From the NCBI RefSeq assembly GCF_900104615.1, contig NZ_LT629939.1, positions 2,211,315-2,275,314 on the forward strand: a stretch of 64,000 nt of DNA. Reading direction: 5' to 3'. The stretch comes from Merdimmobilis hominis (GTDB lineage Bacteria; Bacillota; Clostridia; Oscillospirales; Ruminococcaceae). The notes below the pieces were generated by a model that was not told the origin of the DNA, did no database searches, and worked only from the letters and a program-made list of their open reading frames with translations. Each line of letters opens with the position of its first letter. Position 1 is the first letter of the stretch. Both the position numbers and the translations under genes were made by a program. Positions 1 through 64,000 of the stretch are shown in pieces.

Positions 1-927
1 CTATCCGGCGGGGACCTGGGCCGGGTGGAGCGGCTGGAAAACGCCCACGCCGACTATGTGGCCCACCTGGCTTCCACCGTGCCAGGCGGCCTCTCGGGCA
101 TGCGGATCGCGGTGGACTGCGCCAACGGCAGCGCCAGCGCCACAGCGGCAGAGCTGTTTGCCCAATTGGGGGCCGAAGCGGTAATCCTCTGCGACCGGCC
201 CGATGGCCTAAACATCAACGAGGACTGCGGCTCCACCCATTTGGAGCGGCTGAGCCAGTTTGTCAAGGAGCATAGCCTTGCGGGCGGCGTGGCCTTTGAC
301 GGCGACGCGGACCGGTGCCTTGCGGTGGATGAAAACGGCGACCCGGTGGACGGGGACCAGCTCCTTGCCATCTTCGGCACCGCCTTGCGGGAGGAAGGGA
401 GGCTCAAAGGGGACTGCATCGTCGCCACGGTGATGAGCAACCTGGGCTTCTTCACCTTTGCCCGGGAAAACGGTTTTGCCACTGATACCACCCGGGTAGG
501 CGACCGGTATGTGCTGGAGAGCATGGTGAAAAACGGCTATTCCCTTGGAGGGGAGCAGTCAGGCCACATCATCTTTTTGGAATATATGACCACCGGGGAT
601 GGCCAGCTTTCGGCCATTCAGCTCCTTTCGGTGATGAAAAAGACTGGCAAGCCCCTTTCGGAATTGAAAAACCAGATGAAGAAATTTCCCCAGACGATGG
701 TCAACGTGCTGGCCACCCCGTCTATGAAGGCGGAGTGGGATAACTGCGAAGCCGTTTTGGCAGCCATCGCCGGGTATGAACATACATTGGGCGGCCGCGG
801 GCGGATTTTGGTCCGGCCTTCGGGCACCGAGCCACTGATTCGGGTTATGGTGGAGGGAGAGGAGCTCTCGGTCATCCGGGAGGCGGCCCAAGCCATTGCG
901 AACGCCATTAAGGAGAACGTAAAGTAG
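1..927 (+). CDS. glmM: Phosphoglucosamine mutase, C-terminal part (5' end outside window)
   Basis: Interconverts glucosamine-6-phosphate and glucosamine-1-phosphate on the way to UDP-GlcNAc and peptidoglycan. The frame is open from base 1, so the gene starts upstream and the N-terminal phosphoserine loop is missing. About 308 residues are visible, against roughly 450 for the family. The metal-binding loop DGDADR is at about 298-315 and the phosphate-binding RPSGTEP near the C-terminus at about 814-834. The TAG stop directly abuts the ATG of the next gene, so the two are cotranscribed. A related phosphomannomutase is the main alternative; the overall sequence looks like GlmM. Confidence 0.88.
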   Translation, partial: LSGGDLGRVERLENAHADYVAHLASTVPGGLSGMRIAVDCANGSASATAAELFAQLGAEAVILCDRPDGLNINEDCGSTHLERLSQFVKEHSLAGGVAFDGDADRCLAVDENGDPVDGDQLLAIFGTALREEGRLKGDCIVATVMSNLGFFTFARENGFATDTTRVGDRYVLESMVKNGYSLGGEQSGHIIFLEYMTTGDGQLSAIQLLSVMKKTGKPLSELKNQMKKFPQTMVNVLATPSMKAEWDNCEAVLAAIAGYEHTLGGRGRILVRPSGTEPLIRVMVEGEELSVIREAAQAIANAIKENVK

Positions 928-1791
928 ATGAGAATTGCATCGGATTGGAAGGACTTTGAGGTGATCGACTGTTCCGGCGGCGACAAGCTGGAGCGGTGGG
1001 GGGAGGTGCGGCTGATCCGCCCAGACCCCCAGGTCATCTGGCATACCCCCAAGGGCCGGGAGTGGGAAAAGGCCAACGCCCACTACATCCGCTCCTCCAG
1101 CGGCGGGGGAAGATGGCAGGTGAAAAACATGCCGGTCCCCGAGTGGGAAATCGGCTATAAGGGGCTGCGGTTCCACATCCGGCCCACCGGGTTTAAACAC
1201 ACCGGCCTGTTCCCGGAGCAGGCGGTCAACTGGGATTTTATGGCGGAGAAGATCGCCTCCGCCGGCCGTCCCACCAAAGTGCTCAACCTGTTCGCCTATA
1301 CCGGAGGGGCAACCTTGGCCTGTTCTAAGGCGGGGGCGGAGGTGGTCCATGTGGATGCCTCCAAGGGGATGGTCTCCTGGGCGCGGGACAACGCCAAGCT
1401 CTCTGGGCTGGAGGGGCGGCCCATCCGCTGGATCGTGGACGACTGCGAGAAGTTTATCCAGCGGGAGATCCGCCGGGGAAACCGGTACGACGGCATCGTC
1501 ATGGACCCGCCCTCCTATGGGAGAGGGCCGGGGGGCGAGGTCTGGAAGCTGGAGGATCAGGTCTACCACCTGGTGGAGCTCTGTGGCCAGCTGCTGTCGG
1601 ACAACCCCCTCTTTTTCCTCTTAAACTCCTACACCACCGGCCTTTCCGCCTCGGTGATGGAATACATTCTGGGCGTCTGCCTCACCCCGGGACACGGGGG
1701 CAAAGTCTCCTCCTCGGAGATCGGGCTTCCGGTCAAGCTGTCCGGCTACAACCTGCCCTGCGGCAGCACCGCCATCTGGCAGAAAGGTTAG
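928..1791 (+). CDS. Class I SAM-dependent RNA methyltransferase (RlmI/RlmK-like)
   Basis: 287 residues. The second half is a Rossmann methyltransferase: SAM-binding loop NLFAYTGGATLACSKAG, acidic VDAS after strand 2, and the catalytic-type motif MDPPSYGRG. This combination is typical of the RlmI/RlmK rRNA cytosine-5 and guanine-N2 enzymes. The PUA domain of full-length RlmI (about 390 residues) is absent; the N-terminal part here is shorter. ATG 928 follows the glmM stop without a gap, implying translational coupling. The exact base modified cannot be told from sequence. Confidence 0.75.
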   Translation: MRIASDWKDFEVIDCSGGDKLERWGEVRLIRPDPQVIWHTPKGREWEKANAHYIRSSSGGGRWQVKNMPVPEWEIGYKGLRFHIRPTGFKHTGLFPEQAVNWDFMAEKIASAGRPTKVLNLFAYTGGATLACSKAGAEVVHVDASKGMVSWARDNAKLSGLEGRPIRWIVDDCEKFIQREIRRGNRYDGIVMDPPSYGRGPGGEVWKLEDQVYHLVELCGQLLSDNPLFFLLNSYTTGLSASVMEYILGVCLTPGHGGKVSSSEIGLPVKLSGYNLPCGSTAIWQKG

Positions 1792-1802
1792 GGGGAAAAG
1801 CC

Positions 1803-2681
1803 ATGGAACAGGATGTCATTCTTTTGGCCGACCACATCTCCTTCCACTACTTCGACGACAACGAGAGGCCCATCCCAGTGCTCAAGGATTTGAGCTTGAC
1901 GGTGAACCGGGGGGAGTTTGTGGCGGTTTTGGGCCACAACGGGTCGGGGAAATCCACCCTGGCCAAACACTTCAACGCCATTTTGCTGCCCGAGACGGGG
2001 AACTGTATCGTGGATGGCATCAACACCCGGGAGGAAAACCGACTTTACGACATCCGCCAGCGGGTGGGGATGGTCTTTCAAAATCCGGACAATCAGATCG
2101 TCGCCACCATCGTGGAGGAGGATGTGGCCTTTGCCCTGGAAAACATGGGCGTGTCCCCAGCCGAGATCCGCAAACGGGTGGACGACGCTTTAAAGTCGGT
2201 GGGGATGTATGAGTTCCGGGAGCACGCCCCCCACCAGCTTTCCGGCGGGCAGAAGCAGAGGGTAGCCATTGCGGGGGTCATCGCCATGCGGCCGGACTGC
2301 ATTGTGCTGGACGAGCCCACCGCCATGCTGGACCCCCGGGGCCGGTGGGAAGTGATGCGCACCATCCGGCAGCTGAACCGGGAATTCGGCATCACAGTGG
2401 TACTGATCACCCATTATATGGACGAGGCCGCCCAGTGCGACCGGGTAGTGGTGATGGACGATGGCAAAATCCTCTTCAACGCCGCCCCCAAGGAGGTCTT
2501 TTCCCACGTAAAGGCCCTCCACGCCGTAGGGCTGGACGTGCCCCAGGCTGCCCAACTGGCGGATGAACTCATCGAGCTGGGGTATTCCCTCCCGCCGGAT
2601 GTGATCTCGGAGGAGGAATGTGCCGACGCCTTGGCCGCCCTCCTGGACGGGGCGGGAATCCACCCACAACACCAAGCGTAA
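1803..2681 (+). CDS. ecfA1: Energy-coupling factor transporter ATPase EcfA1
   Basis: 292 residues; one of two ATPases that drive vitamin and micronutrient uptake with EcfT and exchangeable substrate-binding S components. Visible motifs are Walker A GHNGSGKST, Q-loop MVFQNPDNQI, signature LSGGQKQR and Walker B CIVLDEPTAMLD, followed by the usual C-terminal extension of about 60 residues. The start is ATG 1803, 12 bases after the upstream stop, behind a purine-rich AGGGGGAA. It is the first gene of ecfA1-ecfA2-ecfT. No S component lies in the window, so the transported substrates are unknown. Confidence 0.92.
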   Translation: MEQDVILLADHISFHYFDDNERPIPVLKDLSLTVNRGEFVAVLGHNGSGKSTLAKHFNAILLPETGNCIVDGINTREENRLYDIRQRVGMVFQNPDNQIVATIVEEDVAFALENMGVSPAEIRKRVDDALKSVGMYEFREHAPHQLSGGQKQRVAIAGVIAMRPDCIVLDEPTAMLDPRGRWEVMRTIRQLNREFGITVVLITHYMDEAAQCDRVVVMDDGKILFNAAPKEVFSHVKALHAVGLDVPQAAQLADELIELGYSLPPDVISEEECADALAALLDGAGIHPQHQA

Positions 2682-2696
2682 AGGAGGCTGCCTAGT

Positions 2697-3566
2697 TTGT
2701 CCATTCTGCGAACCGAACACCTCTCCTATGTCTATTCCCAAGGCACCCCCTTTGAGAAAATCGCCATAGAGGACGTAAACATCGACATCGAGGAGGGGGA
2801 ATTTGTCGGGGTTATCGGCCACACCGGGTCCGGCAAATCCACCCTGATACAACACTTTAACGGCCTTTTGCGGCCCACCAGCGGCAAGATTTTTGTGGAC
2901 GGACAGGATATTTGGGCAAACCCCAAGGAGATCCGCAAATTCCGCTTTATGGTGGGTCTTGTGTTTCAATATCCCGAATATCAATTGTTTGAGGAGACGG
3001 TCTACAAGGACATCGCCTTCGGCCCCACCAACATGGGCCTGACCCCCGACGAGATTGACCGCCGGGTCAAGGAAGCGGCCCGCTTTGTGGGCCTAAGCCC
3101 CATACAGCTGGAAAAATCCCCCTTTGAGCTCTCCGGCGGGCAGAAGCGCCGGGTGGCCATCGCCGGGGTACTGGCCATGCAGCCCAAGGTTTTGGTGCTG
3201 GATGAGCCCACCGCCGGCCTGGACCCCAAAGGGCGGGACAGCATCCTCTCCCAGATCAAGGAATACCACCAGGAGAATGGGACCACCGTCCTTCTGGTTT
3301 CCCACAGCATGGAGGATGTGGCTCAGTACGCCCAAAAGGCCCTGGTGATGAACAATGCCAAGGTGTTTCTCCACGACGATGTGGAAAAGGTCTTTTCCCA
3401 CGCTGCCGAAATGGAGGCGATGGGCCTCTCCATCCCCCAAGTTTCCCGCATCTTTTTGGATCTGGCGGGCCGGGGGTACCCGGTGACCCCCAATGTCTTT
3501 ACAGTAGAGGGCGCCAAACAGGAGATCCTCCGGGTTTTGGGGAAAGGGGGGAGCGCCCATGCTTAA
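2697..3566 (+). CDS. ecfA2: Energy-coupling factor transporter ATPase EcfA2
   Basis: 289 residues and the partner ATPase of EcfA1. Motifs are Walker A GHTGSGKST, Q-loop LVFQYPEYQLFE, signature LSGGQKRR and Walker B VLVLDEPTAGLD. The QYPEYQLFE stretch after the Q-loop is typical of the A2 type. Translation starts at a TTG (2697) with a strong AAGGAGG at 2681-2687. The 3' end overlaps ecfT by 8 bases, which supports coupled translation of the membrane partner. Confidence 0.92.
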   Translation: MSILRTEHLSYVYSQGTPFEKIAIEDVNIDIEEGEFVGVIGHTGSGKSTLIQHFNGLLRPTSGKIFVDGQDIWANPKEIRKFRFMVGLVFQYPEYQLFEETVYKDIAFGPTNMGLTPDEIDRRVKEAARFVGLSPIQLEKSPFELSGGQKRRVAIAGVLAMQPKVLVLDEPTAGLDPKGRDSILSQIKEYHQENGTTVLLVSHSMEDVAQYAQKALVMNNAKVFLHDDVEKVFSHAAEMEAMGLSIPQVSRIFLDLAGRGYPVTPNVFTVEGAKQEILRVLGKGGSAHA

Positions 3567-4371
3567 AGACATCACCATCGGGCAGTATTTCCCAGGCAAG
3601 TCCCTGGTACACCGGATGGACCCCCGGATGAAGATCATCTTAGTGATCCTCTACATCGTCATGCTGTTCACCGGCGACAATGTGGGGAGCCTCATCGTGG
3701 GCATCTTCTTCCTGCTGATCGCCTACCCGGTTTCTAAAATCCCCATGAAGATGGTGGCCAAAGGGGTGAAGCCGGTCATCCCAATCATCCTCTTCACCGC
3801 TGTGCTCAACATGCTGTTTGTGGACGGCAAGGTGCTGTGGAGCTGGTGGGTGTTCAAGCTCACCCAGGAGGGCATCCAGCTGGCGGTGATGATGGCGGTG
3901 CGGATTGTCTGCCTTATCGCGGGCACCTCCCTCTTGACCTACACCACCAGCCCCATCGCCCTCACCGACGCCATCGAGCGCCTTTTGTCCCCCCTCAAAA
4001 AGCTGAACTTGCCGGTCCATGAACTGGCTATGATGATGACCATCGCCCTGCGGTTTATCCCCACCCTCATCGAGGAGACCGACAAGATTATCTCTGCCCA
4101 GAAGGCCCGGGGCGCGGACATGGAATCAGGCAGCATCATCGACCGGGCCAAGGCCATGATCCCCATTTTAATCCCCTTGTTCGTCTCGGCTTTCCGCCGG
4201 GCGGAGGAGCTGGCCCTCGCCATGGAGTGCCGCTGTTACCGGGGAGGGGAAGGGCGCACCCGGATGAAGCAGCTCCACCTGTGCGGCATCGACTTTGTGG
4301 GCCTTGCCTTTGTGGTGTTCTGCTTTGCCCTGACCTTGATCACAAACACCCTATTGCCCAGTATGTTTTAA
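3559..4371 (+). CDS. ecfT: Energy-coupling factor transporter transmembrane protein EcfT
   Basis: 270 residues, hydrophobic, about five or six membrane spans. It links the ATPases to the S components. Two coupling-helix motifs are visible: AQKARGADMESG in the cytoplasmic loop and the ARG-like CRCYRGGEGRTRM nearer the C-terminus; these dock into EcfA1/A2. ATG 3559 lies inside ecfA2. Size and position complete a standard group II ECF module. Confidence 0.92.
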   Translation: MLKDITIGQYFPGKSLVHRMDPRMKIILVILYIVMLFTGDNVGSLIVGIFFLLIAYPVSKIPMKMVAKGVKPVIPIILFTAVLNMLFVDGKVLWSWWVFKLTQEGIQLAVMMAVRIVCLIAGTSLLTYTTSPIALTDAIERLLSPLKKLNLPVHELAMMMTIALRFIPTLIEETDKIISAQKARGADMESGSIIDRAKAMIPILIPLFVSAFRRAEELALAMECRCYRGGEGRTRMKQLHLCGIDFVGLAFVVFCFALTLITNTLLPSMF

Positions 4372-4375
4372 GACT

Positions 4376-5149
4376 ATGCGAAATTTACTGCTGACCATCC
4401 GGTACAAGGGAACAAAATACCATGGGTTCCAGGTGCAAAAAAATGCCCTTGCCGTGGCCACTGTATTTCAGGACGCGGTGGAGGCGGTGTTCCACCAGCG
4501 GCTGGACATCAAAGGCTGTTCCCGCACTGACACCGGCGTCCATGCCAACCGGTTCTGCGTCTCCCTAAAAACCGAGAGTACCATCCCCTGTGACCGGCTG
4601 GTCAAGGCGCTGAACATCAACCTCCCCTGGGATGTGGCGGTCCTCGCCTGCCGGGAGGTCCCCCTTGATTTCCACGCCCGCTACAACTGCAAGGGCAAGC
4701 GGTATGTGTACAAAATCCTCAACTCGGAGATCAAAGACCCCTTTTTGGAGGGGCTTGTCCACCAGCACCGCTACCCCTTGGATGTACAGGAGCTGAACCG
4801 GGCTGCCCAGGATTTTGTGGGCACCCACGACTTCAGCTCCTTTTGCAGCGCGGGCAGCAAGATCGAAGATATGACCCGGACCATCTACGCCGCTTCGGTG
4901 CGCCGGGAAGGGGATCTGGTCCTGTTCACGGTAGAGGGGGACGGCTTTCTGTACAACATGGTGCGGATTATGGCTGGCACCCTCATCGACATCTCCAAGG
5001 GGCTGATTCCCCCAGACGGCATCCCAGCGGTGATTGCCGCCCGGGACCGGGAGCGGGCCGGGTTTACAGCGCCGGCCTGCGGGCTTTACTTAGATGAGGT
5101 GTTTTATGAAGAAGGGGAGATGGCTCTGCCGTCCCCGGAAAGCAAATAG
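4376..5149 (+). CDS. truA: tRNA pseudouridine(38-40) synthase TruA
   Basis: 257 residues. TruA isomerises uridines 38-40 of the tRNA anticodon arm. The catalytic aspartate lies in SRTDTGVHA (residues about 43-51), and the family stretches RYVYKILNSE and FLYNMVRIMAGTLI are present. It starts 4 bases after the ecfT stop; ecfA-ecfA-ecfT-truA is a common Firmicutes gene order, usually near ribosomal protein genes, although none are in the window. Confidence 0.93.
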   Translation: MRNLLLTIRYKGTKYHGFQVQKNALAVATVFQDAVEAVFHQRLDIKGCSRTDTGVHANRFCVSLKTESTIPCDRLVKALNINLPWDVAVLACREVPLDFHARYNCKGKRYVYKILNSEIKDPFLEGLVHQHRYPLDVQELNRAAQDFVGTHDFSSFCSAGSKIEDMTRTIYAASVRREGDLVLFTVEGDGFLYNMVRIMAGTLIDISKGLIPPDGIPAVIAARDRERAGFTAPACGLYLDEVFYEEGEMALPSPESK

Positions 5150-5167
5150 GCAAAGGAGGAAGTCGCC

Positions 5168-6370
5168 GTGGGCAAGCTGACCCAATTGGAAGAAGTCCGC
5201 CGGGAGCGGAAGCGCAAACGGCTGGTAAAGCGGATCACCGGTTTGGCGGTGGGATTGGCTCTGCTGGTTGGGGTTGCCTTTTTTTGGCAGCAGATTGCGG
5301 ATTTGGATTTGGCCACCCAGGTGGAGGATCTGATCGCTTCCTTTGGCTCCGGTTCCGGCTACCCGGTGGAGACCCCAGGCGGTATCGTCAAAACCATGTT
5401 TGACGCCGACGGCCAGGTTGGGGTGCTCAATGACACCAACCTGTATGTCTACAACAAAAGCGGCAAGCAGGTGAAAAACATCCTCCACGGGTACAACAAC
5501 CCGGCCCTGCGGGCAGAGGGAGGGCGCATCCTGGTTTTTGATCGGGGCGGCAACGGCCTGCGGGTGGAATCCAAGAGCAAAAACCTCTTTTCGATCACCT
5601 ATGACAACCCCATCACCAGCGCCGATCTCTCCTCTGGGGGGAACCTGGCGGTGGCAGTGGGCTCCAGCCAGTACCAGGGCCAGGTCATTGTCTACAACAA
5701 GCGGTTTGAAGAGATCTTCCGATGGCTGTCCTCTGACACCGTGCTGGATGTAGCCCTCTCCGACAAGGGCAACACTATGGCTGTGGCCAGCGTCACCACT
5801 GTGAACGGGCAGATCGCCTCCACAGTGCGGCTGTTCAAGTTCAATTCCGAGCAGCCGGTGGCGGAGATCCCCCTCACTGGGGAACTGGTGGTTGCCCTGC
5901 GCACCGGGGACGGCGGGCTCTTCTATGCCGTGACCGACCAGGGAATTACCGCCATTACCTCCGGCGGCAAGGTGGAGGCCAGCTATTCCTTTGGCGGGGA
6001 CCCTTTGGCGGCTTTTGACTGCTCCGGCGGCAAGGGAATCGCCGTGATGCTGGGGGATTTTAAGGAGAACCGAAGCCTGACCGCCTATGTCCTGGATGAA
6101 AAGCTGAAGGTGAAGGGCAGCGCTGTACTGAATGTCCGGCCAGAACTGCTGCGCCACGACAGCAAAGGCGTCTATTTCCTGGCGGACAACAAGGTCTACT
6201 GCTACACCAACACGATGGATCTGGTGGACACAGTGGACACCCCAGACGCCCGCTGCGCTTACATCCAGGGGAACCGGCTTTATTACACCACCAGCAAGAA
6301 GATGGACCGGGTATCGGTCAGCCGCCCCGAAAAGCTCCCCAAGGAGAGCAGTCCATCCAGCGCTGGATAA
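5168..6370 (+). CDS. Membrane-anchored beta-propeller-like protein (possible DUF5711 family)
   Basis: 400 residues from GTG 5168 (AAGGAGG about 10 bases upstream). A basic N-terminus (RRERKRKRLVKR) is followed by one membrane span at about residues 21-38. The remaining ~360 residues would be outside the cell and are made of short repeating beta-strand phrases such as GQVGVLNDTNLYVYN and KGVYFLADNKVYCYT, as in WD40/PQQ-like propellers. I recall this pattern from DUF5711 proteins of Clostridia, but the family name is from memory. No catalytic motif is seen. It lies between truA and a cvpA-like gene in the same operon. Function unknown. Confidence 0.6.
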   Translation: MGKLTQLEEVRRERKRKRLVKRITGLAVGLALLVGVAFFWQQIADLDLATQVEDLIASFGSGSGYPVETPGGIVKTMFDADGQVGVLNDTNLYVYNKSGKQVKNILHGYNNPALRAEGGRILVFDRGGNGLRVESKSKNLFSITYDNPITSADLSSGGNLAVAVGSSQYQGQVIVYNKRFEEIFRWLSSDTVLDVALSDKGNTMAVASVTTVNGQIASTVRLFKFNSEQPVAEIPLTGELVVALRTGDGGLFYAVTDQGITAITSGGKVEASYSFGGDPLAAFDCSGGKGIAVMLGDFKENRSLTAYVLDEKLKVKGSAVLNVRPELLRHDSKGVYFLADNKVYCYTNTMDLVDTVDTPDARCAYIQGNRLYYTTSKKMDRVSVSRPEKLPKESSPSSAG

Positions 6371-6380
6371 AGGAGGCAGT

Positions 6381-7106
6381 ATGGAACAATACGTACCCAT
6401 TTTATTGGATGTTCTGGTGGTGGTTGTCATCATCAGCATGGTCAAAGCCTCCGCCCGGCGGGGGTTTGTGCGCACCGTCATCCAATTTGCCGGCTATCTT
6501 GTCTCCCTGGGGATTTCCTCAGTGGTGAGCCGGATGGCTGCCATTTTTGTCTACGACTCCTTTGTGCGGGATGGGATTGTGGATTTCCTCTCCCGCAACA
6601 TCCAAAATGTCACCGACCAGGAGATGGTGATGGAGGAACTGATCGCCGCTCTGGAAAGCCTGCCTGCCATCCTGCAAAGTGCCCTCTCCCAAGCCGGGGT
6701 GGATTTGACCAGCGCCCTTTACGGCCTCACCGGGGATTCGGTGGGGAAGATCGCCGCCGCCGTGGCGGACACGGTGGTGGGGCCTGCGGCCATCGGCCTT
6801 TTGCGGACCATCTTCTTTATCCTGGCCTTCTCCACCTGCATGCTGTTTGTCAAAAGCTTTGCCCGGCTGTTCCGGGGGCTGTACCGGGTTCCGTTGCTGG
6901 GCCCGGCCAATGCCCTGTTGGGCGGCTTGGTGGGCGGCCTGGAGGCGGTGCTGGTCCTCTATGTCGCTGCGGTGCTGGTCAGTTTGCTGCAAACCCTGAC
7001 AGGGGATACCTTGCCGCTCCTCACACAAGAGGCAGTGGCCAGGACCTATCTGTTCCGGCTGTTCTTTGACCTCAACGGAATTATCGGGATATTAGGGGTT
7101 CAATAA
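6381..7106 (+). CDS. CvpA family membrane protein
   Basis: 241 residues from ATG 6381 (AAGGAGG at 6370-6376). The N-terminus has two spans typical of CvpA (LLDVLVVVVIISMVKASARRGFVRTVIQFAGYLVS; arginines after helix 1), then a soluble-looking amphipathic section, and two further spans ending in the conserved-type GPANALLGGLVGGLEAVL. The CvpA/YshB family is linked to colicin V secretion in E. coli and to envelope processes elsewhere; no molecular activity is established. It is the last gene of the housekeeping run, followed by a terminator. Confidence 0.7.
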   Translation: MEQYVPILLDVLVVVVIISMVKASARRGFVRTVIQFAGYLVSLGISSVVSRMAAIFVYDSFVRDGIVDFLSRNIQNVTDQEMVMEELIAALESLPAILQSALSQAGVDLTSALYGLTGDSVGKIAAAVADTVVGPAAIGLLRTIFFILAFSTCMLFVKSFARLFRGLYRVPLLGPANALLGGLVGGLEAVLVLYVAAVLVSLLQTLTGDTLPLLTQEAVARTYLFRLFFDLNGIIGILGVQ

Positions 7107-7130
7107 CGGGAAAAATGACAAATATCGAAA

Positions 7131-7179
7131 GGCATTGGCAAGATTTTATTGGATTTTGTCAATGCCTCTTTCCTTTTTC
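7131..7179 (+). terminator. Rho-independent terminator after cvpA-like gene
   Basis: An 11-bp stem (7131-7141 with 7156-7166, one G-T pair), 14-base loop, then a T-rich tract TCTTTCCTTTTTC. It ends the long plus-strand operon. Confidence 0.75.
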
Positions 7180-7197
7180 AGCAAGAATTGATATAAT
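7169..7197 (+). promoter_or_regulatory. Possible sigma-A promoter for pgsA-like gene
   Basis: Perfect -10 TATAAT at 7192-7197, with only a weak -35 (TTTCCT, 7169-7174) 17 bases upstream. It lies 23 bases before the TTG start and directly behind the terminator. Confidence 0.4.
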
Positions 7198-7220
7198 GTT
7201 CGGGAAAGAGGTGTTAGCCG

Positions 7221-7751
7221 TTGAGTATACCAAATATCCTATCCATCTTCCGTATGGCATTGGTGCCGGTGTTCCTCCATCTATATCTGAATGCCGCTAC
7301 GGGCAGGGAATACCTGCTGGCCGCCGGAATCCTGGTGCTTTCTGCTTTGACCGATGTGCTGGACGGCTTTATTGCCCGCCGATATCATATGATCACCAAA
7401 TTGGGACAAATTTTGGATCCTGCTGCTGATAAAATGACCTTGGCGGCAGTGACCCTTTCCCTTTGGCATAAAATCCCCGACCTGTGGCCGCTGTTTGCCA
7501 TCTTTATCACCAAAGAACTGCTGATGGTGGCTGGCACGCTAAAATTAATGCACAAAAAGACCGACATCGCCGGGGCGAAATGGTTTGGCAAACTGTACAC
7601 CGTCATTTTTTACCTGGTCACAGTCAGCATTGTGGCTTTCCCTAACTTAAACCACCGGCTGGTGTTTGTCATGCTGGCGTTTATGGGGATTTTCACCGTG
7701 TTTTCCTTTGTCATGTATGTTCCGGTTTTTTTGGAACTCAACCGCAAATAG
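7221..7751 (+). CDS. pgsA: CDP-diacylglycerol--glycerol-3-phosphate phosphatidyltransferase-like (PgsA family)
   Basis: 176 residues, integral membrane. It carries the full CDP-alcohol phosphotransferase signature D-x2-DG-x2-AR-x8-G-x3-D-x3-D as DVLDGFIAR...G...D...D at about residues 46-69; the aspartates bind metal and CDP. The most likely reaction is CDP-diacylglycerol + glycerol-3-phosphate to phosphatidylglycerol phosphate, the first step of phosphatidylglycerol and cardiolipin synthesis; the signature alone does not exclude another alcohol acceptor. Start is TTG 7221 behind AAAGAGGTG. It stands alone between two terminators. Confidence 0.82.
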   Translation: MSIPNILSIFRMALVPVFLHLYLNAATGREYLLAAGILVLSALTDVLDGFIARRYHMITKLGQILDPAADKMTLAAVTLSLWHKIPDLWPLFAIFITKELLMVAGTLKLMHKKTDIAGAKWFGKLYTVIFYLVTVSIVAFPNLNHRLVFVMLAFMGIFTVFSFVMYVPVFLELNRK

Positions 7752-7758
7752 GTTGCCT

Positions 7759-7794
7759 GGAGGGATGGGGAAAGCCCCGTCCCTCCTGTTTTTT
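7759..7794 (+). terminator. Rho-independent terminator after pgsA-like gene
   Basis: A 12-bp GC-rich stem (7759-7770 with 7775-7786, one G-T pair), 4-base loop, then TGTTTTTT. Confidence 0.9.
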
Positions 7795-7955
7795 CCTTGG
7801 CTGAGGGGAGAAGCAACAGGGGGAAAGAATTCTCTCCTAATTTTGTACAGAAAGGGAAGAATTCTTCATACCTGGTTCACAAACCCCCGCTATAATCAGA
7901 TAGAACGCCAGAGTGCTAAAACACCCTGGTTTACCCTGCGAATGAGGTGTATGGT

Positions 7956-10256
7956 ATGAACAATTTACTTTGCAGCCGCTGCAAAAAGCGGATGGCAGTG
8001 ATCTTTATGAGCCGCATTGAAAACGGAGAGACCATCAATGAGGGACTCTGCCTCCAGTGCGCCAAGGAACTGGGCATCCCCCAGGTGAAGGACTTGATTG
8101 ACAAAATGGGTATCACCGACGACGACATCGAGTCGATGAACGACCAGATGCTGGAGATGATGCAGAATGGCGACTTCGGCGGCATGAACCCGGAAGGCGG
8201 GGAAGAGGAGGACGGTTTTGAGATGGGCGGCGCCCAGCCGTTCCCCTTTATGCAGGGCTTTTTTGGAGGCAGTGACCTGCCGGAAAAAGTCCCCCAAAAG
8301 GAGAAAAGCGCAAAAGAGCCCACGGGGCGTCCGAAAAAAGAGAAGAAATACAAGTATTTAGACAATTACTGTGAGAATTTGACCCGCCGGGCCCGGGAGG
8401 GCGGCATCGACAACATCGTCGGCCGGGAGCAGGAGATCTACCGGGTGATGCAGATCCTCAACCGCCGCACCAAAAACAATCCCTGCCTCATCGGCGAGCC
8501 CGGTGTGGGCAAAACCGCTGTGGCCGAAGGGATCGCCAAGCGGCTGGCCAGCGGCGAAGTTCCCCCCCGACTGGCGGACAAAGAGCTGTACATGCTGGAT
8601 CTGACCGCCCTGGTGGCTGGTACCCAGTTCCGGGGCCAGTTTGAAAGCCGGGTAAAAGGCTTGGTGGAGGATCTGAAAAACGCGGGCAATGTCATCCTTT
8701 TCATCGACGAGGTCCACAACCTGGTGGGCGCTGGGGATGCGGAAGGCTCGATGAATGCCGCCAACATCCTAAAACCCGCCCTCTCCCGCGGGGAGATCCA
8801 GGTGATCGGCGCCACCACCTTCAACGAGTACCGCAAACATATTGAAAAAGATGCGGCCCTGGAGCGCCGGTTCCAGCCGGTGACCGTCAACGAGCCCTCC
8901 ATTGAGGATACCGTACAGGTGCTTATGGGCATTAAGGAGCACTATGAGCAGTTCCACCGGGTCAAAGTCGCAGAGGAAATTTGCCGCCGGGCTGCCGTCC
9001 TCTCAGAGCGGTATATCACCGACCGATTCCTGCCGGACAAGGCCATCGACCTGCTGGACGAAGCCTGTTCCTGTTCTGTGCTGGCAAACCAGTCCCTGGC
9101 CCAGTACGATGAAAGCAACCGCCGCCTCAAAGAGCTGATCGCCAAAATCAGCGATATGGAGCAGTCCACCGAGCCGGATTACGAAAAATTGGCCCAGATG
9201 CGGGCAGAGCAGCTCCGTTTGGAGGGCAAGATCAAAGAGATGGAGCCCCAGGCCCTGAATCATGAGGTGACTTTGGAGGATCTTGCCAAAGTGATTGAAT
9301 TGTGGACCGGCATCCCAGCCAGCCGGGTGCGGGAAAGTGAGCTGGGTAAGGTAGCCCACCTGGATGAGGCGCTGAAAAAGCACATTGTCGGCCAGGACGA
9401 GGCGGTGGAACTTGTGGCCGCCGCCATCCGCCGCAGCCGGATGCAGATCAGCCCTCGCCGCCGCCCGGCCTCCTTCCTGTTTGTGGGACCCACCGGCGTC
9501 GGCAAAACCGAGCTGGTCAAGGTCCTTTCCCAGGAGCTGTTTGATGACGCCGACCCGCTGATCCGCCTGGATATGTCCGAATTTATGGAGAAGCACGCCG
9601 TCTCCCGGCTGGTGGGGTCCCCTCCCGGCTATGTGGGGTACGATGAAGCGGGGCAGCTCACCGAAAAGGTGCGCCGCAAACCCTACTCGGTGGTGCTGTT
9701 CGACGAGATTGAAAAAGCCCACCCTGACGTGCTCAACATCCTCTTGCAAATCTTGGACGAGGGCCGGGTCACAGACGCCCACGGCCGGGTGGTCTCCTTT
9801 GAGAACACCGTGGTGGTGATGACCTCCAACGCCGGCAGCGAGGTCAAGGAAGGGGTTGTAGGCTTCAACACAGTACCAGGCCAGGTGGCCAAGGACAAAG
9901 CCATGAAGGCCCTTTCAGGCTTCTTACGGCCGGAGTTTATGGCACGAATCGATGAGATTGTAGTCTTCCGCCCCTTGGACGAGAAGGACTTTGAGAAGAT
10001 CGCCGCCCTGATGCTGGATGAGCTGAAGGCTCCCTTGGACGAAAAGGGGATCAAGTTTGACTACGCCCCGGAGGCATTGACCCTCATCGCCAAGGAGGCT
10101 TATGGCCGCCGCAGCGGTGCCCGGGATATCCGCCGGATCATCCGCAAACAGGTGGAGGACCCCATCTGTCTGCGCCTGCTGGAGGATTTGGACCATCAGC
10201 CCGCCCTCATCAAGGCGGTGGACCAAGAGGGAAAAATCGGCCTTTTGACCGCATAG
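7956..10256 (+). CDS. Zinc-finger AAA+ unfoldase, ATP-binding subunit of Clp protease (ClpC/ClpE-like)
   Basis: 766 residues. Starts with a four-cysteine zinc finger (CSRC ... CLQC, residues 5-33) as in ClpE and McsA, then a short acidic linker instead of the usual double Clp-N domain. Two AAA+ modules follow: D1 with GEPGVGKTA and VILFIDEVHNLVGAG, and D2 with GPTGVGKTEL and VVLFDEIEKAHPDV. A coiled-coil middle domain (residues about 395-450) is present. It would unfold proteins for ClpP. ATG 7956 is chosen over the in-frame GTG 7947 because GAGGTG (7944-7949) is 6 bases before it. TATAAT at 7891-7896 may be its -10 box, without a good -35. Confidence 0.87.
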   Translation: MNNLLCSRCKKRMAVIFMSRIENGETINEGLCLQCAKELGIPQVKDLIDKMGITDDDIESMNDQMLEMMQNGDFGGMNPEGGEEEDGFEMGGAQPFPFMQGFFGGSDLPEKVPQKEKSAKEPTGRPKKEKKYKYLDNYCENLTRRAREGGIDNIVGREQEIYRVMQILNRRTKNNPCLIGEPGVGKTAVAEGIAKRLASGEVPPRLADKELYMLDLTALVAGTQFRGQFESRVKGLVEDLKNAGNVILFIDEVHNLVGAGDAEGSMNAANILKPALSRGEIQVIGATTFNEYRKHIEKDAALERRFQPVTVNEPSIEDTVQVLMGIKEHYEQFHRVKVAEEICRRAAVLSERYITDRFLPDKAIDLLDEACSCSVLANQSLAQYDESNRRLKELIAKISDMEQSTEPDYEKLAQMRAEQLRLEGKIKEMEPQALNHEVTLEDLAKVIELWTGIPASRVRESELGKVAHLDEALKKHIVGQDEAVELVAAAIRRSRMQISPRRRPASFLFVGPTGVGKTELVKVLSQELFDDADPLIRLDMSEFMEKHAVSRLVGSPPGYVGYDEAGQLTEKVRRKPYSVVLFDEIEKAHPDVLNILLQILDEGRVTDAHGRVVSFENTVVVMTSNAGSEVKEGVVGFNTVPGQVAKDKAMKALSGFLRPEFMARIDEIVVFRPLDEKDFEKIAALMLDELKAPLDEKGIKFDYAPEALTLIAKEAYGRRSGARDIRRIIRKQVEDPICLRLLEDLDHQPALIKAVDQEGKIGLLTA

Positions 10257-10267
10257 ACTTGTTTGGA

Positions 10268-10296
10268 AAGGGGAGGCGTCATGCCTCCCCTTTTTT
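10268..10296 (+). terminator. Rho-independent terminator after Clp ATPase
   Basis: GGGGAGGC / GCCTCCCC stem (10270-10290), 5-base loop, then TTTTTT. Confidence 0.9.
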
Positions 10297-10375
10297 CGAC
10301 TGGTGAATGGGTCCCTCTAAAAATATGGGGGTGGGGGAAAGAAGCCCCCAACTTGCCTGCAAAATTCCGGACACA

Positions 10376-10407
10376 GAAAAACCTCCCGAGGAACTTCCTC
10401 GGGAGGT
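10376..10407 (-). terminator. Rho-independent terminator after minus-strand permease
   Basis: A perfect 12-bp stem (10381-10392 with 10396-10407) and 3-base loop. On the minus strand it is followed by five Ts (A run at 10376-10380). It lies just beyond the permease ending at 10421. The plus side also has a T-rich tail, so it may work both ways. Confidence 0.85.
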
Positions 10408-10420
10408 ATCTTTTTATCGC

Positions 10421-11758
10421 TTAGTCGTGTTTGATGGCTTCCAGGGCAGAGATGCGCACCGCCCGGTTGGAGGGGAAGAACCCGGACAGCAGCCCAACCA
10501 AAGTGGCAAAGACAATGCCGCCCAAAGCGAGCCACGGCGGAATGATGGACATGGAGCTTCCGCCGCCTCCGCCCATCATGCCCCCCATGCCGCCCAAGCT
10601 GAACCCAAAGTAGTTGGACAGGAAGGAGAACAGGTAGCTGATGAGCACCCCGATGATGCCCCCGCAGAAGCCGATGGTCCCGGCCTCCAGCAGGAATTCG
10701 GAGCGGATATCGGTGACAAAGCAGCCCACAACCTTCATGACGCCAATCTCCCGGGTGCGCTCGTAGATGGACATGTACATGGTGTTGGCGATGCCCACAG
10801 CGGCAACAAACAGGGTCATACCGCCGATAATGCCATAGAACAGCTGTTGCTGCTGCACCCAGTCCTCCAAGGGCTTGCGCTGGCTCTCCTGGGAGTAGGT
10901 GTTAAATCCCATGGCCTGGATGGCCTCCTCCACTTGGCCCACCATCTTGATGTCAGTGCATTTGACCTTGGCTTGTTCGTAGCCCTTTTTCTCTTCCTTT
11001 TTCAAGCCGTTGGCCTTGTTGTAATCCGCTTCCATCCTCTTTAAGTCGTTGATATCCATAAAGATGCCGCGGCTGGTCTCATACCCTTTGCCCCAGTCCT
11101 CTTTTAGGATACCGGCAGGAGTGACTTTGTATTCATACTGCTTGGCCCCTTCTTTGTTGGTGTTGGTGCGGATGATCAATTTGTCGTGCATCACGTCCAC
11201 AAAGGGGTCTTTGATCTTTCCGTTGGCGTCGGGGTAGGGGTCCACCCGGTTGAAGCCGGGCTTTTTTTTGTTGTCCCGGAACTCATATGCGGCATATTGT
11301 CCGAACACCACGGTATAAGGCGGGGAATTTTCGGTGAAGCCGCTGCCCTCCAGGTATTCATACCCCAAGTATTGCAGCGCTTGGGGGTAGACGCCCACCA
11401 CATTATACATATTCATCTGGTAGCGGTCCTGCTTGCCCGAGACCATGAGCAGGTCGGCATTGGCGTTGTAGAAGGGGGTAGCCACCAATACGCCGTCCAT
11501 GGCCTGGATTTGGGCCATAGCTTTGTCGTCCAGCACCGCCTGGTTGGCGCCGCCGCCGTAGTTGTAAATTTCAATGATGGTCAGGTCGCCCATGCCTTCC
11601 AGCATCTCTTGGATGCTTTGCTGGGCGCCCAGACCGAGGGAGACCATGAAAACCAGCATCCCAGTTCCCGCCACCACCCCGATCATCGTCAGGATGGTGC
11701 GCATTTTGCGGCGGGAGAGATTCTGGAGCGCCATGGTCATCAAATCATAAAATTTCAT
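10421..11758 (-). CDS. ABC transporter permease, MacB/FtsX type
   Basis: 445 residues. N-terminal span after LSRRKMRTILTMIGVVAGTGMLV (the usual MacB/LolC start), a large extracellular domain (residues about 50-290), then three FtsX-type spans near the C-terminus, with the family phrase YERTREIGVMKVVG between them. A glycine/methionine-rich loop (GGMGGMMGGGGGSS) before the last span is unusual. Last gene of a minus-strand operon with an ATPase and a secreted anchored protein; its start overlaps the preceding gene by 14 bases. Probably a mechanotransmission-type exporter; the substrate is unknown. Confidence 0.82.
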   Translation of the reverse strand: MKFYDLMTMALQNLSRRKMRTILTMIGVVAGTGMLVFMVSLGLGAQQSIQEMLEGMGDLTIIEIYNYGGGANQAVLDDKAMAQIQAMDGVLVATPFYNANADLLMVSGKQDRYQMNMYNVVGVYPQALQYLGYEYLEGSGFTENSPPYTVVFGQYAAYEFRDNKKKPGFNRVDPYPDANGKIKDPFVDVMHDKLIIRTNTNKEGAKQYEYKVTPAGILKEDWGKGYETSRGIFMDINDLKRMEADYNKANGLKKEEKKGYEQAKVKCTDIKMVGQVEEAIQAMGFNTYSQESQRKPLEDWVQQQQLFYGIIGGMTLFVAAVGIANTMYMSIYERTREIGVMKVVGCFVTDIRSEFLLEAGTIGFCGGIIGVLISYLFSFLSNYFGFSLGGMGGMMGGGGGSSMSIIPPWLALGGIVFATLVGLLSGFFPSNRAVRISALEAIKHD

Positions 11759-13538
11759 CCTCGTCGCCGCTCCTCTTCGCCTTGATCTTCTTCACCGTGA
11801 CGAAGGCGGTCATACCGGTGATCACCGCGCCGGCGAAGCCCAAACCGATCTTGGTGCCATCTATCTTTTTGGGTTCTTCCGGGTTGACCGCAGGGATTTC
11901 CGGCGTCAGGCCGGGGTCCTCGGTGGGGTAATCAAAGCCCTGTACCATGGCCTCAAATGGCATGGAGACCTCTTTGATATTCATGTTGGCGTCCTCGTAG
12001 GTGATGACCACCTTGCCCTGCAAAGTGCCTGGCTCTTGGGGGGTGATGAAAAAGTCGGCGGAGTTTTCACTGCCGGATTCCATGTTGCCCACAAAGGACT
12101 TCTGACCGTTGTTGGAGACGCCATCGCACTGGAGCTCCGCGGAAACGTTATACACCACGGTGCGCCCTTTGTTGACAAAGTTGACGCTCAGGGACATTTC
12201 CTCCCCCACATATATGTAAGGGGAGACCTCGATGGGGTTAACTGAGAACCGGTCCACCTGGGAAACCGGGATGGCGATGCTCTCCTTAGAAGTGCTGCTT
12301 TTCCGGGCGTCGTTGGCGATGTATTGGAAGGTGTATTCGATATCCACGTTGTGGGAGCCGGGTTTGGCATCGGCCAGGGCGCGGAAATCGATGGTGCGGG
12401 TGATGGAATCCTTCCGGTTGAGGCCGGCGATGTAATAGGTGTTGGAGGAGCTGGCAATGGTCAGTCCTTCGCCAGTGCTGACCTTCATAATGATGTTTTC
12501 CAGGTCATAGCCGGGGCTGGTGTTGGTGAAGGTGATGGTCAGGGGGAAGGTCTGGCCGGCGGTCACCTGGGTGTCGCCATAGCTGTAGTTCTCCACAATA
12601 ATGTTGGGCACCAGGGGGTCCAGCTCGGTTTCCTCATCTTCGTCATCCTTGTCCGGCTTTTTGACGTACTCTTCGCACTCGGGGAAGGTGACGCTGGCGT
12701 TGTACTCCACCTTTTCACCGTCTACATAATAACCGAAGGTAAATTTAAGGGTGTCGCCTGAGCCAGTATAACGCAGCCGAATAATGTCAAAGGAGAGTTT
12801 TACATTGCCATTATCATCACTGCCAATCGTTTTCCCCCGGATTTCGGTGCCTTTATTGACCGAGTTGCTGCTGACATCATCCTCCGAGACCTGCTTGAAG
12901 GAGCCGGATTGAATGATAATGTAGGGATCGGTAAAGGAGCTGGGGTTGTCACTATATGAGTAGTTGGGGTCGACGATATCCAAAAAGATGTTGACATCCC
13001 GGTTGCGGGTGATTTCGCTGATAGAAGACTGATCTCGGCCGTTTTCGTCCTTGCTGCTGGAAGAATAGCTTTGGTAGCGGCTGGCCTTCTGATATGTAAT
13101 AATGGGGTCGCTGCTGCCGGAGGCCACCGTCTTTTGCTTCACTTTGGCAAAGGAAATCTTTTGGTCTTTGTCGCCTTCGCCCCAACTAGCATCACCCTTT
13201 TTGGTGATACTGTATTCGGTCCCGCCCAGCGTTACCGTTAGGATCTTGTTATCGGGATCAGAAAGGGAAAAGCCGATGTCGTTCCCCTCGCTGTTGTCAG
13301 GGAAGATGACCTTTAATTTTTTTTGACTCCAATCGGTAATTTTTAAGGAGTAAGTGCCCGTTTGGTCAAAAAAATTATCCATTGTCAGAGGGGAAAGCTC
13401 AGCGTCCCCTTTAAAGCTGTCGTCAAATACCAGCACAGGCGCCGCGTATACCAGGGTGCTCAGGGCCCCGGCCACCGTGCCAAGGATCATCAGCAGCGCC
13501 AAAAGCAGCGGGATGGCTCGTCTCAGGATTTTCTTCAT
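11745..13538 (-). CDS. Secreted, C-terminally anchored protein with COG1361-like domains
   Basis: 597 residues. Signal peptide MKKILRRAIPLLLALLMILG, a long extracellular part, then a membrane span (GLGFAGAVITGMTAFVTV) and a basic tail. Residues about 300-530 hold two immunoglobulin-like stretches (VTAGQTFPLTITFTNTS; IYVGEEMSLSVNFVNKG) of the COG1361/CARDB kind. An acidic spacer (KPDKDDEDEETELDP) precedes them. Starts at ATG 13538 behind AAGGAG; the stop of the ATPase overlaps it (ATGA). In Clostridia such proteins accompany MacB-like permeases; an extracellular partner or sensor role is inferred, not shown. Confidence 0.65.
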   Translation of the reverse strand: MKKILRRAIPLLLALLMILGTVAGALSTLVYAAPVLVFDDSFKGDAELSPLTMDNFFDQTGTYSLKITDWSQKKLKVIFPDNSEGNDIGFSLSDPDNKILTVTLGGTEYSITKKGDASWGEGDKDQKISFAKVKQKTVASGSSDPIITYQKASRYQSYSSSSKDENGRDQSSISEITRNRDVNIFLDIVDPNYSYSDNPSSFTDPYIIIQSGSFKQVSEDDVSSNSVNKGTEIRGKTIGSDDNGNVKLSFDIIRLRYTGSGDTLKFTFGYYVDGEKVEYNASVTFPECEEYVKKPDKDDEDEETELDPLVPNIIVENYSYGDTQVTAGQTFPLTITFTNTSPGYDLENIIMKVSTGEGLTIASSSNTYYIAGLNRKDSITRTIDFRALADAKPGSHNVDIEYTFQYIANDARKSSTSKESIAIPVSQVDRFSVNPIEVSPYIYVGEEMSLSVNFVNKGRTVVYNVSAELQCDGVSNNGQKSFVGNMESGSENSADFFITPQEPGTLQGKVVITYEDANMNIKEVSMPFEAMVQGFDYPTEDPGLTPEIPAVNPEEPKKIDGTKIGLGFAGAVITGMTAFVTVKKIKAKRSGDEDEIL

Positions 13539-14413
13539 GGTTTGATCTCCTTCTCTTGTGTATTCTCAGCCGACCCGCTGTCGGGCTCGGTTTCTGCAAT
13601 AGGTTCAGGGGCCTCCTCCTGTTCTGGAGGCTGGGGAGCCTGCGCTGTCCCCGGCTCCTCTTGAGAGGCGGATCCCTCAGCAGGGCTTTCTTCCGGGGGA
13701 TCCACAACCGTGCGGTCAATCAGTGAAACGTTGGGCTGATCGCTCACCACCCGGCCGTCGATCAAGGTGATGATTCGGTCGGCATATTGGGAAAGCTCCT
13801 GGTCGTGGGTGACCAAGATGAATGTCTGGTTGTTCTCCCGGGCCAGGCGGACCATCATCTCCATCACTTCGATGGTGGTTTTGGAGTCCAGGTTGCCGGT
13901 GGGCTCGTCGGCAAAGACGATGGCCGGCTTGGAGACAAACGCCCGGGCGATTCCGACCCGCTGCTGCTGGCCGCCGGACATCTGGTTGGGCCGGTGTTTG
14001 CACCGTTCCCCCAACCCCACTCGGTGGAGCATTTGAAGGGCCAATTTTTCCCGGGTGCGTTTGTCCACGCCGCGGAACATCAGCGGCATGCTGACATTTT
14101 CCAGCGCGGTCTGGGAATTGAGCAGGTTGTAGGACTGAAAAACAAATCCCACATTTTTTTGGCGGAACCGGGCAAGCTGGTCCTCACTCATCCGGGAGAT
14201 GTTCTTTTTGCCGATGTACACCCCGCCCCGGGTGGGCTTTTCCAGCCCGGCCAACTGGTTGAGCAGGGTGGATTTGCCGGAACCCGAGGTGCCCAGGATG
14301 CAGAGGACCTCCCCTTTGTGGATCTCCAGATTGATGCAGTCCAAAGCGACCACCTTTTCAGACCCCAATTTATAAACCTTTCGCAGGTCCTTGACACGGA
14401 TTATGGTTTCCAA
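13535..14413 (-). CDS. ABC transporter ATP-binding protein, MacB/LolD type
   Basis: 292 residues; core of about 230 plus a C-terminal proline/glutamate-rich tail of about 60 residues that normal LolD/MacB ATPases lack. Motifs: Walker A GTSGSGKST, Q-loop FVFQSYNLL, signature MSGGQQQR, Walker B AIVFADEPTGNLD, H-loop VTHDQE. It heads the minus-strand operon ATPase - COG1361 protein - permease. The plus-strand neighbours (adaptor and second permease) have no ATPase of their own, so this ATPase might serve both; that is inference. Confidence 0.87.
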   Translation of the reverse strand: METIIRVKDLRKVYKLGSEKVVALDCINLEIHKGEVLCILGTSGSGKSTLLNQLAGLEKPTRGGVYIGKKNISRMSEDQLARFRQKNVGFVFQSYNLLNSQTALENVSMPLMFRGVDKRTREKLALQMLHRVGLGERCKHRPNQMSGGQQQRVGIARAFVSKPAIVFADEPTGNLDSKTTIEVMEMMVRLARENNQTFILVTHDQELSQYADRIITLIDGRVVSDQPNVSLIDRTVVDPPEESPAEGSASQEEPGTAQAPQPPEQEEAPEPIAETEPDSGSAENTQEKEIKP

Positions 14414-14859
14414 GACGATCCCTCACCTCACAATACAAAACGATCTTCTCTTACTATAGTTCACCGGGCCTTCACAATTACTGCATCTATTTGCAATATT
14501 TTCTAGTTTTCCTGGGCGAATCAGCCTGCCGTTAAGGGATGCGGCCGCTGTGGGGATACCTTACCCCACAGGTGGGAAATCTGTTGTTTCCACACGTCCT
14601 CCCTCAGCGGGAAAAAGGACCCCAGGAAAAAATTGTTATCGGTTCCACTATAGCATACTTGGCCCTCCAATTCAATTCCAAGGCCAGGGGAAACAGAAAT
14701 TCTGTCAAAAGAAAAAAGACAGTTTATAAAGTTTCTGACGATTTTCTTACGATGTGATGACATTGGGCAAATTCACAGAATATTGTTTGACTTCGACTAG
14801 TGGGGAGCATATACTATTGACATTGTGACGAGGACTATCGAGAACGATAAAAGAAAGCG
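14414..14859. other. Divergent intergenic region of the export cluster
   Basis: 446 bases between the two divergent arms. It contains a good plus-strand promoter (14787-14815) and a perfect 8-bp inverted repeat (14548-14555 with 14564-14571). An 80-codon reading frame on the minus strand has no supporting ribosome site and is not called. I see no convincing minus-strand promoter. Confidence 0.5.
14787..14815 (+). promoter_or_regulatory. Sigma-A-type promoter for MacA-like adaptor
   Basis: TTGACT (14787-14792), 17-base spacer, TATACT (14810-14815); about 45 bases upstream of the adaptor start. Confidence 0.65.
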
Positions 14860-16089
14860 GTGTATAGAGTGTCCAAATTAACCAAGGGTAAAAAGAAACT
14901 GATTGTCTTTGCAGCGGTGGCCATCTTGGCGGCAGCCGGAGTTGGCAGCTGCATGCTCAACTCCATGAACCAGACACCCATGCTCATGGCCTCAGGGGTT
15001 TCTATGCAGGAGATTCAAAGCTTCCTCTCCACCAGCGGAACCATCAAACAGGGCAACCTGGAAGAGCATATTATGGCGGCCACCACCGAGGTGGGCAACG
15101 TCTATTTTGAGGTGGGTGACGAGGTGAAAAAAGGCGACTTGATCGTCAGCTTTGACAACGCCGAGGCTATGCGGGAGTACAAATCCGCAGCTATCGCCTA
15201 CGAAAAGACCCGTTTGGGACTGGATGAAACCGAGCGGAAGTACTTTGAGACCATGGAGGACATCGCAGAAATCGAAGACAACATGGAATTCCACAAAAAG
15301 AAGATGGAAGAATATGAGGACAGCACCGACCCCGACGAACGCGCCCTGTTTGAACGGTATCAGGCCAAATACGAAAATGCCAAATCCCGCAAAGAGGGCT
15401 TGGAGGACACCATCCCCAGCGAGGAGCAGCTGAAAATCGACCAGCTCTCCTTTGAAGAAGCGAAGATGAAGTTCGAAGAGGCCCAGGAGAAGGTGAACTC
15501 CCTTCCCGGCAATATTATCGCCGGCCAAGACGGCACCATCGAAGAGCTGAACGCCAAAAAGCTCAACACCATCTCCAAAGGCACGGTGGCGGTTGCGATC
15601 AAGACCTCCGAAACCCAGACGGTGGAGATGAGCGTGGGCAAATACGACATCGTCAAGGTGGCCCTGGGCCAATCCGCTGAAATTACCTTGGGCAACAAAA
15701 CCTACCAGGGCACCGTCACGGAGATCGGCACCGCCGCGGATGAAAAATCCAACGTCAAGGTGAAAATTCAGGTGGATAACCCGGATGAAAGCTTTATCCC
15801 CGGCATGGAAGTGGACGTGGATGTACTGACCTACTCCACCCCCTCTGCATTGGCACTGCCGGTGGAAGCGGTCAAGACCGACCGGGGCGGGGATTACTGC
15901 TACACGGCGGAGCTGACCGACCCGGAGAAACAGATTTACCAGCCGGTGAAGACCTATATCACCCTGGGCAATTCCTCCGACCAATACATAGAAGTCACCG
16001 GCGGGCTGACCGAGGGCCAGCTTGTCATCGACAATCCGCCCACCAACATCGACAGCATCCTGGCTTGCATCATCAGCCAGCCGGCTTAA
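14860..16089 (+). CDS. Periplasmic-adaptor-like subunit (HlyD/MacA family)
   Basis: 409 residues if GTG 14860 is used; GTG 14869 is an equally possible start, as neither ribosome site is strong. A membrane span (LIVFAAVAILAAAGVGS) anchors it. The lipoyl/barrel region near residue 60-100 (GNVYFEVGDEVKKGDLIVSFDN) leads into a helical hairpin rich in charged heptads (about 115-215), then the second half of the lipoyl domain and beta-barrel. This is the layout of MacA-type adaptors, which in Gram-positives work with MacB-like permeases at the cell surface. A permease follows 25 bases later. Confidence 0.82.
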   Translation: MYRVSKLTKGKKKLIVFAAVAILAAAGVGSCMLNSMNQTPMLMASGVSMQEIQSFLSTSGTIKQGNLEEHIMAATTEVGNVYFEVGDEVKKGDLIVSFDNAEAMREYKSAAIAYEKTRLGLDETERKYFETMEDIAEIEDNMEFHKKKMEEYEDSTDPDERALFERYQAKYENAKSRKEGLEDTIPSEEQLKIDQLSFEEAKMKFEEAQEKVNSLPGNIIAGQDGTIEELNAKKLNTISKGTVAVAIKTSETQTVEMSVGKYDIVKVALGQSAEITLGNKTYQGTVTEIGTAADEKSNVKVKIQVDNPDESFIPGMEVDVDVLTYSTPSALALPVEAVKTDRGGDYCYTAELTDPEKQIYQPVKTYITLGNSSDQYIEVTGGLTEGQLVIDNPPTNIDSILACIISQPA

Positions 16090-16114
16090 CCACCGGCGGG
16101 AGGCGGGAAAAATA

Positions 16115-17317
16115 ATGATCAAAGAAAACCTGAAAATGGCGCTGGAAAGCATCAAGTCCAACAAGATGCGCTCCTTCCTCACCATGCTGGGCATCATCAT
16201 CGGTATTGCGTCGGTGATCACCATCGTCTCGGCGGGCAGCGGCGCCAAACAGTACATGATGCAGCAGTTCGAGTCTCAAACCACCACCGTGTACATCAAT
16301 GTGGACAGCAGCGAGGCTCTGGACAGCGAGTACATCACCATGGAGGATATTTCTGCCTTGAGCAGCATGGGGGACTATGTGCGGGGGGTCACCCCCTATG
16401 TGGGGACCACCGGCGACGCCATCTTCCGCGACAAGCGCCACGGGGTGTGGATTAACGGCGGCACCCAACATATCGCCTTGGTGGACGGGGTGAGCGAGCT
16501 TTACTCCGGGCGGTTCTTCAGTGAAAGCGACTACCTGGGCGGCAAAAATGTGGCAGTCATCGACGACATCTTAGCCCAGGATTTCTTTGGAACCACCGAC
16601 TGTGTGGGCATGGATATCGAGCTGCGGGTCAAGGACAAGCGGACTACCGTCCGGGTTGTGGGCGTCTGCAAAAACATGTATGGAGATTTCGCCACCCAGG
16701 ACTTGCAAGGCAATGTCTACGTGCCCATGGGGGTAGTACAAGAACTGGACGAAGAGAGCAGCGGCAAGCTGCGGGGGGTATACCTGTACTCCTTTGATAA
16801 GAAGGATGTGGAGACCATGGGCAACGCTGCCGTCCGCCTTCTGGAGAACCGGCACGGCAACCGGGGCCGGAACATCTACTATGCCAACAACGCCAAGGCC
16901 CAGCTGGAGTCCATCAACAGCAGCATGGATATGATCCAGAGCTTTATCGCCGCAGTGGCGGCCATCTCCCTCTTGGTGGGGGGCATCGGCGTTATGAACA
17001 TCATGCTGGTGGCAGTCACCGAGCGCACCCGGGAAATCGGCATCCGAAAGTCCTTGGGGGCGAAAACGGGGGCAATCCTTTTCCAGTTCCTCACCGAATC
17101 GGCCATTTTGACGGTGATCGGCGGCCTTATCGGGTTGGGGCTGGGGTGTGTGGGTTCCTACGCCATCTGCTCGCTGGCAGGCATCACCCCGGTGTTCACC
17201 CTCTCCGCCGTGCTGGGAACGGTGGTGTTTTCCGGGGTGGTAGGCCTCTTCTTCGGCATCTACCCGGCGCGCAAAGCGGCCCGGCTCAACCCCATTGAGG
17301 CGCTGCGCCACGAATAA
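16115..17317 (+). CDS. ABC transporter permease, MacB type
   Basis: 400 residues. N-terminal span after SIKSNKMRSFLTMLGIIIGIASV, an extracellular MacB_PCD domain, and C-terminal FtsX spans with ERTREIGIRKSLGAK. ATG 16115 is behind GGGAGGCGGG. It follows the adaptor; the pair lacks an ATPase, the nearest being the divergent one at 13535-14413. It is clearly a different protein from the minus-strand permease, so the cluster holds two MacB-like permeases around one ATPase. Confidence 0.87.
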   Translation: MIKENLKMALESIKSNKMRSFLTMLGIIIGIASVITIVSAGSGAKQYMMQQFESQTTTVYINVDSSEALDSEYITMEDISALSSMGDYVRGVTPYVGTTGDAIFRDKRHGVWINGGTQHIALVDGVSELYSGRFFSESDYLGGKNVAVIDDILAQDFFGTTDCVGMDIELRVKDKRTTVRVVGVCKNMYGDFATQDLQGNVYVPMGVVQELDEESSGKLRGVYLYSFDKKDVETMGNAAVRLLENRHGNRGRNIYYANNAKAQLESINSSMDMIQSFIAAVAAISLLVGGIGVMNIMLVAVTERTREIGIRKSLGAKTGAILFQFLTESAILTVIGGLIGLGLGCVGSYAICSLAGITPVFTLSAVLGTVVFSGVVGLFFGIYPARKAARLNPIEALRHE

Positions 17318-17325
17318 CCAAGCAG

Positions 17326-17353
17326 AAAAACTCCCCATTATGGGGAGTTTTTC
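17326..17353 (+). terminator. Rho-independent terminator after MacB-like permease
   Basis: AAAAACTCCCCA / TGGGGAGTTTTT hairpin with a 3-base loop, followed by TTC TTTT. Confidence 0.9.
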
Positions 17354-17365
17354 TTTTACCCTAGC

Positions 17366-17395
17366 TTGCCGAAGCTATGGAAGGTGTGGTATGCT
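17366..17395 (+). promoter_or_regulatory. Possible promoter for radical SAM gene
   Basis: TTGCCG (17366-17371), 18-base spacer, TATGCT (17390-17395), 46 bases before the start codon. Confidence 0.45.
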
Positions 17396-17440
17396 GACAA
17401 AACAGGGGATGTTTCCCCTCAAGAAAGGAGGGGGATTCCC

Positions 17441-18310
17441 ATGAAACGGTTGAAACGGGTTTATGTGGAGATCACCAATGTCTGTAACCTCCATTGCAGC
17501 TTCTGTTCCCCCATGAGGCGGGAGCCCCGGTTCCTCAGCCGGGGGGAGTTTGCGTCCATCCTGGAACAGGTGGCCCCCTATACCGGTTACCTCTACTTCC
17601 ATGTCAAAGGGGAGCCGCTGCTCCATCCCCAACTGGGGGAGTTTTTGGATCTGAGCGGCCAGGCTGGTTTCCAGGTCAACCTGACCACCAACGGCACCCT
17701 GCTGCGCCAGAAACTCCCCCAGTTGCTGGATAGGCCCGCCTTGCGGCAGGTGAACCTCTCGCTCCACAGCTTTGAAGGGGACCAGCCCCAGCGCCTTCAG
17801 GAGTATTTGGACAGTGTGCTGGAAGGGGTGAATGCCCTGCGCCAGGAGACCGGCGCCTACCTGGTGCTGCGGCTGTGGAACCTTTTGGCCGGCGACGCCA
17901 TGCCAAAAAATAACCGGGTGATCCTGGAAAGGCTGTCCCGGGAGTTTGCCATCGACCTGTTTGAGGAGATCACCCACAGGGAGAAGGTGCGCAGCATCAC
18001 CCTGGCGCCCCGGGTCTTTTTGAGCCAGGAGGAGGAATTCGACTGGCCCAGCCTGCAAAATCCCTTTGTCAGCGAAACCGGTTTCTGCTATGGCCTCGGC
18101 ACTATGGCCGCCGTCTTGGTGGATGGCACCGTCGTGCCCTGCTGTCTGGACGGGGATGGGGAAATCGCCCTGGGGAACTTGTTCCAACAGCCCTTTGGGG
18201 AAATCCTAGAGGGACCCCGGGCCCAGGCCATCCATCAGGGCTTTACCAGGCGAAGAGCTGTGGAGGAGCTCTGCCGCCACTGCACCTACCGCACCCGCTT
18301 TGACCGGTAG
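17441..18310 (+). CDS. Radical SAM protein with SPASM-like C-terminus
   Basis: 289 residues from ATG 17441 behind AAAGGAGGGGG. The iron-sulfur triad CxxxCxxC is at residues 15, 19 and 22 (CNLHCSFC). Strand motifs FHVKGEPLLHP and LTTNGTLL are typical of AdoMet radical enzymes. The C-terminus has a VVPCCLDGDGEIALGNL segment followed by CRHC, as in SPASM proteins that bind a further cluster. It stands as a single gene with its own promoter. No peptide substrate gene is seen beside it, so the reaction is unknown. Confidence 0.82.
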   Translation: MKRLKRVYVEITNVCNLHCSFCSPMRREPRFLSRGEFASILEQVAPYTGYLYFHVKGEPLLHPQLGEFLDLSGQAGFQVNLTTNGTLLRQKLPQLLDRPALRQVNLSLHSFEGDQPQRLQEYLDSVLEGVNALRQETGAYLVLRLWNLLAGDAMPKNNRVILERLSREFAIDLFEEITHREKVRSITLAPRVFLSQEEEFDWPSLQNPFVSETGFCYGLGTMAAVLVDGTVVPCCLDGDGEIALGNLFQQPFGEILEGPRAQAIHQGFTRRRAVEELCRHCTYRTRFDR

Positions 18311-18319
18311 CCGCCTCAA

Positions 18320-18348
18320 TTGCAATTGGCCCCTCAACGGATTATACT
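18320..18348 (+). promoter_or_regulatory. Sigma-A-type promoter for dehydrogenase-regulator operon
   Basis: TTGCAA (18320-18325), 17-base spacer, TATACT (18343-18348). A small GGCCGC/GCGGCC hairpin follows in the leader at about 18367-18382. Confidence 0.6.
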
Positions 18349-18416
18349 GAGGGAAGAGCTATAGAAGGGCCGCCCTAGCGGCCTCCAACTTGAAATAAAA
18401 AAAGGAGGACCCCAGT

Positions 18417-19337
18417 ATGAAACTTTTGCTCAACTACCCCTTTGGCTGCAAAGACCAGCTGCCCCAGGTGGACTTCCTCACCATTGAAGAGGCGTTCCAA
18501 AACCCTGCCGGTGTGGAGGCGGTCATCGCCCCCGGCGGCTTCCTGCGGGCTGAGAATCTGGACCGGCTCCCCGATCTGAAGTGGGTGCAGATCAACAGCT
18601 CCGGCTACGACATGCTGGACCTTAACTACTTCCGCCGCCGGGGTCTCACCCTGACCAACGGCAAATCCATCTTCTGTGTCACCGTGGCCGAGGACGTGGT
18701 CACCAAAATGCTGATGCTGGCCCGCCAGAGCCGGACTTATTTTAAATTCCAGGAGGAGCGGGTCTGGGCCAGCCGCAGTTACTACAACTCCTCCCGAAGC
18801 CTCTATGGAAAGACAGTGGCTCTTATCGGAGTGGGGGCCATTGGCTCCGAGATCGCCAAGCGGGTCGAGGGCTTTGGGATGAAGGTCATCGGATACTCCC
18901 GCAGCGGCCGCCCGGCCCAGGGGGTGGAGAAGGTCTACACCGGGGAGGAAGGCATGAAGGAAGCCCTTTCCCAGGCGAATTTCGCCGTGTTCCTGACCCC
19001 GTATTCCCCAGAGACCCATCACCTCATCAACAAAACCACCCTGGGCTGGATGAAGCCCTCCGCCTATGTGATCAATGTCTCCCGGGGGCCGGTCTGCGAC
19101 CAGGAAGCCCTGGCCAGCTGCTTGAAAGAAGGGGTCATCGCCGGAGCGGCCATCGATGTCACCGACCCGGAGCCCCTGCCTTCTGACAGCTTTTTGTGGG
19201 ACATCCCCAACCTGATCCTCACCCCCCACCAGGCCAGCGCCGGCGATATCATCGACCAGCGGGCGGACGAGCTGTTCCTCCACAACATAAAGGCGTACCT
19301 GGAGGGAGAGGAACTCTGGAACCTGGTGCGCTTCTAA
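18417..19337 (+). CDS. D-isomer specific 2-hydroxyacid dehydrogenase family protein
   Basis: 306 residues, NAD(P)-dependent. The nucleotide-binding motif GKTVALIGVGAIGSEIAKRV lies at about residues 136-155; NVSRGPVCDQEAL and the C-terminal LTPHQAS carry the catalytic arginine/histidine region. It would reduce a 2-keto acid to a D-2-hydroxy acid or the reverse. The GxGxxG spacing and length (about 310) suit the phosphoglycerate/glyoxylate-reductase-like branch; the substrate is not predictable. ATG 18417 has AAAGGAGGA 7 bases upstream. The following regulator is 36 bases away and probably cotranscribed. Confidence 0.82.
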   Translation: MKLLLNYPFGCKDQLPQVDFLTIEEAFQNPAGVEAVIAPGGFLRAENLDRLPDLKWVQINSSGYDMLDLNYFRRRGLTLTNGKSIFCVTVAEDVVTKMLMLARQSRTYFKFQEERVWASRSYYNSSRSLYGKTVALIGVGAIGSEIAKRVEGFGMKVIGYSRSGRPAQGVEKVYTGEEGMKEALSQANFAVFLTPYSPETHHLINKTTLGWMKPSAYVINVSRGPVCDQEALASCLKEGVIAGAAIDVTDPEPLPSDSFLWDIPNLILTPHQASAGDIIDQRADELFLHNIKAYLEGEELWNLVRF

Positions 19338-19373
19338 CTATCGGACCCAATCGTTGCGGAAAGGAGGAGCCTT

Positions 19374-20684
19374 ATGCGAATCGCCATCATCGCCGCCCAG
19401 AATTCCCTCTCCCGCATCCGGGAGATCGACCCGGTCATCTCCCACCTCTGTGAGCCCCAATACCTGCCCTATGCCGATTTAGAGGAGATGCTTTCCCTTT
19501 GCCGGGTGGCCCAGGCGGATGGCATCCTCTTTTCCGGTCTTTTGCCTTACAACACCGCCCAGGACGCCTTGGGCCCTTTTCCCCAGCCCACCGCTTACCT
19601 GGATGTGAGCCAGCGGGATTTTTACAAGGCGCTGACCCGCATTGCACTCAACAACCGGGGGATGGATTTTTCCCGGGTTCTCATCGACGCCACCAACAAG
19701 TCTTTTGACCTGGGGGGGATCTTCCCTCCGGGGAAGGGGCCTCTCTACGGCCCGGAGAGCGATGTCCGGGGCAGTGACATCTACCAGGACTACCTCTCGG
19801 CCTACCGCAACGCCTGGCAGAGCGGAAGAATCGACCTGGTGGTCACCCGTCTGACCAGCCTCAGCAGTGCCTTGGAGCGGGAACACATCCGCCATGAGAT
19901 CCTTTTCCCCTCCAAAACCTCGATGATCGACACTTTCCGCCGGCTGGTGAGGGAGGTGGAAGCCCAGCAGATGGCCGACTCCCTATCCGCCTTCATCCTG
20001 GTTTCCCCATCGGAACCCGGCGGTATGAAAGGGGTGCTCCTGTATAAGGCCCTGATGGACTTTGGCCGGGAACAAGGGGCTTCCTTTGTCATCCGCCAGA
20101 GCCAGGAGCGGTTTGACGTAGTCACCTCCAGTGGGGTGGCCCGCCGCCTCACCCGGGGATACACCTTCTGCCCGCTGGAAGAATACCTGCGGGAACAGCT
20201 GGATTTCCCGGTGAACATCGGGTGGGGGATTGGCGCAGATGTGCTCAGCGCCCGCCGGAACGCCGCCCGGGCCCTGGGGGAATCCCAGCACAGCGGGGGA
20301 CGGGGTTCCTTCCTGGTTACCCAGGAGAACCAGGTCATCGGCCCCTTGGGGGAGGAGAATGCCATCGCCTATACCGGCTCCCCCAACCACAAGGCGGAGG
20401 TGCTCAGCCGCCTGCTCTCTATGTCGCCGCTGGCGGTGCAGAAAATCCTTTCTGTGCTGGAAAAGCTGGGGAGGGATCAGCTCACCAGCCAGGAGCTGGC
20501 GGAATATCTGGGCATCACCCAGCGCAGCGCCAGCCGCTTATTGGGGCAGATCACCCAGAGAGGAGGCGCCCAGGAGGTGCTCTCTGACGGCCCTTCCAGG
20601 CGGGGACGGCCTCAGAAACGGTACCAGATCACCTTTGACGCCCTGTTGGCAGGGGCGGAGGAGGGCGCTGGGCACCGGGAATGA
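19374..20684 (+). CDS. Putative transcriptional regulator: sensor-like N-terminus, degenerate GGDEF-like middle, C-terminal HTH
   Basis: 436 residues; I do not recognise a named family. Residues 1-110 alternate strand and helix like a ligand-binding domain of the PrpR N-terminal kind (IIAAQNSLSRIREIDPV ... QADGILFSGLLPY). The region about 225-330 resembles a nucleotide-cyclase/GGDEF fold (NIGWGIGADVLSARRNAARALGES) but without a GGDEF active-site sequence. The last ~75 residues hold a winged helix (LTSQELAEYLGITQRSASRLL) followed by GRPQKRYQIT. It probably binds DNA and senses a small molecule. It faces a GltS-like symporter and follows a 2-hydroxyacid dehydrogenase, so organic- or amino-acid control is possible. 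Confidence 0.5.
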   Translation: MRIAIIAAQNSLSRIREIDPVISHLCEPQYLPYADLEEMLSLCRVAQADGILFSGLLPYNTAQDALGPFPQPTAYLDVSQRDFYKALTRIALNNRGMDFSRVLIDATNKSFDLGGIFPPGKGPLYGPESDVRGSDIYQDYLSAYRNAWQSGRIDLVVTRLTSLSSALEREHIRHEILFPSKTSMIDTFRRLVREVEAQQMADSLSAFILVSPSEPGGMKGVLLYKALMDFGREQGASFVIRQSQERFDVVTSSGVARRLTRGYTFCPLEEYLREQLDFPVNIGWGIGADVLSARRNAARALGESQHSGGRGSFLVTQENQVIGPLGEENAIAYTGSPNHKAEVLSRLLSMSPLAVQKILSVLEKLGRDQLTSQELAEYLGITQRSASRLLGQITQRGGAQEVLSDGPSRRGRPQKRYQITFDALLAGAEEGAGHRE

Positions 20685-20743
20685 TCTTCCTCCAGTGGGG
20701 AGAAGCCTGTTTCCGGCGTGGTGCGGGCACCTTATAGAGACGC

Positions 20744-20775
20744 AAAAGAAGGCATCCAAACGGATGCCTTCTTTT
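20744..20775. terminator. Bidirectional terminator between regulator and symporter
   Basis: A perfect 14-bp stem (20744-20757 with 20762-20775) ending in A4/T4 runs, between two convergent genes. Confidence 0.85.
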
Positions 20776-20809
20776 GTCGTTTTGGGTAAGGGGAGATGAA
20801 ATATCAGTG

Positions 20810-22276
20810 CTAGTTCCCAGAGGAGCCAGAAGAGGGGGTATCGCCTGCCAAAGCGGGCTCCGCCTTGCGGGAGAACATTTTGGAAAGACCGCCTGCCGCA
20901 GAAGTAATGACCATATAGATCAAAAAGAGGATTGCAGCCAGGGTGAAGTTGCTCATGGTGGAACCGGTGGCCAAGACGCCTAAGGTGATGGGCTGGGTGA
21001 TCAGCCCGGAGAGGGAGATCAGCGAGAAGCCCATGGAGAAATCGGCCAATGCAGGGGTGTCGTAATCGGGGTCGCAGATTTTCAGGAGCATCATGCCGGT
21101 GATCATAACGCCGGTGGCGGTGCCCCAGCAGATGATGGCCCGCTCAAAGGAGTAGTCGCCCTTGAAAAAGACGTCGTGCATTTTGAATACAAAGACATAG
21201 GTGGCTACCATGCCGACGGCCATCATGACGATCAGGGGGACGGCGTAGGCGAGAACCGCTTTTACCGGCAGGCTGGCGATGGCTGCGACGATGGCGAAGT
21301 CGCTCATGGCGCCGGTGATTTTGGCCTTGACTTTGGTGTCGATCATCCAGTTGAGCTTCAATTTGATGAGCAGGGCGTTGATGCCGAACATGATGACCAT
21401 GGCGTAGATCCACACGGGAAGGCTGGCAAATGCGGCGATGCCGGTGCGTTTAAGCAGATTGAGGGCCGCATAAGCGAGGCCGCAGCCGCCCAGCATCAGG
21501 GCCAGGTGGAAGGTGGTCGTCTCAATGGAGGAGTTCATAAAGGTCTCCCGGCCCATGGAACCCTGCTTGGAGATGTCGGTAGTATACCCTTTCGCCATGG
21601 AGGCGGGGATGTCGCCTGGCTTTTTCAGGATGGAAGTTTTGCCTTGTTTGGCCGCCATGTTAATGGCGATAATGCCGATGATCATGCCGCCGATGATGCC
21701 GACGGTGGCAGTGGTGACGGCGATGCCCTGTGCGGTAGCCCAGTACTCGATGCCCAGGCCCTCCAAAATTTTGCCTACGGCACCGGCAGTTCCATGGCCG
21801 CCGGTGTAGCCTGCGGAGAGCTCATACCCAAAGGTGCGGTACAGCTGATATTTGCCGCCGCCAAAGTAGGTGAAGAAAAGGTTGGTGCCGTAGCCGATCA
21901 TGTTTTGCAGGGCGCCAATGGCGGCGAACAAACCGAAGGCTTTGAGCACATTGGGAGCGGTCTTGCCGCCCATGCCAGTGGTCTTGCCGCTGCTGTTCAT
22001 GAACATGCCCAGAGGTACCGAGGCGAAAACCGGAACAATCAGGATGCCGGGGAGCAGGGACCAGGTGTTGATCCAATCCTGGGAGACGCGGATGATGGCG
22101 TGATCCCCCATGACAATGGGGCCAAACAGCAGGCCGATGAATCCGCCGATGACCGATGCTGGCAGGAAAAGTTGCTGGAACAGTTTTACCTTAGCTCTCA
22201 AGAAGGTGCCCAGCAGCAGAAGGCCGCTGAGAACGGCTAGGCAGCAGAGAAGATCGGTTAGCAGAGCGGATGTCAT
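20810..22276 (-). CDS. Sodium/glutamate symporter (GltS family)
   Basis: 488 residues, 10 or more membrane spans. Two inverted repeats, each with a glycine-rich reentrant loop, are visible (SVIGGFIGLLFGP; SAGYTGGHGTAGA), as expected for GltS. It probably imports glutamate or a related dicarboxylic amino acid with sodium. ATG 22276 is behind AAGGAGG; an upstream in-frame ATG 81 bases earlier lacks a ribosome site and lies inside the untranslated leader. A near-consensus promoter is at 22371-22399. The glutamate specificity is by family, not shown. Confidence 0.82.
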   Translation of the reverse strand: MTSALLTDLLCCLAVLSGLLLLGTFLRAKVKLFQQLFLPASVIGGFIGLLFGPIVMGDHAIIRVSQDWINTWSLLPGILIVPVFASVPLGMFMNSSGKTTGMGGKTAPNVLKAFGLFAAIGALQNMIGYGTNLFFTYFGGGKYQLYRTFGYELSAGYTGGHGTAGAVGKILEGLGIEYWATAQGIAVTTATVGIIGGMIIGIIAINMAAKQGKTSILKKPGDIPASMAKGYTTDISKQGSMGRETFMNSSIETTTFHLALMLGGCGLAYAALNLLKRTGIAAFASLPVWIYAMVIMFGINALLIKLKLNWMIDTKVKAKITGAMSDFAIVAAIASLPVKAVLAYAVPLIVMMAVGMVATYVFVFKMHDVFFKGDYSFERAIICWGTATGVMITGMMLLKICDPDYDTPALADFSMGFSLISLSGLITQPITLGVLATGSTMSNFTLAAILFLIYMVITSAAGGLSKMFSRKAEPALAGDTPSSGSSGN

Positions 22277-22370
22277 AGTGTGTTCCTCCTTGTGGAAGCA
22301 GCCAGTGAATGATGGGTTGCTGCAATGTTTTGCATAATTATTTTTTATTGGCTGCATTTAAGATGGCCTT

Positions 22371-22399
22371 ATCTTACATCCCAAAGTCTTAATTGTCAA
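22371..22399 (-). promoter_or_regulatory. Sigma-A promoter for GltS-like symporter
   Basis: On the minus strand: TTGACA (22399-22394), 17-base spacer, TAAGAT (22376-22371), about 95 bases before the start codon. Confidence 0.72.
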
Positions 22400-23119
22400 A
22401 GGTTTTTTCAAAATCTCGCCACAAATTGTTAAAATGCTTGTATTTACAAATATACAGAGGTTTATTATGTGTAATTTATATAAAATATAAAGAATAAATA
22501 CTGATAAAGAGGAGGAAATTGGGACAAAATACGATCAATTTCTAGTGGCAAAAAATCAAAAAATGGCGTATAAATGTCCGAAAATAGAGATAAAATAGGC
22601 GATTTAGTATCCTATTTCAGACATAAATATATTTATTTATGAGATATTAAATGGATTTAACTTGCAAATTAAGCTTGGATTTCCGAATGTAACTCTAGAT
22701 GAGGCGAAAATGCCTTAAGCAAACGGAATTTGGGTTTTGATAGTTTCAGACATTTTATTAATAAAAGACATTTACTTTGATCGCTTTTGGGAGAAGCCCG
22801 CTGCTAGCATAATCCCCAAAGCATGTACCGGAACCTTCGGCCAGCCCTCTTTGACGCTGATTTCCTCTTTTTCCTTTGCCTCGCAGGCTGCTTTTCACCT
22901 GTCAGTAAATGCACAAACAGCTCAGCTGAGGAAGGAGCATCCTTCCTCAGCTGAGCTGTTTGTGCGCTTGGTTTCTGGATCTGCGGCCTGGTCAGCCAAT
23001 GGGCGTTTATACCGGCCGGTTTCTTCGTTCCCGTGGGCGGCAGTATGCGATCAGCATTTGATTTTAAGCGGGGAAAGGTTTTTTGAGCGGCTTGTTTCTC
23101 ACTCTGCGGTGCATGGAGA
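22400..23119. other. AT-rich intergenic region
   Basis: About 720 bases with no supported gene. The first half is very AT-rich. The only marked structure is a 26-bp perfect hairpin at 22911-22965, listed separately. A 249-codon plus-strand frame beginning at 22737 runs antisense into the CARF gene and is not accepted. Confidence 0.5.
22911..22965. repeat. 26-bp perfect inverted repeat (hairpin) with 3-base loop
   Basis: 22911-22936 is the exact reverse complement of 22940-22965; the loop is GCA. It lies 154 bases beyond the 3' end of the CARF-nuclease gene (minus strand). No long T run follows on either strand, so it is not a textbook terminator. It could be a terminator remnant, an RNase III-type stem or a mobile palindrome. 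Confidence 0.85.
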
Positions 23120-24298
23120 TTATTCAGCCTTCATGATAACCTTCAGCCGGTGTCCCAGCTGCCCATGTTTCAGTTCTTCCAGGTCGATCACGGCGATTCC
23201 CAGCTGGGCGGCGCGGTGCCGTGTAGCAGCATTGCAGCGACTGGTGGAAACAATGACCGCCTTTGCACCTTTCCCGCCGAAGCGGTCCCGGAGGATGGCC
23301 AGTTCATTGAGGGCTTCCGTCTTGATATCGCTGACTTTGCAGCTTATAAACAGGGGTATGACACCTCGCGTTGCTATCACATCGATCTCATTGGTTACGC
23401 TCCCATGCCCTAAAACATCATCCCATCGAACGACGGCGCTGCTGATGACATCTCCAAAGATGTTTGTCTCCAAACATGCTTTGTAGACATATAATTCCAA
23501 TACACTGCCTACATCACGCAGCCAGACACGTGTATTCCTGTCCCGGAAGCGGAAGGACACCGATTTTCCGGGAATGATGGAGAGGGCATGGATAAAGCCT
23601 ATGCGCTCAAATTCCTGAAGAGCATCCTCATTGGCAGAGATTTTCCCGCCATGCTCCCCTTTTACGGTGTAGCTGCCATGAATGGATAACGAGGGGGACT
23701 GTCCATATTCAGTCGGCGAAACCCGCTGTATATAGGTAATGATATTGGCCCACTCGCGCCGAAAACGCATAAAGCAGGAGAAAAATGGATCGATGTCGCC
23801 AAGGTACCTCTCAAGAATGGCGTTGTCCACCCGCCCGGGAAGCAGCGCGCCTCCTGCCATCAGGAAAAAATCCTCTACGGAATAGGAGAGATGACAGGGT
23901 ACATTGTCTGCAAAGGATGCGTCGAAGATATCGTAGAAGCGATTCTTTTTGCGGGAGTAGGTGAAGGCAGGCACGCCTGTTTGAGCCGTAAACATGCCAG
24001 CGGCAAATAGCGCAGCATCGCTGCCCCCTGTGACATCTAGCGCGCAGTCGGGATACTGCTCACTGATTGAGAGAAGCTGACGCAGTATATGGTCTGCCTT
24101 AAACATGCTGCTGTCTAAAAATGTCAGTTTTGGTTCCCAGCCTCTGTGCAGGAAAAATTTCCGAAGCGTTTCCTGCCAATGTCGGCTTTGGGCGATCTTA
24201 CCCGGACAGAGATAGACGATGCGCTGGGGCCGAAACATATCAGCTGCCAGGATATTTTCGATGGCTCGTTCATCATACAATTCAATTAACGTGTTCAT
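23120..24298 (-). CDS. CARF-domain nuclease, Card1/Can2-like (DUF1887)
   Basis: 392 residues from ATG 24298 behind AAAGGCGG. The N-terminal ~150 residues form a CARF-type Rossmann domain with the cyclic-oligoadenylate-loop-like DVTGGSD (residues 88-94). The C-terminal ~120 residues fit a PD-(D/E)xK nuclease: E268 in SVLELYVYK, E304/D306 in NEIDVIA, and K321 in FISCKV. Card1/Can2 proteins are activated by cyclic tetra-adenylate from type III CRISPR complexes and cut nucleic acids. No Cas gene or CRISPR array is in this window, so here it is an orphan. It has its own good promoter. Function outside a type III locus is not known. Confidence 0.78.
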   Translation of the reverse strand: MNTLIELYDERAIENILAADMFRPQRIVYLCPGKIAQSRHWQETLRKFFLHRGWEPKLTFLDSSMFKADHILRQLLSISEQYPDCALDVTGGSDAALFAAGMFTAQTGVPAFTYSRKKNRFYDIFDASFADNVPCHLSYSVEDFFLMAGGALLPGRVDNAILERYLGDIDPFFSCFMRFRREWANIITYIQRVSPTEYGQSPSLSIHGSYTVKGEHGGKISANEDALQEFERIGFIHALSIIPGKSVSFRFRDRNTRVWLRDVGSVLELYVYKACLETNIFGDVISSAVVRWDDVLGHGSVTNEIDVIATRGVIPLFISCKVSDIKTEALNELAILRDRFGGKGAKAVIVSTSRCNAATRHRAAQLGIAVIDLEELKHGQLGHRLKVIMKAE

Positions 24299-24325
24299 GT
24301 ACCGCGCCGCCTTTCTGCTCGTTCT

Positions 24326-24354
24326 ATTATACGGCACAATTCTTCTGTTCGCAA
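24326..24354 (-). promoter_or_regulatory. Sigma-A promoter for CARF-nuclease gene
   Basis: On the minus strand: TTGCGA (24354-24349), 17-base spacer, perfect TATAAT (24331-24326), 28 bases before the start codon. Confidence 0.68.
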
Positions 24355-24480
24355 CAGGAACATAACGGTGCATCCTATTGATGCCTGTAAAATTGAGTGA
24401 GAAAGAAAACGCCGGGGGCAAACCTTTACAAAAACCGGCCTTTGTGAGGGGAAATAGGGGAATTTAGCGGAAGAGCAGGC

Positions 24481-24602
24481 TTTACAAATCAATTTTTACA
24501 AAGTCGCTTCTCCATCTTCCAAAAAATTTACATAAGAAAATGGGATGTTTACCCAATCTTTACGATAGGGGGCCTTGCATCTTTACACAAGGGATTTATA
24601 AT
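24481..24602 (+). promoter_or_regulatory. Candidate PhoP (Pho box) region and promoter of pstS
   Basis: TTTACA-like hexamers occur at 24481, 24495, 24527, 24548 (TTTACC), 24559 (TTTACG) and 24582; those at 24548 and 24559 are 11 bases apart, the spacing of Gram-positive PhoP sites. A -10 TATAAT lies at 24597-24602 with no good -35, as expected of an activator-dependent promoter. The phoP-phoR pair is encoded downstream in the same cluster. Confidence 0.6.
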
Positions 24603-24644
24603 CCGGTTGTAAACAAAAAAGGTTATATCAAAGGAGATTTTAAG

Positions 24645-25553
24645 ATGAAAAAGTTTCTTTCCATTGCAGTGGCTTCTCTTTTAGCAGCAAGCGCCCTGGT
24701 GGGCTGCGGCGGACAGGGAACCTCTTCCCAAGGGGGCAGCTCCTCCAGCACTCCCAGTGAGGATTCCTTCAAAACCTCCAGCGCCATCACCGTCATCGCA
24801 CGGGACTCCGCTTCCGGGACCCGGGCCGCATTCCATGAGCTGATGGGGGTCATCCAGAAACAGGACGGCACCACTGTGGATAACCTGGTGGTGGGCGCCC
24901 TGGAATTTGATGGCACCGACAAGGTCATCACCGCTGTGGAGGGCGATCCTTATGCCATCGGCTACATCTCCTTGGGGTCGGTCAGCGACCGCATCAAAGC
25001 CGCTAAGGTTGACGGAGTTGCCCCCTCTTCTGAAACAGTGAAGGACGGCAGCTACCCAGTGGCAAGACCTTTCCTGCTGGTGACCAATGGGGAAGAAAAT
25101 GAACTGGTCCAAGATTTCCTTGCCTACATCGCTTCGGCGGAGGGCCAGGAGATCGTCACCTCCAAAAACTATATCTCGGTGGAGGAATCCCCTGCCCCTT
25201 ACACCGGTTCCGGAAAGTCCGGCACCATCAAACTGGCCGGTTCCACCTCGGTGGAGCCTCTGATGCAGGTGCTCACCGAAGGGTACCGCAAGGTGAACCC
25301 CGGCGTCACCTTTGAAATCCAGGCCCAAGGCTCCAGCCAGGGCATCAAGGCGGCCATGGACGGCACCTTTGACATCGGCATGAGCTCCCGGGAATTGACC
25401 GACGAAGAAGCTTCGGCTCTCAACAGCCACGTCATCGCCATGGACGGCATCGCGGTCATCGTCAACAACGAAAACCCTGTGGAGGGTTTCACCTCTGAAG
25501 ACCTGACTGCCATCTACACCGGTGAGATCACCACCTGGGACGAGATAAAATAA
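24645..25553 (+). CDS. pstS: Phosphate ABC transporter substrate-binding lipoprotein PstS
   Basis: 302 residues from ATG 24645 behind AAAGGAG. Lipoprotein signal peptide ending at LVGC (cysteine at about residue 20), a serine-rich linker, then a PstS/PBP-like domain with phosphate-loop residues such as ARDSASGTRAAF and AGSTSVEPLMQ; both halves of the fold are present. It captures phosphate at the cell surface for PstCAB. An apparent attenuator follows at 25575-25622, which would give more PstS than membrane subunits. Confidence 0.92.
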   Translation: MKKFLSIAVASLLAASALVGCGGQGTSSQGGSSSSTPSEDSFKTSSAITVIARDSASGTRAAFHELMGVIQKQDGTTVDNLVVGALEFDGTDKVITAVEGDPYAIGYISLGSVSDRIKAAKVDGVAPSSETVKDGSYPVARPFLLVTNGEENELVQDFLAYIASAEGQEIVTSKNYISVEESPAPYTGSGKSGTIKLAGSTSVEPLMQVLTEGYRKVNPGVTFEIQAQGSSQGIKAAMDGTFDIGMSSRELTDEEASALNSHVIAMDGIAVIVNNENPVEGFTSEDLTAIYTGEITTWDEIK

Positions 25554-25574
25554 CCTTCTTCCGCTCACTCCTCA

Positions 25575-25622
25575 GGGCCCTTCCCATCCCTTGTCCAGAG
25601 CCGGGGGATGGGGACCCTTTTG
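25575..25622 (+). terminator. Possible attenuator between pstS and pstC
   Basis: CCCATCC (25583-25589) can pair with GGATGGG (25606-25612), with imperfect flanking GGG/CCC pairs, followed by CTTTTG. The T run is short, so only partial termination is likely. A second 8-bp inverted repeat (TTGCAAAA / TTTTGCAA) lies at about 25630-25660. Confidence 0.4.
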
Positions 25623-25801
25623 AAACCGGTTTGCAAAATGTCCATACCGTGTTTTGCAAGCTCCTTTTTTCCCGCTGGCTGGCGGTGTGCCGCATCCACA
25701 TGCCGCACATCGCCATTTGGCGTTTTTCGGGCCTTTTTCCTCCAGGCCATTTCCCTATGGGGGAGGGGAGGCCCGCTGCGTAAGTTTATCAGGAGGCGAC
25801 T

Positions 25802-26671
25802 ATGAACCACAAAACATTCTCGGAACGGCTGATGGAGCCGCTATTCCTCCTTTCGGCTGCCGTGTCCATCGCATCGGTGGTCATGATCTGTGTCTTTTTG
25901 TTTGCCAGCGGCCTGCCCGCTATCGCCGAGATCGGACCCTTTGAATTTCTCTTTGGACAAAGGTGGAAACCGGTGGACGTCCCACCTTCCTTCGGCATCC
26001 TGTCGATGATTGTGGGAACCTTGTATGTCACCGGCGGGGCCATTGTCCTGGGGGTGCCGGTAGGCATCCTCTGCGCCATCTTTTGCGCTTGCTTCTGCCC
26101 CAAAAAGCTGCACAAGGTCATCGGGCCTGCGGTGGGGCTGCTGGCAGGCATCCCCTCCATCATCTACGGGTTCTTTGGCATGCAGTTGGTGGTGCCCTTT
26201 GTGCGGACACACTTTGGCGGGAACGGGTTTTCCATCCTATCGGCAGCTATTATCCTGGGAATCATGATCCTTCCCACCATTATTTCCATCAGCGAATCCT
26301 CCCTGCGGGCGGTGGACCCCTCCTACCTGGAGGCGGCCTTGGGATTGGGCGCCACCTATGAGGAGGCGGTCTTCCGGGTGGTGCTTCCCGCGGCCAAATC
26401 CGGGGTGTTGACCTCTATCATACTGGGGATCGGCCGTGCGGCTGGCGAGACGATGGCGGTTGTCATGGTAGCGGGCGGCGCGGTGATGCCCCTGGATAAA
26501 ATCGAGCTTTTAAAACCCATCCGCACCCTGACCGCCAACATTGTCACTGAGATGAGCTATTCCTCTGGCCTGCACACCGACGCCTTGATTGCCACCGGGG
26601 TGGTGCTTTTTGCCTTTATCATTCTATTGAACCTGCTGCTGGGCGTGCTGCGGGCCAAAAAGGAGGGCTAA
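25802..26671 (+). CDS. pstC: Phosphate ABC transporter permease PstC
   Basis: 289 residues, six membrane spans. Carries the inner-membrane permease EAA-type loop (LEAALGLGATYEEAVFRVVLPAAKSG) where PstB docks. Starts at ATG 25802 behind AGGAGG. It forms the channel together with PstA. Gap to pstA is 3 bases. Confidence 0.92.
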   Translation: MNHKTFSERLMEPLFLLSAAVSIASVVMICVFLFASGLPAIAEIGPFEFLFGQRWKPVDVPPSFGILSMIVGTLYVTGGAIVLGVPVGILCAIFCACFCPKKLHKVIGPAVGLLAGIPSIIYGFFGMQLVVPFVRTHFGGNGFSILSAAIILGIMILPTIISISESSLRAVDPSYLEAALGLGATYEEAVFRVVLPAAKSGVLTSIILGIGRAAGETMAVVMVAGGAVMPLDKIELLKPIRTLTANIVTEMSYSSGLHTDALIATGVVLFAFIILLNLLLGVLRAKKEG

Positions 26672-26674
26672 ACC

Positions 26675-27544
26675 ATGGAGAATACCTTCAAGCAACAGGC
26701 GATGATCTACCGCCGCAAACCCTTATCCCTGGTGTTGCGGGGAATCGTATGGGCATGTGGGATCTTCACTGTGGGCATCCTTCTGTTTTTGCTAGGCTTT
26801 ATCCTGGTAAACGGCCTGCCTTACATCAACTTGGACTTCCTCACCCAGGAGTACAACAGCGAGAACCTCTCCGCCCTGTCCTCCATTGTGGCAACTTTGG
26901 AGATGATCTTCTTTTCCCTGCTGTTCTCGGTGCCTGTGGGGGTGTTCAGCGCCGTCTACCTGGTGGAATACGCCCGGCGGGGGAGCCGTCTGGTCAAGAT
27001 GGTCAAATTGGCGGTGGAGACCCTGGCGGGCATCCCTTCCATTATTTACGGCTTGTTCGGCATGATTCTGTTTGTCACCATGCTGGGCTGGCAGACCTCC
27101 ATGCTGGCGGGCATCTGCACCTTGTCTATCATGGTGCTGCCGGTGATCATCTCCTCCAGTGAGGAGGCTTTGCGGGCGGTACCGGACAGCTACCGGGAGG
27201 GGAGCTATGGCCTGGGGGCAAGTCGGCTGCGCACCGTCTTCGGCATTGTGCTGCCCACTGCGGTGCCGGGCATCCTCTCCGGGGTGATACTGGCCATCGG
27301 GCGGATTGTGGGGGAGACCGCCGCCCTCATCTTCACCAGCGGAACCAACGTGGGCAATGTGACTGTGGATGTGATGAAATCCCAGCGGACCTTGGCCATC
27401 CACATGTACATGCTGGCCAACGAAGGGCTCCCCCACTCCCGGCAGATGGCCTTTGCCACCGGTTCGATCTTGATCCTGGTGGTGTTGGCTGTGAACCTGG
27501 CCGCCTCCAAATTGGCGGCAAAATTGAAAATGGAGCAAAAATAA
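26675..27544 (+). CDS. pstA: Phosphate ABC transporter permease PstA
   Basis: 289 residues, six membrane spans, EAA-type loop [20 protein letters not shown]; typical PstA opening [23 protein letters not shown]. It is the second permease half. The stop overlaps the pstB ATG by one base (TAATG), so translation is coupled. Confidence 0.92.
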
Positions 27545-28302
27545 TGAGTGAACCGATCAAATTTTCCATTCAAGATGTCAATCTGTATTACGGAGACTTC
27601 CAGGCCCTCCACCACATCTCTTTGGATGTGCCGCAGAACAGCATCACTGCCTTCATCGGCCCCAGCGGCTGCGGAAAGTCCACCATGCTTAAGTCCCTCA
27701 ACCGGATGAACGACCTAGTGGAGGGCTGCCGCATCGAAGGGGACATCCTGCTGGACGGGGTGGACGTCTACCGCCAGATGGACGCAGTGGAGCTGCGCCG
27801 GCGGGTGGGGATGGTGTTCCAGAAACCCAATCCTTTCCCCATGAGCATCTACGACAACATCGCCTACGGGCCCCGCACCCACGGGGTAAAAAGCCGCAGC
27901 CAGCTGGATGAGATCGTGGAGGAGAGCCTGCGGGCCGCCGCCATGTGGGACGAGGTGAAAGACCGGCTGAAAAAAAGCGCTTTGGGCCTTTCCGGCGGGC
28001 AGCAGCAGCGGCTGTGCATCGCAAGAGCTCTTTCGGTGAAGCCGGAGGTGCTGCTGATGGATGAGCCCACCAGCGCCCTTGACCCCATCTCCACTATGAA
28101 AATTGAGGATTTGGTGTTGGAGATTAAGAAAAAATACACTATAATTATAGTGACCCACAATATGCAGCAAGCCACCCGCATATCCGACCGGACGGCGTTT
28201 TTCCTCCACGGGGAGGTTGTGGAATACGACGACACCGCCAACCTCTTCTCGATGCCCAAAGACAAGCGCACCGAGGACTACATCACCGGCCGGTTCGGTT
28301 AA
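27544..28302 (+). CDS. pstB: Phosphate ABC transporter ATP-binding protein PstB
   Basis: 252 residues. Walker [10 protein letters not shown], the PstB-typical [11 protein letters not shown]-loop [12 protein letters not shown], signature [13 protein letters not shown] and Walker [14 protein letters not shown]. It powers phosphate import through PstCA and, with PhoU, reports phosphate status to PhoR. Confidence 0.95.
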
Positions 28303-28321
28303 CGAAAGGGGAAATGGGACG

Positions 28322-28978
28322 ATGAGAACACGGTTTGACCGGGAGCTGGAGACCCTCAACCTGGAAATGATCCAGATGGGGAGCCTTATTGAACGCTCCA
28401 TTGAATCCACAGTGCAGGCCCTGATTGAGAAGGACGTAGAACTGGCCCAGGAGGTCATCGGCTATGACAAGGACATCGACGATATGGAGCGGGAGATTGA
28501 AACCCGCTGCCTGCGCCTTCTTTTGCAGCAGCAGCCGGTGGCGGCAGACCTTCGGCTGATCTCCACCGCCCTCAAAATGATCACCGATATGGAGCGGATC
28601 GGCGACAACGCCGCCGACATCGGGGAGATCACCTGCCGCATCGCCCGGGAGGATTACATCAAGGAGCTGCGGCACATCCCCATGATGGCAGAGGCCACCA
28701 TCCGGATGGTGAAGGGGAGCGTGGACGCTTTTGTCCACCGGGATTTGGAAAAAGCCCAACAGGTCATCGACACCGATGACGAGGTGGATGACCTGTTTGA
28801 AGAGATTAAGGCGGAGCTGATCGGCATGATCCACCAGGATGCGGACTGCGGCGCCCAGGCGGTGGACTTTTTGATGATTTCCAAGTATTTGGAGCGGATT
28901 GGCGACCACGCGGTCAACATTGCCGAATGGGTGGTGTTCTCCCTGACCGGGGAACACAAGAACCACCGGATCTTATAA
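28322..28978 (+). CDS. phoU: Phosphate signalling regulator PhoU
   Basis: 218 residues from ATG 28322 behind AAAGGGG. All-helical; two tandem PhoU repeats with the metal-binding phrases TDMERIGDNAADI and KYLERIGDHAVNI. It connects the Pst transporter to the PhoR kinase, holding the Pho response down when phosphate is plentiful. Confidence 0.93.
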   Translation: MRTRFDRELETLNLEMIQMGSLIERSIESTVQALIEKDVELAQEVIGYDKDIDDMEREIETRCLRLLLQQQPVAADLRLISTALKMITDMERIGDNAADIGEITCRIAREDYIKELRHIPMMAEATIRMVKGSVDAFVHRDLEKAQQVIDTDDEVDDLFEEIKAELIGMIHQDADCGAQAVDFLMISKYLERIGDHAVNIAEWVVFSLTGEHKNHRIL

Positions 28979-28996
28979 AACCAAAGGAGGCGCAAC

Positions 28997-29683
28997 ATGG
29001 CGCTGATTTATTGTGTGGAAGACGATTTGGGCATCCGGGAACTGGTTCTCTGCGCCCTCGGCACCGCTGGCCATGAGGCCAAGGGATTTGAGAATGCCGA
29101 CCAGTTTTTTGCCGCAGTGGGGGAACGCCGGCCCCAGATGGCAATTTTGGACATCATGCTGCCGGATACCGATGGCATCACCATCTTAAAAAAGCTTAAA
29201 GGGGACCGGGCCACCGCTGACATCGCGGTGGTGATGCTCACTGCCAAAACCTCCGAACCGGATAAGGTGGCGGGGCTGGAGCTGGGGGCGGACGATTACA
29301 TCGCCAAACCATTTGGGGTGCTGGAGTTCCTGGCCCGGGTGAAGGCGGTGCTCCGCCGGACTGGCAAAAAAGGGGAAGGGGACGGCAATGTCCTCTCCTG
29401 CGGGGAGCTGACCTTGGATGTCGACAAGCGGGAGGTTTGGTACGGCAGCCAGGAGATCAGCCTGACCTACAAGGAGTTTGAACTGCTGCGGTACCTTCTG
29501 TCCAACCAGGGGTTTGTCCTCTCCCGGGACCAGATCACCGAACGAATCTGGGGATTTGACTTTGAAGGGGAAAGCCGCACCGTCGATATGCACATCAAGG
29601 CGGTCCGCCAGAAACTGGATGAGGCCGGATGCCCCTCCATCATCAAGACGGTCCGGGGCGTAGGCTATAAATTGGAGGGATAA
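28997..29683 (+). CDS. phoP: Response regulator, PhoB/PhoP type
   Basis: 228 residues, OmpR family. The receiver domain has the acidic pair EDD near the start, phospho-acceptor aspartate in AILDIMLPDTDG, and the lysine in DDYIAKPF. The C-terminal winged helix (LTYKEFELLRYLLSNQG ... RTVDMHIKAVRQKLDEAG) binds DNA, presumably the TTTACA boxes before pstS. It precedes its kinase by 3 bases. Confidence 0.9.
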   Translation: MALIYCVEDDLGIRELVLCALGTAGHEAKGFENADQFFAAVGERRPQMAILDIMLPDTDGITILKKLKGDRATADIAVVMLTAKTSEPDKVAGLELGADDYIAKPFGVLEFLARVKAVLRRTGKKGEGDGNVLSCGELTLDVDKREVWYGSQEISLTYKEFELLRYLLSNQGFVLSRDQITERIWGFDFEGESRTVDMHIKAVRQKLDEAGCPSIIKTVRGVGYKLEG

Positions 29684-29686
29684 CCA

Positions 29687-31405
29687 GTGAAACGACGTAT
29701 TTTTGGAAGCCTGGTCCTCCTTTCCACCGTTGCAGCGCTGTTGGCGGGGGCGTTCAGTTCGGTTTTGTATTACCGCCTGTATGCTAGGCAGGCAAAATTG
29801 GAGCTGCGCACCATCGCCTCCCTGGTCACCCGGGATCAACATCTGGTAGGGGGGGATTATTCTGACCTCATCCGGGAGGCGCTCTCCGCTGTGGAGTACG
29901 ACCTGCGGGTCACAGTGGTGGATTCCAGCGGCAAAGTGCTGGCAGATTCCCACGCCGACCCCTCCACATTGGAGGAACACGGCAGCCGGCCGGAGATCCG
30001 GGAGGCTTTGGAGTCCGGCACAGGGGAAGAACTGCGCCATTCGGACACCCTCTCCCAGGACACGTATTATTACACCTTGCGGCTGCCCGATGGGCGGGTG
30101 GCCCGGTTTTCCCGCCCCATCAACAGCATCTATGCCATCTTTTTCTCCACTCTGCCCGCCTTGTGCTTTGTTTTGGCGGCGGTGTTCCTGCTGGCCTGGG
30201 CAGTGGCCCGGATGCTGACAGGGCGGATTCTCGCCCCGGTGGAAGGGGAGGCACAGCACTTGAAGGACAGCCTGCTGGATGGAGTGGAATACCGCGCTAC
30301 CCCGGGGATTTATGAGGAGCTCTCCCCATTTGTGCTGACCATTCGGCAGATCAGCCAGGAGCTGGACCAGCACATCGATGAACTGAAACGGGAGCGGGAC
30401 GCCATTGGGGTGATCACCGAGAACATGCACGAGGGGCTGATCCTCCTGGACCGGGAGATGAAAGTTCTCTCCATCAACAGCGGCGCCCGCCAGTTCCTCG
30501 GGGAAGAAACGGCTGTAGACAAAGGACGGCACATCCTGGAGTACACCCGGGATTTGGAGTTGATCGACCACATCCGCACGGCCATGGAGACAGGGGACCC
30601 CCTCTCCTTTGACCAGCAGAGGGATGGCCGGTACGACCGGTATTTCATCAGCCCAGTCCAAACCGAGGACGGAGCCCTCTCCGGTGCGCTGGTGCTCATT
30701 GTGGACATCACCCGGGAAAAGCAGGCGGACATCGCCCGGCGGGAGTTCACCTCCAATGTCTCCCATGAGCTGAAAACCCCGCTGACCACCATCAAAGGCT
30801 TTGGGGAGATGCTAGACGAGGGCCTTATTACCAAACCGGCAGATGTGAAGAAATACGGCGGCCTGATCAATCAGGAATCGGTGCGCCTATTGGGGATGAT
30901 CAACGACCTGCTGCGCCTCTCCCGCATTGAGGAAGGGGCGGGGGTCAGCCTTTCTAAAGTCAACTTGAGGGACTGCGCCCAGCGGGCGCAGCAACAGCTG
31001 GCCCGCCAGATCGAGGAGCGCGGAGTGACTGTCACGGTGGAAGGGGACGCCGTCCTCCGGGCGGATGGCGGCTATCTGGATGAACTGGTCTTCAACCTGC
31101 TGGAAAATGCAGTCAAGTACAACAAAGCCGGCGGCCGGGTGGAGATCCAGCTGGGGACAGAAGGGCGGTCGGCCGTCCTCACGGTGAAGGATACCGGCGT
31201 GGGCATCCCGGAAGGGGATCAGGCCCGGGTGTTTGAACGATTCTACCGGGTGGACCCCAGCCGCAGCAAGGACCGGGGCGGATCGGGCCTGGGGCTTGCC
31301 ATTGTCAAGCACATTGTGGAGCTGTTCGGCGGCGCCATCGACCTGCAAAGCCAGGTGGGGGAAGGCACCGAAATCACCGTCCGCATCCCCATCCGGGAGG
31401 AGTAG
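29687..31405 (+). CDS. phoR: Sensor histidine kinase, PhoR type
   Basis: 572 residues from GTG 29687. Two membrane spans (residues about 6-26 and 150-172) flank an extracellular sensor; then a PAS-like domain (EGLILLDREMKVLSINSGARQFL), the phosphoacceptor histidine in NVSHELKTPLTTIKGF, and ATPase boxes N (LVFNLLENAVKYNK), G1 (DTGVGI) and G2 (GGSGLGLAIV). It completes the pstSCAB-phoU-phoPR phosphate unit. Confidence 0.9.
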   Translation: MKRRIFGSLVLLSTVAALLAGAFSSVLYYRLYARQAKLELRTIASLVTRDQHLVGGDYSDLIREALSAVEYDLRVTVVDSSGKVLADSHADPSTLEEHGSRPEIREALESGTGEELRHSDTLSQDTYYYTLRLPDGRVARFSRPINSIYAIFFSTLPALCFVLAAVFLLAWAVARMLTGRILAPVEGEAQHLKDSLLDGVEYRATPGIYEELSPFVLTIRQISQELDQHIDELKRERDAIGVITENMHEGLILLDREMKVLSINSGARQFLGEETAVDKGRHILEYTRDLELIDHIRTAMETGDPLSFDQQRDGRYDRYFISPVQTEDGALSGALVLIVDITREKQADIARREFTSNVSHELKTPLTTIKGFGEMLDEGLITKPADVKKYGGLINQESVRLLGMINDLLRLSRIEEGAGVSLSKVNLRDCAQRAQQQLARQIEERGVTVTVEGDAVLRADGGYLDELVFNLLENAVKYNKAGGRVEIQLGTEGRSAVLTVKDTGVGIPEGDQARVFERFYRVDPSRSKDRGGSGLGLAIVKHIVELFGGAIDLQSQVGEGTEITVRIPIREE

Positions 31406-31472
31406 CGGTAATTCCCCTGTCCTAGGAAACTGGGGGGAAACCAGCAGTCGGCCGCTGGAAACCATTGGTCGG

Positions 31473-31501
31473 TTGCGCAATTGTCCTGGGAATGGTATGC
31501 T
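31473..31501 (+). promoter_or_regulatory. Possible promoter for small HTH gene
   Basis: TTGCGC (31473-31478), 17-base spacer, TATGCT (31496-31501), 30 bases before the start codon. Confidence 0.45.
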
Positions 31502-31531
31502 GTAGTCATCAAGCGGACGGAGGGCAATGGG

Positions 31532-31939
31532 ATGAACAACCAAACGATGGGAGCTATGGTTGCGGCGTTGCGCAAAGAAAAGGGAATGACCCAGGCAGAT
31601 CTGGCGGCCCGGATGGGGGTCACCGACAAGGCGGTCTCCAAATGGGAGAGGGACCTCTCCCTGCCGGATGTCCACTCCATCCCTAAGTTGGCCCAGGTTT
31701 TAGGGATCTCGGTGGAGGAGCTGATGGGGAGCGCTGCGCCAAGCGGGGAGGGGAGGAAGCCCCTCCAGCCCCTGGTTCTCCTGGTGGTCAAAGCGGTCGC
31801 CTTGGCCATGGGGGTCAGTGTCACAGTGCTGTCCATCCTGGGAAATCTCAGCATATCCACCGGGTTCATCCTATTGGGCATTGGCCTGACCTGCGTTGGC
31901 ATCTGCCTTTTGCAGGAGAAAAACAGACCAGGGCAATAA
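31532..31939 (+). CDS. XRE-family DNA-binding membrane protein
   Basis: 135 residues from ATG 31532 behind GGAGGG. Residues about 5-60 form a Cro/CI-type helix-turn-helix (MTQADLAARMGVTDKAVSKWE), common in Clostridia; the rest holds two short hydrophobic spans (LLVVKAVALAMGVSVTVLSIL; ISTGFILLGIGLTCVGICLL). A membrane-bound transcription regulator is suggested; target unknown. It is monocistronic. Confidence 0.78.
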   Translation: MNNQTMGAMVAALRKEKGMTQADLAARMGVTDKAVSKWERDLSLPDVHSIPKLAQVLGISVEELMGSAAPSGEGRKPLQPLVLLVVKAVALAMGVSVTVLSILGNLSISTGFILLGIGLTCVGICLLQEKNRPGQ

Positions 31940-31960
31940 CTGAGTCTTACAAATCCATAC

Positions 31961-32003
31961 AAAAAAGGACCATCTTTCCCCCTAGGGAAAGATGGTCCTT
32001 TGC
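31961..32003. terminator. Bidirectional terminator between HTH and acetyltransferase genes
   Basis: A perfect 17-bp stem (31964-31980 with 31985-32001) with A- and T-rich ends serves two convergent genes. Confidence 0.9.
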
Positions 32004-32018
32004 CATGTATATGGGATT

Positions 32019-32489
32019 CTAGTTTTGTCCCAGGGGGAGGCGCATAGTGGTCATCACCGGGGAAAAGCCCTCCCGTTCGTAGAGTTCCGCTGCCCGAAGG
32101 TTGCTGTTGAGGACCCCCAATTCCAGATAGGCGTGGCCGCGTTTTTCACTCCAGCGGCGGGCGGCCCGGATCAACTGGGTGCCGATCCCTTGGCCCCGCT
32201 GGCTGGATTCCACCACCAAATCCATGAGATAGCCGTAGGTGTGGGGCACCAGGCAGTCGTATGGGGCGGTGTGCATCTCGGTCAGCAGCACCAAGCCCAG
32301 GACCTCTTCCCCCTCCTTGGCGACCAATAGGGCGGAAAGGTCATGCTCCAGAATTTTCTCCAAAAATTCCTGGTTTTGATCCGTAGGCTGAAAATACGCA
32401 GGCTCTAAGAGGGCCATGCGGCAGAACAGCTCCCGGTATAGCAGGCGAACCCCCTCCAAATCCCCCTTTGTGGCGGCACAGATCTCCAT
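32019..32489 (-). CDS. GNAT-family N-acetyltransferase
   Basis: 156 residues. Acetyl-CoA-binding motif A is clear: VVESSQRGQGIGTQLIRAARRWS (residues about 88-110), with the following strand AYLELGVLNSNLRAAELYEREGF. The acceptor is unknown. It lies 15 bases downstream of tdk and is probably cotranscribed with it. Confidence 0.82.
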   Translation of the reverse strand: MEICAATKGDLEGVRLLYRELFCRMALLEPAYFQPTDQNQEFLEKILEHDLSALLVAKEGEEVLGLVLLTEMHTAPYDCLVPHTYGYLMDLVVESSQRGQGIGTQLIRAARRWSEKRGHAYLELGVLNSNLRAAELYEREGFSPVMTTMRLPLGQN

Positions 32490-32504
32490 GGGAAAACCCC
32501 TCCT

Positions 32505-33128
32505 CTAATCCAGTTTGACCAGATTTTCTTTCACGACGCACAGGCGGCAGCGGGGCTCATAGGATTCGCTGTCCCCAATGACCACCAGCCGCTCATCCTC
32601 TTCCGTACGGGAGATGGGCTTGCCGTCCACCAGCCGCTGGGTGTACATAGCGGGCCGGCCGCAGCATTTGCAGAAGGCGCTTTTGGTGACAATTTCATCG
32701 GAAAAGAGAAGCAGGGTGCCGATGCAGCCAAAAGGCCTGCCTAGGTAATCCAGGTTTAGACCCGCTACGATGACGTGTTTGCCCTCTTGGAGTAGAAGCT
32801 CTACAATCCCCACCAGCTCCTGGGAGAAGAACTGGGCCTCGTCAAAGGCGACCATATGGGCATCCTGGCAGGGGGCGAGGATCTCCCCAGGAATATCCAC
32901 CTGGGAGAGGTCTTGGTGGATGGAATGGGCCTTCATCCGCAGCCCGATCCGGCTGACCACCTCATCGTCGCTAAACCGGTTGTCCAGCCGGGGCTTGAAC
33001 ACCTCCACATGTTTGTTTTGGTATTCCCTAGCCTGGAGGCAGCGTTTGATGAGCTCACCGCTTTTCTCTGAGAACATCGGACCAATGATTGTGGTCAAAA
33101 ATCCAGCTTTTCCATCGTTGTACAACAA
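32505..33128 (-). CDS. tdk: Thymidine kinase with altered P-loop
   Basis: 207 residues from TTG 33128 (GGAG at 33141-33138, 9 bases upstream; TTG 33125 also possible). The type II thymidine kinase framework is clear: FDEAQFF with the catalytic glutamate, the lasso region, and structural zinc cysteines CKCC and CRLC. The P-loop normally reads GPMFSGKSEEL; here it is GPMFSEKSGEL, so the Walker A glycine before lysine is replaced by glutamate and a glycine appears two residues after. All other features are intact. Activity may be reduced, changed or kept; a read error is possible but would need two matched changes. Confidence 0.8.
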   Translation of the reverse strand: MLYNDGKAGFLTTIIGPMFSEKSGELIKRCLQAREYQNKHVEVFKPRLDNRFSDDEVVSRIGLRMKAHSIHQDLSQVDIPGEILAPCQDAHMVAFDEAQFFSQELVGIVELLLQEGKHVIVAGLNLDYLGRPFGCIGTLLLFSDEIVTKSAFCKCCGRPAMYTQRLVDGKPISRTEEDERLVVIGDSESYEPRCRLCVVKENLVKLD

Positions 33129-33237
33129 AACGTTTCTCTCCTTCTGGGAAAATCGGCAGGAATCCACTGCAAACTTCCTCCAGTTTACCACATTTTGCGG
33201 ATGGAATCAATGACGGCGCCTTTGATCTGGATGGAAA

Positions 33238-33270
33238 AGAGGCACCCCCGAAATTTGGGAGCACCTCTTA
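33238..33270 (-). terminator. Terminator after short-chain dehydrogenase
   Basis: On the minus strand a 13-bp stem with several G-T pairs (AAGAGG... / ...CCTCTT), 7-base loop, followed by TTTTCC. Confidence 0.55.
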
Positions 33271-33291
33271 ATTGGAACAAAAAGAAGAAGG

Positions 33292-34062
33292 CTATGGCCG
33301 GCGGCCGCTTCCGCCTTGGAGGGAGATGGTTTCGCCAGTAATATAGGCGGCATCTTCAGAGGCGAGGAATACGCAGACTCGGCCGATATCGGTTTCCGGA
33401 TCGCCGAAGCGCCCAAGGGGGATATCCGAGATGGTCTTTTCATACAAAGCGGGGTAAGCTTCTCTCCACTGCTCCAGACTCTTGGTCATGGCAAGAGGGG
33501 CGACAATGTTGACCCGGACGCCATCAGGGCCCCACTCTGCCGCAGCTACCCGGGAGAGACCGCGGATACCCTCTTTAGCCGCAGCATAGGAAGACTGGCC
33601 TACTTTTCCGACGATTCCGGCGCCGGAGGCAAAGTTGACCACAGAGCCTTTGCTCTCTTTGAGATAGGGGTAACAGGCTTTCATATAGAAGAAAGTGGCG
33701 TACAGGCCGGAGTAGATGGCCTGGTCAAAATCTTCCTTGGTGTGGTCCACCAGCAGGACGCCTGATTTGGAATTCTGAGCATTGTTGACCAAAGTGTCGA
33801 TACGGCCGAAAGCCTCCATGGCTTTCTCTGCCACAAGCTGTGCAGAAGCCTCATCGCCGCCGTCGGCGACAACAGTCAGCACTTTGATGCCGTAGTCTTT
33901 CTCCAAGGAGTCTTTTGCCTTTTCCAAGGTGGAAGGGGTGCGCCCAGTCAGCACAAGGTTCGCTCCCTCTTTGGCGAATGCTGTGGCCACGCCAAAACCG
34001 ATGCCTTTGCCTCCTCCGGTGATAATGACCGTTTTATTGTGCATTTTGCCTTTGCAATCCAT
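33292..34062 (-). CDS. Short-chain dehydrogenase/reductase family protein
   Basis: 256 residues. Classical SDR: cofactor loop TGGGKGIG (residues about 15-22), NNAQ-type strand, active-site serine region NFASGAG and YAAAKEG with catalytic Tyr-Lys, and a C-terminus of the FabG/gluconate-dehydrogenase style (ITGETISLQGGSG). It would oxidise or reduce a hydroxyl/keto group with NAD(P). Substrate unknown. Its own promoter is likely at 34105-34133. The membrane pair upstream may share its regulation. Confidence 0.85.
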   Translation of the reverse strand: MDCKGKMHNKTVIITGGGKGIGFGVATAFAKEGANLVLTGRTPSTLEKAKDSLEKDYGIKVLTVVADGGDEASAQLVAEKAMEAFGRIDTLVNNAQNSKSGVLLVDHTKEDFDQAIYSGLYATFFYMKACYPYLKESKGSVVNFASGAGIVGKVGQSSYAAAKEGIRGLSRVAAAEWGPDGVRVNIVAPLAMTKSLEQWREAYPALYEKTISDIPLGRFGDPETDIGRVCVFLASEDAAYITGETISLQGGSGRRP

Positions 34063-34104
34063 AAATTCACATCCCTTTATTGGATAATATTTTTATTTGA
34101 TTGT

Positions 34105-34133
34105 AGTGTACCATAAAAGTATAAATTTGAAAA
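34105..34133 (-). promoter_or_regulatory. Possible promoter for short-chain dehydrogenase
   Basis: On the minus strand: TTTTCA (34133-34128), 17-base spacer, TACACT (34110-34105), in an AT-rich gap. Confidence 0.42.
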
Positions 34134-34233
34134 TAGATATTTCAAAAAAAAATTTAAAAACTCAGATTTTTATAGGAGCCTCTAAAAAAGAATCAGTATT
34201 ATTGGTTAATCTATTAACGCATAGGCGAAAATA

Positions 34234-34266
34234 AAAAACCGGCCTTCCAACAGAAAGCCGGTTTTT
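34234..34266 (-). terminator. Terminator after membrane-protein pair
   Basis: AAAAACCGGC (34234-34243) pairs with GCCGGTTTTT (34257-34266); on the minus strand it is followed by a T run. Confidence 0.8.
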
Positions 34267-34280
34267 GGAAAAGCAGAAAC

Positions 34281-35003
34281 TTAATCTTTTTTGATGGGGG
34301 TGACTTTGATCCAGCCTTTTTTGAAGAAGATATAGGCGCTCAGCAGGGTCAGAGGGATACAAGCCAACAGGGCAAAACCTTCTTTACCTTTGATGGGGTG
34401 AATCAGGTAGTTAAACAGAATGATGGCGATCAGAGGAGGAACCATAGCCAGAGGCTTATTCTGAATCATATAGTCACCGGATTTTTTACCCATAATAGTA
34501 CCGACAACCAAGCTGCCGAACAGAGCGGGAAGCATATAGGCAGTAGCGGTTTTTACCATGGGATGAGTCAGAATGGGCTGCAGGGGAGTCAACAGGACAA
34601 CGCCCAAGGCGACAACGATCATAGTGACCATAGAGGAAACGGCAACACCGATGCAGGAGACAGCGTCGCCAAGGTCAGTGCCCTGGGAAGCGCCAGTCAG
34701 ATCCAGAGCATTGAGCACGCAGGGGATCTTCAGGTTCTGCACGTTACCGGTAATAAAGCAGATGTAGCAGGAAGAACCCAGCATGGGGGTGAAGCTGATA
34801 ACCTCCGAAAGGGCGGTGGGCACATACATCGTCAGAAGGCCCATGGCGCCAACGACTACTTGGTTGAAGCTGGGCATAATGTCATAAATGGCGCACAAAA
34901 CCAGGGGAATGCCAAGCATAAAGGCGATGGCGATAACGGTGCCGATACGGCCGATATTATGGGCTGTATTTACATATTCACTAACACCAGGATGTTTGCT
35001 CAT
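34281..35003 (-). CDS. Multi-pass membrane protein, partner of the 35019-35741 gene
   Basis: 240 residues, six or seven hydrophobic spans, ATG 35003 behind AAGGAGG. No known catalytic motif. It lies 15 bases after the other 240-residue membrane gene, and the pairing of the two suggests one heteromeric transporter, each half contributing spans. I cannot name the family with confidence. The neighbouring dehydrogenase gives no clear substrate hint. Confidence 0.6.
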   Translation of the reverse strand: MSKHPGVSEYVNTAHNIGRIGTVIAIAFMLGIPLVLCAIYDIMPSFNQVVVGAMGLLTMYVPTALSEVISFTPMLGSSCYICFITGNVQNLKIPCVLNALDLTGASQGTDLGDAVSCIGVAVSSMVTMIVVALGVVLLTPLQPILTHPMVKTATAYMLPALFGSLVVGTIMGKKSGDYMIQNKPLAMVPPLIAIILFNYLIHPIKGKEGFALLACIPLTLLSAYIFFKKGWIKVTPIKKD

Positions 35004-35018
35004 TGTTCACTTACCTCC

Positions 35019-35741
35019 TTAACCCAAAAGGTTGGTCCACAGAATAGCGCTCGCCATACCGACAATCAGCGAGTCAGCCATAGTGAAGTTGCTCAGCCAA
35101 CGGATGCCGTACTTTTTGACAGCCCAGTTGTGCAGGTAGGTACACAAAGCCGAGGTTAACAGGGTAGCAGTGGCGACCGAACCCATGAAGATGCTTCGGG
35201 CAGGCAGGAATACAGAGTGCATAGCCATGGTGAAGCAAGCCATCATCAGCGCGCCCCACTCACCGTTGGATGCGCTGTATTCCATGGTGCTGAGGTGGAT
35301 TTTCTTACCAATGAACAAGCAGCCCACAACGCCGCCGATGATGCCGATACTCATAGAGAGCATAACCGAACCGACAACCGATACGTCGTTGGCGGCGACC
35401 AGGGCAGCCAGGGAGTCATACCCGGCGCCGATGGCGGCCATATCTGCAGCGACCAATTCGTAACTCACCGAACCGATGACCGACAGACGGAACCAGGACC
35501 ACGGAACGCCCAAAACGGTGGACAGGGAGAACAGGCCGATGACAACAGACAGAGAGGGGATGATGGTGTAAATTGTGGAAGATTTCACAATATCCATCAA
35601 CTGGCTTTTCGTCATTCCCAAAGACAAGCAGTGTTTCCATGCACGCTGCATCATAAACACGCACATCAGGAATACATAGCCCAAGCCAATCATTACCATT
35701 ATGTAAAGCGGCTTGCTGTTCATTACTTCTAAGAATCCCAT
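35019..35741 (-). CDS. Multi-pass membrane protein (possible DUF5058 family)
   Basis: 240 residues, about six spans, ATG 35741 behind AAGGAG. Conserved-looking polar/glycine turns lie between spans (KHCLSLGMTKSQLMDIVKSS; SIGIIGGVVGCLFIGKK). I associate this sequence style with DUF5058 proteins of Clostridia, which sit next to a second membrane gene, as here; that is from memory. A two-component transporter of unknown substrate is the likeliest role. Confidence 0.58.
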   Translation of the reverse strand: MGFLEVMNSKPLYIMVMIGLGYVFLMCVFMMQRAWKHCLSLGMTKSQLMDIVKSSTIYTIIPSLSVVIGLFSLSTVLGVPWSWFRLSVIGSVSYELVAADMAAIGAGYDSLAALVAANDVSVVGSVMLSMSIGIIGGVVGCLFIGKKIHLSTMEYSASNGEWGALMMACFTMAMHSVFLPARSIFMGSVATATLLTSALCTYLHNWAVKKYGIRWLSNFTMADSLIVGMASAILWTNLLG

Positions 35742-36231
35742 TACAATTCATCTCCTTACTGATTAAATGCCTCTCTTCGATAGCTGGATTGTAAAGCTTG
35801 GATCCCCCTTTCTCCCTTGGCCTCATTGGCGTAAAGAAATATTTTCACACTAATAACAATTTACCTTATTGTAGCATGTTTTTTTTGGAATGGGTAGTAT
35901 TTATTGAAAAAAAATAGCTTCTGATCCATTTTTTATAGATTCTGACAATAATTTCAAAATAAATCGTTATTAGTTTACAAATACTTCATACTTTTCTCCG
36001 CCCACAGAGGGTGAAGAATGAGAAAAATTTCTCAATATGGGAATGTTGTCCGAAAATTAGGAATGGGGACTGGCACTTTTACAGAAACTTTTGGACAGGA
36101 TGCTGCAAATATTGCATTGAGAATCAGAAAATAGTTACAGACAAGCACAGGCCCCATCCTTGTTTTACCTGAAACCATCTGTTGATCCGGTTAAGCGGGA
36201 CATATGTAGGCTCCTACAGGTAAAGGGAATG
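35742..36231. other. AT-rich intergenic region
   Basis: About 490 bases without a supported gene, between two minus-strand operons. It must contain the promoter for the membrane pair; a TACAAT at 35873-35868 (minus) with a poor -35 is the best candidate. Nothing else stands out. Confidence 0.45.
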
Positions 36232-36267
36232 AAAAAATCCCCCTGCGCCGTAGCACAAGGGGATTTT
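36232..36267 (-). terminator. Terminator after NMT1-type importer operon
   Basis: AAAATCCCC (36234-36242) pairs with GGGGATTTT (36259-36267), 16-base loop, followed on the minus strand by a T run. Directly beyond the stop at 36283. Confidence 0.75.
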
Positions 36268-36282
36268 CTGCAAGAGGGTATT

Positions 36283-37314
36283 TTATTTGCCGAGGGCCTC
36301 TACCGCAGCCTTGGCAAAACAGTTGTTGACAACTTTGTCATAGGAAGCTTTCTGGTCCAGTTCCCCAGCGGAGGTCATCACCGTCTGGAGCAGGTCGAAG
36401 GAGCTCTCCTTCATGATGGGATCAGTGCTCCAGGCGCCAATCTCCTGGTACCGGCGGGCCACGGTGGCCAAAAGGGATTCGTCGGTGTCGGGGAAGGAGG
36501 GGGCGATGGCTTTGGCGATCTCCTCCGGGGTGTGGGTGGCAACCCACTGCTGCCCTTTGTAAATGGCGTTGGTGAAATGTTGGATTAGGGCAGGGTCTTT
36601 CTCGATCAGCTCTTTGCTGGCAAAGTAGGCGGTGTAGGGGATCTCACCAGCCTCTTCGCCCACCGAGGCGACGATGTAACCTTTGCCTTCCGCCTCAATC
36701 ATCGAGGCAGTGGGTTCGAACATGGTGACATAGTCGCCAGTGCCCGCGGTGAAGGCGCCGGTCATAGCTTCGAACTTGATGCTGTCGTCAAAGATGACGT
36801 CCTCACCGGGGGTGAGGCCCTTGCTCTTCACCACATATTCCAGAGCCATGTAGGGGACACCGCCCTTCCGTCCGGGTAGGATGGTTTTTCCCTCCAGCTG
36901 GCTCCAGTCAAAATCCGGCTCCGGCTGCCGGCCCACCAGGAAGGAACCATCCCGCTGGGTCAGCTGGGCGAACACCTGGGGGTGGTTTTCCCGGCCTTCG
37001 TTGACCACATAGATGGTGGCTTCCGGCCCGGCAAAGCCGATGTCGATATGTCCAGACAGCACCGCCGACATGACTTTATCGGCACCCTGGCCGTTGGAAA
37101 GCTCGATTTCAATGCCCTCTTCTTCAAAGAAGCCCAGGTTGATGGCCGCGTATTGGGGGGCGTAGAACACCGAGTGGGTCACCTCGCTGACTGTGACCTT
37201 GGTCAGAGGGGTTTCGGTTTCAGATGGCTGCTGGGAACATCCCATCATGGACGCTCCTACAAAGGCGGCTGCCAGCAGCATTGCCAGAGGTTTTTTGAAC
37301 TGTTTCAACTGCAA
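36283..37314 (-). CDS. ABC transporter substrate-binding lipoprotein, NMT1/SsuA type
   Basis: 343 residues. Lipoprotein signal with cysteine in ASMMGCSQQ, then a two-lobed NMT1/SsuA/ThiY-type domain (HSVFYAPQYAAINLGFFEEEGIEIEL is the usual opening). Members bind sulfonates, nitrate or thiamine-pyrimidine precursors; this sequence does not decide among them, and no TPP riboswitch or sulfonatase gene is nearby. Third gene of ATPase - permease - binding protein. Confidence 0.83.
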   Translation of the reverse strand: MQLKQFKKPLAMLLAAAFVGASMMGCSQQPSETETPLTKVTVSEVTHSVFYAPQYAAINLGFFEEEGIEIELSNGQGADKVMSAVLSGHIDIGFAGPEATIYVVNEGRENHPQVFAQLTQRDGSFLVGRQPEPDFDWSQLEGKTILPGRKGGVPYMALEYVVKSKGLTPGEDVIFDDSIKFEAMTGAFTAGTGDYVTMFEPTASMIEAEGKGYIVASVGEEAGEIPYTAYFASKELIEKDPALIQHFTNAIYKGQQWVATHTPEEIAKAIAPSFPDTDESLLATVARRYQEIGAWSTDPIMKESSFDLLQTVMTSAGELDQKASYDKVVNNCFAKAAVEALGK

Positions 37315-37332
37315 AACTCCCTTCGGTTGGAA

Positions 37333-38151
37333 TCAGCCCAGGTGGCTGATTCGTTTGGATACATATTTTTCAAGGATTACCACCGCTTGGTAGAGGACGG
37401 CGGCCATCACTGCCAAAATAATGACGCTGGTCATCACAAGATCCAGCTTGAACACCTGCCCGCCGTAGACGATCAGGTACCCCAGCCCCGCTTTGGAGAC
37501 TAGGAACTCCCCAGCGATGACCCCTACCAGCGACAGGCCGATGTTGATCTTTAGGGAATTGAAAAGGGTGGTCAGATTGGAGGGAAAGACGATCTTCTGC
37601 AAAATTTGCATCCGGCTGGCCCCGAAGGTGCGGGCCATTTTGATCTTTTCTGGGTCGGTGGCGAGAAAGCCATTGAGCATTTCCAGCACGGTTACGATCA
37701 GCGAGATGGCCAGGGCCATGACGATGATGGCTTGGGTACCCGCCCCCACCCAGATGATGATCACTGGGCCCAAGGCGATTTTTGGCAGGCTGTTGAGCAC
37801 CACCAGATAGGGTTCCATCACTTGGGAGAGGAAATCCGACCACCACAGGGCAACGGCCAATAAAGTGCCTCCGCAGGCCCCCAACAGGAAGCCGGTGAGG
37901 GTCTCATAACAGGTGACCCCCAGGTGAAGGGGCAGGTCGTTGGCGGAGAGGTTCAAAAAGGTTTTGACGATCCGGCTGGGCTGGCTCATGAGGAAGCTGT
38001 CGATGACGCCCAGGTTTGCGAGGATCTCCCAGCTGGCAATGAGCGCTGCCAGGATAAAAATCTGGGTGAAGAGGACCGACGTCTTGCGGATTTTTTTCTT
38101 CTTAAGATACTCCCTGCGCTCTTTGGAGAGTGTGGCGTTAGACATGGACAT
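37333..38151 (-). CDS. ABC transporter permease, SsuC/TauC type
   Basis: 272 residues from ATG 38151 (ATG 38145 also possible, six bases further on). About six spans, with the permease loop DPEKIKMARTFGASRMQILQKIVFP (the ATPase docking site). It overlaps the ATPase gene by about 14 bases. Forms the channel of the importer. Confidence 0.83.
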   Translation of the reverse strand: MSMSNATLSKERREYLKKKKIRKTSVLFTQIFILAALIASWEILANLGVIDSFLMSQPSRIVKTFLNLSANDLPLHLGVTCYETLTGFLLGACGGTLLAVALWWSDFLSQVMEPYLVVLNSLPKIALGPVIIIWVGAGTQAIIVMALAISLIVTVLEMLNGFLATDPEKIKMARTFGASRMQILQKIVFPSNLTTLFNSLKINIGLSLVGVIAGEFLVSKAGLGYLIVYGGQVFKLDLVMTSVIILAVMAAVLYQAVVILEKYVSKRISHLG

Positions 38152-38902
38152 CAAGCTCTTTCCAGATTAAATTGAAGTATTGGTTGAATTTTGGGTCGTC
38201 CCGGCAGGCCAGGGGGGAACGGTTGGGGCCGAAATCAATGGCGTGGATGTTTTTAATTTTTGCCGGACGCCTAGTCAGAACAAGAACCCGGTCGGACATA
38301 CTGATGCTCTCCGGGATGTCATGGGTCACCATGATAGCGGTGATATTCTCCCCCTTTAAAATGCGGTAGACATCATCGGTCACCGCCAGGCGGGTTTGGT
38401 AATCCAAAGCGGAGAAAGCTTCATCCAGCAGAAGGAGCCGGGGCCGGGTGGCCAAGGTGCGGATCAGCGCAGCCCGCTGGCGCATCCCGCCGGAGAGCTG
38501 GGCTGGGTATTTGTCCCGGAATTCCCACAAACCATAGGTTTTCAAAAGCTCCTCGGCATAGGCTACCGATTCTTTATCCAGTTGATGCTGAATTTCCAGG
38601 CCCAACAGGACGTTTTTATAAATGGTCCGCCAGTCCAGCAGGTTATCCCGCTGAAGCATATATCCCACGTTGGGGTTGATCCCATCCACCGGTTTGCCCG
38701 CCAGGGTCACGGTGCCGTGGGTGGGGGTGAGAAGACCCGAGAGAATGGACAACAGGGTGGATTTGCCGCAGCCGCTAGGGCCGACGACACTGATAAATTC
38801 GCCTTGCTGCACGGTAAAACTCAGGTCGTCAATGGCGGTTATCTCTCCGTTGGCGGCCTGATACTTTCCTACTATTTTATCGACTTTGAGTATTTCCTGC
38901 AT
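38138..38902 (-). CDS. ABC transporter ATP-binding protein, SsuB/TauB type
   Basis: 254 residues. Walker [11 protein letters not shown]-loop MLQRDNLLDWRT, signature LSGGMRQR, Walker B LLLLDEAFSALD, H-loop VTHDIPES. ATG 38902 is taken as start because GAGGTG is 6 bases before it; two start codons a few bases upstream (38911 GTG, 38908 ATG) would sit on the ribosome site. First gene of the three-gene importer. Confidence 0.87.
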   Translation of the reverse strand: MQEILKVDKIVGKYQAANGEITAIDDLSFTVQQGEFISVVGPSGCGKSTLLSILSGLLTPTHGTVTLAGKPVDGINPNVGYMLQRDNLLDWRTIYKNVLLGLEIQHQLDKESVAYAEELLKTYGLWEFRDKYPAQLSGGMRQRAALIRTLATRPRLLLLDEAFSALDYQTRLAVTDDVYRILKGENITAIMVTHDIPESISMSDRVLVLTRRPAKIKNIHAIDFGPNRSPLACRDDPKFNQYFNLIWKELDVHV

Positions 38903-39075
38903 TTGCATCACCTCGCTGTGTCACCTGGGAGGAAACCAGGTGTTTGCTACCATTGGTATGCCAAAATGGAAAGATGGGTGCATAGGGAATGTGGCTTACC
39001 GGCTATCCTATGCCGGGGGGAAGGGAAGAGTTCACCCCGCTGCCGGGCAGCAAAAAAGGGAGCCGAAGCTCCCGA
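38903..39075 (-). other. Leader region of the NMT1-type importer operon
   Basis: About 170 bases. On the minus strand it offers GCATAGG/CCTATGC (7 bp), the odd palindrome TACCATTGGTA (38948-38958) and a CACCTGG/CCAGGTG hairpin at about 38931-38951, just before the ribosome site. No known riboswitch is recognised. Confidence 0.4.
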
Positions 39076-39582
39076 TTATGTATTCAAATACCGGTTGTGC
39101 AGCTTGCGGGGATACTGTTCATCGTAATGGCCGATGGCAAAGGCCACTGCCTGCCAGCTTTTGCCCTCCAGATACCGCTTGGCAAAGATAAGCCGCAACC
39201 GGCTGTCCGGGATGGTCTGCAAAAAATCCTCCAGCCACTGTATCTCCTTGAGGCAGCGCATCCTGGCTTCCCGGCACTTCTCCCGGATTTTTTCCATCTC
39301 CACTGGGTCGGAAGCGGTGTCCTTTTCCAGTTCCCGCAGCCGCTTTTGGTAGCTCTCCGCCTCTTTTTTCAGGGCCAGAAATTGGGAAAGCTCCTGTTTC
39401 GTTGGCTTGCGGGGTACGGCGCTGCCCTTCCTTTGGATCTCCGCTGCTGCCCGGACGCCAATCCCCCGCAGGGACAGCAGTTCGCTCAACCCCAATCCCT
39501 GCAGCTGTTCCATCCGGTGGATGCCATTGCGCTTTAATGCGTTTTGTGTTCGAGTCGAAAAGCCCATTTCTTCTACATTCAT
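39076..39582 (-). CDS. Small protein with helix-hairpin-helix N-terminus and sigma-region-4-like C-terminus
   Basis: 168 residues from ATG 39582; AAGGAGG is 7 bases before it, whereas the ATG six bases upstream is too close. Residues about 8-45 look like the C-terminal domain of RNA polymerase alpha (STRTQNALKRNGIHRMEQL ... LLSLRGIGVRAAAEI). A coiled coil follows (about 58-115), and the end (RLIFAKRYLEGKSWQAVAFAIG) resembles sigma region 4 or the phage-type late regulators. A DNA-binding transcription factor is likely. No phage genes are nearby. It has a consensus promoter. Confidence 0.6.
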   Translation of the reverse strand: MNVEEMGFSTRTQNALKRNGIHRMEQLQGLGLSELLSLRGIGVRAAAEIQRKGSAVPRKPTKQELSQFLALKKEAESYQKRLRELEKDTASDPVEMEKIREKCREARMRCLKEIQWLEDFLQTIPDSRLRLIFAKRYLEGKSWQAVAFAIGHYDEQYPRKLHNRYLNT

Positions 39583-39659
39583 CGTCATTCCTCCTTGTCC
39601 CTGTTGCAGCGGCAGTTTTGCATGATATAAACTGAAATGGAAAATTACTTTATGTGATA

Positions 39660-39688
39660 ATTATACCAGTACAAAGAGGGAATGTCAA
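39660..39688 (-). promoter_or_regulatory. Consensus sigma-A promoter
   Basis: On the minus strand: perfect TTGACA (39688-39683), 17-base spacer, perfect TATAAT (39665-39660). It drives the 39076-39582 gene and is the best match to consensus in the window. Confidence 0.85.
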
Positions 39689-39733
39689 CCACAAAATGAA
39701 ATAAAATTTCTGTACGTGTTTGACGAACCATAC

Positions 39734-39774
39734 GAAAAAGCCGTCCCTAGTGCGGCCCAGGGACGGCTTTTTCG
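39734..39774 (-). terminator. Terminator after Spo0A-C-like gene
   Basis: A perfect 14-bp stem (AAAAAGCCGTCCCT / AGGGACGGCTTTTT), 10-base loop, T-ended on both strands. Confidence 0.88.
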
Positions 39775-39807
39775 TTATATTAGGGTAGGTAAAAGTGGTG
39801 GGGCATG

Positions 39808-40053
39808 TTAATGGATGGGTTTTGTATCCTGTTCGCGGAGATGGGCGACAAAACTCGCCAAGTATGGGATAAACTCCTCCACGGTGGGGATTTCCCCCTT
39901 GTGGGGGATGTTGTCCAACATGGAGCGGATCAACGGGCTTTGATCCTGTTTGCTGTATATGTCCAGGATGGCAAGCTGCATCTGTTCCCGCACGTATTCC
40001 GGGGACACCTTGTCTTTCCGGGCGATCTCTTTTAGAATATCATCTATATACAT
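39808..40053 (-). CDS. Small protein resembling the Spo0A C-terminal DNA-binding domain
   Basis: 81 residues from ATG 40053 behind AAAAGGAGG. The order of helices and phrases such as KVSPEYVREQMQLAILDIY and PTVEEFIPYLASFV resembles the last part of Spo0A (trans-activation helix region), without a receiver domain. If correct, it could bind DNA or compete with Spo0A. The similarity is by eye and weak. It is transcribed toward its own terminator. Confidence 0.45.
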   Translation of the reverse strand: MYIDDILKEIARKDKVSPEYVREQMQLAILDIYSKQDQSPLIRSMLDNIPHKGEIPTVEEFIPYLASFVAHLREQDTKPIH

Positions 40054-40103
40054 GGCGATGCCTCCTTTTTTAAGATTTTATGGGGCGCTGCACGGCCCCA
40101 AAC

Positions 40104-40459
40104 CCTAGCTACAAGGGGCTATGCCTGCCCCTTGAACCCCAGGTCGGGTGGGTTTTAACAAGATTCCATCTTGCAATAGTTTGTGGGGGCACGCACCCCC
40201 AAAGCCTAGCTACAAGGGGCTATGCCTGCCCCTTGAACCCCAGGCCCTCCTTTCTTACAGAAGAAAGGAGGCGAAAGACTGCCGGGGAGACCCCGGTCCC
40301 CCACTTCGCGGCAACTGGTACGCTCGGAAGATTTCCCTTAGAGGCTCTCCACGCCTCGAGCGGGAAATCTTTCCGCTAACGCGGATGCCCTCGCGGCACG
40401 GTCGAAGTCAGTACGGTCAGCATCAGCTGACTGTGCCCCCTTAAAAATCCCCCTGCGCG
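40104..40459 (+). repeat. Structured repeat element, left copy
   Basis: Contains a 40-base box present twice and identical (40104-40143 and 40205-40244, 101 bases apart), each with an AAGGGGC/GCCCCTT hairpin. Between them is a CAAGATTCCATCTTG palindrome (within 40157-40175). Downstream lie an 11-bp hairpin CCTCCTTTCTT/AAGAAAGGAGG, a CCGGGG/CCCCGG hairpin, a long imperfect stem around 40327-40375, the 20-mer 40390-40409, and CCCCCTTAAAAATCCCCCT at the end. The same order recurs inverted at 40792-40992. No credible coding frame. Confidence 0.78.
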
Positions 40460-40576
40460 TTTAGGAGGGGGAATTGAATCATTCAACGATATTATTTTAT
40501 ATTACTTTGTATTAAAAGTCAATACTTAGGATCATATTATAGTATTATCTTATTGATGAAAAAAGGGGGGATTACT

Positions 40577-40732
40577 ATGAGACCGCTAAAGCAGAGGGTT
40601 AGCCTTACTTTGGATGAGGATGTCATTGAAAGCGTCAAGCTTTTAGCGGAGGAATGTGATCGCTCATTTTCTCAATATGTAAACTTAGTTTTGAAAGAGC
40701 ATCTTGCACAAAAGAAGGAAAAACAACAATAA
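40577..40732 (+). CDS. Very small ribbon-helix-helix (CopG/Arc-like) protein
   Basis: 51 residues from ATG 40577, with AAAAGGGGGG 6 bases upstream. The sequence begins RPLKQRVSLTLDEDVIESVKLL, the beta-strand followed by helix of RHH DNA-binding proteins, then a second helix with RSFSQYVNLVLKEHL. RHH proteins are dimeric repressors or antitoxins; no toxin gene is next to it. It is AT-richer than its surroundings and sits exactly between the two inverted structured repeats. A TTGAATCATTCAA palindrome at 40474-40486 is a possible operator. Confidence 0.72.
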   Translation: MRPLKQRVSLTLDEDVIESVKLLAEECDRSFSQYVNLVLKEHLAQKKEKQQ

Positions 40733-40737
40733 AAAAC

Positions 40738-40768
40738 AAAACCCATTCATGTAGTTGAATGGGTTTTT
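40738..40768 (+). terminator. Terminator of the ribbon-helix-helix gene
   Basis: AAAACCCATTCA / TGAATGGGTTTT stem ending in TTTTT, 6 bases after the stop codon. Confidence 0.88.
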
Positions 40769-40791
40769 CTTATACAACTATAGTTCCCCTT

Positions 40792-40992
40792 GGCAGAGGG
40801 GGTTTTTTAAGGGGGGCCGGACTTCGACCGTGCCGCGAGCGGTTCGGCCCCCCTTAAATGTGCTTTTTCCCTCCCTTTTTTCACACAAAAAAGGGAGCGC
40901 GGGGTGCAGGGGTGCGCAACGCCCTGCATATCCACTGCAAGATGGAATCTTGTTCTGCACCGGGGTGCAGGGGTGACAGGCGCCCTGCATAA
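40792..40992 (-). repeat. Structured repeat element, right copy (inverted)
   Basis: Read on the minus strand it has the same plan as the left copy: a 30-base box twice (40963-40992 and 40901-40930, nearly identical), the CAAGATTCCATCTTG palindrome between them (40936-40954 is the exact reverse complement of 40157-40175), a GGGAGGG hairpin region, the 20-mer 40820-40839 that is the exact reverse complement of 40390-40409, and CCCCCTTAAAAAACCCCCT. The boxes themselves differ in sequence between copies while keeping their layout. More G-rich repetitive DNA continues to about 41060. Confidence 0.75.
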
Positions 40993-41083
40993 CCTCGGGG
41001 GTGTGGGGGCTGGAAGCCCTAGGAAATCAGGGTCATAGGGTGACAAGCCCTAGAAAATGGGTTGTAGGGGTGAAAGGCCCCTT

Positions 41084-42229
41084 TCACTCCACCCCATGCT
41101 TGGCCCGGTAGTTGGCCAGCAGAAGATCCACCATCCGGCCGTAGCTGGCCACCCCGTCGGTCTGGCGGTTGGCCTTTAAATAGGTGTCGTTGACCTTGTC
41201 GGAGACCTCCGCCACTGGGCCTTCAAACTGGGCCCAATAGCGGGATTGAGCGGCAAAATCCCGCTGCACCCCAGGGGAATAGGTGGCGTAGAGTTCACAA
41301 AACCGCTCATAATCCGCCTGATACAAGGTGTTCATGGCATACATGGCCGCCATGGAGGCCCCGCTGTATTGGATGGCTTGGTCCTCCGACTCCATGCAGG
41401 CCAGATAGGCGATAAAGTTGGCTTCATCTTCCCGCATAAAGCCCCGCAGATGCGCTTGTTCATGGCACATGGTGAAAGGGAGGGTGAAATCCGGCACGTC
41501 GATGTTGACATTGGCCTCCATGCTCCAACAGGTGAACACCCCAGTGATTTGGGTATAGGACCACAAATGGGAGAGCAGCACCGGTTTGGGCGGGCTGTAA
41601 TCCCCTCCGAGGGCAGGGATTTCCTGTGCCAAGCGGTGGAATCCAGTCCGGCTGGCTTTGCCGGTGGCAAAGACCGATTTTTCCAGCTGGAACACCCCTT
41701 CTTCGTCTTCGGGGAGGCCTTCCCGCAAGCGGTTGGCGTCAGCGATCAAATCCACGCAGGCGAGGGCCAGTTCCTCTGCACTGCTGGGCCGGACGGTGAG
41801 CCCTGCATGCCAGGCAAAGGGCATCCGGCTGTAATTGACCCCACAGGTGACGACAAAAATAAAATAGAAGCCTGCGGCCACTGCCAGCAAAGTGGAGAGG
41901 AGGTTGAGAAGCCTTTGCCGTTGTTCCCCAGGGGAGCGCACCGCCTTGCGGATGGAGAGAACCACCCAGGCAACGGCGGCGGGGATGCCAAGCACCACCG
42001 TGAACTCCGCCAAGGAGAGGGGGACAAGGCCGGTGATCCGGTTGAACATTTGGGATAGGATGGGGTAATACCCCCCGCTGAAAAGCCGCTCAGTCCGCTC
42101 CGGATCCTGGCTGGCAAACTGGGAAAGGCCCATCCCCAGGGGGACCAGCAGAAGGAAGAGAAGCCTCCGGGGGAGGCGCAGTTTTTCCCGGAGAGGAGCG
42201 CTGGGGGTAGATGGATGGGAAATGATCAC
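41084..42229 (-). CDS. Membrane protein with metallopeptidase-like motif (DUF3810-like)
   Basis: 381 residues from GTG 42229 behind GGAGGG. Three N-terminal membrane spans (LLFLLLVPLGMGLS; LAEFTVVLGIPAAVAWVVL; LAVAAGFYFIFVVTCG) are followed by an extracellular domain with HEQAHLRGFMREDEANFIAYL, an HExxH motif plus downstream glutamate, as in zinc metallopeptidases. I associate this with DUF3810. Substrate unknown. Transcribed separately from the hydrolase-like gene upstream, which has its own terminator. Confidence 0.7.
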   Translation of the reverse strand: MIISHPSTPSAPLREKLRLPRRLLFLLLVPLGMGLSQFASQDPERTERLFSGGYYPILSQMFNRITGLVPLSLAEFTVVLGIPAAVAWVVLSIRKAVRSPGEQRQRLLNLLSTLLAVAAGFYFIFVVTCGVNYSRMPFAWHAGLTVRPSSAEELALACVDLIADANRLREGLPEDEEGVFQLEKSVFATGKASRTGFHRLAQEIPALGGDYSPPKPVLLSHLWSYTQITGVFTCWSMEANVNIDVPDFTLPFTMCHEQAHLRGFMREDEANFIAYLACMESEDQAIQYSGASMAAMYAMNTLYQADYERFCELYATYSPGVQRDFAAQSRYWAQFEGPVAEVSDKVNDTYLKANRQTDGVASYGRMVDLLLANYRAKHGVE

Positions 42230-42297
42230 AGAAAAGCCCTCCGTTTTTTAGGAATCTACTTCTTATTCTATCAAAAATTAGAGGAGAGGAAAAGACA

Positions 42298-42329
42298 GAA
42301 AAAAACCGCCCGGGAAAGCCCCAGGCGGG
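42298..42329 (-). terminator. Terminator after large membrane protein gene
   Basis: On the minus strand a CCGCCTGGG/CCCGGGCGG stem with one G-T pair, 5-base loop and T6, directly beyond the stop at 42341. Confidence 0.82.
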
Positions 42330-42340
42330 AAAAAAGCGGT

Positions 42341-43867
42341 TTATACAGCAGCCAAGGTGAAAAAGGCCGCCAGCAGGAGGCCGCCGCACAGGCCGCTGGT
42401 CACCAGCGATCCGGACAGGTACTGCACCACCCGGCAGAGGAGCAGCACCGCCCATAAAGTGGCGAGGCCGATGACACAGATGAGCACCCCGGACCAGTAG
42501 TTGATGGGGACACAGAATGCGCCAGCCGCCGCAAGGGGCAGGAACTGGACCAGCTGCAACCCAATCCGCACTGGAAGGGAGATTTTAAACTCCTCCATCA
42601 CCAGGGATTCGTAGGTGAAAAGGCCGGAGGCCAGCCCGCAGATGGGCAGGGCGATGGCAAAGGCGATCCAGTGGGGGAGGGAAGCATCCCAACCCATGAA
42701 GCCGCTGCGGGCGAGGACAACACCCCACAAAAAGGTGACAGCGGTGAGAAGGAGGCTCAAACCGACCCTCTTGCCGCCCAACGGGGCGAGGGGAGGACGG
42801 GCAAGGGTAGAGACTCCAGGCATTTTCCCAGACCGGTACAGGTAGCAGGAGAGCCCTGCGTTGGCCGCCAGCCAGGAGAGAAAGGCGATGGAAAGCAGGG
42901 GGAGCTCCAGAGGGAGCAGCCACAGCACCCCAAAGATCACCGCTGCAAGGGGGAGAGCCAGCAGCCAGTACAGGGATTTGCGGGTGATATAACGGCCGGA
43001 AGGGGCCCCTTTCACCGACAGAAGGGAATAGCTGACCTCCAGGGCGCTGTGGGAAAGCTGGCGGTACAAAAAGACCATGGCAAGCCCCCAGAAAAGGTAA
43101 AGGCCTGCCCAGAGGAGAGGACGCACAGTGGAGCCGGGGGAGACCTCTGGGATTTGAATGGCGTAGGTATCCCACAGCCACTGGGAGAATGCGGTGGTGA
43201 TTTCCCGGGAATAGGTGTTGTGGGCGTGGAATACCCCGGAGACAATTCGAAGGGAGATGTCTTGCTGGTCCGCTTTGATGCCAAAACCGGTGGCCAAAAT
43301 CTCATCCCCGGAAAGGCTGTTGTACAACTGAGCCAGCTGTTCCGGAGGGGCAACGTCGTCAGAAGTGGTGCCCAAAATCAAGGTGGGGAGGGTGATTTCC
43401 CCCGGTTCAAAAGCTTCTGGGCTGGTGAGCGGGGCAAAGAGGGCCAAACCCGCGCCGGCTTCGCCACCCTCCAGATAAGCGGCCTCCTCCAGCAGGGTCT
43501 GGGAAGCTCGTCCATAGGCGGCCAAAAGGATGTCCTCCTCCTCCACTCCCGCGGTGTTGGAGAGGGCCTCCATGGCAAAGGCCAGGTCTACCTCCTCCAG
43601 GTTGAGGGTAAGCACCGGAAGATCCGCCTCCTGGGCCAGACGGATGATGGGTTTGAGACGGTACCGCTCCGAGCCCTCCGGCTCCGCCAGCAGCAGTGCA
43701 AACCCTTGGGAGGGGGAAGCAGGGTAATAAGAGCCGATGCTCTCCCCTTGGTAGGATAGGCTGCTCCGCCCCTGATCAAGGGGCAGGTCGAGGATGACCA
43801 ATGCGGCGGCGACCAGCACGGCCAGGGCGATAAGAAGGGTTGATAGGTGTTTATCTTGCAGTTTCAT
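42341..43867 (-). CDS. Large membrane protein with alpha/beta-hydrolase-like extracellular domain
   Basis: 508 residues. One N-terminal span (LLIALAVLVAAALVILDL), an extracellular domain of about 200 residues with hydrolase-like strands (GFALLLAEP, LALFAPLTSP, LPTLILGTTSDDVAPPEQL, and SGVFHAHNTYS where a catalytic histidine would sit), then seven or eight C-terminal spans. The expected nucleophile G-x-S-x-G is not clear: the corresponding stretch reads AAYGRASQT. It may therefore be a non-catalytic fold. Function unknown. Confidence 0.6.
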   Translation of the reverse strand: MKLQDKHLSTLLIALAVLVAAALVILDLPLDQGRSSLSYQGESIGSYYPASPSQGFALLLAEPEGSERYRLKPIIRLAQEADLPVLTLNLEEVDLAFAMEALSNTAGVEEEDILLAAYGRASQTLLEEAAYLEGGEAGAGLALFAPLTSPEAFEPGEITLPTLILGTTSDDVAPPEQLAQLYNSLSGDEILATGFGIKADQQDISLRIVSGVFHAHNTYSREITTAFSQWLWDTYAIQIPEVSPGSTVRPLLWAGLYLFWGLAMVFLYRQLSHSALEVSYSLLSVKGAPSGRYITRKSLYWLLALPLAAVIFGVLWLLPLELPLLSIAFLSWLAANAGLSCYLYRSGKMPGVSTLARPPLAPLGGKRVGLSLLLTAVTFLWGVVLARSGFMGWDASLPHWIAFAIALPICGLASGLFTYESLVMEEFKISLPVRIGLQLVQFLPLAAAGAFCVPINYWSGVLICVIGLATLWAVLLLCRVVQYLSGSLVTSGLCGGLLLAAFFTLAAV

Positions 43868-43973
43868 AACAATCTCCTGTCAAGCAGTTGTCTCGTATTA
43901 CATTGAAATTAGATTAACCGGTTTGGGGTCAACTATGATAAGGCGGAAGAATCCTCAGACATTTGACGACTCT

Positions 43974-44002
43974 ATTATATCATATTGCGATATAGTTGAC
44001 CA
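43974..44002 (-). promoter_or_regulatory. Possible promoter for 42341-43867 gene
   Basis: On the minus strand: TGGTCA (44002-43997), 17-base spacer, perfect TATAAT (43979-43974). The -35 overlaps one GGTCAACTAT site. Confidence 0.45.
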
Positions 44003-44211
44003 GGGGGAAAACCCCTTCCTTTGGGGATTCCCCCACCGGATTGGAGGGGTGTGTTTTCAGCTTATTGTACAAAAGATTTGTCAAAAAACACAAAAAGACC
44101 GCAGTTTCCCCGTCAAGGCCGGCCAGGCAGGGCTTGGTTAAGATGCAATCCACAAAAGCCCGCGGAGCGCAAAAACCGCCATCCGTAGAAAACCTGCATC
44201 CCCTGCCTCCC

Positions 44212-44240
44212 TTGCGCAATGGGGCGATTTGTGTTATTTT
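44212..44240 (+). promoter_or_regulatory. Possible promoter for YibE/F gene
   Basis: TTGCGC (44212-44217), 17-base spacer, TATTTT (44235-44240), 22 bases before the start codon. Confidence 0.5.
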
Positions 44241-44261
44241 AGCAAAGAAAGGGATGAGATT

Positions 44262-45449
44262 TTGAAGAAAAAAACTGTACAATACACCGCACTAATCCTT
44301 GTTTCCATCCTTCTTTTGCTAGTTGGGAACCGCGTCGCCACCAGCGATAACCCCTATTTTGGCGGGGGCTATTCCTCCGACAGCTACTACCGGGCCAAAA
44401 TTCTCCGGTTCACCAAGGTGGAAAGCCAGGTGGAGGAATTCGGCGGCATGCAGAACCACTACACCCAGCTGGAAATGGACGTCCTCCTGCTGGAAGGGGT
44501 GATGAAAGGGGAGACGGTTTCCATCTCCCATCGGGTGGACGAGGATTTGACCGCCAAGCCCTACCCCTACACCGAAGGGGAAAAGGTGTTGGTCACCTTT
44601 GACTTTGATCAGGATGACAATGTGGTCTGGTACCTGGCTGACCACCTGCGGGAGGGGTACCTCTTCGCCTTGGTGGGGGCGTTTTTGTTCCTTCTCATCC
44701 TGTTTGGCCGCAGGCAGGGGGTCAACACCGTCCTCTCCTTGGCCCTTACAGTGGCGGCGGTGTTTTTTGTGATGCTGCCCGCCATCATCAAGGGATATAA
44801 CATCTATTGGGTCACCTTTTTGGTCAGCTGCTACATCATCGTCATGACACTTGGGGTGGTCATCGGCTTCAGCCCCAAAAGCTTCTCCGCGGCGGTGGGA
44901 TGCATCGGCGGGGTAGGGGTGGCCGGCCTCATCACGGTGGTCATGCAGAACCTGATGAAAATTTCCGGCCTCATCAATGAGGACTCTTCCTTTGTCATGT
45001 ACATCAACCCAGTCACCCCCATCGATTTAAAAGGGCTGATCTTCTCGGCCATTGTCATCGGGGCCTTGGGTGCGGTAATGGATGTGGCTATGAGCATCTC
45101 CTCCTCCTTGGAGGAGCTTCTCCTCCACAACCCGGATCTGAGCTTTTCCCAGGTGGTCACCTCAGGCCTCAACATCGGGCGGGACATCATGGGAACCATG
45201 GCCAACACCCTGGTACTGGCCTATGTGGGCAGCTGCCTCCATGAGATTCTGCTGCTGATGGCCCACAACTCCAGCCTTGCCTCGGTGATCAACCGGGAGA
45301 TGGTGGCGGTGGAGGTGCTCCAGTCCATCGCGGGGAGCATCGGCATCTTGTGCACTGTCCCGGTAGCCACCATTGTGACTGGCCTGGTTCATCAGGCGAT
45401 TGTGAAGAAAAGATTGGCCAGTGGGGCCAGTGAACAGAAAGGGGAATAA
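44262..45449 (+). CDS. YibE/F-family membrane protein
   Basis: 395 residues from TTG 44262 (AAAGGGATG upstream). One N-terminal span, an extracellular beta domain of about 100 residues, then seven or so spans beginning AFLFLLILFGRRQGVNTVL, with the YibE/F phrase GALGAVMDVAMSISSSLEEL. In lactic acid bacteria YibE/YibF homologs affect cell envelope traits, but no transport activity is established. A DIP1984-family gene follows 4 bases later. Confidence 0.83.
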   Translation: MKKKTVQYTALILVSILLLLVGNRVATSDNPYFGGGYSSDSYYRAKILRFTKVESQVEEFGGMQNHYTQLEMDVLLLEGVMKGETVSISHRVDEDLTAKPYPYTEGEKVLVTFDFDQDDNVVWYLADHLREGYLFALVGAFLFLLILFGRRQGVNTVLSLALTVAAVFFVMLPAIIKGYNIYWVTFLVSCYIIVMTLGVVIGFSPKSFSAAVGCIGGVGVAGLITVVMQNLMKISGLINEDSSFVMYINPVTPIDLKGLIFSAIVIGALGAVMDVAMSISSSLEELLLHNPDLSFSQVVTSGLNIGRDIMGTMANTLVLAYVGSCLHEILLLMAHNSSLASVINREMVAVEVLQSIAGSIGILCTVPVATIVTGLVHQAIVKKRLASGASEQKGE

Positions 45450-45453
45450 ATCC

Positions 45454-45909
45454 ATGAAATTGGCAGAAGCATTGAACGAGCGGGCGGACATCCAGCGGCG
45501 GATCGCCCAGCTGGAAAGCCGGCTCATAGACAACGCCAAAGTCCAGGAGGGGGAAGAGCCCGCAGAGCGCCCGGAGGACCTTCTGGCGGAACTGGACGGC
45601 CTTTTCTCCCGGCTGGAGGAACTGATGAGCAAGATCAACTGGACCAACAGCCAAACCATCCAGGAAGGGCATACCATGACCCAGCTTTTGGCCAGGCGGG
45701 ACTGCCTGACCCGGAAAATTGGGGTGCTGCGCAGCTTTTTGCAGAGTGCAAGCGCCACCGTCAGCCGGGCCACCCGCTCGGAGATCAAGATAAAGAGCAC
45801 CGTATCGGTGGCGAAGATGCAGAAGCAGGTGGATGGGCTCTCCAAAGAGCTGCGGGAACTGGATTCTGCCATCCAGGCCCTCAACTGGACTACTAATTTG
45901 ATGGAATAG
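45454..45909 (+). CDS. DIP1984/septicolysin-family protein
   Basis: 151 residues, highly charged and helical, from ATG 45454 behind AAGGGG. Contains KLAEALNERADIQRRIAQLESRL and RRDCLTRKIGVLRSFLQSAS, the coiled-coil phrases I associate with DIP1984 (septicolysin-named) proteins. Biochemical function is unknown. Its stop is 15 bases before a folded tRNA-like RNA candidate, so the two may be made from one transcript. Confidence 0.75.
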   Translation: MKLAEALNERADIQRRIAQLESRLIDNAKVQEGEEPAERPEDLLAELDGLFSRLEELMSKINWTNSQTIQEGHTMTQLLARRDCLTRKIGVLRSFLQSASATVSRATRSEIKIKSTVSVAKMQKQVDGLSKELRELDSAIQALNWTTNLME

Positions 45910-45923
45910 TCGGATTGTGGTAG

Positions 45924-46090
45924 CGTCAAAGGGGTGGGCGCCATCTCCCCCGGCTGAGAATGAGCCGGATTGGTATAAGCGTGCGGGGTCCGCTGGGGTT
46001 CGATTCCCCAAAAGCATTGTCACACCCAGCACAGGGCACATGGGCAATGGGTAGGATGCACTGTTACAACCGCGGCGCCGGCCTTTGACG
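45924..46090 (+). ncRNA. Candidate structured noncoding RNA with tRNA-like module (Y RNA-like?)
   Basis: CGTCAAAGG (45924-45932) pairs perfectly with CCTTTGACG (46082-46090), and just inside GGCGCC (45937-45942) can pair with a second GGCGCC (about 46073-46078). Inside this long stem are a D-arm-like hairpin CCGGCT/AGCCGG (45950-45968), a 4-bp arm GCGG/CCGC (45983-45993) and a T-arm-like hairpin TGGGG-TTCGATT-CCCCA (45994-46010). A stem enclosing a tRNA-like module is the plan of bacterial Y RNAs (YrlA). No Ro/Rsr gene is in the window and no Ro-binding sequence is recognised. A strong terminator follows at 46128-46171. Confidence 0.5.
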
Positions 46091-46127
46091 TGAGGGCGGG
46101 ATTGGGGATACAACAGCATAGAAACAG

Positions 46128-46171
46128 AAAACCGGAGGGGAGGCCATAGCCTCCCCTCCGGTTGGTTTTTT
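46128..46171. terminator. Bidirectional terminator
   Basis: A perfect 15-bp stem (AACCGGAGGGGAGGC and complement) with CATA loop and TTTTTT on the plus strand; the minus side also ends in T-rich sequence. It closes the RNA candidate and the convergent lipoprotein gene. Confidence 0.9.
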
Positions 46172-46178
46172 GCGCCAA

Positions 46179-46709
46179 TTAACCGTTGGAACGGGTCGCC
46201 AGCAGAAGGAATCCCGCAGATTCCTCTTCCCAAGCGGTTTCAGCGGTCAGTTCTGGGTTGTCCGTCAACCACCATTCGGTGAAGGTGAGATCGCCGTCTA
46301 CCCCGCCGGGGGAGGGGAAGGTCACCAAGTTGGAGTAGGTGTACTCGGAGATTTTACGGTCTTCCTCCGCGGCAAACTGGTCGGCCCGGGAATCCACCAA
46401 CAGAGTGTATACCCCATCCTGGTAGGTTAGGGTGTACCCGATGGGGTCGCCTTCCGCCGTGGTTTTTTGGATGTAAACCTTGGCGGCTTTTCCCTCCTGG
46501 GCGGCGGCGGCAAATTGGATGAGGGGCGCGGTATCCAGGACTTCTCCGGTATTTCCGTCAATGTATTCCCCGCAGTCTAGCACCTCCTCTGGGGCGGACT
46601 GGGAACTCGCACTGGAAGAATCGGGATTGGAACTGGAACCCAGCCCGTTTCCAGAACAGCCGGCCAGGAATAGGGACAGGCATAGGGCAGCTATAAGGAT
46701 CTTCTGCAT
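46179..46709 (-). CDS. Secreted lipoprotein of unknown function
   Basis: 176 residues from ATG 46709 behind AAGGAGG. Lipobox LAGC (cysteine about residue 18), a serine-rich linker, then a beta-rich domain of about 130 residues (YIQKTTAEGDPIGYTLTYQDGVYTLLVDS) that recalls DUF4362; that assignment is tentative. It stands alone. The cell-surface location is clear; the role is not. Confidence 0.62.
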   Translation of the reverse strand: MQKILIAALCLSLFLAGCSGNGLGSSSNPDSSSASSQSAPEEVLDCGEYIDGNTGEVLDTAPLIQFAAAAQEGKAAKVYIQKTTAEGDPIGYTLTYQDGVYTLLVDSRADQFAAEEDRKISEYTYSNLVTFPSPGGVDGDLTFTEWWLTDNPELTAETAWEEESAGFLLLATRSNG

Positions 46710-46847
46710 GACAAGACCTCCTTTTCACATGTTCTACTTACTTAGTGGAAAAAAGAGGGCAAATTCCTGCCTCGCAGAGGGAGAAAGTCTCAAAAGGCCC
46801 GGGAAAAGCCGACATGGCAGACCCAGTACAGGTCCGCCATGTTTCTG

Positions 46848-47825
46848 TCAATTATCGTCTCCTTCTTCGGAATCGTCGGGATCTTCATCTTCCTCCCCGT
46901 CATCCTCTCCACTGGGGATCTCTTCATCGGGGTCGTCTTCCTCTTCCAGGTCATCAGAGCGGTCGCTGTCCTCGTCCTCCTGGCCGCCGTCATCTGTGTC
47001 CTTTTCGGATTGGGAGGCATGCCAATCGTCTTCCTGGTCTTCAGAATCCCAGTCTTCCCGATCTTCCTCTTCTAGATCGTCATCCTCTTCCCAGTCGTCG
47101 CCCGCCTCCTTCTGTGCCAGCCGCCGGAGGTCCTCTAAACTCATAGAAGCCAACTCCTCCAGGGAATAATCGTCCTCTTCCTCCAGTATTTGGCGGATGT
47201 ACTGCATTTTGCCCGGAGAAACCTGCTGCTGGGATGCTGCCTGCTGTAGGCTGGCATCCTCTTCATAGGTTTGAAGGATGATGGCAGGGGCGATTTTCCG
47301 AGGTTCCAGCGCCGACTGAATGGAGCTGGAAAGGAGGGATTCCAACTCTTGGACATGGCTCTGCCGTCTGCTCTGCACCGTGAGGAGAACGGTGCTCTTT
47401 TCTGGGGTGAGGTAGTTCCTTTGGGCGAGGGTATCCGCCAGCTGCCCCAGCACAGTGGGAAGGGGTAGGCCAGAGAACACCTGGCCCTCGATCAAGCTGC
47501 GGCCATCCGCATTGAGGCCCGTCACCTCCAGAACTCGATCCCGCCGGTTGGCGGTGATCTGGATGCTGGGATTGACATCCAAAAAGACGGTGGTCTCCAC
47601 CATCCGGTACTGCCAAAACCAGCCGAAAAACAGGAGGACAATACAGCAGGTCAAGGCAGGGAGGAAGGCGCGCCTCCGGGTTGGAACTTGGGGAAGCTCT
47701 TGAGCGGTGATATAATCCAGTTCTGTCTGTTTGCTCACCGGCATTTCCCACAGTTCTTGGGAATGGGGCATAGGTAGTTGCTCTGCCGCCCGGCGCAGTG
47801 CAGCCGGAATTTCACGTTTGTTCAT
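46848..47825 (-). CDS. RsgI-like anti-sigma factor
   Basis: 325 residues from ATG 47825, overlapping the sigma-factor stop (ATGA). N-terminal cytoplasmic part of about 55 residues, one span (LPALTCCIVLLFFGWFWQY), then an extracellular domain with the RsgI phrase FLDVNPSIQITANRRDRVLEVTGLNADG. The last ~90 residues are almost only D and E (acidic tail). RsgI proteins bind a sigma factor inside the cell and sense polysaccharide or wall state outside; the sensor here may be the acidic tail. Partner: the ECF sigma factor just upstream. Confidence 0.83.
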   Translation of the reverse strand: MNKREIPAALRRAAEQLPMPHSQELWEMPVSKQTELDYITAQELPQVPTRRRAFLPALTCCIVLLFFGWFWQYRMVETTVFLDVNPSIQITANRRDRVLEVTGLNADGRSLIEGQVFSGLPLPTVLGQLADTLAQRNYLTPEKSTVLLTVQSRRQSHVQELESLLSSSIQSALEPRKIAPAIILQTYEEDASLQQAASQQQVSPGKMQYIRQILEEEDDYSLEELASMSLEDLRRLAQKEAGDDWEEDDDLEEEDREDWDSEDQEDDWHASQSEKDTDDGGQEDEDSDRSDDLEEEDDPDEEIPSGEDDGEEDEDPDDSEEGDDN

Positions 47826-48403
47826 GACAGCACCCCCTGGGCAGTGAGATGGTTTCGCAGCTTTTTCAGCGAGCGGTTGTAGCGGGATAGAACAGTGGAA
47901 AGGGGCATTCCAAGGTCTTGGGCAATCTCCCGATGTTTCATCCCCGCCACACAGTGGAGGAGGAGGATCTGCCGCTCTTCCTCCCCCAGGATTCGAAGGG
48001 CGGATTCCAGCACCAGCCGGTCGGTGGGGTCGGTGACATAGGAAAATTGGAGGGAATCCTCCATTTTGCAATCTTCCACAGAGAGGGCGGATTGGCGCAG
48101 TCTGCTGTTGCATAGATTGCGGGCGATGGTGAGTATCCACGCCATAGGTTTGCCCATGGGGCGGTACAAGTGGGCCGCCCCTCGGATTTTGAGAAAGGTC
48201 TCCTGGACGATATCCTGGGTGTCGTCGGGATTTTTGAGGAGGGAGAGGGCAAAGGCGTAAACTGCCCGCCCGGATTTGCGGTACAGCTCTTCAAAGGCAT
48301 CCCGGTCATCCTCTCCGACGCGGATCAGCAGGGAGTCGTCAATCTCCGGCAGGGTTGTACGGCGAGGGGAGTAGGTTCCTTGTACCGCGCAGAACAGCAG
48401 CAT
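47822..48403 (-). CDS. ECF-type RNA polymerase sigma factor
   Basis: 193 residues. Region 2 (DRDAFEELYRKSGRAVYAFALSLLKNPDDTQDIVQETFLKI) and region 4 (LGEEERQILLLHCVAGMKHREIAQDLGMPLSTVLSRYNRSLKKL) are complete. It pairs with the overlapping RsgI-like anti-sigma gene. Usually RsgI partners SigI; this sigma is of the shorter ECF type. A second RsgI-like gene lies upstream, so two regulators may act on one sigma factor. Confidence 0.87.
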   Translation of the reverse strand: MLLFCAVQGTYSPRRTTLPEIDDSLLIRVGEDDRDAFEELYRKSGRAVYAFALSLLKNPDDTQDIVQETFLKIRGAAHLYRPMGKPMAWILTIARNLCNSRLRQSALSVEDCKMEDSLQFSYVTDPTDRLVLESALRILGEEERQILLLHCVAGMKHREIAQDLGMPLSTVLSRYNRSLKKLRNHLTAQGVLS

Positions 48404-48513
48404 ATGTAATCCCTCCTCGATGTGGCATTCTGCCCTTATTCTACCCTATGGGAGCAAAAAAGGCAATGGAAGAATCGGAGTGGAGGATCCCCCCACCCCG
48501 ATTCAGCCTTTTC

Positions 48514-48879
48514 TTAGTCGTCGTCCCGGTCATCCTTGTCGTCATCATCGTCAGGGTCGTGGATGTCATCCCGGTTATCCTTGTCGTCATCATCGTCGGG
48601 GTCGTGGATGTCATCCCGGTCATCCTTGTCATCATCGTCGGAGTCGTGGATGTCATCCCGATCATCCTTGTCGTCATCGTCGGGGTCGTGGATGTCATCC
48701 CGATCATCCTTGTCGTCATCGTCGTCAGGGTCGTGGATGTCATCCCGATCATCCTTGTCGTCATCATCGTCAGGGTCGTGGATGTCATCCCGGTTATCCT
48801 TGTCGTCATCATCGTCGGAGTCGTGGATGTCATCCCGGTCATCCTTGTCATCATCGTCGAGGTCGTGGATGTCATCCCG
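48514..48879 (-). repeat. Tandem coding repeats, eight units
   Basis: DNA repeats of about 42-45 bases within the RsgI-like gene encode RDDIHD(P/S/L)DDDD(D)KD(D/N). Units differ by one codon in length and by a few bases, as expected of slippage or unequal crossover. Confidence 0.88.
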
Positions 48880-49557
48880 ATCATCCAGCTGGTCTTCCAG
48901 CTGATCCAAATGGCCGTCATGATATTGGTCCTCCAAATCGTCCAGACGGTCCTCCAGCAGATCCAGAGGGATGTTGTGCTCTTTGGCGTAATCCACCAGG
49001 TCGCTGATCCGGGTATCGGCCAGGTGTTCTGGGGTGAGGGTCGGGTCTTTCTGGAGCAGGCGGTCGATCACCGACATCTTGCCAGAGGAGACTTTCCATT
49101 TTTGGGCCTCTTTGTCATACCGGTCCATGTCGATTTTTTGTGCGTGGACATCTGCATCCAACTGTTTTTCAGCAATGTATTGGGCGACTTTTTTGTTTAC
49201 CTTGTCCAACGTCTTTTGGGAAGCGCCCCGATCGTCCACTGTGATGAGGACATCATTTTTCTTCTCATTGGCAAGGTATCCCTGTTCCATCATCCGGTCG
49301 ACCAGATCTTCAAGAACGTCGTCCAGGTCATTGTCCTTGGGGGTGTACCCTTCCAGCAGTTTTTTGGCGTCATCGTTGAGGGGGATAATCTTGCTTACTT
49401 TCTCCAGCCGGGTGGTTTCCAGCTCGATGCTGGGGTTGACGTCCAGGGCGATGCGCTGGGCGGGGGAGAGGAAGTAGAAGGCAGCTCCAGCTGCTACAAG
49501 GGCGGCTGCGGATAGAGTCAGGCCGGCCATAAGCCAGTTGTGTTTTGTGGTTGTCAT
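48514..49557 (-). CDS. RsgI-like membrane protein with aspartate-rich repeat tail
   Basis: 347 residues. One span near the N-terminus (LMAGLTLSAAALVAAGAAFYFL) with only a few cytoplasmic residues, the RsgI-type phrase ALDVNPSIELETTRLEKVSKI, and from residue 227 a run of eight units of 14-15 residues (RDDIHDPDDDDDKDD). Because the cytoplasmic part is about 8 residues, it is unlikely to bind a sigma factor; it may be an extracellular sensor or binding partner. The tail would bind calcium or other cations. Its start and stop are clear; the gap to the sigma gene is 110 bases. Confidence 0.75.
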   Translation of the reverse strand: MTTTKHNWLMAGLTLSAAALVAAGAAFYFLSPAQRIALDVNPSIELETTRLEKVSKIIPLNDDAKKLLEGYTPKDNDLDDVLEDLVDRMMEQGYLANEKKNDVLITVDDRGASQKTLDKVNKKVAQYIAEKQLDADVHAQKIDMDRYDKEAQKWKVSSGKMSVIDRLLQKDPTLTPEHLADTRISDLVDYAKEHNIPLDLLEDRLDDLEDQYHDGHLDQLEDQLDDRDDIHDLDDDDKDDRDDIHDSDDDDDKDNRDDIHDPDDDDDKDDRDDIHDPDDDDDKDDRDDIHDPDDDDKDDRDDIHDSDDDDKDDRDDIHDPDDDDDKDNRDDIHDPDDDDDKDDRDDD

Positions 49558-49682
49558 AGCAAAAACTCCTTTGCAGTAGATTGGGTCTCTTCGACCTCTT
49601 TCAACCCATTAACAAAGAAGGGGGGTGTTTTATCGCAAAGAATAAAATTTTTTTCACATTTTTGTGGAAAGGGGGAGGATAT

Positions 49683-49722
49683 ATCAAAAAAGACCCGCAG
49701 AAACTTTTTGTTCCTACGGGTC
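49683..49722 (-). terminator. Terminator of tRNA-Sec
   Basis: On the minus strand an imperfect GACCCGTAGGAAC/GTTTCTGCGGGTC stem, A5 loop, followed by TTTTTT; it starts 3 bases after the CCA end of the tRNA. Confidence 0.85.
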
Positions 49723-49724
49723 AT

Positions 49725-49821
49725 TGGCGGGAGTATGTGGGAATCGAACCCACCTAAGCAGCTGTTCACCACTATCACTGGTTTTGAAGACCAGGGGGCA
49801 CACCAGCACCCATCTACTCCC
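49725..49821 (-). tRNA. selC: tRNA-Sec (anticodon UCA)
   Basis: 97 bases on the minus strand, with encoded CCA at 49727-49725. GGGAGTA acceptor stem pairs with TACTCCC; the T-arm GTGGGTTCGATTCCCAC is perfect; the anticodon loop CTTCAAA gives UCA at 49787-49785; and a long variable arm (AGTGATAGTGGTGAACAGCTGCTT region) and extended D-arm are visible. This is the selenocysteine tRNA that reads the in-frame UGA codons of grdA and grdB. Confidence 0.93.
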
Positions 49822-49943
49822 ATATACAGCGGGTGCTTTGCTTACGTTTTGATATTCTACCACAAATATACGCAAGAAGCAACTGTTTTTTCACAGAAAC
49901 GGGAAAATAAGCAGAAAATAGGGGAGGTGCGCCAAAAAATTCA

Positions 49944-50474
49944 TCATGGATGGGACGCTAACCTCTTCCATTGCCAAAGGAGCGCGGAGCGTTCCATCTC
50001 CTTTACAAAGGCATCCTTGCCGTCGCAGTAGCCGTCAATGTCGGCGGGGAACTGGGATGCCAGCTGAATTTTTAAGGCGGCATAGGAATCCCGGGCACCG
50101 GGGTGGGCCCGCAGATAATCCCGGAAGGCGAGGTGGCGGCCAATCTCCCCCAGGTTGTCATACTGGAAGGCGTGGATTTGATGGGTGCGGTTTTCCCCGC
50201 CTTTGCGGAAATACCGCCGGCCGGGCAGACCGAACTCCCCCATGGCCTCATAGCCCAGTTCTGCAAACTGGGGGGTCAGGGCATCCAGAGCATCGATATC
50301 CTGTACCACCGGCAGGATGTCGATGATGGGTTTTGCGGCAAGGCCAGGGACGGATGTGCTCCCAATATGAAAGAGGGCGACCAGATTTTCCCCCAGCAGG
50401 GCGCGAAGGGATTTGGCCTCCTCCTCGAAGAGCTGGGGCCACTGAGGGTTGTAGGGAGCGACGGTGACCAACAT
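49944..50474 (-). CDS. GrpB/UPF0157-family nucleotidyltransferase-like protein
   Basis: 176 residues from ATG 50474 behind GAGGAGG. Opening VAPYNPQWPQLFEEEAKSL and the motif HIGSTSVPGLAAKPIIDILPVV are those of the GrpB family, which has a nucleotidyltransferase-like fold; biological role unknown. It lies between tRNA-Sec and selB on the same strand, but a terminator separates it from selB, so a link with selenium is not certain. Confidence 0.83.
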   Translation of the reverse strand: MLVTVAPYNPQWPQLFEEEAKSLRALLGENLVALFHIGSTSVPGLAAKPIIDILPVVQDIDALDALTPQFAELGYEAMGEFGLPGRRYFRKGGENRTHQIHAFQYDNLGEIGRHLAFRDYLRAHPGARDSYAALKIQLASQFPADIDGYCDGKDAFVKEMERSALLWQWKRLASHP

Positions 50475-50537
50475 GAAAAGGACCTCCTCGTTGAGATGAT
50501 GGCAGCAGGAAGGCGGATTCCTGCAAAGAAACACTGT

Positions 50538-50565
50538 AAAAATGGGAGGGGAAGCCCCCTCCCAA
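50538..50565 (-). terminator. Terminator after selB
   Basis: On the minus strand a TGGGAGGGG/CCCCTCCCA stem with T5 just after the stop at 50577. Confidence 0.82.
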
Positions 50566-50576
50566 ATGGAAATCGG

Positions 50577-52484
50577 TTATTTTTGAATCAGCACCCGGGC
50601 GTCGCCCACCTTTTTGGTGATGCCTTTGCGGTCCCAGTATTCCAGGAGGGCCACCGCATATTTGCGGCTGGTTTCAATGGCGTCACGGAACTCGCCCAAG
50701 GAGACCTGTCCGTTCGCCTCCAGAAGCTTCTGGAAGGCAGCAAAGGCCTGATCATAATAGTTGCGGTGGATAGCGATCTGGGGGCTGAGGGCAATCACTG
50801 TGCCATCGTCCTGAAGGGCCTCCATCACCTGTTTGAAGGTCTCCTTTTCCTTGGCGAATTGCTTGGCTACCTCGTCGGTGGCAGGGGAGGCAAGGCCGCT
50901 GTCCAGATAGATTTTCTCAATTTTGTCGGAAAGCCGCTTGTGGCTTTCGCTGTAGCTGACGGTGAAGGTGGAGAGGGCGACCTTTTGGCCTGCGTACCGG
51001 ATGTGGCCCTGGCCCTCCATCCAATCCAGGATTTTGTCGCACAGGGCGATCTCCCGGCCGGGGAGGAAGCGGCTGCGCAGCTCGTCTTTTCGCATGCCGG
51101 CTTGCAGGGGGTTGGACTTGTGGTACTCCTCCAAAATGCGGGTTAGCTGGCCTTGCAGGGTGGCGAGATAGTCCCGATGGAGGTCCAGCTTGCCAGTGAT
51201 GGGGATGAGCTCCCCAGCCTCCTCCAGCAGTTTGACCTGGGCCGCGAATTCTTCTTGGGGGATGTCCAAACTCTCCCGTACCGCGTCCAAAGGCCGGAAT
51301 TTGGGGCTTCCCTCCAGCACCGCCTGGCGGATGGTGTCCTCTAGGGAGCCCTTTTCCTTGATGGCCAGACTTTCCAGCACAGCGGGGTCGCTGCGTTTGT
51401 GCCTCTCGGGGGCCGGATCCAGCACCACACCGCCGCCCACCGTCTCAATGGGGGAGTAGAACCGCACCACAAAATGATCCCCCCGCTTCACGGCGATGGG
51501 GTCGGTGAGCCGCAGCTGGGCGTAGCCGCTTTCTTCTGCGGTGAGCTGCTCCCGGTCATCCAGCAGCACCAGTTTGCAGAGCACATCCCGGGAGCCTAAG
51601 TACAGGTGGAGGCGGGAGCCGCTTTCAATCTCCCGCTGGCATTCCTTGAGGATGGAGAGCTTGACATCCAACATCAGGGAATTCTGCATCGAACCGGGCG
51701 CCGCCAAGGTGTCGCCCCGCTCGACCTCGGATTTTTTGATGTTGGCCAGGTTGACCGCCACCCGCTGCCCCGCGTAGGCGGTAGAAACGGTTTGGTTGTG
51801 GACCTGGAGGTTGCGCACCTTGGTAAGCTTTTCCCCGGGGTAGATCATGACCTCGTCCCCCTCGGTCACCGTGCCTTCGATGAGGGTGCCGGTGATGACG
51901 GTGCCGAAACCGTCCACCGAGAAGACCCGGTCCACCGGGATGCGGAAGGGCTTGGAGGTGTTTTTCTGCTGCACCGCCTGGAGTTTTTCCTCGATGAGCA
52001 GCCGCAGCCCCTCGATGCCCTCGCCGGTGTAGGCGGAAACCGGCACAATGGGGGCGTCGGCTAAAAAGCTGCCCTGGACTTCGCTGCGGACATCCTCCTT
52101 GACCACCTCCAGCCACTCCTCGTCCACCATGTCGGTTTTGGTCAGCACGATGATGCCGTTTTGGATGCCCAGCAGGGAGAGGATACCCAAATGCTCCCGG
52201 GTCTGGGGCATAAAGCCCTCGTCGGCGGCCACTACCAGCAGCACCAGGTCGATGCCGCCGGCCCCGGCCAGCATGTTTTTCACAAATTTTTCATGGCCGG
52301 GCACGTCGATGATGCCCGCCTGTTCCCCATGGGGCAGGGTGATGTGGGCGAATCCCAGTTCTATGGTGATGCCCCGCTTTTTTTCTTCCTTCAGCCGGTC
52401 GGTGTCGATGCCGGTCAAGGCCTTGATGAGCATGGTCTTGCCGTGGTCCACGTGGCCGGCGGTGCCGATGATATAGTTTTTCAT
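50577..52484 (-). CDS. selB: Selenocysteine-specific elongation factor SelB
   Basis: 635 residues. EF-Tu-like G domain with [19 protein letters not shown] and TKTD, two beta-barrel domains, and a C-terminal half made of winged-helix domains (about residues 390-635) that bind the SECIS hairpin. It carries Sec-tRNA to UGA codons. Starts at ATG 52484, 23 bases after selA. Confidence 0.95.
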
Positions 52485-52507
52485 GGAAACTCCTCGCTTC
52501 TCTATCC

Positions 52508-53899
52508 CTATTGGACGCAGGCGGCGATATTCTCTGCCACCAGGTCAAAATCCGATTCCTCGATGGTGCGCACATCCAGGAGGTATTGGTCTTTGTTGAT
52601 CCGGCCGATGACCGGCACCGGGCAGGCCCGCAGCCGTTTCTCCAGCTCCATCACCGAGATGGCGGAGGGGACGATGGCCACAACCCGGCTTTTGAGCATC
52701 TGGGTGGGGACCGAACCGCCGCCCACCTGGCCCAGCTCCTCGATCACCGAGAGGGCACAGCCGCTGGTTTTGGCGGCGATGGCATCCCGCAGGCGGTTGG
52801 CCTTGGCCTCCAGCTGTTCCAGGGTGACTGCCAGCATCTTGAGGGTGGGGATCTCCTCCATGGCGTCCCGGGGATCCAAATAGAGCCGCAGGGTGGCTTC
52901 CAGGGCGGCCAGGGTCATTTTATCCACCCGCAGGGCACGGGTGAGGGGATGTTTTTTCATCTGGTCGATGTACTTCTTTTTGCCGATGATGATGCCCGCC
53001 TGAGGGCCGCCTAGCAGCTTGTCCCCGCTGAAGGAGAGGACATCCACCCCGGCGTCCAAGCACTGTTGCACCGTGGGCTCGTCCAGGATTCCGAACTGTT
53101 CCAGGTTGACGAACACCCCGCTGCCCAGGTCGTGGATGACCGGCAGGCCATGGGCGTGGGCAACCTCCACCATGTCCTTGGTGGGGACGCTCTCGGTAAA
53201 GCCCAAGATGCGGAAGTTGCTGGTGTGGACTTTGAGAAAGGCGCCGGTGTTTTCGGTGATGGCCTTCTCATAGTCGGACAGATGGGTCTTGTTGGTGGAG
53301 CCCACCTCCACCAGGATGCTGCCGCTCTGCTCCATAATCTCCGGCACCCGGAAGGAACCGCCGATTTCCACCAGCTCCCCCCGGGAGATGACCACTTCCT
53401 TGCCCTTGGTCATAGCCCCCAAGATCAGCATGACGGCGGCGGCGTTGTTGTTGACCACCAGGGCGCTCTCCGCCCCGGTGAGCCGGGTCACCAGCTCCTC
53501 AATGTGGGAGTACCGGCTGCCCCGGCGGCCGGCAGCCACGTCATATTCCAATGTGGAGTAGCCCATGGCCACATCGCAGACCGCCTGGGTGACCTTTTCC
53601 CCCAGGCGGGCCCGGCCCAGGTTGGTGTGCAGCACGATGCCGGTGCCGTTGATTAGCCGCCGCAGGCTCATCACCGAATGGGAGCGGACCCGTTCCGCCG
53701 CGGCCAGGGCGACCCCGTCCACCGTAGGGGCTTCGGTCAAGCTTCCGGCCAGGATGGCCTCCCGGGTTTCCTCCAATACGGCGCGGATGGCTTCCACCGC
53801 CACCGAATGGGAGAGCTGCTGCTCTGGGTCGAAGAGTGGGCTGGCGAGGACCTCATCCACTTTGGGGATAGTGCGTAGCAAAGCTGTGTTGGCTGCCAT
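52508..53899 (-). CDS. selA: L-seryl-tRNA(Sec) selenium transferase SelA
   Basis: 463 residues from ATG 53899 behind AAAGGAG; the frame is open 66 bases further up but without a ribosome site. PLP enzyme that turns Ser-tRNA(Sec) into Sec-tRNA(Sec) using selenophosphate. The PLP lysine is in SFSGDKLLGGPQAG; typical stretches are INGTGIVLHTNLGRA and EVGSTNKTHLSDYE. First gene of selA-selB. selD, which makes selenophosphate, is not in the window. Confidence 0.95.
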   Translation of the reverse strand: MAANTALLRTIPKVDEVLASPLFDPEQQLSHSVAVEAIRAVLEETREAILAGSLTEAPTVDGVALAAAERVRSHSVMSLRRLINGTGIVLHTNLGRARLGEKVTQAVCDVAMGYSTLEYDVAAGRRGSRYSHIEELVTRLTGAESALVVNNNAAAVMLILGAMTKGKEVVISRGELVEIGGSFRVPEIMEQSGSILVEVGSTNKTHLSDYEKAITENTGAFLKVHTSNFRILGFTESVPTKDMVEVAHAHGLPVIHDLGSGVFVNLEQFGILDEPTVQQCLDAGVDVLSFSGDKLLGGPQAGIIIGKKKYIDQMKKHPLTRALRVDKMTLAALEATLRLYLDPRDAMEEIPTLKMLAVTLEQLEAKANRLRDAIAAKTSGCALSVIEELGQVGGGSVPTQMLKSRVVAIVPSAISVMELEKRLRACPVPVIGRINKDQYLLDVRTIEESDFDLVAENIAACVQ

Positions 53900-54188
53900 G
53901 GCAAAAAACTCCTTTTGTCGTCGAAATTGCAAAGCCGCATGGGCTGAAATCATTGGGGTTTGCATACATAGTTATTATAGTAAATCCTGCGGGGGATGTC
54001 CACAATTCCCACAAAAAATCGCCAAAGGGCGCAAAGGAGGGCTGGATTGGCAGCTCCTTTTTCAAAACAACGGGGGAGGGCTTGTCAATTCTTTCCTGGT
54101 CGGGTATAATAAAATTAACAATTCAGTCACAATTTTATGCCATTTTATTAACCGGTCGGGGGGCACACCGCCCCAGAAAGGAGTTTCT

Positions 54189-55409
54189 ATGAGAGAATTG
54201 TTGGCAGTGGCTCTGGCCTTCGGCTTGATGCTGATATTGCTGCGGAAAAATGTCAATTTTGGCGTGACCATGCTGATCACCTCAGCGACGTTGTGCGTGG
54301 TGGCGGGCATCGCCCCTCTCACCGTGTTCAACGTGATCAAAACCACCTTCACCAGCGAAAAGAATATCACCACCCTTTTGGTTGTGTTCACCGTCAGCAT
54401 CCTGGGGGGGCTGTGTGGCCGGTATGGCATCCTGACCAAGGTTGTGGACAGCATGCAGGATATTATCCCCAACACAAAAGTGGTGATCATGCTCATCCCC
54501 GCCATCATCGGCTTGTTGGTCATGCCAGGGGGCGCCATCCTCTCCGCACCTTTTGTGGACAGCGTAGGCGATCAAATCGGCATCAGCCAGCCCCGGAAAG
54601 CGGCCATCAACCTGGTATTCCGCCATGTGGCCATGATGTGTATGCCCTTCTCCACCTCGGTACTGCTGGCCATCTCCATGAACCCGGAGATCGGGCTCTA
54701 TGAGCTGATTGGCCTCAACCTCTTCTTTATGATCCTCAACTTTATATGTGGGTATTACTGCTTCCTGCGGCCGGTCAAATGCGAAAAGCGGGTGAAAAAG
54801 GCTGCAGCGGGGGAGAGCGTCAAAAGCTTCTTCCTCAACCTGTCGCCCATCTATGTCAGCATCCTGCTCAACATCGTCACCGGTATCCCTCTGTACCTGT
54901 GCATCCTGGTGGGTATCGGCATTACATACCTCATCTGCGACAAGAAGGACTTCCTGAAAAACTTCAAGGATTCCATCAACTTCAATGTGGTCTTCACTGT
55001 GGCAGGCGTGTTGGTTTTGCAAAGCTGCATTTCCTCCCTGGACGGCTTGATGGAGATTATCACCGGCGGCCTTGGCAGCGGGGGCTGGACGGCAGCCATT
55101 GTCCTGGGCCTAGGCGCTGCTTTCTTCGGTGCGATCACCGGCCTTTCCAACGCCGCCATGGGCATTGTGCTCCCCTTGGTTGCGCTGCTTTCTGTTCCCC
55201 ATGCCACCTCGTTGTACCTCACCTTTGTGGTGTTTGTGGGCGCTTACTTCGGCTACTTCTTCTCTCCTTTGCACCTGTGCCAGGTTTTCACCAACGAATA
55301 CTTGAAGGTCAGCACCGGCGAGATTTACAAGGAGTACCGCACCTACGGCGTTATGCTGGGAGTGGGCACTGTCCTCCTGTTTGCCGTGATGGGCTTTGTC
55401 ATGATGTAG
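54189..55409 (+). CDS. DUF401-family membrane permease
   Basis: 406 residues from ATG 54189 behind AAAGGAG. About ten or eleven spans; the phrases MPGGAILSAPFVDS and KAAINLVFRHVAMMCMPF are those of DUF401, a group within the ion-transporter-like superfamily. It probably transports an organic anion or amino acid; position between sel and grd genes is suggestive of a role with glycine metabolism, but nothing more is shown. Codon and base use match neighbours. Confidence 0.8.
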   Translation: MRELLAVALAFGLMLILLRKNVNFGVTMLITSATLCVVAGIAPLTVFNVIKTTFTSEKNITTLLVVFTVSILGGLCGRYGILTKVVDSMQDIIPNTKVVIMLIPAIIGLLVMPGGAILSAPFVDSVGDQIGISQPRKAAINLVFRHVAMMCMPFSTSVLLAISMNPEIGLYELIGLNLFFMILNFICGYYCFLRPVKCEKRVKKAAAGESVKSFFLNLSPIYVSILLNIVTGIPLYLCILVGIGITYLICDKKDFLKNFKDSINFNVVFTVAGVLVLQSCISSLDGLMEIITGGLGSGGWTAAIVLGLGAAFFGAITGLSNAAMGIVLPLVALLSVPHATSLYLTFVVFVGAYFGYFFSPLHLCQVFTNEYLKVSTGEIYKEYRTYGVMLGVGTVLLFAVMGFVMM

Positions 55410-55420
55410 CGGCCCATTTG

Positions 55421-55462
55421 AAAAAATCCCCCGGAGACTTAATAAGTCTCCGGGGGATTTTT
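55421..55462. terminator. Bidirectional terminator after DUF401 gene
   Basis: A perfect 16-bp stem (ATCCCCCGGAGACTTA and complement), T5 on the plus strand and A6 before the stem, so it also ends the minus-strand acetyltransferase. Confidence 0.92.
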
Positions 55463-55470
55463 ATAGGGTG

Positions 55471-55917
55471 TTACAGCGCCCGCTTGAGGTAAACCATGTC
55501 CACGCACTGCTGGCCCCCGTCGAAGATGGGTTCGGGGTAGTTGTCCACGAAGAAGTTGGCAACCACATGGCTGGGCAGGAACCCAAGACGCCGGTAGAAG
55601 GGGACCCCGTTGTCGCTGGTCCCCACCTGCATCTCCTGGAACCTGCCCTGGTAGAGTGCCGCCAAGTGATTTACCAAGGCGGAGCCCAGCCCCTTGCCCT
55701 GCAAATCCTCCCGTACAGCCAGATTTTTCAGCTCGCATAGGGTGGGGGAGAGGGGAAGGACCACCGCCTCGGCGGCCAGTTCCCCGTGGAGGGTGAGGCT
55801 GTGGAGCTCCCCTTCCTCCAGGTAGCGCAGAACCATCTCCCGGCAGGGGTCGGCCAGCAGGAGGAGCTCCCAAAAACTGGGGGAGAGCTGGTCGATTGAT
55901 AGGGTGTGAAATTCCAT
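55471..55917 (-). CDS. GNAT-family N-acetyltransferase
   Basis: 148 residues from ATG 55917 behind GGAGGA. The acetyl-CoA motif AVREDLQGKGLGSALVNHLAALYQ is at about residues 72-95, followed by QVGTSDNGVPFYRRLGFLPS. Acceptor unknown. Downstream of the grd operon but separated from it by a terminator. Confidence 0.82.
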   Translation of the reverse strand: MEFHTLSIDQLSPSFWELLLLADPCREMVLRYLEEGELHSLTLHGELAAEAVVLPLSPTLCELKNLAVREDLQGKGLGSALVNHLAALYQGRFQEMQVGTSDNGVPFYRRLGFLPSHVVANFFVDNYPEPIFDGGQQCVDMVYLKRAL

Positions 55918-55934
55918 AGATCCTCCTCCCAAAC

Positions 55935-55976
55935 TAAAAAAGAAAGGGGCTGGAGCCGCGGCTTCCAACCCCTTTT
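55935..55976 (-). terminator. Terminator of the glycine reductase operon
   Basis: On the minus strand AAAGGGGTTGGAAGCC / CTCCAGCCCCTTT stem (mostly paired), followed by CTTTTTT; 45 bases after the grdD stop. Confidence 0.82.
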
Positions 55977-56021
55977 CTATTGCACCCGGAACGCGGGATT
56001 TTTGGGTGAAAAATTGTTTGC

Positions 56022-57173
56022 TTACTGGATGTAACCAGCGGCTTTCAGAGCCTCTGCAGCTTTGTCATGGTTGGCTTCAGAGACCAGGATGATTGGGCCA
56101 GTGCAACCCATGCCGCTCTCGGCGTATACGCCAACCTTCCACAGGGCCTTGACGGCGTCCTCAAGATCCATGATCTCGATGCCGGACAGCTGGGAGGTGA
56201 CGACCTCTTTGGGAGGAGCGACAACCTCAGCGGTATCCTCTGCGGCGGCTTTCTTGGGTTTGCGGGCCTCGATGACCTTGTTCAGGCCAGCCTTGTGGGC
56301 GGCGGCAAACTCTTTCTTGGCGATCTCTTTGTAATTGCCTTTGACCAACTGGGATGCATACTCCATAGCGTTGGCCAGGACAGGTGCGCCGGAAGCGCGG
56401 GAAACGATGAGGACCAGTCTCTCGTACCCCTCACCAATGCCGGGGCCGTAGCCATAACCCATGGCTTCGTAGCTGCCGCCGGTGGTGTAGGAGGACATCA
56501 TCTTCATCAGGATATTGCCGGTCAGGGAATCGGTGACCATGACGTCGCAAGCGCCGACCAGCAGGTCGTTGCCTCTCATGACGCAGCCGCCGTCCGCTCT
56601 GGAGGACTCGGCAAAATGGATATCATAGCCATTGGCTTGGAGCTCTTTCAGAGCGCCCTCGCACTGTCTGGCGCCATCCACATTGAGGATGCCCACGGTG
56701 GGCTCTTTGATGCCGCAGGCTTTAGCAGTGATGATGCCGTAGATCGCATTTTTGATCATGGCCTCAATCCGCTCTGCGGAGGAAGTGCCGGTGGTGGTGG
56801 CAATATACATCTGTTTGCCTTTACCGGGGGTGACCACACGGCCGACGGTGGAAACACCGATGGGGAAGGGGTAGTGCATAGTGACACAACCATCGATGGC
56901 GCCGCTATCCAGCAGCTTCTCCATCTCTTTGTACATCTCGTCTTCATCCGAGACCTTGCAGGTGTTGAACTTATCGCTCTCAGCAGTGCCGATCAGGGTG
57001 ACATCGACACCCCGGTCTGCGGCCAACAGGCAGGCCTCAACAGCGTTGGCTTCGCCATGCTCACTGCCCAGGCCGGTCACGGCGATCCGGGGACGGCTGC
57101 CGAAGGAGCCGGTCTCCAGACCAGTCGCAATGTCCATGAAGGTCTGAGCGATGATCTTTTCTACATTTGCCAT
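56022..57173 (-). CDS. grdD: Glycine/sarcosine/betaine reductase component C, subunit alpha (GrdD)
   Basis: 383 residues, PlsX-like. With GrdC it forms protein C, which releases the carboxymethyl unit from GrdA as acetyl phosphate. The PlsX-type stretches are PRIAVTGLGSEHGEANAVEA and GANDLLVGACDVMVTDSLTGN-like (GNDLLVGACDVMVTDSLTGN). The C-terminus adds an alanine/lysine segment (residues about 300-330). Last gene of the operon, 12 bases after grdC. Confidence 0.92.
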   Translation of the reverse strand: MANVEKIIAQTFMDIATGLETGSFGSRPRIAVTGLGSEHGEANAVEACLLAADRGVDVTLIGTAESDKFNTCKVSDEDEMYKEMEKLLDSGAIDGCVTMHYPFPIGVSTVGRVVTPGKGKQMYIATTTGTSSAERIEAMIKNAIYGIITAKACGIKEPTVGILNVDGARQCEGALKELQANGYDIHFAESSRADGGCVMRGNDLLVGACDVMVTDSLTGNILMKMMSSYTTGGSYEAMGYGYGPGIGEGYERLVLIVSRASGAPVLANAMEYASQLVKGNYKEIAKKEFAAAHKAGLNKVIEARKPKKAAAEDTAEVVAPPKEVVTSQLSGIEIMDLEDAVKALWKVGVYAESGMGCTGPIILVSEANHDKAAEALKAAGYIQ

Positions 57174-57185
57174 CTCTCTACCTCA

Positions 57186-58724
57186 CTATTCTGCGTCAGC
57201 AATCAGGGTGGAAGCGAAATCCTTCATCGCCTTGGCGATCAGGCTCTTGATCTGCTCCTCGGAAACGGAGGATTCCTCAGCTTTGCCGCTGTTCTTCTGG
57301 ATGATGAAGGAAACGCCGTCAAACAGGTTGGTCATACGGCCCAGGAACAGGGAGCCCTTACCGATGATCATAGCGTTGTTGATCTTGCCTTCCTTGATCA
57401 TGTCGCACAGAGGTCCGACAGCGGGAACACCGGAGGGGATATGGCCCTGGGTGGGAGCCCAACCGACCAGACCGTGCTCAGTGGCAAAATTGGCGATGTC
57501 GGCTTTCTGCAGCTCGCCGCGTTTGACAGCCAGAGCAGCGATCATTTTGTAGTTGGCCAGAGGCACGTCGCCGGCACCAGCGGGTTTGGTGATATCGGGG
57601 TTCTGCATCTCGGGGGAGTACTTGTCGATGTCCGGAATCTTCAGGCCGTGGTTGTCCAGGGGAGTGGCAACCAGGGAGGTGATGACCGCTTGGGGAGAAG
57701 AACCGGTGCCGACAGTGTGTCTGCCGCACATATCGGAGGCGATTTCGGGGCTGACGCCATCGTTCTCGCTGACCAGCACAGCAAAGCCGCCGATCATATC
57801 CTCCAGGATAGGCATGTCCTTTTTGACATGGTCTTTGCCGTTCATGCCCAGTTTAGCGGTGCAGCCGCCGGCGCAGACGACAACGTTTTTGTAGGTACCG
57901 GATTTAACCAGGGCAGCAGCCTCGATCATGGCATGGGTGGGGGCGGCGCAGAAAGCGCGGACATCCGAACCGGAAGCGCTGGTCAGGCCAACAACCTCAG
58001 CAGCAGCTTTGGCGAAGTTGCCGCCGCCGCGCTGGTTCATATCACCGCAGGCCTCCTCGGCGCAGTCGATCACATAGTCCACCTCATCTTTGTTGATGCC
58101 GGTAGCTTTGATCAGGTGCAGCAGGGAGAGGACGCAGGAAGCTTTGGAAACCAGGTTTTCATGGATGACATGGGCGGAGAGGTTGGTGTCCACATCGTGA
58201 GCTCTCTTCACATAGCCCACCAGTTTGCCCTCATGATACAGGGGCTCAGCGTGCTCGTCGTTGACAAAGTGCTCAATCTCGCTCAGCTCAACACCGTCTT
58301 TGATCTTGGCGATCATGTCCTCGGTGTACAGAGGATGGGCTTCAGCCTTGGGTTTGACAGCGGCGACAAAGGATTTCTCCAGGTGGCACAGATCAAACAC
58401 GTCGCAGATCTGCATCAGCATCAGGAATTCATCCTGGGGCATGATTTCACCGTATTTGCCATAGCGGTCGCAGACAGGGGCCTTTTTGTCGTACCAGGGC
58501 TGCTCATAGGTAGCCAGCTCATCGGGGGTCATGTTGCCGATGTAGGTCTGGTTGGGCATATAAGCGAGGACTTCCTCGTAGGAACGCAGATGCTCGGGAA
58601 CCTTTTTCAGGTACTCGGAATCGGGGTTGACAATCTTTTCAGTGGTCTGGGTGGTGCCGTTCTGCATCACCATATCAGGGGTGAATGCCAGGATATAACC
58701 CGCGCCTTTAATAACACTGTTCAT
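57186..58724 (-). CDS. grdC: Glycine/sarcosine/betaine reductase component C, subunit beta (GrdC)
   Basis: 512 residues, thiolase/FabH-like. It carries the acetyl thioester intermediate of protein C and hands it to phosphate with GrdD. The opening VIKGAGYILAFTPDMVMQNG and the central DYVIDCAEEACGDMNQRGGG, followed by GSDVRAFCAAPTHAM (likely active cysteine), are typical of GrdC. ATG 58724 has AGAGAGG upstream. A hairpin between grdA and grdC may lower its expression relative to grdA. Confidence 0.93.
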   Translation of the reverse strand: MNSVIKGAGYILAFTPDMVMQNGTTQTTEKIVNPDSEYLKKVPEHLRSYEEVLAYMPNQTYIGNMTPDELATYEQPWYDKKAPVCDRYGKYGEIMPQDEFLMLMQICDVFDLCHLEKSFVAAVKPKAEAHPLYTEDMIAKIKDGVELSEIEHFVNDEHAEPLYHEGKLVGYVKRAHDVDTNLSAHVIHENLVSKASCVLSLLHLIKATGINKDEVDYVIDCAEEACGDMNQRGGGNFAKAAAEVVGLTSASGSDVRAFCAAPTHAMIEAAALVKSGTYKNVVVCAGGCTAKLGMNGKDHVKKDMPILEDMIGGFAVLVSENDGVSPEIASDMCGRHTVGTGSSPQAVITSLVATPLDNHGLKIPDIDKYSPEMQNPDITKPAGAGDVPLANYKMIAALAVKRGELQKADIANFATEHGLVGWAPTQGHIPSGVPAVGPLCDMIKEGKINNAMIIGKGSLFLGRMTNLFDGVSFIIQKNSGKAEESSVSEEQIKSLIAKAMKDFASTLIADAE

Positions 58725-58851
58725 TGGCTGATTACCTCTCTTTTTTGATTTGTCTTCATTATACGAAAGGTTGGCAGCAAAAGCAATAAAAACTTTTGTA
58801 AAGGGCTTTTGCCGCGCATTTTTCCAAAAAGGATCAGCAGCGCATGATATG

Positions 58852-58891
58852 AAAAATGGTGATGCGGTGATATTCTCACCACATCACCATT
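58852..58891 (-). terminator. Terminator-like hairpin between grdA and grdC
   Basis: On the minus strand a 16-bp nearly perfect stem (AATGGTGATGTGGTGA with TCACCGCATCACCATT, one mismatch-type pair) and TTTTTC. Placed after grdA inside the operon, so probably an attenuator or an mRNA 3' stabiliser that lets GrdA exceed GrdC/GrdD. Confidence 0.72.
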
Positions 58892-58908
58892 CTCATGTCA
58901 TTCAGCTA

Positions 58909-59379
58909 TTAGTATTTGCAGTATTCGCTACGGATATTGTTCATCTCTTCACAGATAGAATCGATATCCATAACCATCTCCATCATACCAACCTGCTCGT
59001 CATACACATCCGCGTTGACTTCGGCTTTGATCTCGGGCTCGCAAATGTGATAAACCTTAAGTCCCAACTGGACATTTGTCAACGGACCTGCGAAAGTGGG
59101 GTCACCGGCGGTGACAGTTTCAGCTGCCAGACCGGAAGCCTCGCTCTCAGCGGCACCCAACATCACAACGATGTTCTCGGGGCCGTACTGATCAGCGAAG
59201 TCTTTGACTCTCTTCTGATTCTCAAGATCCATTGCACCTGCGGCGGTTCAGACGAAGCACTCAGTGGCAGAGTAGACGACGTCTGCGCCGGCAGTTTTCA
59301 CGCATTCTTCAATAGCGGGTCCGGGAACGCCGTCACGGTCGCCAATGATGATGACTTTTTTGCCATTCAAAATGCTCAT
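58909..59379 (-). CDS. grdA: Glycine/sarcosine/betaine reductase selenoprotein A (GrdA), UGA read as selenocysteine
   Basis: 156 residues if TGA 59250-59248 is read as selenocysteine at position 44 (CFVU, the position known for GrdA). Read as stop, the frame would end after 43 residues. ATG 59379 is behind AAGGAGG. Protein A carries the carboxymethyl group as a selenoether between protein B and protein C. All downstream sequence is intact and typical ([17 protein letters not shown]), so this is not a pseudogene. The SECIS hairpin after UGA is not clear by eye. selA, selB and tRNA-Sec are nearby. Confidence 0.95.
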
Positions 59380-59463
59380 GAAAGCTACCTCCTTTTTAGA
59401 ATTTTTATTTATTAAACGGATGAAACCGCTTAATACAGAATAGAAATAGGGGAGAGGGGACGA

Positions 59464-59784
59464 TTACAGATATTTCTGAATCATGGCCTCGATGGAAGCC
59501 TCAGTGGCCTCCTCTTTGACGACCTCGTCGATCTTCTCGCCATCCTTGTAGATCGCCATAACAGGCAGACCCAGGATCTTCTGGCCAATGGCCAGTCTGC
59601 GGGCCTTGGTGGTGTTCAAGGAGCAGAATTTGATCTTGTCGCCGTATTTATCAGCGCAAGCATGGACAAAAGGCATCAGAGCAGCGCAGGGAACGCAGCC
59701 ATCGCCATAGAAGTCAACAAATACGTAGCCGTCTTTGTACTCCAGAACTTCAGCGTTAAAATTATCTTTGGTCAGATCGAGCAT
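59464..59784 (-). CDS. trxA: Thioredoxin of the glycine reductase system
   Basis: 106 residues from ATG 59784 (GGAG 8 bases upstream; an in-frame GTG at 59793 overlaps it). The active site is GDGCVPC instead of WCGPC, a variant I recall from amino-acid-fermenting anaerobes with glycine reductase. It reduces the oxidised GrdA. Lies between trxB and grdA, so made with its partners. Confidence 0.92.
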   Translation of the reverse strand: MLDLTKDNFNAEVLEYKDGYVFVDFYGDGCVPCAALMPFVHACADKYGDKIKFCSLNTTKARRLAIGQKILGLPVMAIYKDGEKIDEVVKEEATEASIEAMIQKYL

Positions 59785-59820
59785 GGGAAACACTCCTTTT
59801 CATTTCAGTGGAATCGGTGA

Positions 59821-60753
59821 TTAACCCTCGATGTATTTCTCCGCCTGGGTGGCAGCAATAGCACCGTCCGCAGCAGCGGTGACGACCTGTCTCAGGCTCT
59901 TCACACGGATATCGCCAGCGGCGAATACGCCGGGGATGTTGGTCTTCATGTTGTCATCGGTCACAATATAACCGTTCTTCATTTCAACCTTGCCCTCGAA
60001 CAGTTCGCCGTGAGGCTCGAAGCCGATGAACACGAACACGCCAAAGGTGCCGTCCTCTTCGTTGGCAACGATCTCGCGGGTCTCGCCGGTGACAGTATCC
60101 TTCACGACCATGGAGGTCAGGATGCCATCGCCTTTGAGCTCTTCAACAGTAGTGTTCCACATAAACTTCATCTTAGGATTGGCAAATGCTTTCTCCTGGA
60201 TGGATTTTGCAGCGCGCAGCTGGTCACGTCTGTGGATCAGAGTCACCTGACGGCCAAACTTGGTCAGGTACATAGCCTCTTCCACAGCGGAGTCACCGCC
60301 GCCGACCACGTAGATGTCAAAGTCCTCAAAGAACGAGCCATCGCAGGTAGCGCAGTAAGATACGCCTTTACCGGTGAACTCTTTTTCACCGGGGCAGCCA
60401 ATGGGCTTGGGATGAGCGCCGGTGGCGATGATGACGGTCTTGCCGTAGTAATCGCCCTTCAGGCCCTTCAGGTGTTTGACATCACCCTCCAGCTCAACGT
60501 CCACGATGGTGTCTTTCACCTTCTGGGCGCCGAAATGCTCAGCCTGTTTAGCCATTCTGCCGATCAGGGAGGGGCCGGATTCCTCGTCTACGCCGCCGGG
60601 ATAGTTCTCAATCTCAGCAGTGATGACGATTTGGCCGCCGTCTTTATCCTTCTCGATAATCAGGGTATCCATTCTGGCGCGGCCAGCGTAGCTACCGGCG
60701 GCGAGTCCAGCAGGACCCGCGCCGATAATAATGACATCATAAATTTTTTCCAT
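59821..60753 (-). CDS. trxB: Thioredoxin reductase
   Basis: 310 residues from ATG 60753; AGGTG is 5 bases before it, whereas the GTG at 60759 lacks spacing. FAD-binding GAGPAGLAAGSYAGRA, redox CATC (SYCATCDGSFFED), NADPH-binding GGGDSAVEEA and the closing GVFAAGDIR. It passes NADPH electrons to TrxA for GrdA reduction. It overlaps nothing; 12 bases after the grdB stop. Confidence 0.95.
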   Translation of the reverse strand: MEKIYDVIIIGAGPAGLAAGSYAGRARMDTLIIEKDKDGGQIVITAEIENYPGGVDEESGPSLIGRMAKQAEHFGAQKVKDTIVDVELEGDVKHLKGLKGDYYGKTVIIATGAHPKPIGCPGEKEFTGKGVSYCATCDGSFFEDFDIYVVGGGDSAVEEAMYLTKFGRQVTLIHRRDQLRAAKSIQEKAFANPKMKFMWNTTVEELKGDGILTSMVVKDTVTGETREIVANEEDGTFGVFVFIGFEPHGELFEGKVEMKNGYIVTDDNMKTNIPGVFAAGDIRVKSLRQVVTAAADGAIAATQAEKYIEG

Positions 60754-60764
60754 ATTCACACCTA

Positions 60765-62075
60765 CTAGTTTTCAAAAATAGTCTGCTCAGTAACCTCGGT
60801 GGAAAGGGCTTTCAATGCAGTGTCAAGAATTCTTCTGCGGATAGCTTTCTCCTCCTCAAGAGTCAGAGCAGGGTTGCCCAGAGGATGGGGGATAGCAATG
60901 GCGGGAACAATTCTGTTAGCGCCAACAGTCATGGAGATGGGGGTAACTGTGCAGATATGAACGACCGGGATACCAGCGCGCTCAATCTCTTTAACCATCG
61001 TTGCACCGCAACGAGTACAGGTGCCTCAGGTCGATGTGAGGATAACCGCGTCAACATTGGCATCCTTCAGCTCTTTGGAGAACTCATCTGCAAAGCCCTT
61101 GGCGCTCTTAACAGCGGTACCGTTACCAACGGTGGTGTAGAAGTATCTGTGCAGCTTGCCGATCTTGCCCTCTTTCTCATACTCTCTGAGAATGTCAACA
61201 GGCAGGACGCGGTCAGCATCCTCGTTGGCGTAGACAGGGTCGTAGCCGCCGTGAGCGGTCTCGTAAGTGTCGGCAGTCAGATCCATAACGCCCTCAATGT
61301 CATACTTGCCGTATTTGGAAGCAGAGGAGGACTCGATGTGATCGGGGTTGCCTTTGGGGACGATACCGCCAGAGGTTACCAGAGCGATGGTAGCATGGGC
61401 GATGTCCTTGACAGCGGGGTTGGGAGCAACACGGTCGAAGTCAGGCATGGGGAACTCGGTGACGAACTCTTTGCCAGCCAGTTTCTTCAGCAGCATGTCG
61501 ATAGCGCGGGCGGAACCTCTCTTGGTGTCGAAGAAGTTCTTCCGGACGCCGTTGGGCATATAACCTTCCTCAGCGGAAGCACCGATCTTCTCACCTTTAG
61601 CCAGCTTCAGGGCGAGGGGAGCCATCTTCTTGACAGCATCTCTCATGCCAGCAGCGCTGTTTTTGGTGGCGACGATGTAAACGGAGTTTTTGAACATGTC
61701 TGCGCCGGGGTTCTCAACGTACATACCGGTCAGGACAGGGATGCCCAGCTCTTTTTTGACAGCGTCAGCGATGGTGCCGCAAGCGACGCCATAACGGCCA
61801 GCGTTGAAAGCAGGACCAGCCAGGAACATGTCAGCGTTCTGGGATTTAACCATGTCGATAACGGTCTTTTTGGCTTCTTCCAGGTTCTCGTTGAAGTAGG
61901 AGTCACCGCAGATAACAGTGGCAACGATCTCAGCCTCATCGCCGAAAGCCTGATTGAAAGCTGCGCCAGGGCCTACAACGCCCTCTCTCAGCTCAGGTTT
62001 GATATCAGCCTTTTCCTCACCGCCGATGTTGGCGAAGAACTGGTTGATGTAGTGTACTACTCTAATTTTAGCCAT
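60765..62075 (-). CDS. grdB: Glycine reductase selenoprotein B, gamma subunit (GrdB), UGA read as selenocysteine
   Basis: 436 residues if TGA 61028-61026 is read as selenocysteine at codon 350, in the motif U-G-T-C-T-R-C; without that the frame would end at 349. Protein B binds glycine through the GrdE pyruvoyl group and transfers its carboxymethyl part to the selenocysteine. The sequence after the TGA is intact and of family type (MVKEIERAGIPVVHICTVTP). A candidate SECIS hairpin starts 12 bases after the UGA. Confidence 0.95.
60999..61013 (-). promoter_or_regulatory. Candidate SECIS hairpin of grdB
   Basis: CGTTGC (61013-61008) and GCAACG (61004-60999) form a perfect 6-bp stem with GGT apical loop, 12 bases after the UGA. 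Bacterial SECIS hairpins lie within about 10-40 bases of the UGA and often have a GG(U) apical loop. Confidence 0.6.
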
Positions 62076-62097
62076 TAGTTGTACTTCCTCCTTTCTA

Positions 62098-63381
62098 CTA
62101 TCTTGCGCTCAAGCAGTTGAAACCAACTTCGCTGGTAGCGCCGGTGATAGCCTGCAGCTCAACCAAAATGGTGCCGTCTTCCAGAACGTTGTTCTCAAAG
62201 CCGCCAGCAATCTTGTCGATGGGGCTCAGGTCGCCGATAACCTTGTCCAGCTTGGGCAGGGTGATCAGCTCGTTGGCGTTACCGCCGGTGACAACAGCGT
62301 CAGCGCTGGGGTCAGCGTCAGCCAGGGACTGGGAAGTACCGTCGCGGCCAGCGTACTCATCGGTGATGATTACGGTCTTGATGCCTTTGGCGGAAATCTT
62401 CTTGCAGTTCATGATCAGGTCGGTATCGGGGTTGCCGAAGCCTTCCTGGGAAACGATTGCGCCATCCAGATCCAGGTACTCGCAGAGCTCTGCGGTCCAG
62501 TTGGAGGAGCGCTCTTTATCAGCCAGGTAAACGTTCTCGTTGGTGATGATCATGCCCACAAAGTTGATGGTCTTGCCATGCTGAGCGAACAGGTCATGGA
62601 CAACGGGGTTGTTCATGTGGATATAAGTGGGGTTCTTGTCGCAGGAGGATACGCAGTTACCAGACAGGATCGCGCCGTCCATAACCTCGGTGGGGTTGAT
62701 GATGGTGGGGACGATCTTCTTGGCATCGACGCCGTACACATAGGTGTCGTGCATCAGGCCCTGGCTCTGCAGCATCTGGACGTAGCCAACGCGGGGCAGG
62801 TTGGGGTATTTCTCCATGCCCTCTTTCACGCCGTAAGTCTCGTAGGAGACAACCTCGTTGGGCTCAACAGATTTACCCAGCTCACCCAGGTAAGCAGCGA
62901 CACGCAGACCAGCCATACGGTTGGCGTACTCATGCTCGTGCTGTTTCAGGCCGTCGATGGGGTTCATGACAAGAACCAGGTTGACGGTTTTGGAGAAAGG
63001 AGTGTATTTGGCGCCTTCGCCGGTCATATCGATGATGCCTTCCTGGAAACCAACGATCTTACCGGTGGTGACAACAGCGGAACCTCTCAGAGCATGGGTT
63101 CTGCCGGTGCCAACGGTGGTGACCTTCGAGATCACGCCGGGGAAAATCCCGCCTTGACCCTCGACCTTGCAGCGGGGCTCGATTACGTCCTTAACAGGGG
63201 TAATGCGAACGCTCTCGCCGGGGCGAGCGATCTCAACTTCGCAGGACTTGATGTTTTCGTCCTCCAGGACGATCTTCTTAATGGCCTCTTTGTCTACGAA
63301 CAGAACGCCGTTCTCGACTTTGGATTCATTTGAGAACTGAATATCATGGATATCGATGTATCCGACTTCCAATTTTCTCAA
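62098..63381 (-). CDS. grdE: Glycine reductase component B, alpha/beta precursor (GrdE)
   Basis: 427 residues from TTG 63381, which has AAGGAGG 6 bases before it and gives the usual family length; an upstream start at 63426 is not needed. The precursor is cut at cysteine in SGNCVSSCDKNPTY to form the alpha and beta subunits with a pyruvoyl group that binds glycine. Typical parts are PVKDVIEPRCKVEGQGGIFPG and CLSAR at the end. Confidence 0.93.
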   Translation of the reverse strand: MRKLEVGYIDIHDIQFSNESKVENGVLFVDKEAIKKIVLEDENIKSCEVEIARPGESVRITPVKDVIEPRCKVEGQGGIFPGVISKVTTVGTGRTHALRGSAVVTTGKIVGFQEGIIDMTGEGAKYTPFSKTVNLVLVMNPIDGLKQHEHEYANRMAGLRVAAYLGELGKSVEPNEVVSYETYGVKEGMEKYPNLPRVGYVQMLQSQGLMHDTYVYGVDAKKIVPTIINPTEVMDGAILSGNCVSSCDKNPTYIHMNNPVVHDLFAQHGKTINFVGMIITNENVYLADKERSSNWTAELCEYLDLDGAIVSQEGFGNPDTDLIMNCKKISAKGIKTVIITDEYAGRDGTSQSLADADPSADAVVTGGNANELITLPKLDKVIGDLSPIDKIAGGFENNVLEDGTILVELQAITGATSEVGFNCLSAR

Positions 63382-63429
63382 ATTTAACACCTCCTTAAAA
63401 TTTTGGCTTTGCGTATTTATCAACAAACC

Positions 63430-63813
63430 CTATTCAAATAGGATCTGCGATAAAGCTCCTTTTAGCAGCGTGGCGTCGATCACCTGGAAATCTTCCCGCA
63501 TAGAATCGGGCATATGGGGGAATTTTACCGGGAATTTATCGCAAGTCACAATGCTGTTTTCGATCATCTCCACCGAATCCATGTCCAAAGACTGGGGTTT
63601 GATGGAGATCAGGACCGATTTATAAGGGGTTTCATTGGGCTTGACGCTGCCCGAAAGGGGATGGGAGTAAAGCCTGTGTCCCTTATGAATCTGGTCGCGG
63701 AGGGCAACCAACACATCGTGATAGGTGCCGTCGACGAACTCAACGGTATATTGCCCTGTAAGTTCGCGGACAACCAGGGGATTGTTGGTTACGATCTTAA
63801 ACGTTGGCTTCAT
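63430..63813 (-). CDS. grdX: GrdX family protein
   Basis: 127 residues from ATG 63813 behind GGGAGG. GrdX is the small conserved gene that starts most grd operons; its function is unknown (suggested regulatory or assembly role). The sequence begins KIVTNNPLVVRE and ends TLLKGALSQI. It lies behind the glycine riboswitch and in front of grdE, with a 48-base gap. Confidence 0.9.
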   Translation of the reverse strand: MKPTFKIVTNNPLVVRELTGQYTVEFVDGTYHDVLVALRDQIHKGHRLYSHPLSGSVKPNETPYKSVLISIKPQSLDMDSVEMIENSIVTCDKFPVKFPHMPDSMREDFQVIDATLLKGALSQILFE

Positions 63814-63848
63814 GAAGAACCTCCCGGAGCGTGATTGTCATTCCATAC

Positions 63849-63909
63849 AAAAACAGAGCAAAACGCACCCTTTTATAGAAATAAAAATAAAATGGTGCAT
63901 CCCGCTCTG
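63849..63909 (-). terminator. Riboswitch-controlled terminator
   Basis: On the minus strand CAGAGC (63909-63904) pairs with GCTCTG (63859-63854), and GCACC with GGGTGC inside, in a long hairpin closed by TTTTTGT. Its 5' half overlaps the 3' strand of the aptamer P1 stem, so glycine binding would prevent termination and turn the operon on. Confidence 0.8.
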
Positions 63910-64000
63910 TATCTAACCTGAGAGATTCTCCCTTGAGGGGGATTGCTCCGTCGGTGCTTACGCTCTCCAGAGGTTTGTCGGATTGCGGTGTTGGGACCTG
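63904..64000 (-). promoter_or_regulatory. Glycine riboswitch (last aptamer complete, first aptamer cut by window end)
   Basis: On the minus strand the glycine-aptamer pieces are visible: CTCTGGAGAG, GCACCGACGGAGCAA, and AATCTCTCAGG, with P1 closed by CTCTG/CAGAG. Before it, CAGGTCCCAACACCGCAATCC is the usual end of the first aptamer and linker, so the riboswitch is probably tandem, extending beyond the window. It controls grdX and the following operon. Confidence 0.9.

Follow-up and report, generated by a model that had tools for sequence, protein, structure and literature searches.

The DNA analysed here, referred to as the window, is a stretch of 64,000 nucleotides from Merdimmobilis hominis (contig NZ_LT629939.1), and coordinates given without further specification are positions within it. 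Between two genes of the minus strand (39808-40053 and 41084-42229), the intergenic gap is filled by a single copy of what is probably a mobile, non-autonomous element, both ends of which are structured. The approximate ends of this copy are 40076 and 41086; matches to its modules stop at 41033, and the right end (to about 41086) was set by eye over weaker box-like sequence. An earlier note on this DNA had placed a structured element at 40104-40992. The element is indeed present there, but it is wider and takes up the whole gap.

Architecture of the window copy

Each half of the element, when its outward strand is followed, ends in a GC hairpin, a strand of 4-6 nt, a T-run, and a second hairpin with a loop able to pair with that strand, an arrangement that corresponds to an H-type pseudoknot. 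On the left, an array of outward-pointing REP-like boxes of types e, h and d (40076-40244, minus strand) includes the palindrome CAAGATTCCATCTTG between boxes (40159-40173). The left outward pseudoknot end follows at 40246-40281 (minus strand), with its stem at 40246-40256 and 40261-40271, the loop ACAG at 40257-40260 and the partner CTG at 40279-40281. This end is weak, as it forms three Watson-Crick pairs and one G-T pair, and it was missed by the strict scanner described below. Further inside lie the P1 hairpin CCGGGGAGACCCCGG (40282-40296, minus strand) and the P3 stem of the A half (40326-40374, minus strand), which shows compensatory changes among copies. At the motif CTCGCGG (40390-40396), the A half is joined to the inner part of an inverted B-type half in its long form (40390-40454, minus strand; 95% identity by BLAST over query positions 6-70), the fusion point being placed from the repeats and from comparison with other copies.

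The centre is occupied by a gene for a ribbon-helix-helix (RHH) protein of 51 amino acids (40577-40732, plus strand, an open reading frame starting at ATG), read below as a passenger, with a hairpin or terminator-like repeat on its 3' side (40738-40767). The right part is a B half in its short form. It comprises a terminator-like hairpin with a T-run at the inner edge (40785-40808, plus strand), the P5 hairpin in the position equivalent to P1 (40806-40858, plus strand), the right outward pseudoknot end (40858-40897, plus strand; strand TGTG at 40859-40862, stem 40871-40881/40887-40897, loop CACA at 40882-40885), and an array of outward-pointing REP-like boxes of types g, g and b (40900-41040, plus strand) with the palindrome CAAGATGGAATCTTG between boxes (40938-40952). 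A terminator-like hairpin with a T-run is also seen at the other inner edge of B-type sequence in the window (40449-40468), and the inner-edge T-run also contributes to the P5 stem, an overlap that might act as an attenuator-like switch.

The inverted repeats described in the earlier note are all present, as are the RHH reading frame and the hairpin behind it. They comprise 19 nt with 100% complementarity (40157-40175 with 40936-40954), 29 nt with 86% (40381-40409 with 40820-40848), which include the exact 20-mer of that note, and 19 nt with 95% (40436-40454 with 40797-40815). The twin boxes measure 48 nt on the left (98%, 101 bp apart) and 34 nt on the right (82%, 61 bp apart). The view of the two arms as copies of one thing had to be given up, since the left arm is an A-type half plus an inverted B piece and the right arm is a B-type half. 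As a whole, the copy in the window is mosaic: an A half, intact up to CTCGCGG, runs on there into the interior portion of a long-form B half in inverted orientation, after which come the RHH gene and a short-form B half. The long inverted repeat of the window exists because the A half was fused to a piece of an inverted B half, which stands opposite an ordinary B half.

Copies and RHH genes in the host genome

In the 2.58-Mb genome of the host, the palindrome of the left array was found in 19 exact copies, against none for the reversed control, and BLAST searches with the arm modules gave 22 A matches and 29 B matches, some of the latter being pieces of one copy. The repeats of the window are thus more than chance. 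The earlier note had proposed counting the copies, and the count arrived at is 26 intergenic loci (27 clusters minus one fragment of 24 nt). A and B have the same orientation in 18 of the 26, with 31-43 bp between them in 14 of those 18. Other loci hold an inverted B facing B (two), an inverted B facing A (one), A only (three) or B only (one), and the window copy alone has the order A, inverted B, B. Box type and number vary among the copies; 98 of the 99 boxes outside the halves point outward, and two more boxes lie inside a compound locus. The elements sit between genes of every orientation, as called with a simple codon-usage gene caller, and this speaks against a constant regulatory role in cis.

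The explanation to which the earlier note would have fallen back is simple local duplication, here a recent event that copied a single sequence around a gene. The exact inverted repeats of 19 and 20 nt agree with it; 26 dispersed loci with the same layout, together with relatives across the order, do not, and we regard it as very improbable indeed. Eleven element loci lie within 52 kb (G000:C3, the host genome, 2443182-2495593), between different genes; no dnaA was seen at the start of the host contig, so the position of this cluster at 2.44-2.50 Mb could not be compared with that of the replication origin. The signal of local hopping in the host is weak (Mantel r -0.185, with 918 of 20,000 permutations as low). 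Additionally, a fragment of the element (L040 / L110, G000:C3, about 2048224-2048444) lies between two putative tail genes of the host's own prophage.

The RHH protein of the window is CopG-like, with weak Pfam matches to DUF6364, CopG_antitoxin and RHH_5, all below the cut-offs, and one real match in the host genome. A type II toxin-antitoxin operon was considered and rejected, as no toxin gene is adjacent and the CopG_antitoxin match is below its cut-off; by inspection, no other plausible gene lies between the arms around the window RHH gene. Intact RHH genes were found inside three elements, namely the window copy, the copy at 696213-696745, and the one in which such a gene stands before the second B at 1742878. 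The copy at 1980415 (L037) has kept both flanks of the RHH region of the 696-kb copy (L001) and lost most of the gene; to judge from its sequence, it is an internal-deletion derivative, produced by the kind of deletion that makes MITEs. Two further RHH genes, both Arc-like, lie just outside an element.

The genes found inside or beside elements are of two different RHH types, which differ in their orientation relative to B. In 22 of the 26 loci, no match to either type was detected inside, and the idea that RHH homologs always lie between arms does not hold: besides these loci and the two genes beside elements, a relative of the window protein occurs elsewhere. This relative, encoded in genome G691 (L249 1678-1836, G691:C8), is 56% identical to the window RHH over 43 amino acids. 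Its gene precedes one that resembles a glycyl-tRNA synthetase gene, and no arms were noticed on reading 1.4 kb there. In 492 kb from other genomes, comprising 100 loci that overlap in part, it was the only relative of the five RHH proteins detected. The leader of this glyS-like gene resembles a T-box, and genome G696 lacks an RHH gene at that place. One host Arc-like RHH gene (L131 8129-8362) is also near a glycyl-tRNA-synthetase-like gene.

Because the RHH genes are of two types and the G691 relative stands at another kind of place, they are read as passengers, and it is fairly likely that the window gene is a passenger rather than the element's own regulator. If the RHH protein were instead a regulator or accessory factor of the element, it could for example bind the 15-bp palindrome, whose shape, CAAGAT-N3-ATCTTG, we take to be that of an RHH operator. 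All five Arc-like matches in the genome lie inside an element or no more than about 300 bp from one, which points the same way, such stretches making up about 1% of the genome by a post hoc estimate. This role is nevertheless rather unlikely in view of the two types with their different orientations relative to B, the 22 loci holding neither, and the position of the G691 gene at a glyS-like leader.

Predicted folded ends and their distribution in the order

The loop-strand pairing of the ends was assessed by shuffle tests in which loops were reassigned among halves. Over 18 B halves (those parsed among 28 B matches), 71 of 72 loop-strand pairs are formed, and none of 100,000 shuffles was as good; among 16 non-redundant B halves, the figure is 63 of 64 pairs, reached by one shuffle in 100,000. 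For the A halves, complementarity was 71.5 against a shuffle mean of 63.75, with one of 3,000 shuffles as good, in a test that covered 14 of 22 halves (eight were unparsed, and the 22 come from 24 A matches, two of which lack the P1 anchor). The A halves support loop-strand pairing less strongly than the B halves.

In a 10-sequence alignment (A4), all four B pseudoknot pairs are present in every sequence, three of them with changes on both sides, and in different copies with the same hairpin type the strand and the loop still differ together. The P3 helix has five compensatory positions, at which the pair type switches, and four unpaired cells. In a three-genome alignment, 92.9% of the pseudoknot cells are paired, compared with 48.8% for this helix when alignment columns were misplaced, and on four of five measures the whole structure outscored every one of 500 shuffles. 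Since copies within one genome are related, covariation counts are not independent events, and stem covariation could in part stem from hairpin-directed template switching. The compensatory base changes that the earlier note had proposed to look for are present in P3 and in the pseudoknot. Together with the 26 host loci and the relatives across the order, they bear out its suggestion of selected structure rather than local duplication.

A covariance model built from the A half (R2) was used to scan 149 genomes and matched three of them: the host and two genomes, G061 and G451, from other families of the order, with weak best E values of 1.2e-4 and 6.7e-4 and with 5 and 6 matches, respectively. 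In the R2 matches examined, the end module is the same and the sequence is different. A pattern for the end module found 40 copies in G061 and 15 in G451, against none for the reversed control, and locus L144 is a true copy. In G451, a change of the loop from AGCGGC to AGTGGC is accompanied by a change of the strand from CCGC to CCAC, with one exception, and locus L168 was recognised by reading as a complete element of two inverted halves around about 150 bp. Many G451 ends (L152-L180) carry two hairpin-strand units in a row, in which the strand after the first runs into the second stem. G061 holds two elements in tandem (G061:C50, L226 10208-10684 and 10924-11400), 95.7% identical and 716 bp apart, which are a recent local duplication.

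A second covariance model (R3), comprising 53 positions of the end module with two hairpins and with the pseudoknot left out, matched 30 genomes, the host among them, out of 394 from the order, at a limit of E <= 0.01 per genome, at which about 4 of 394 would be expected by chance; in 13 genomes, the best E was <= 1e-4. Among 315 good-quality genomes, 25 were matched. Copy numbers obtained with R3 are lower bounds, as at most 14 candidates were scored per genome. In G696, 11 of the 13 matches obtained under this cap cluster round the contig start (L218-L222, G696:C1, 2.83-2.90 Mb and 0-40 kb), where a dnaA-like gene is located.

The most independent evidence for the pseudoknot is its presence in R3 matches outside the model. 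In 19 best matches from genomes not used for the model, loop-strand complementarity reached 69 compared with a shuffle mean of 41.8, and none of 20,000 shuffles was as high. The test started from 24 matches, of which three from model genomes were excluded and 19 of the remaining 21 were parsed (L199 and L204 were unparsed); two of the tested genomes, G513 and G576, are congeners of a model genome. Two of the 19 matches, L192 and L201, have no complementarity.

The strict scanner detected 77 end motifs in stretches totalling 672 kb that had been selected because they contain elements, none in one set of shuffled copies, and one in 215 kb of unrelated loci. Fourteen pairs of ends are divergent (minus then plus) and span 264-825 bp, in stretches of G670, G690, G696, G061 and G513; the other neighbours within 900 bp are two convergent and three same-direction pairs. 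As divergent pairs predominate, the unit is one in which two ends with the same fold face outward.

These observations also bear on neutral palindromes, in which template switching at DNA hairpins would produce the complementary changes, no function would be under selection, and the copies would be old duplications. Long perfect stems and mosaics at short shared motifs would suit such an origin. However, the pairing of loop and strand crosses the stem and persists in genomes whose sequences are otherwise different, and the T-run spacing and the divergent pairing recur across the order, so that we consider this origin quite improbable.

Plain sequence searches from the window locus turned up no relative beyond the host that was convincing. 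The A-B compound, sought in 81 genomes, was found in the host only, apart from a 22-nt match in G028 in apparently coding DNA. The palindrome, which the earlier note had suggested as a query for relatives, occurs once in one of 395 other genomes of the family, taken as chance. A pattern for the A core matched 28 stretches in named contigs of scattered taxa; two that were inspected are coding-like, the rest were taken as chance, and the candidates were dropped. Among viral contigs, only the contig of the host's own prophage was matched and two further patterns matched nothing; one stretch matched by a hairpin-consensus pattern was judged coding by inspection and set aside. Phage and plasmid collections, which may leave out records of the host or its very near kin, gave no match for the window element or the G061 element, nor did the phage collection for the G696 element.

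The whole window was scanned with Rfam 15, and no match was found in the element. At E <= 5, the Rfam matches overlapping elements at four loci were far below the gathering scores, and membership in a known RNA family was rejected, as no Rfam 15 score exceeded the gathering threshold. Elsewhere in the window, a tRNA-Sec (49725-49821, minus strand), a SECIS_4 element (60988-61025, minus strand) and a glycine riboswitch (63897-63980, minus strand) were noted; the host probably makes selenoproteins. No description of the element was found in the literature searched, which lay mostly outside subscription journals.

Probable mobility, proposed recognition and related systems

Differences in the presence of the element were observed between G696 and its congener G691, a pair from another family of the order than the host. 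Two G696 elements (L221 11622-12244 and 5127-5752, of 623 and 626 bp) have inverted boxes at both ends, and three G696 copies have terminal inverted repeats (..TTCCGCCCTG.. / ..CAGGGCGGAA..) at both ends. On the syntenic contig of G691, the element is absent at two of the three sites occupied in G696, where the stop-to-ATG distances are 682 and 689 bp in G696 versus 43 and 6 bp in G691. At the third site (dnaA-dnaN), G691 holds a degenerate half. With two of three sites lacking it in the congener, the element is read as non-autonomous and mobile. The empty sites are not base-precise, and their flanks have diverged. At the first site, one of two similar neighbouring genes is likewise missing from G691, and at the second, conservation of the small gene next to the gap is poor. 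In both cases, G691 could have lost the element.

Some transposons make no target-site duplication. The earlier note had proposed looking for such duplications, and the three G696 copies that have a terminal box at each end show no visible one. Its suggestion of a non-autonomous mobile element gains support from the 26 host loci, the relatives across the order, and the two empty sites in the congener genome. We hold with good confidence that this is a mobile two-ended element with selected folded ends.

As to the strand that folds, the outward strand of host halves has the more stable fold in 12 of 16 of type A (p 0.011) and in 18 of 20 of type B (p 0.0003); in other genomes, this signal is weak (p 0.46 for left ends and 0.04 for right ends). 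Wobble pairs in the stems (8 G-T versus 3 A-C) are too few to decide the strand, and their signature is mixed in the host. The outward strand is probably the folded one. Since the ends are paired, divergent and polymorphic in presence, folded single-stranded DNA is favoured over RNA, and the chance that the ends are recognised in this form seems to us just short of even.

A structured RNA could instead be the product, with transcripts that begin within the element and run outward in both directions, and whose 3' pseudoknot stabilises the RNA or regulates neighbouring genes. H-type pseudoknots with a U-rich first loop are known from telomerase RNA and ENE, and the ends described here likewise have a strand, a U-run, a stem with U-A pairs near the loop, and loop-strand pairing. 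In geometric terms, where a T-run lies on the 5' side of a stem that carries T-A pairs near its loop, the spacing would allow a U-A-U triple in RNA, and the T-run 5' of the hairpin and the TTT/AAA by the loop would suit a triple of the telomerase/ENE type. Unlike those RNAs, the element is a bacterial intergenic repeat with two outward-facing ends, in which a triple helix is hypothetical. The more stable folding of the outward strand in host halves, the covariation of loop and strand, and promoter-like matches around the window copy (5 versus 1.4 expected) are also consistent with an RNA. Against these points, elements occur in every gene orientation, the ends form divergent pairs, two sites in the congener lack the element, and no Rfam family matches. 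An RNA product is accordingly a possibility that we rate as unlikely, and we give no higher rating to its specific form, in which the U-rich first loop of the pseudoknot faces the A-U-rich stem.

Among known intergenic repeats, BOX elements of Streptococcus pneumoniae are modular and have stable predicted folds, and the element resembles them in both respects; its modules differ, and we know of no pseudoknot ends in BOX elements. Judged by the general properties of MITEs, the element has dispersed copies without a transposase gene, terminal inverted repeats (in G696) and empty sites that are not base-precise, and it shows no target-site duplication in three copies. Like bacterial MITEs such as RUP, ERIC/IRU and Correia, it is short, intergenic and devoid of a transposase gene, with inverted boxes at both ends and insertion polymorphism (PMC2229807). 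Unlike them, it is highly structured, divergent within one genome, and mosaic at its ends, and it shows no target duplication.

REPINs consist of two hairpin ends in inverted orientation and are intergenic and non-autonomous, with spacings of 71 or 110 bp (PMC3116915, in part). The element shares two inverted hairpin-bearing ends, intergenic position, multiple copies and non-autonomy with them, its boxes resemble REPs (PMC3116915, PMC6006769, both in part), and the inverted pair of hairpin repeats recurs here as the divergent end pairs. A REPIN-like element moved by a RAYT or an IS200/IS605-type single-strand (Y1) transposase would share this two-ended, non-autonomous, intergenic unit. However, the units of 264-825 bp exceed the REPIN spacings, and each end has a covarying loop-strand pseudoknot, a feature that the part of PMC3116915 consulted does not mention for REPINs. 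Moreover, no match to PF01797 (Y1 transposase) was found in the host genome, compared with matches in 5 of 14 control genomes, which leaves a REPIN/RAYT mechanism, and a RAYT/Y1 origin, unsupported in the host. We consider such a mode of movement improbable.

Returning to a mobile element with folded ends, its ends would be recognised in folded single-strand form, as DNA or less likely as RNA, by an enzyme supplied in trans, and the REP-like boxes may act as the outermost terminal repeats. Copies may recombine at shared motifs such as CTCGCGG, giving rise to mosaics like the window copy, and RHH genes may be carried as passengers between the halves and later lost through internal deletion.

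Small non-autonomous mobile elements are a known kind, and the pseudoknotted structured ends are the new feature. On a broader and tentative proposal, with somewhat less than even chances of being right, these elements would form an order-wide class whose ends are defined not by a fixed sequence but by an outward H-type pseudoknot, the first loop of which is rich in T(U). This fold would persist through a nearly complete change in the sequence of both ends and interior, and a putative recombinase would recognise it in the form of folded single strands, either DNA or RNA. Small non-coding mobile repeats are usually recognised by sequence; the conserved property here is a fold with a crossing helix, found across genomes whose element sequences hardly align. 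If the proposal is true, it would explain why sequence searches from the window locus gave nothing convincing outside the host. The hairpin, the loop-strand complementarity and the T-run would provide a search handle for elements that match no Rfam 15 family, and the recognition of transposon ends as pseudoknots, as well as the enzyme responsible, would become testable.
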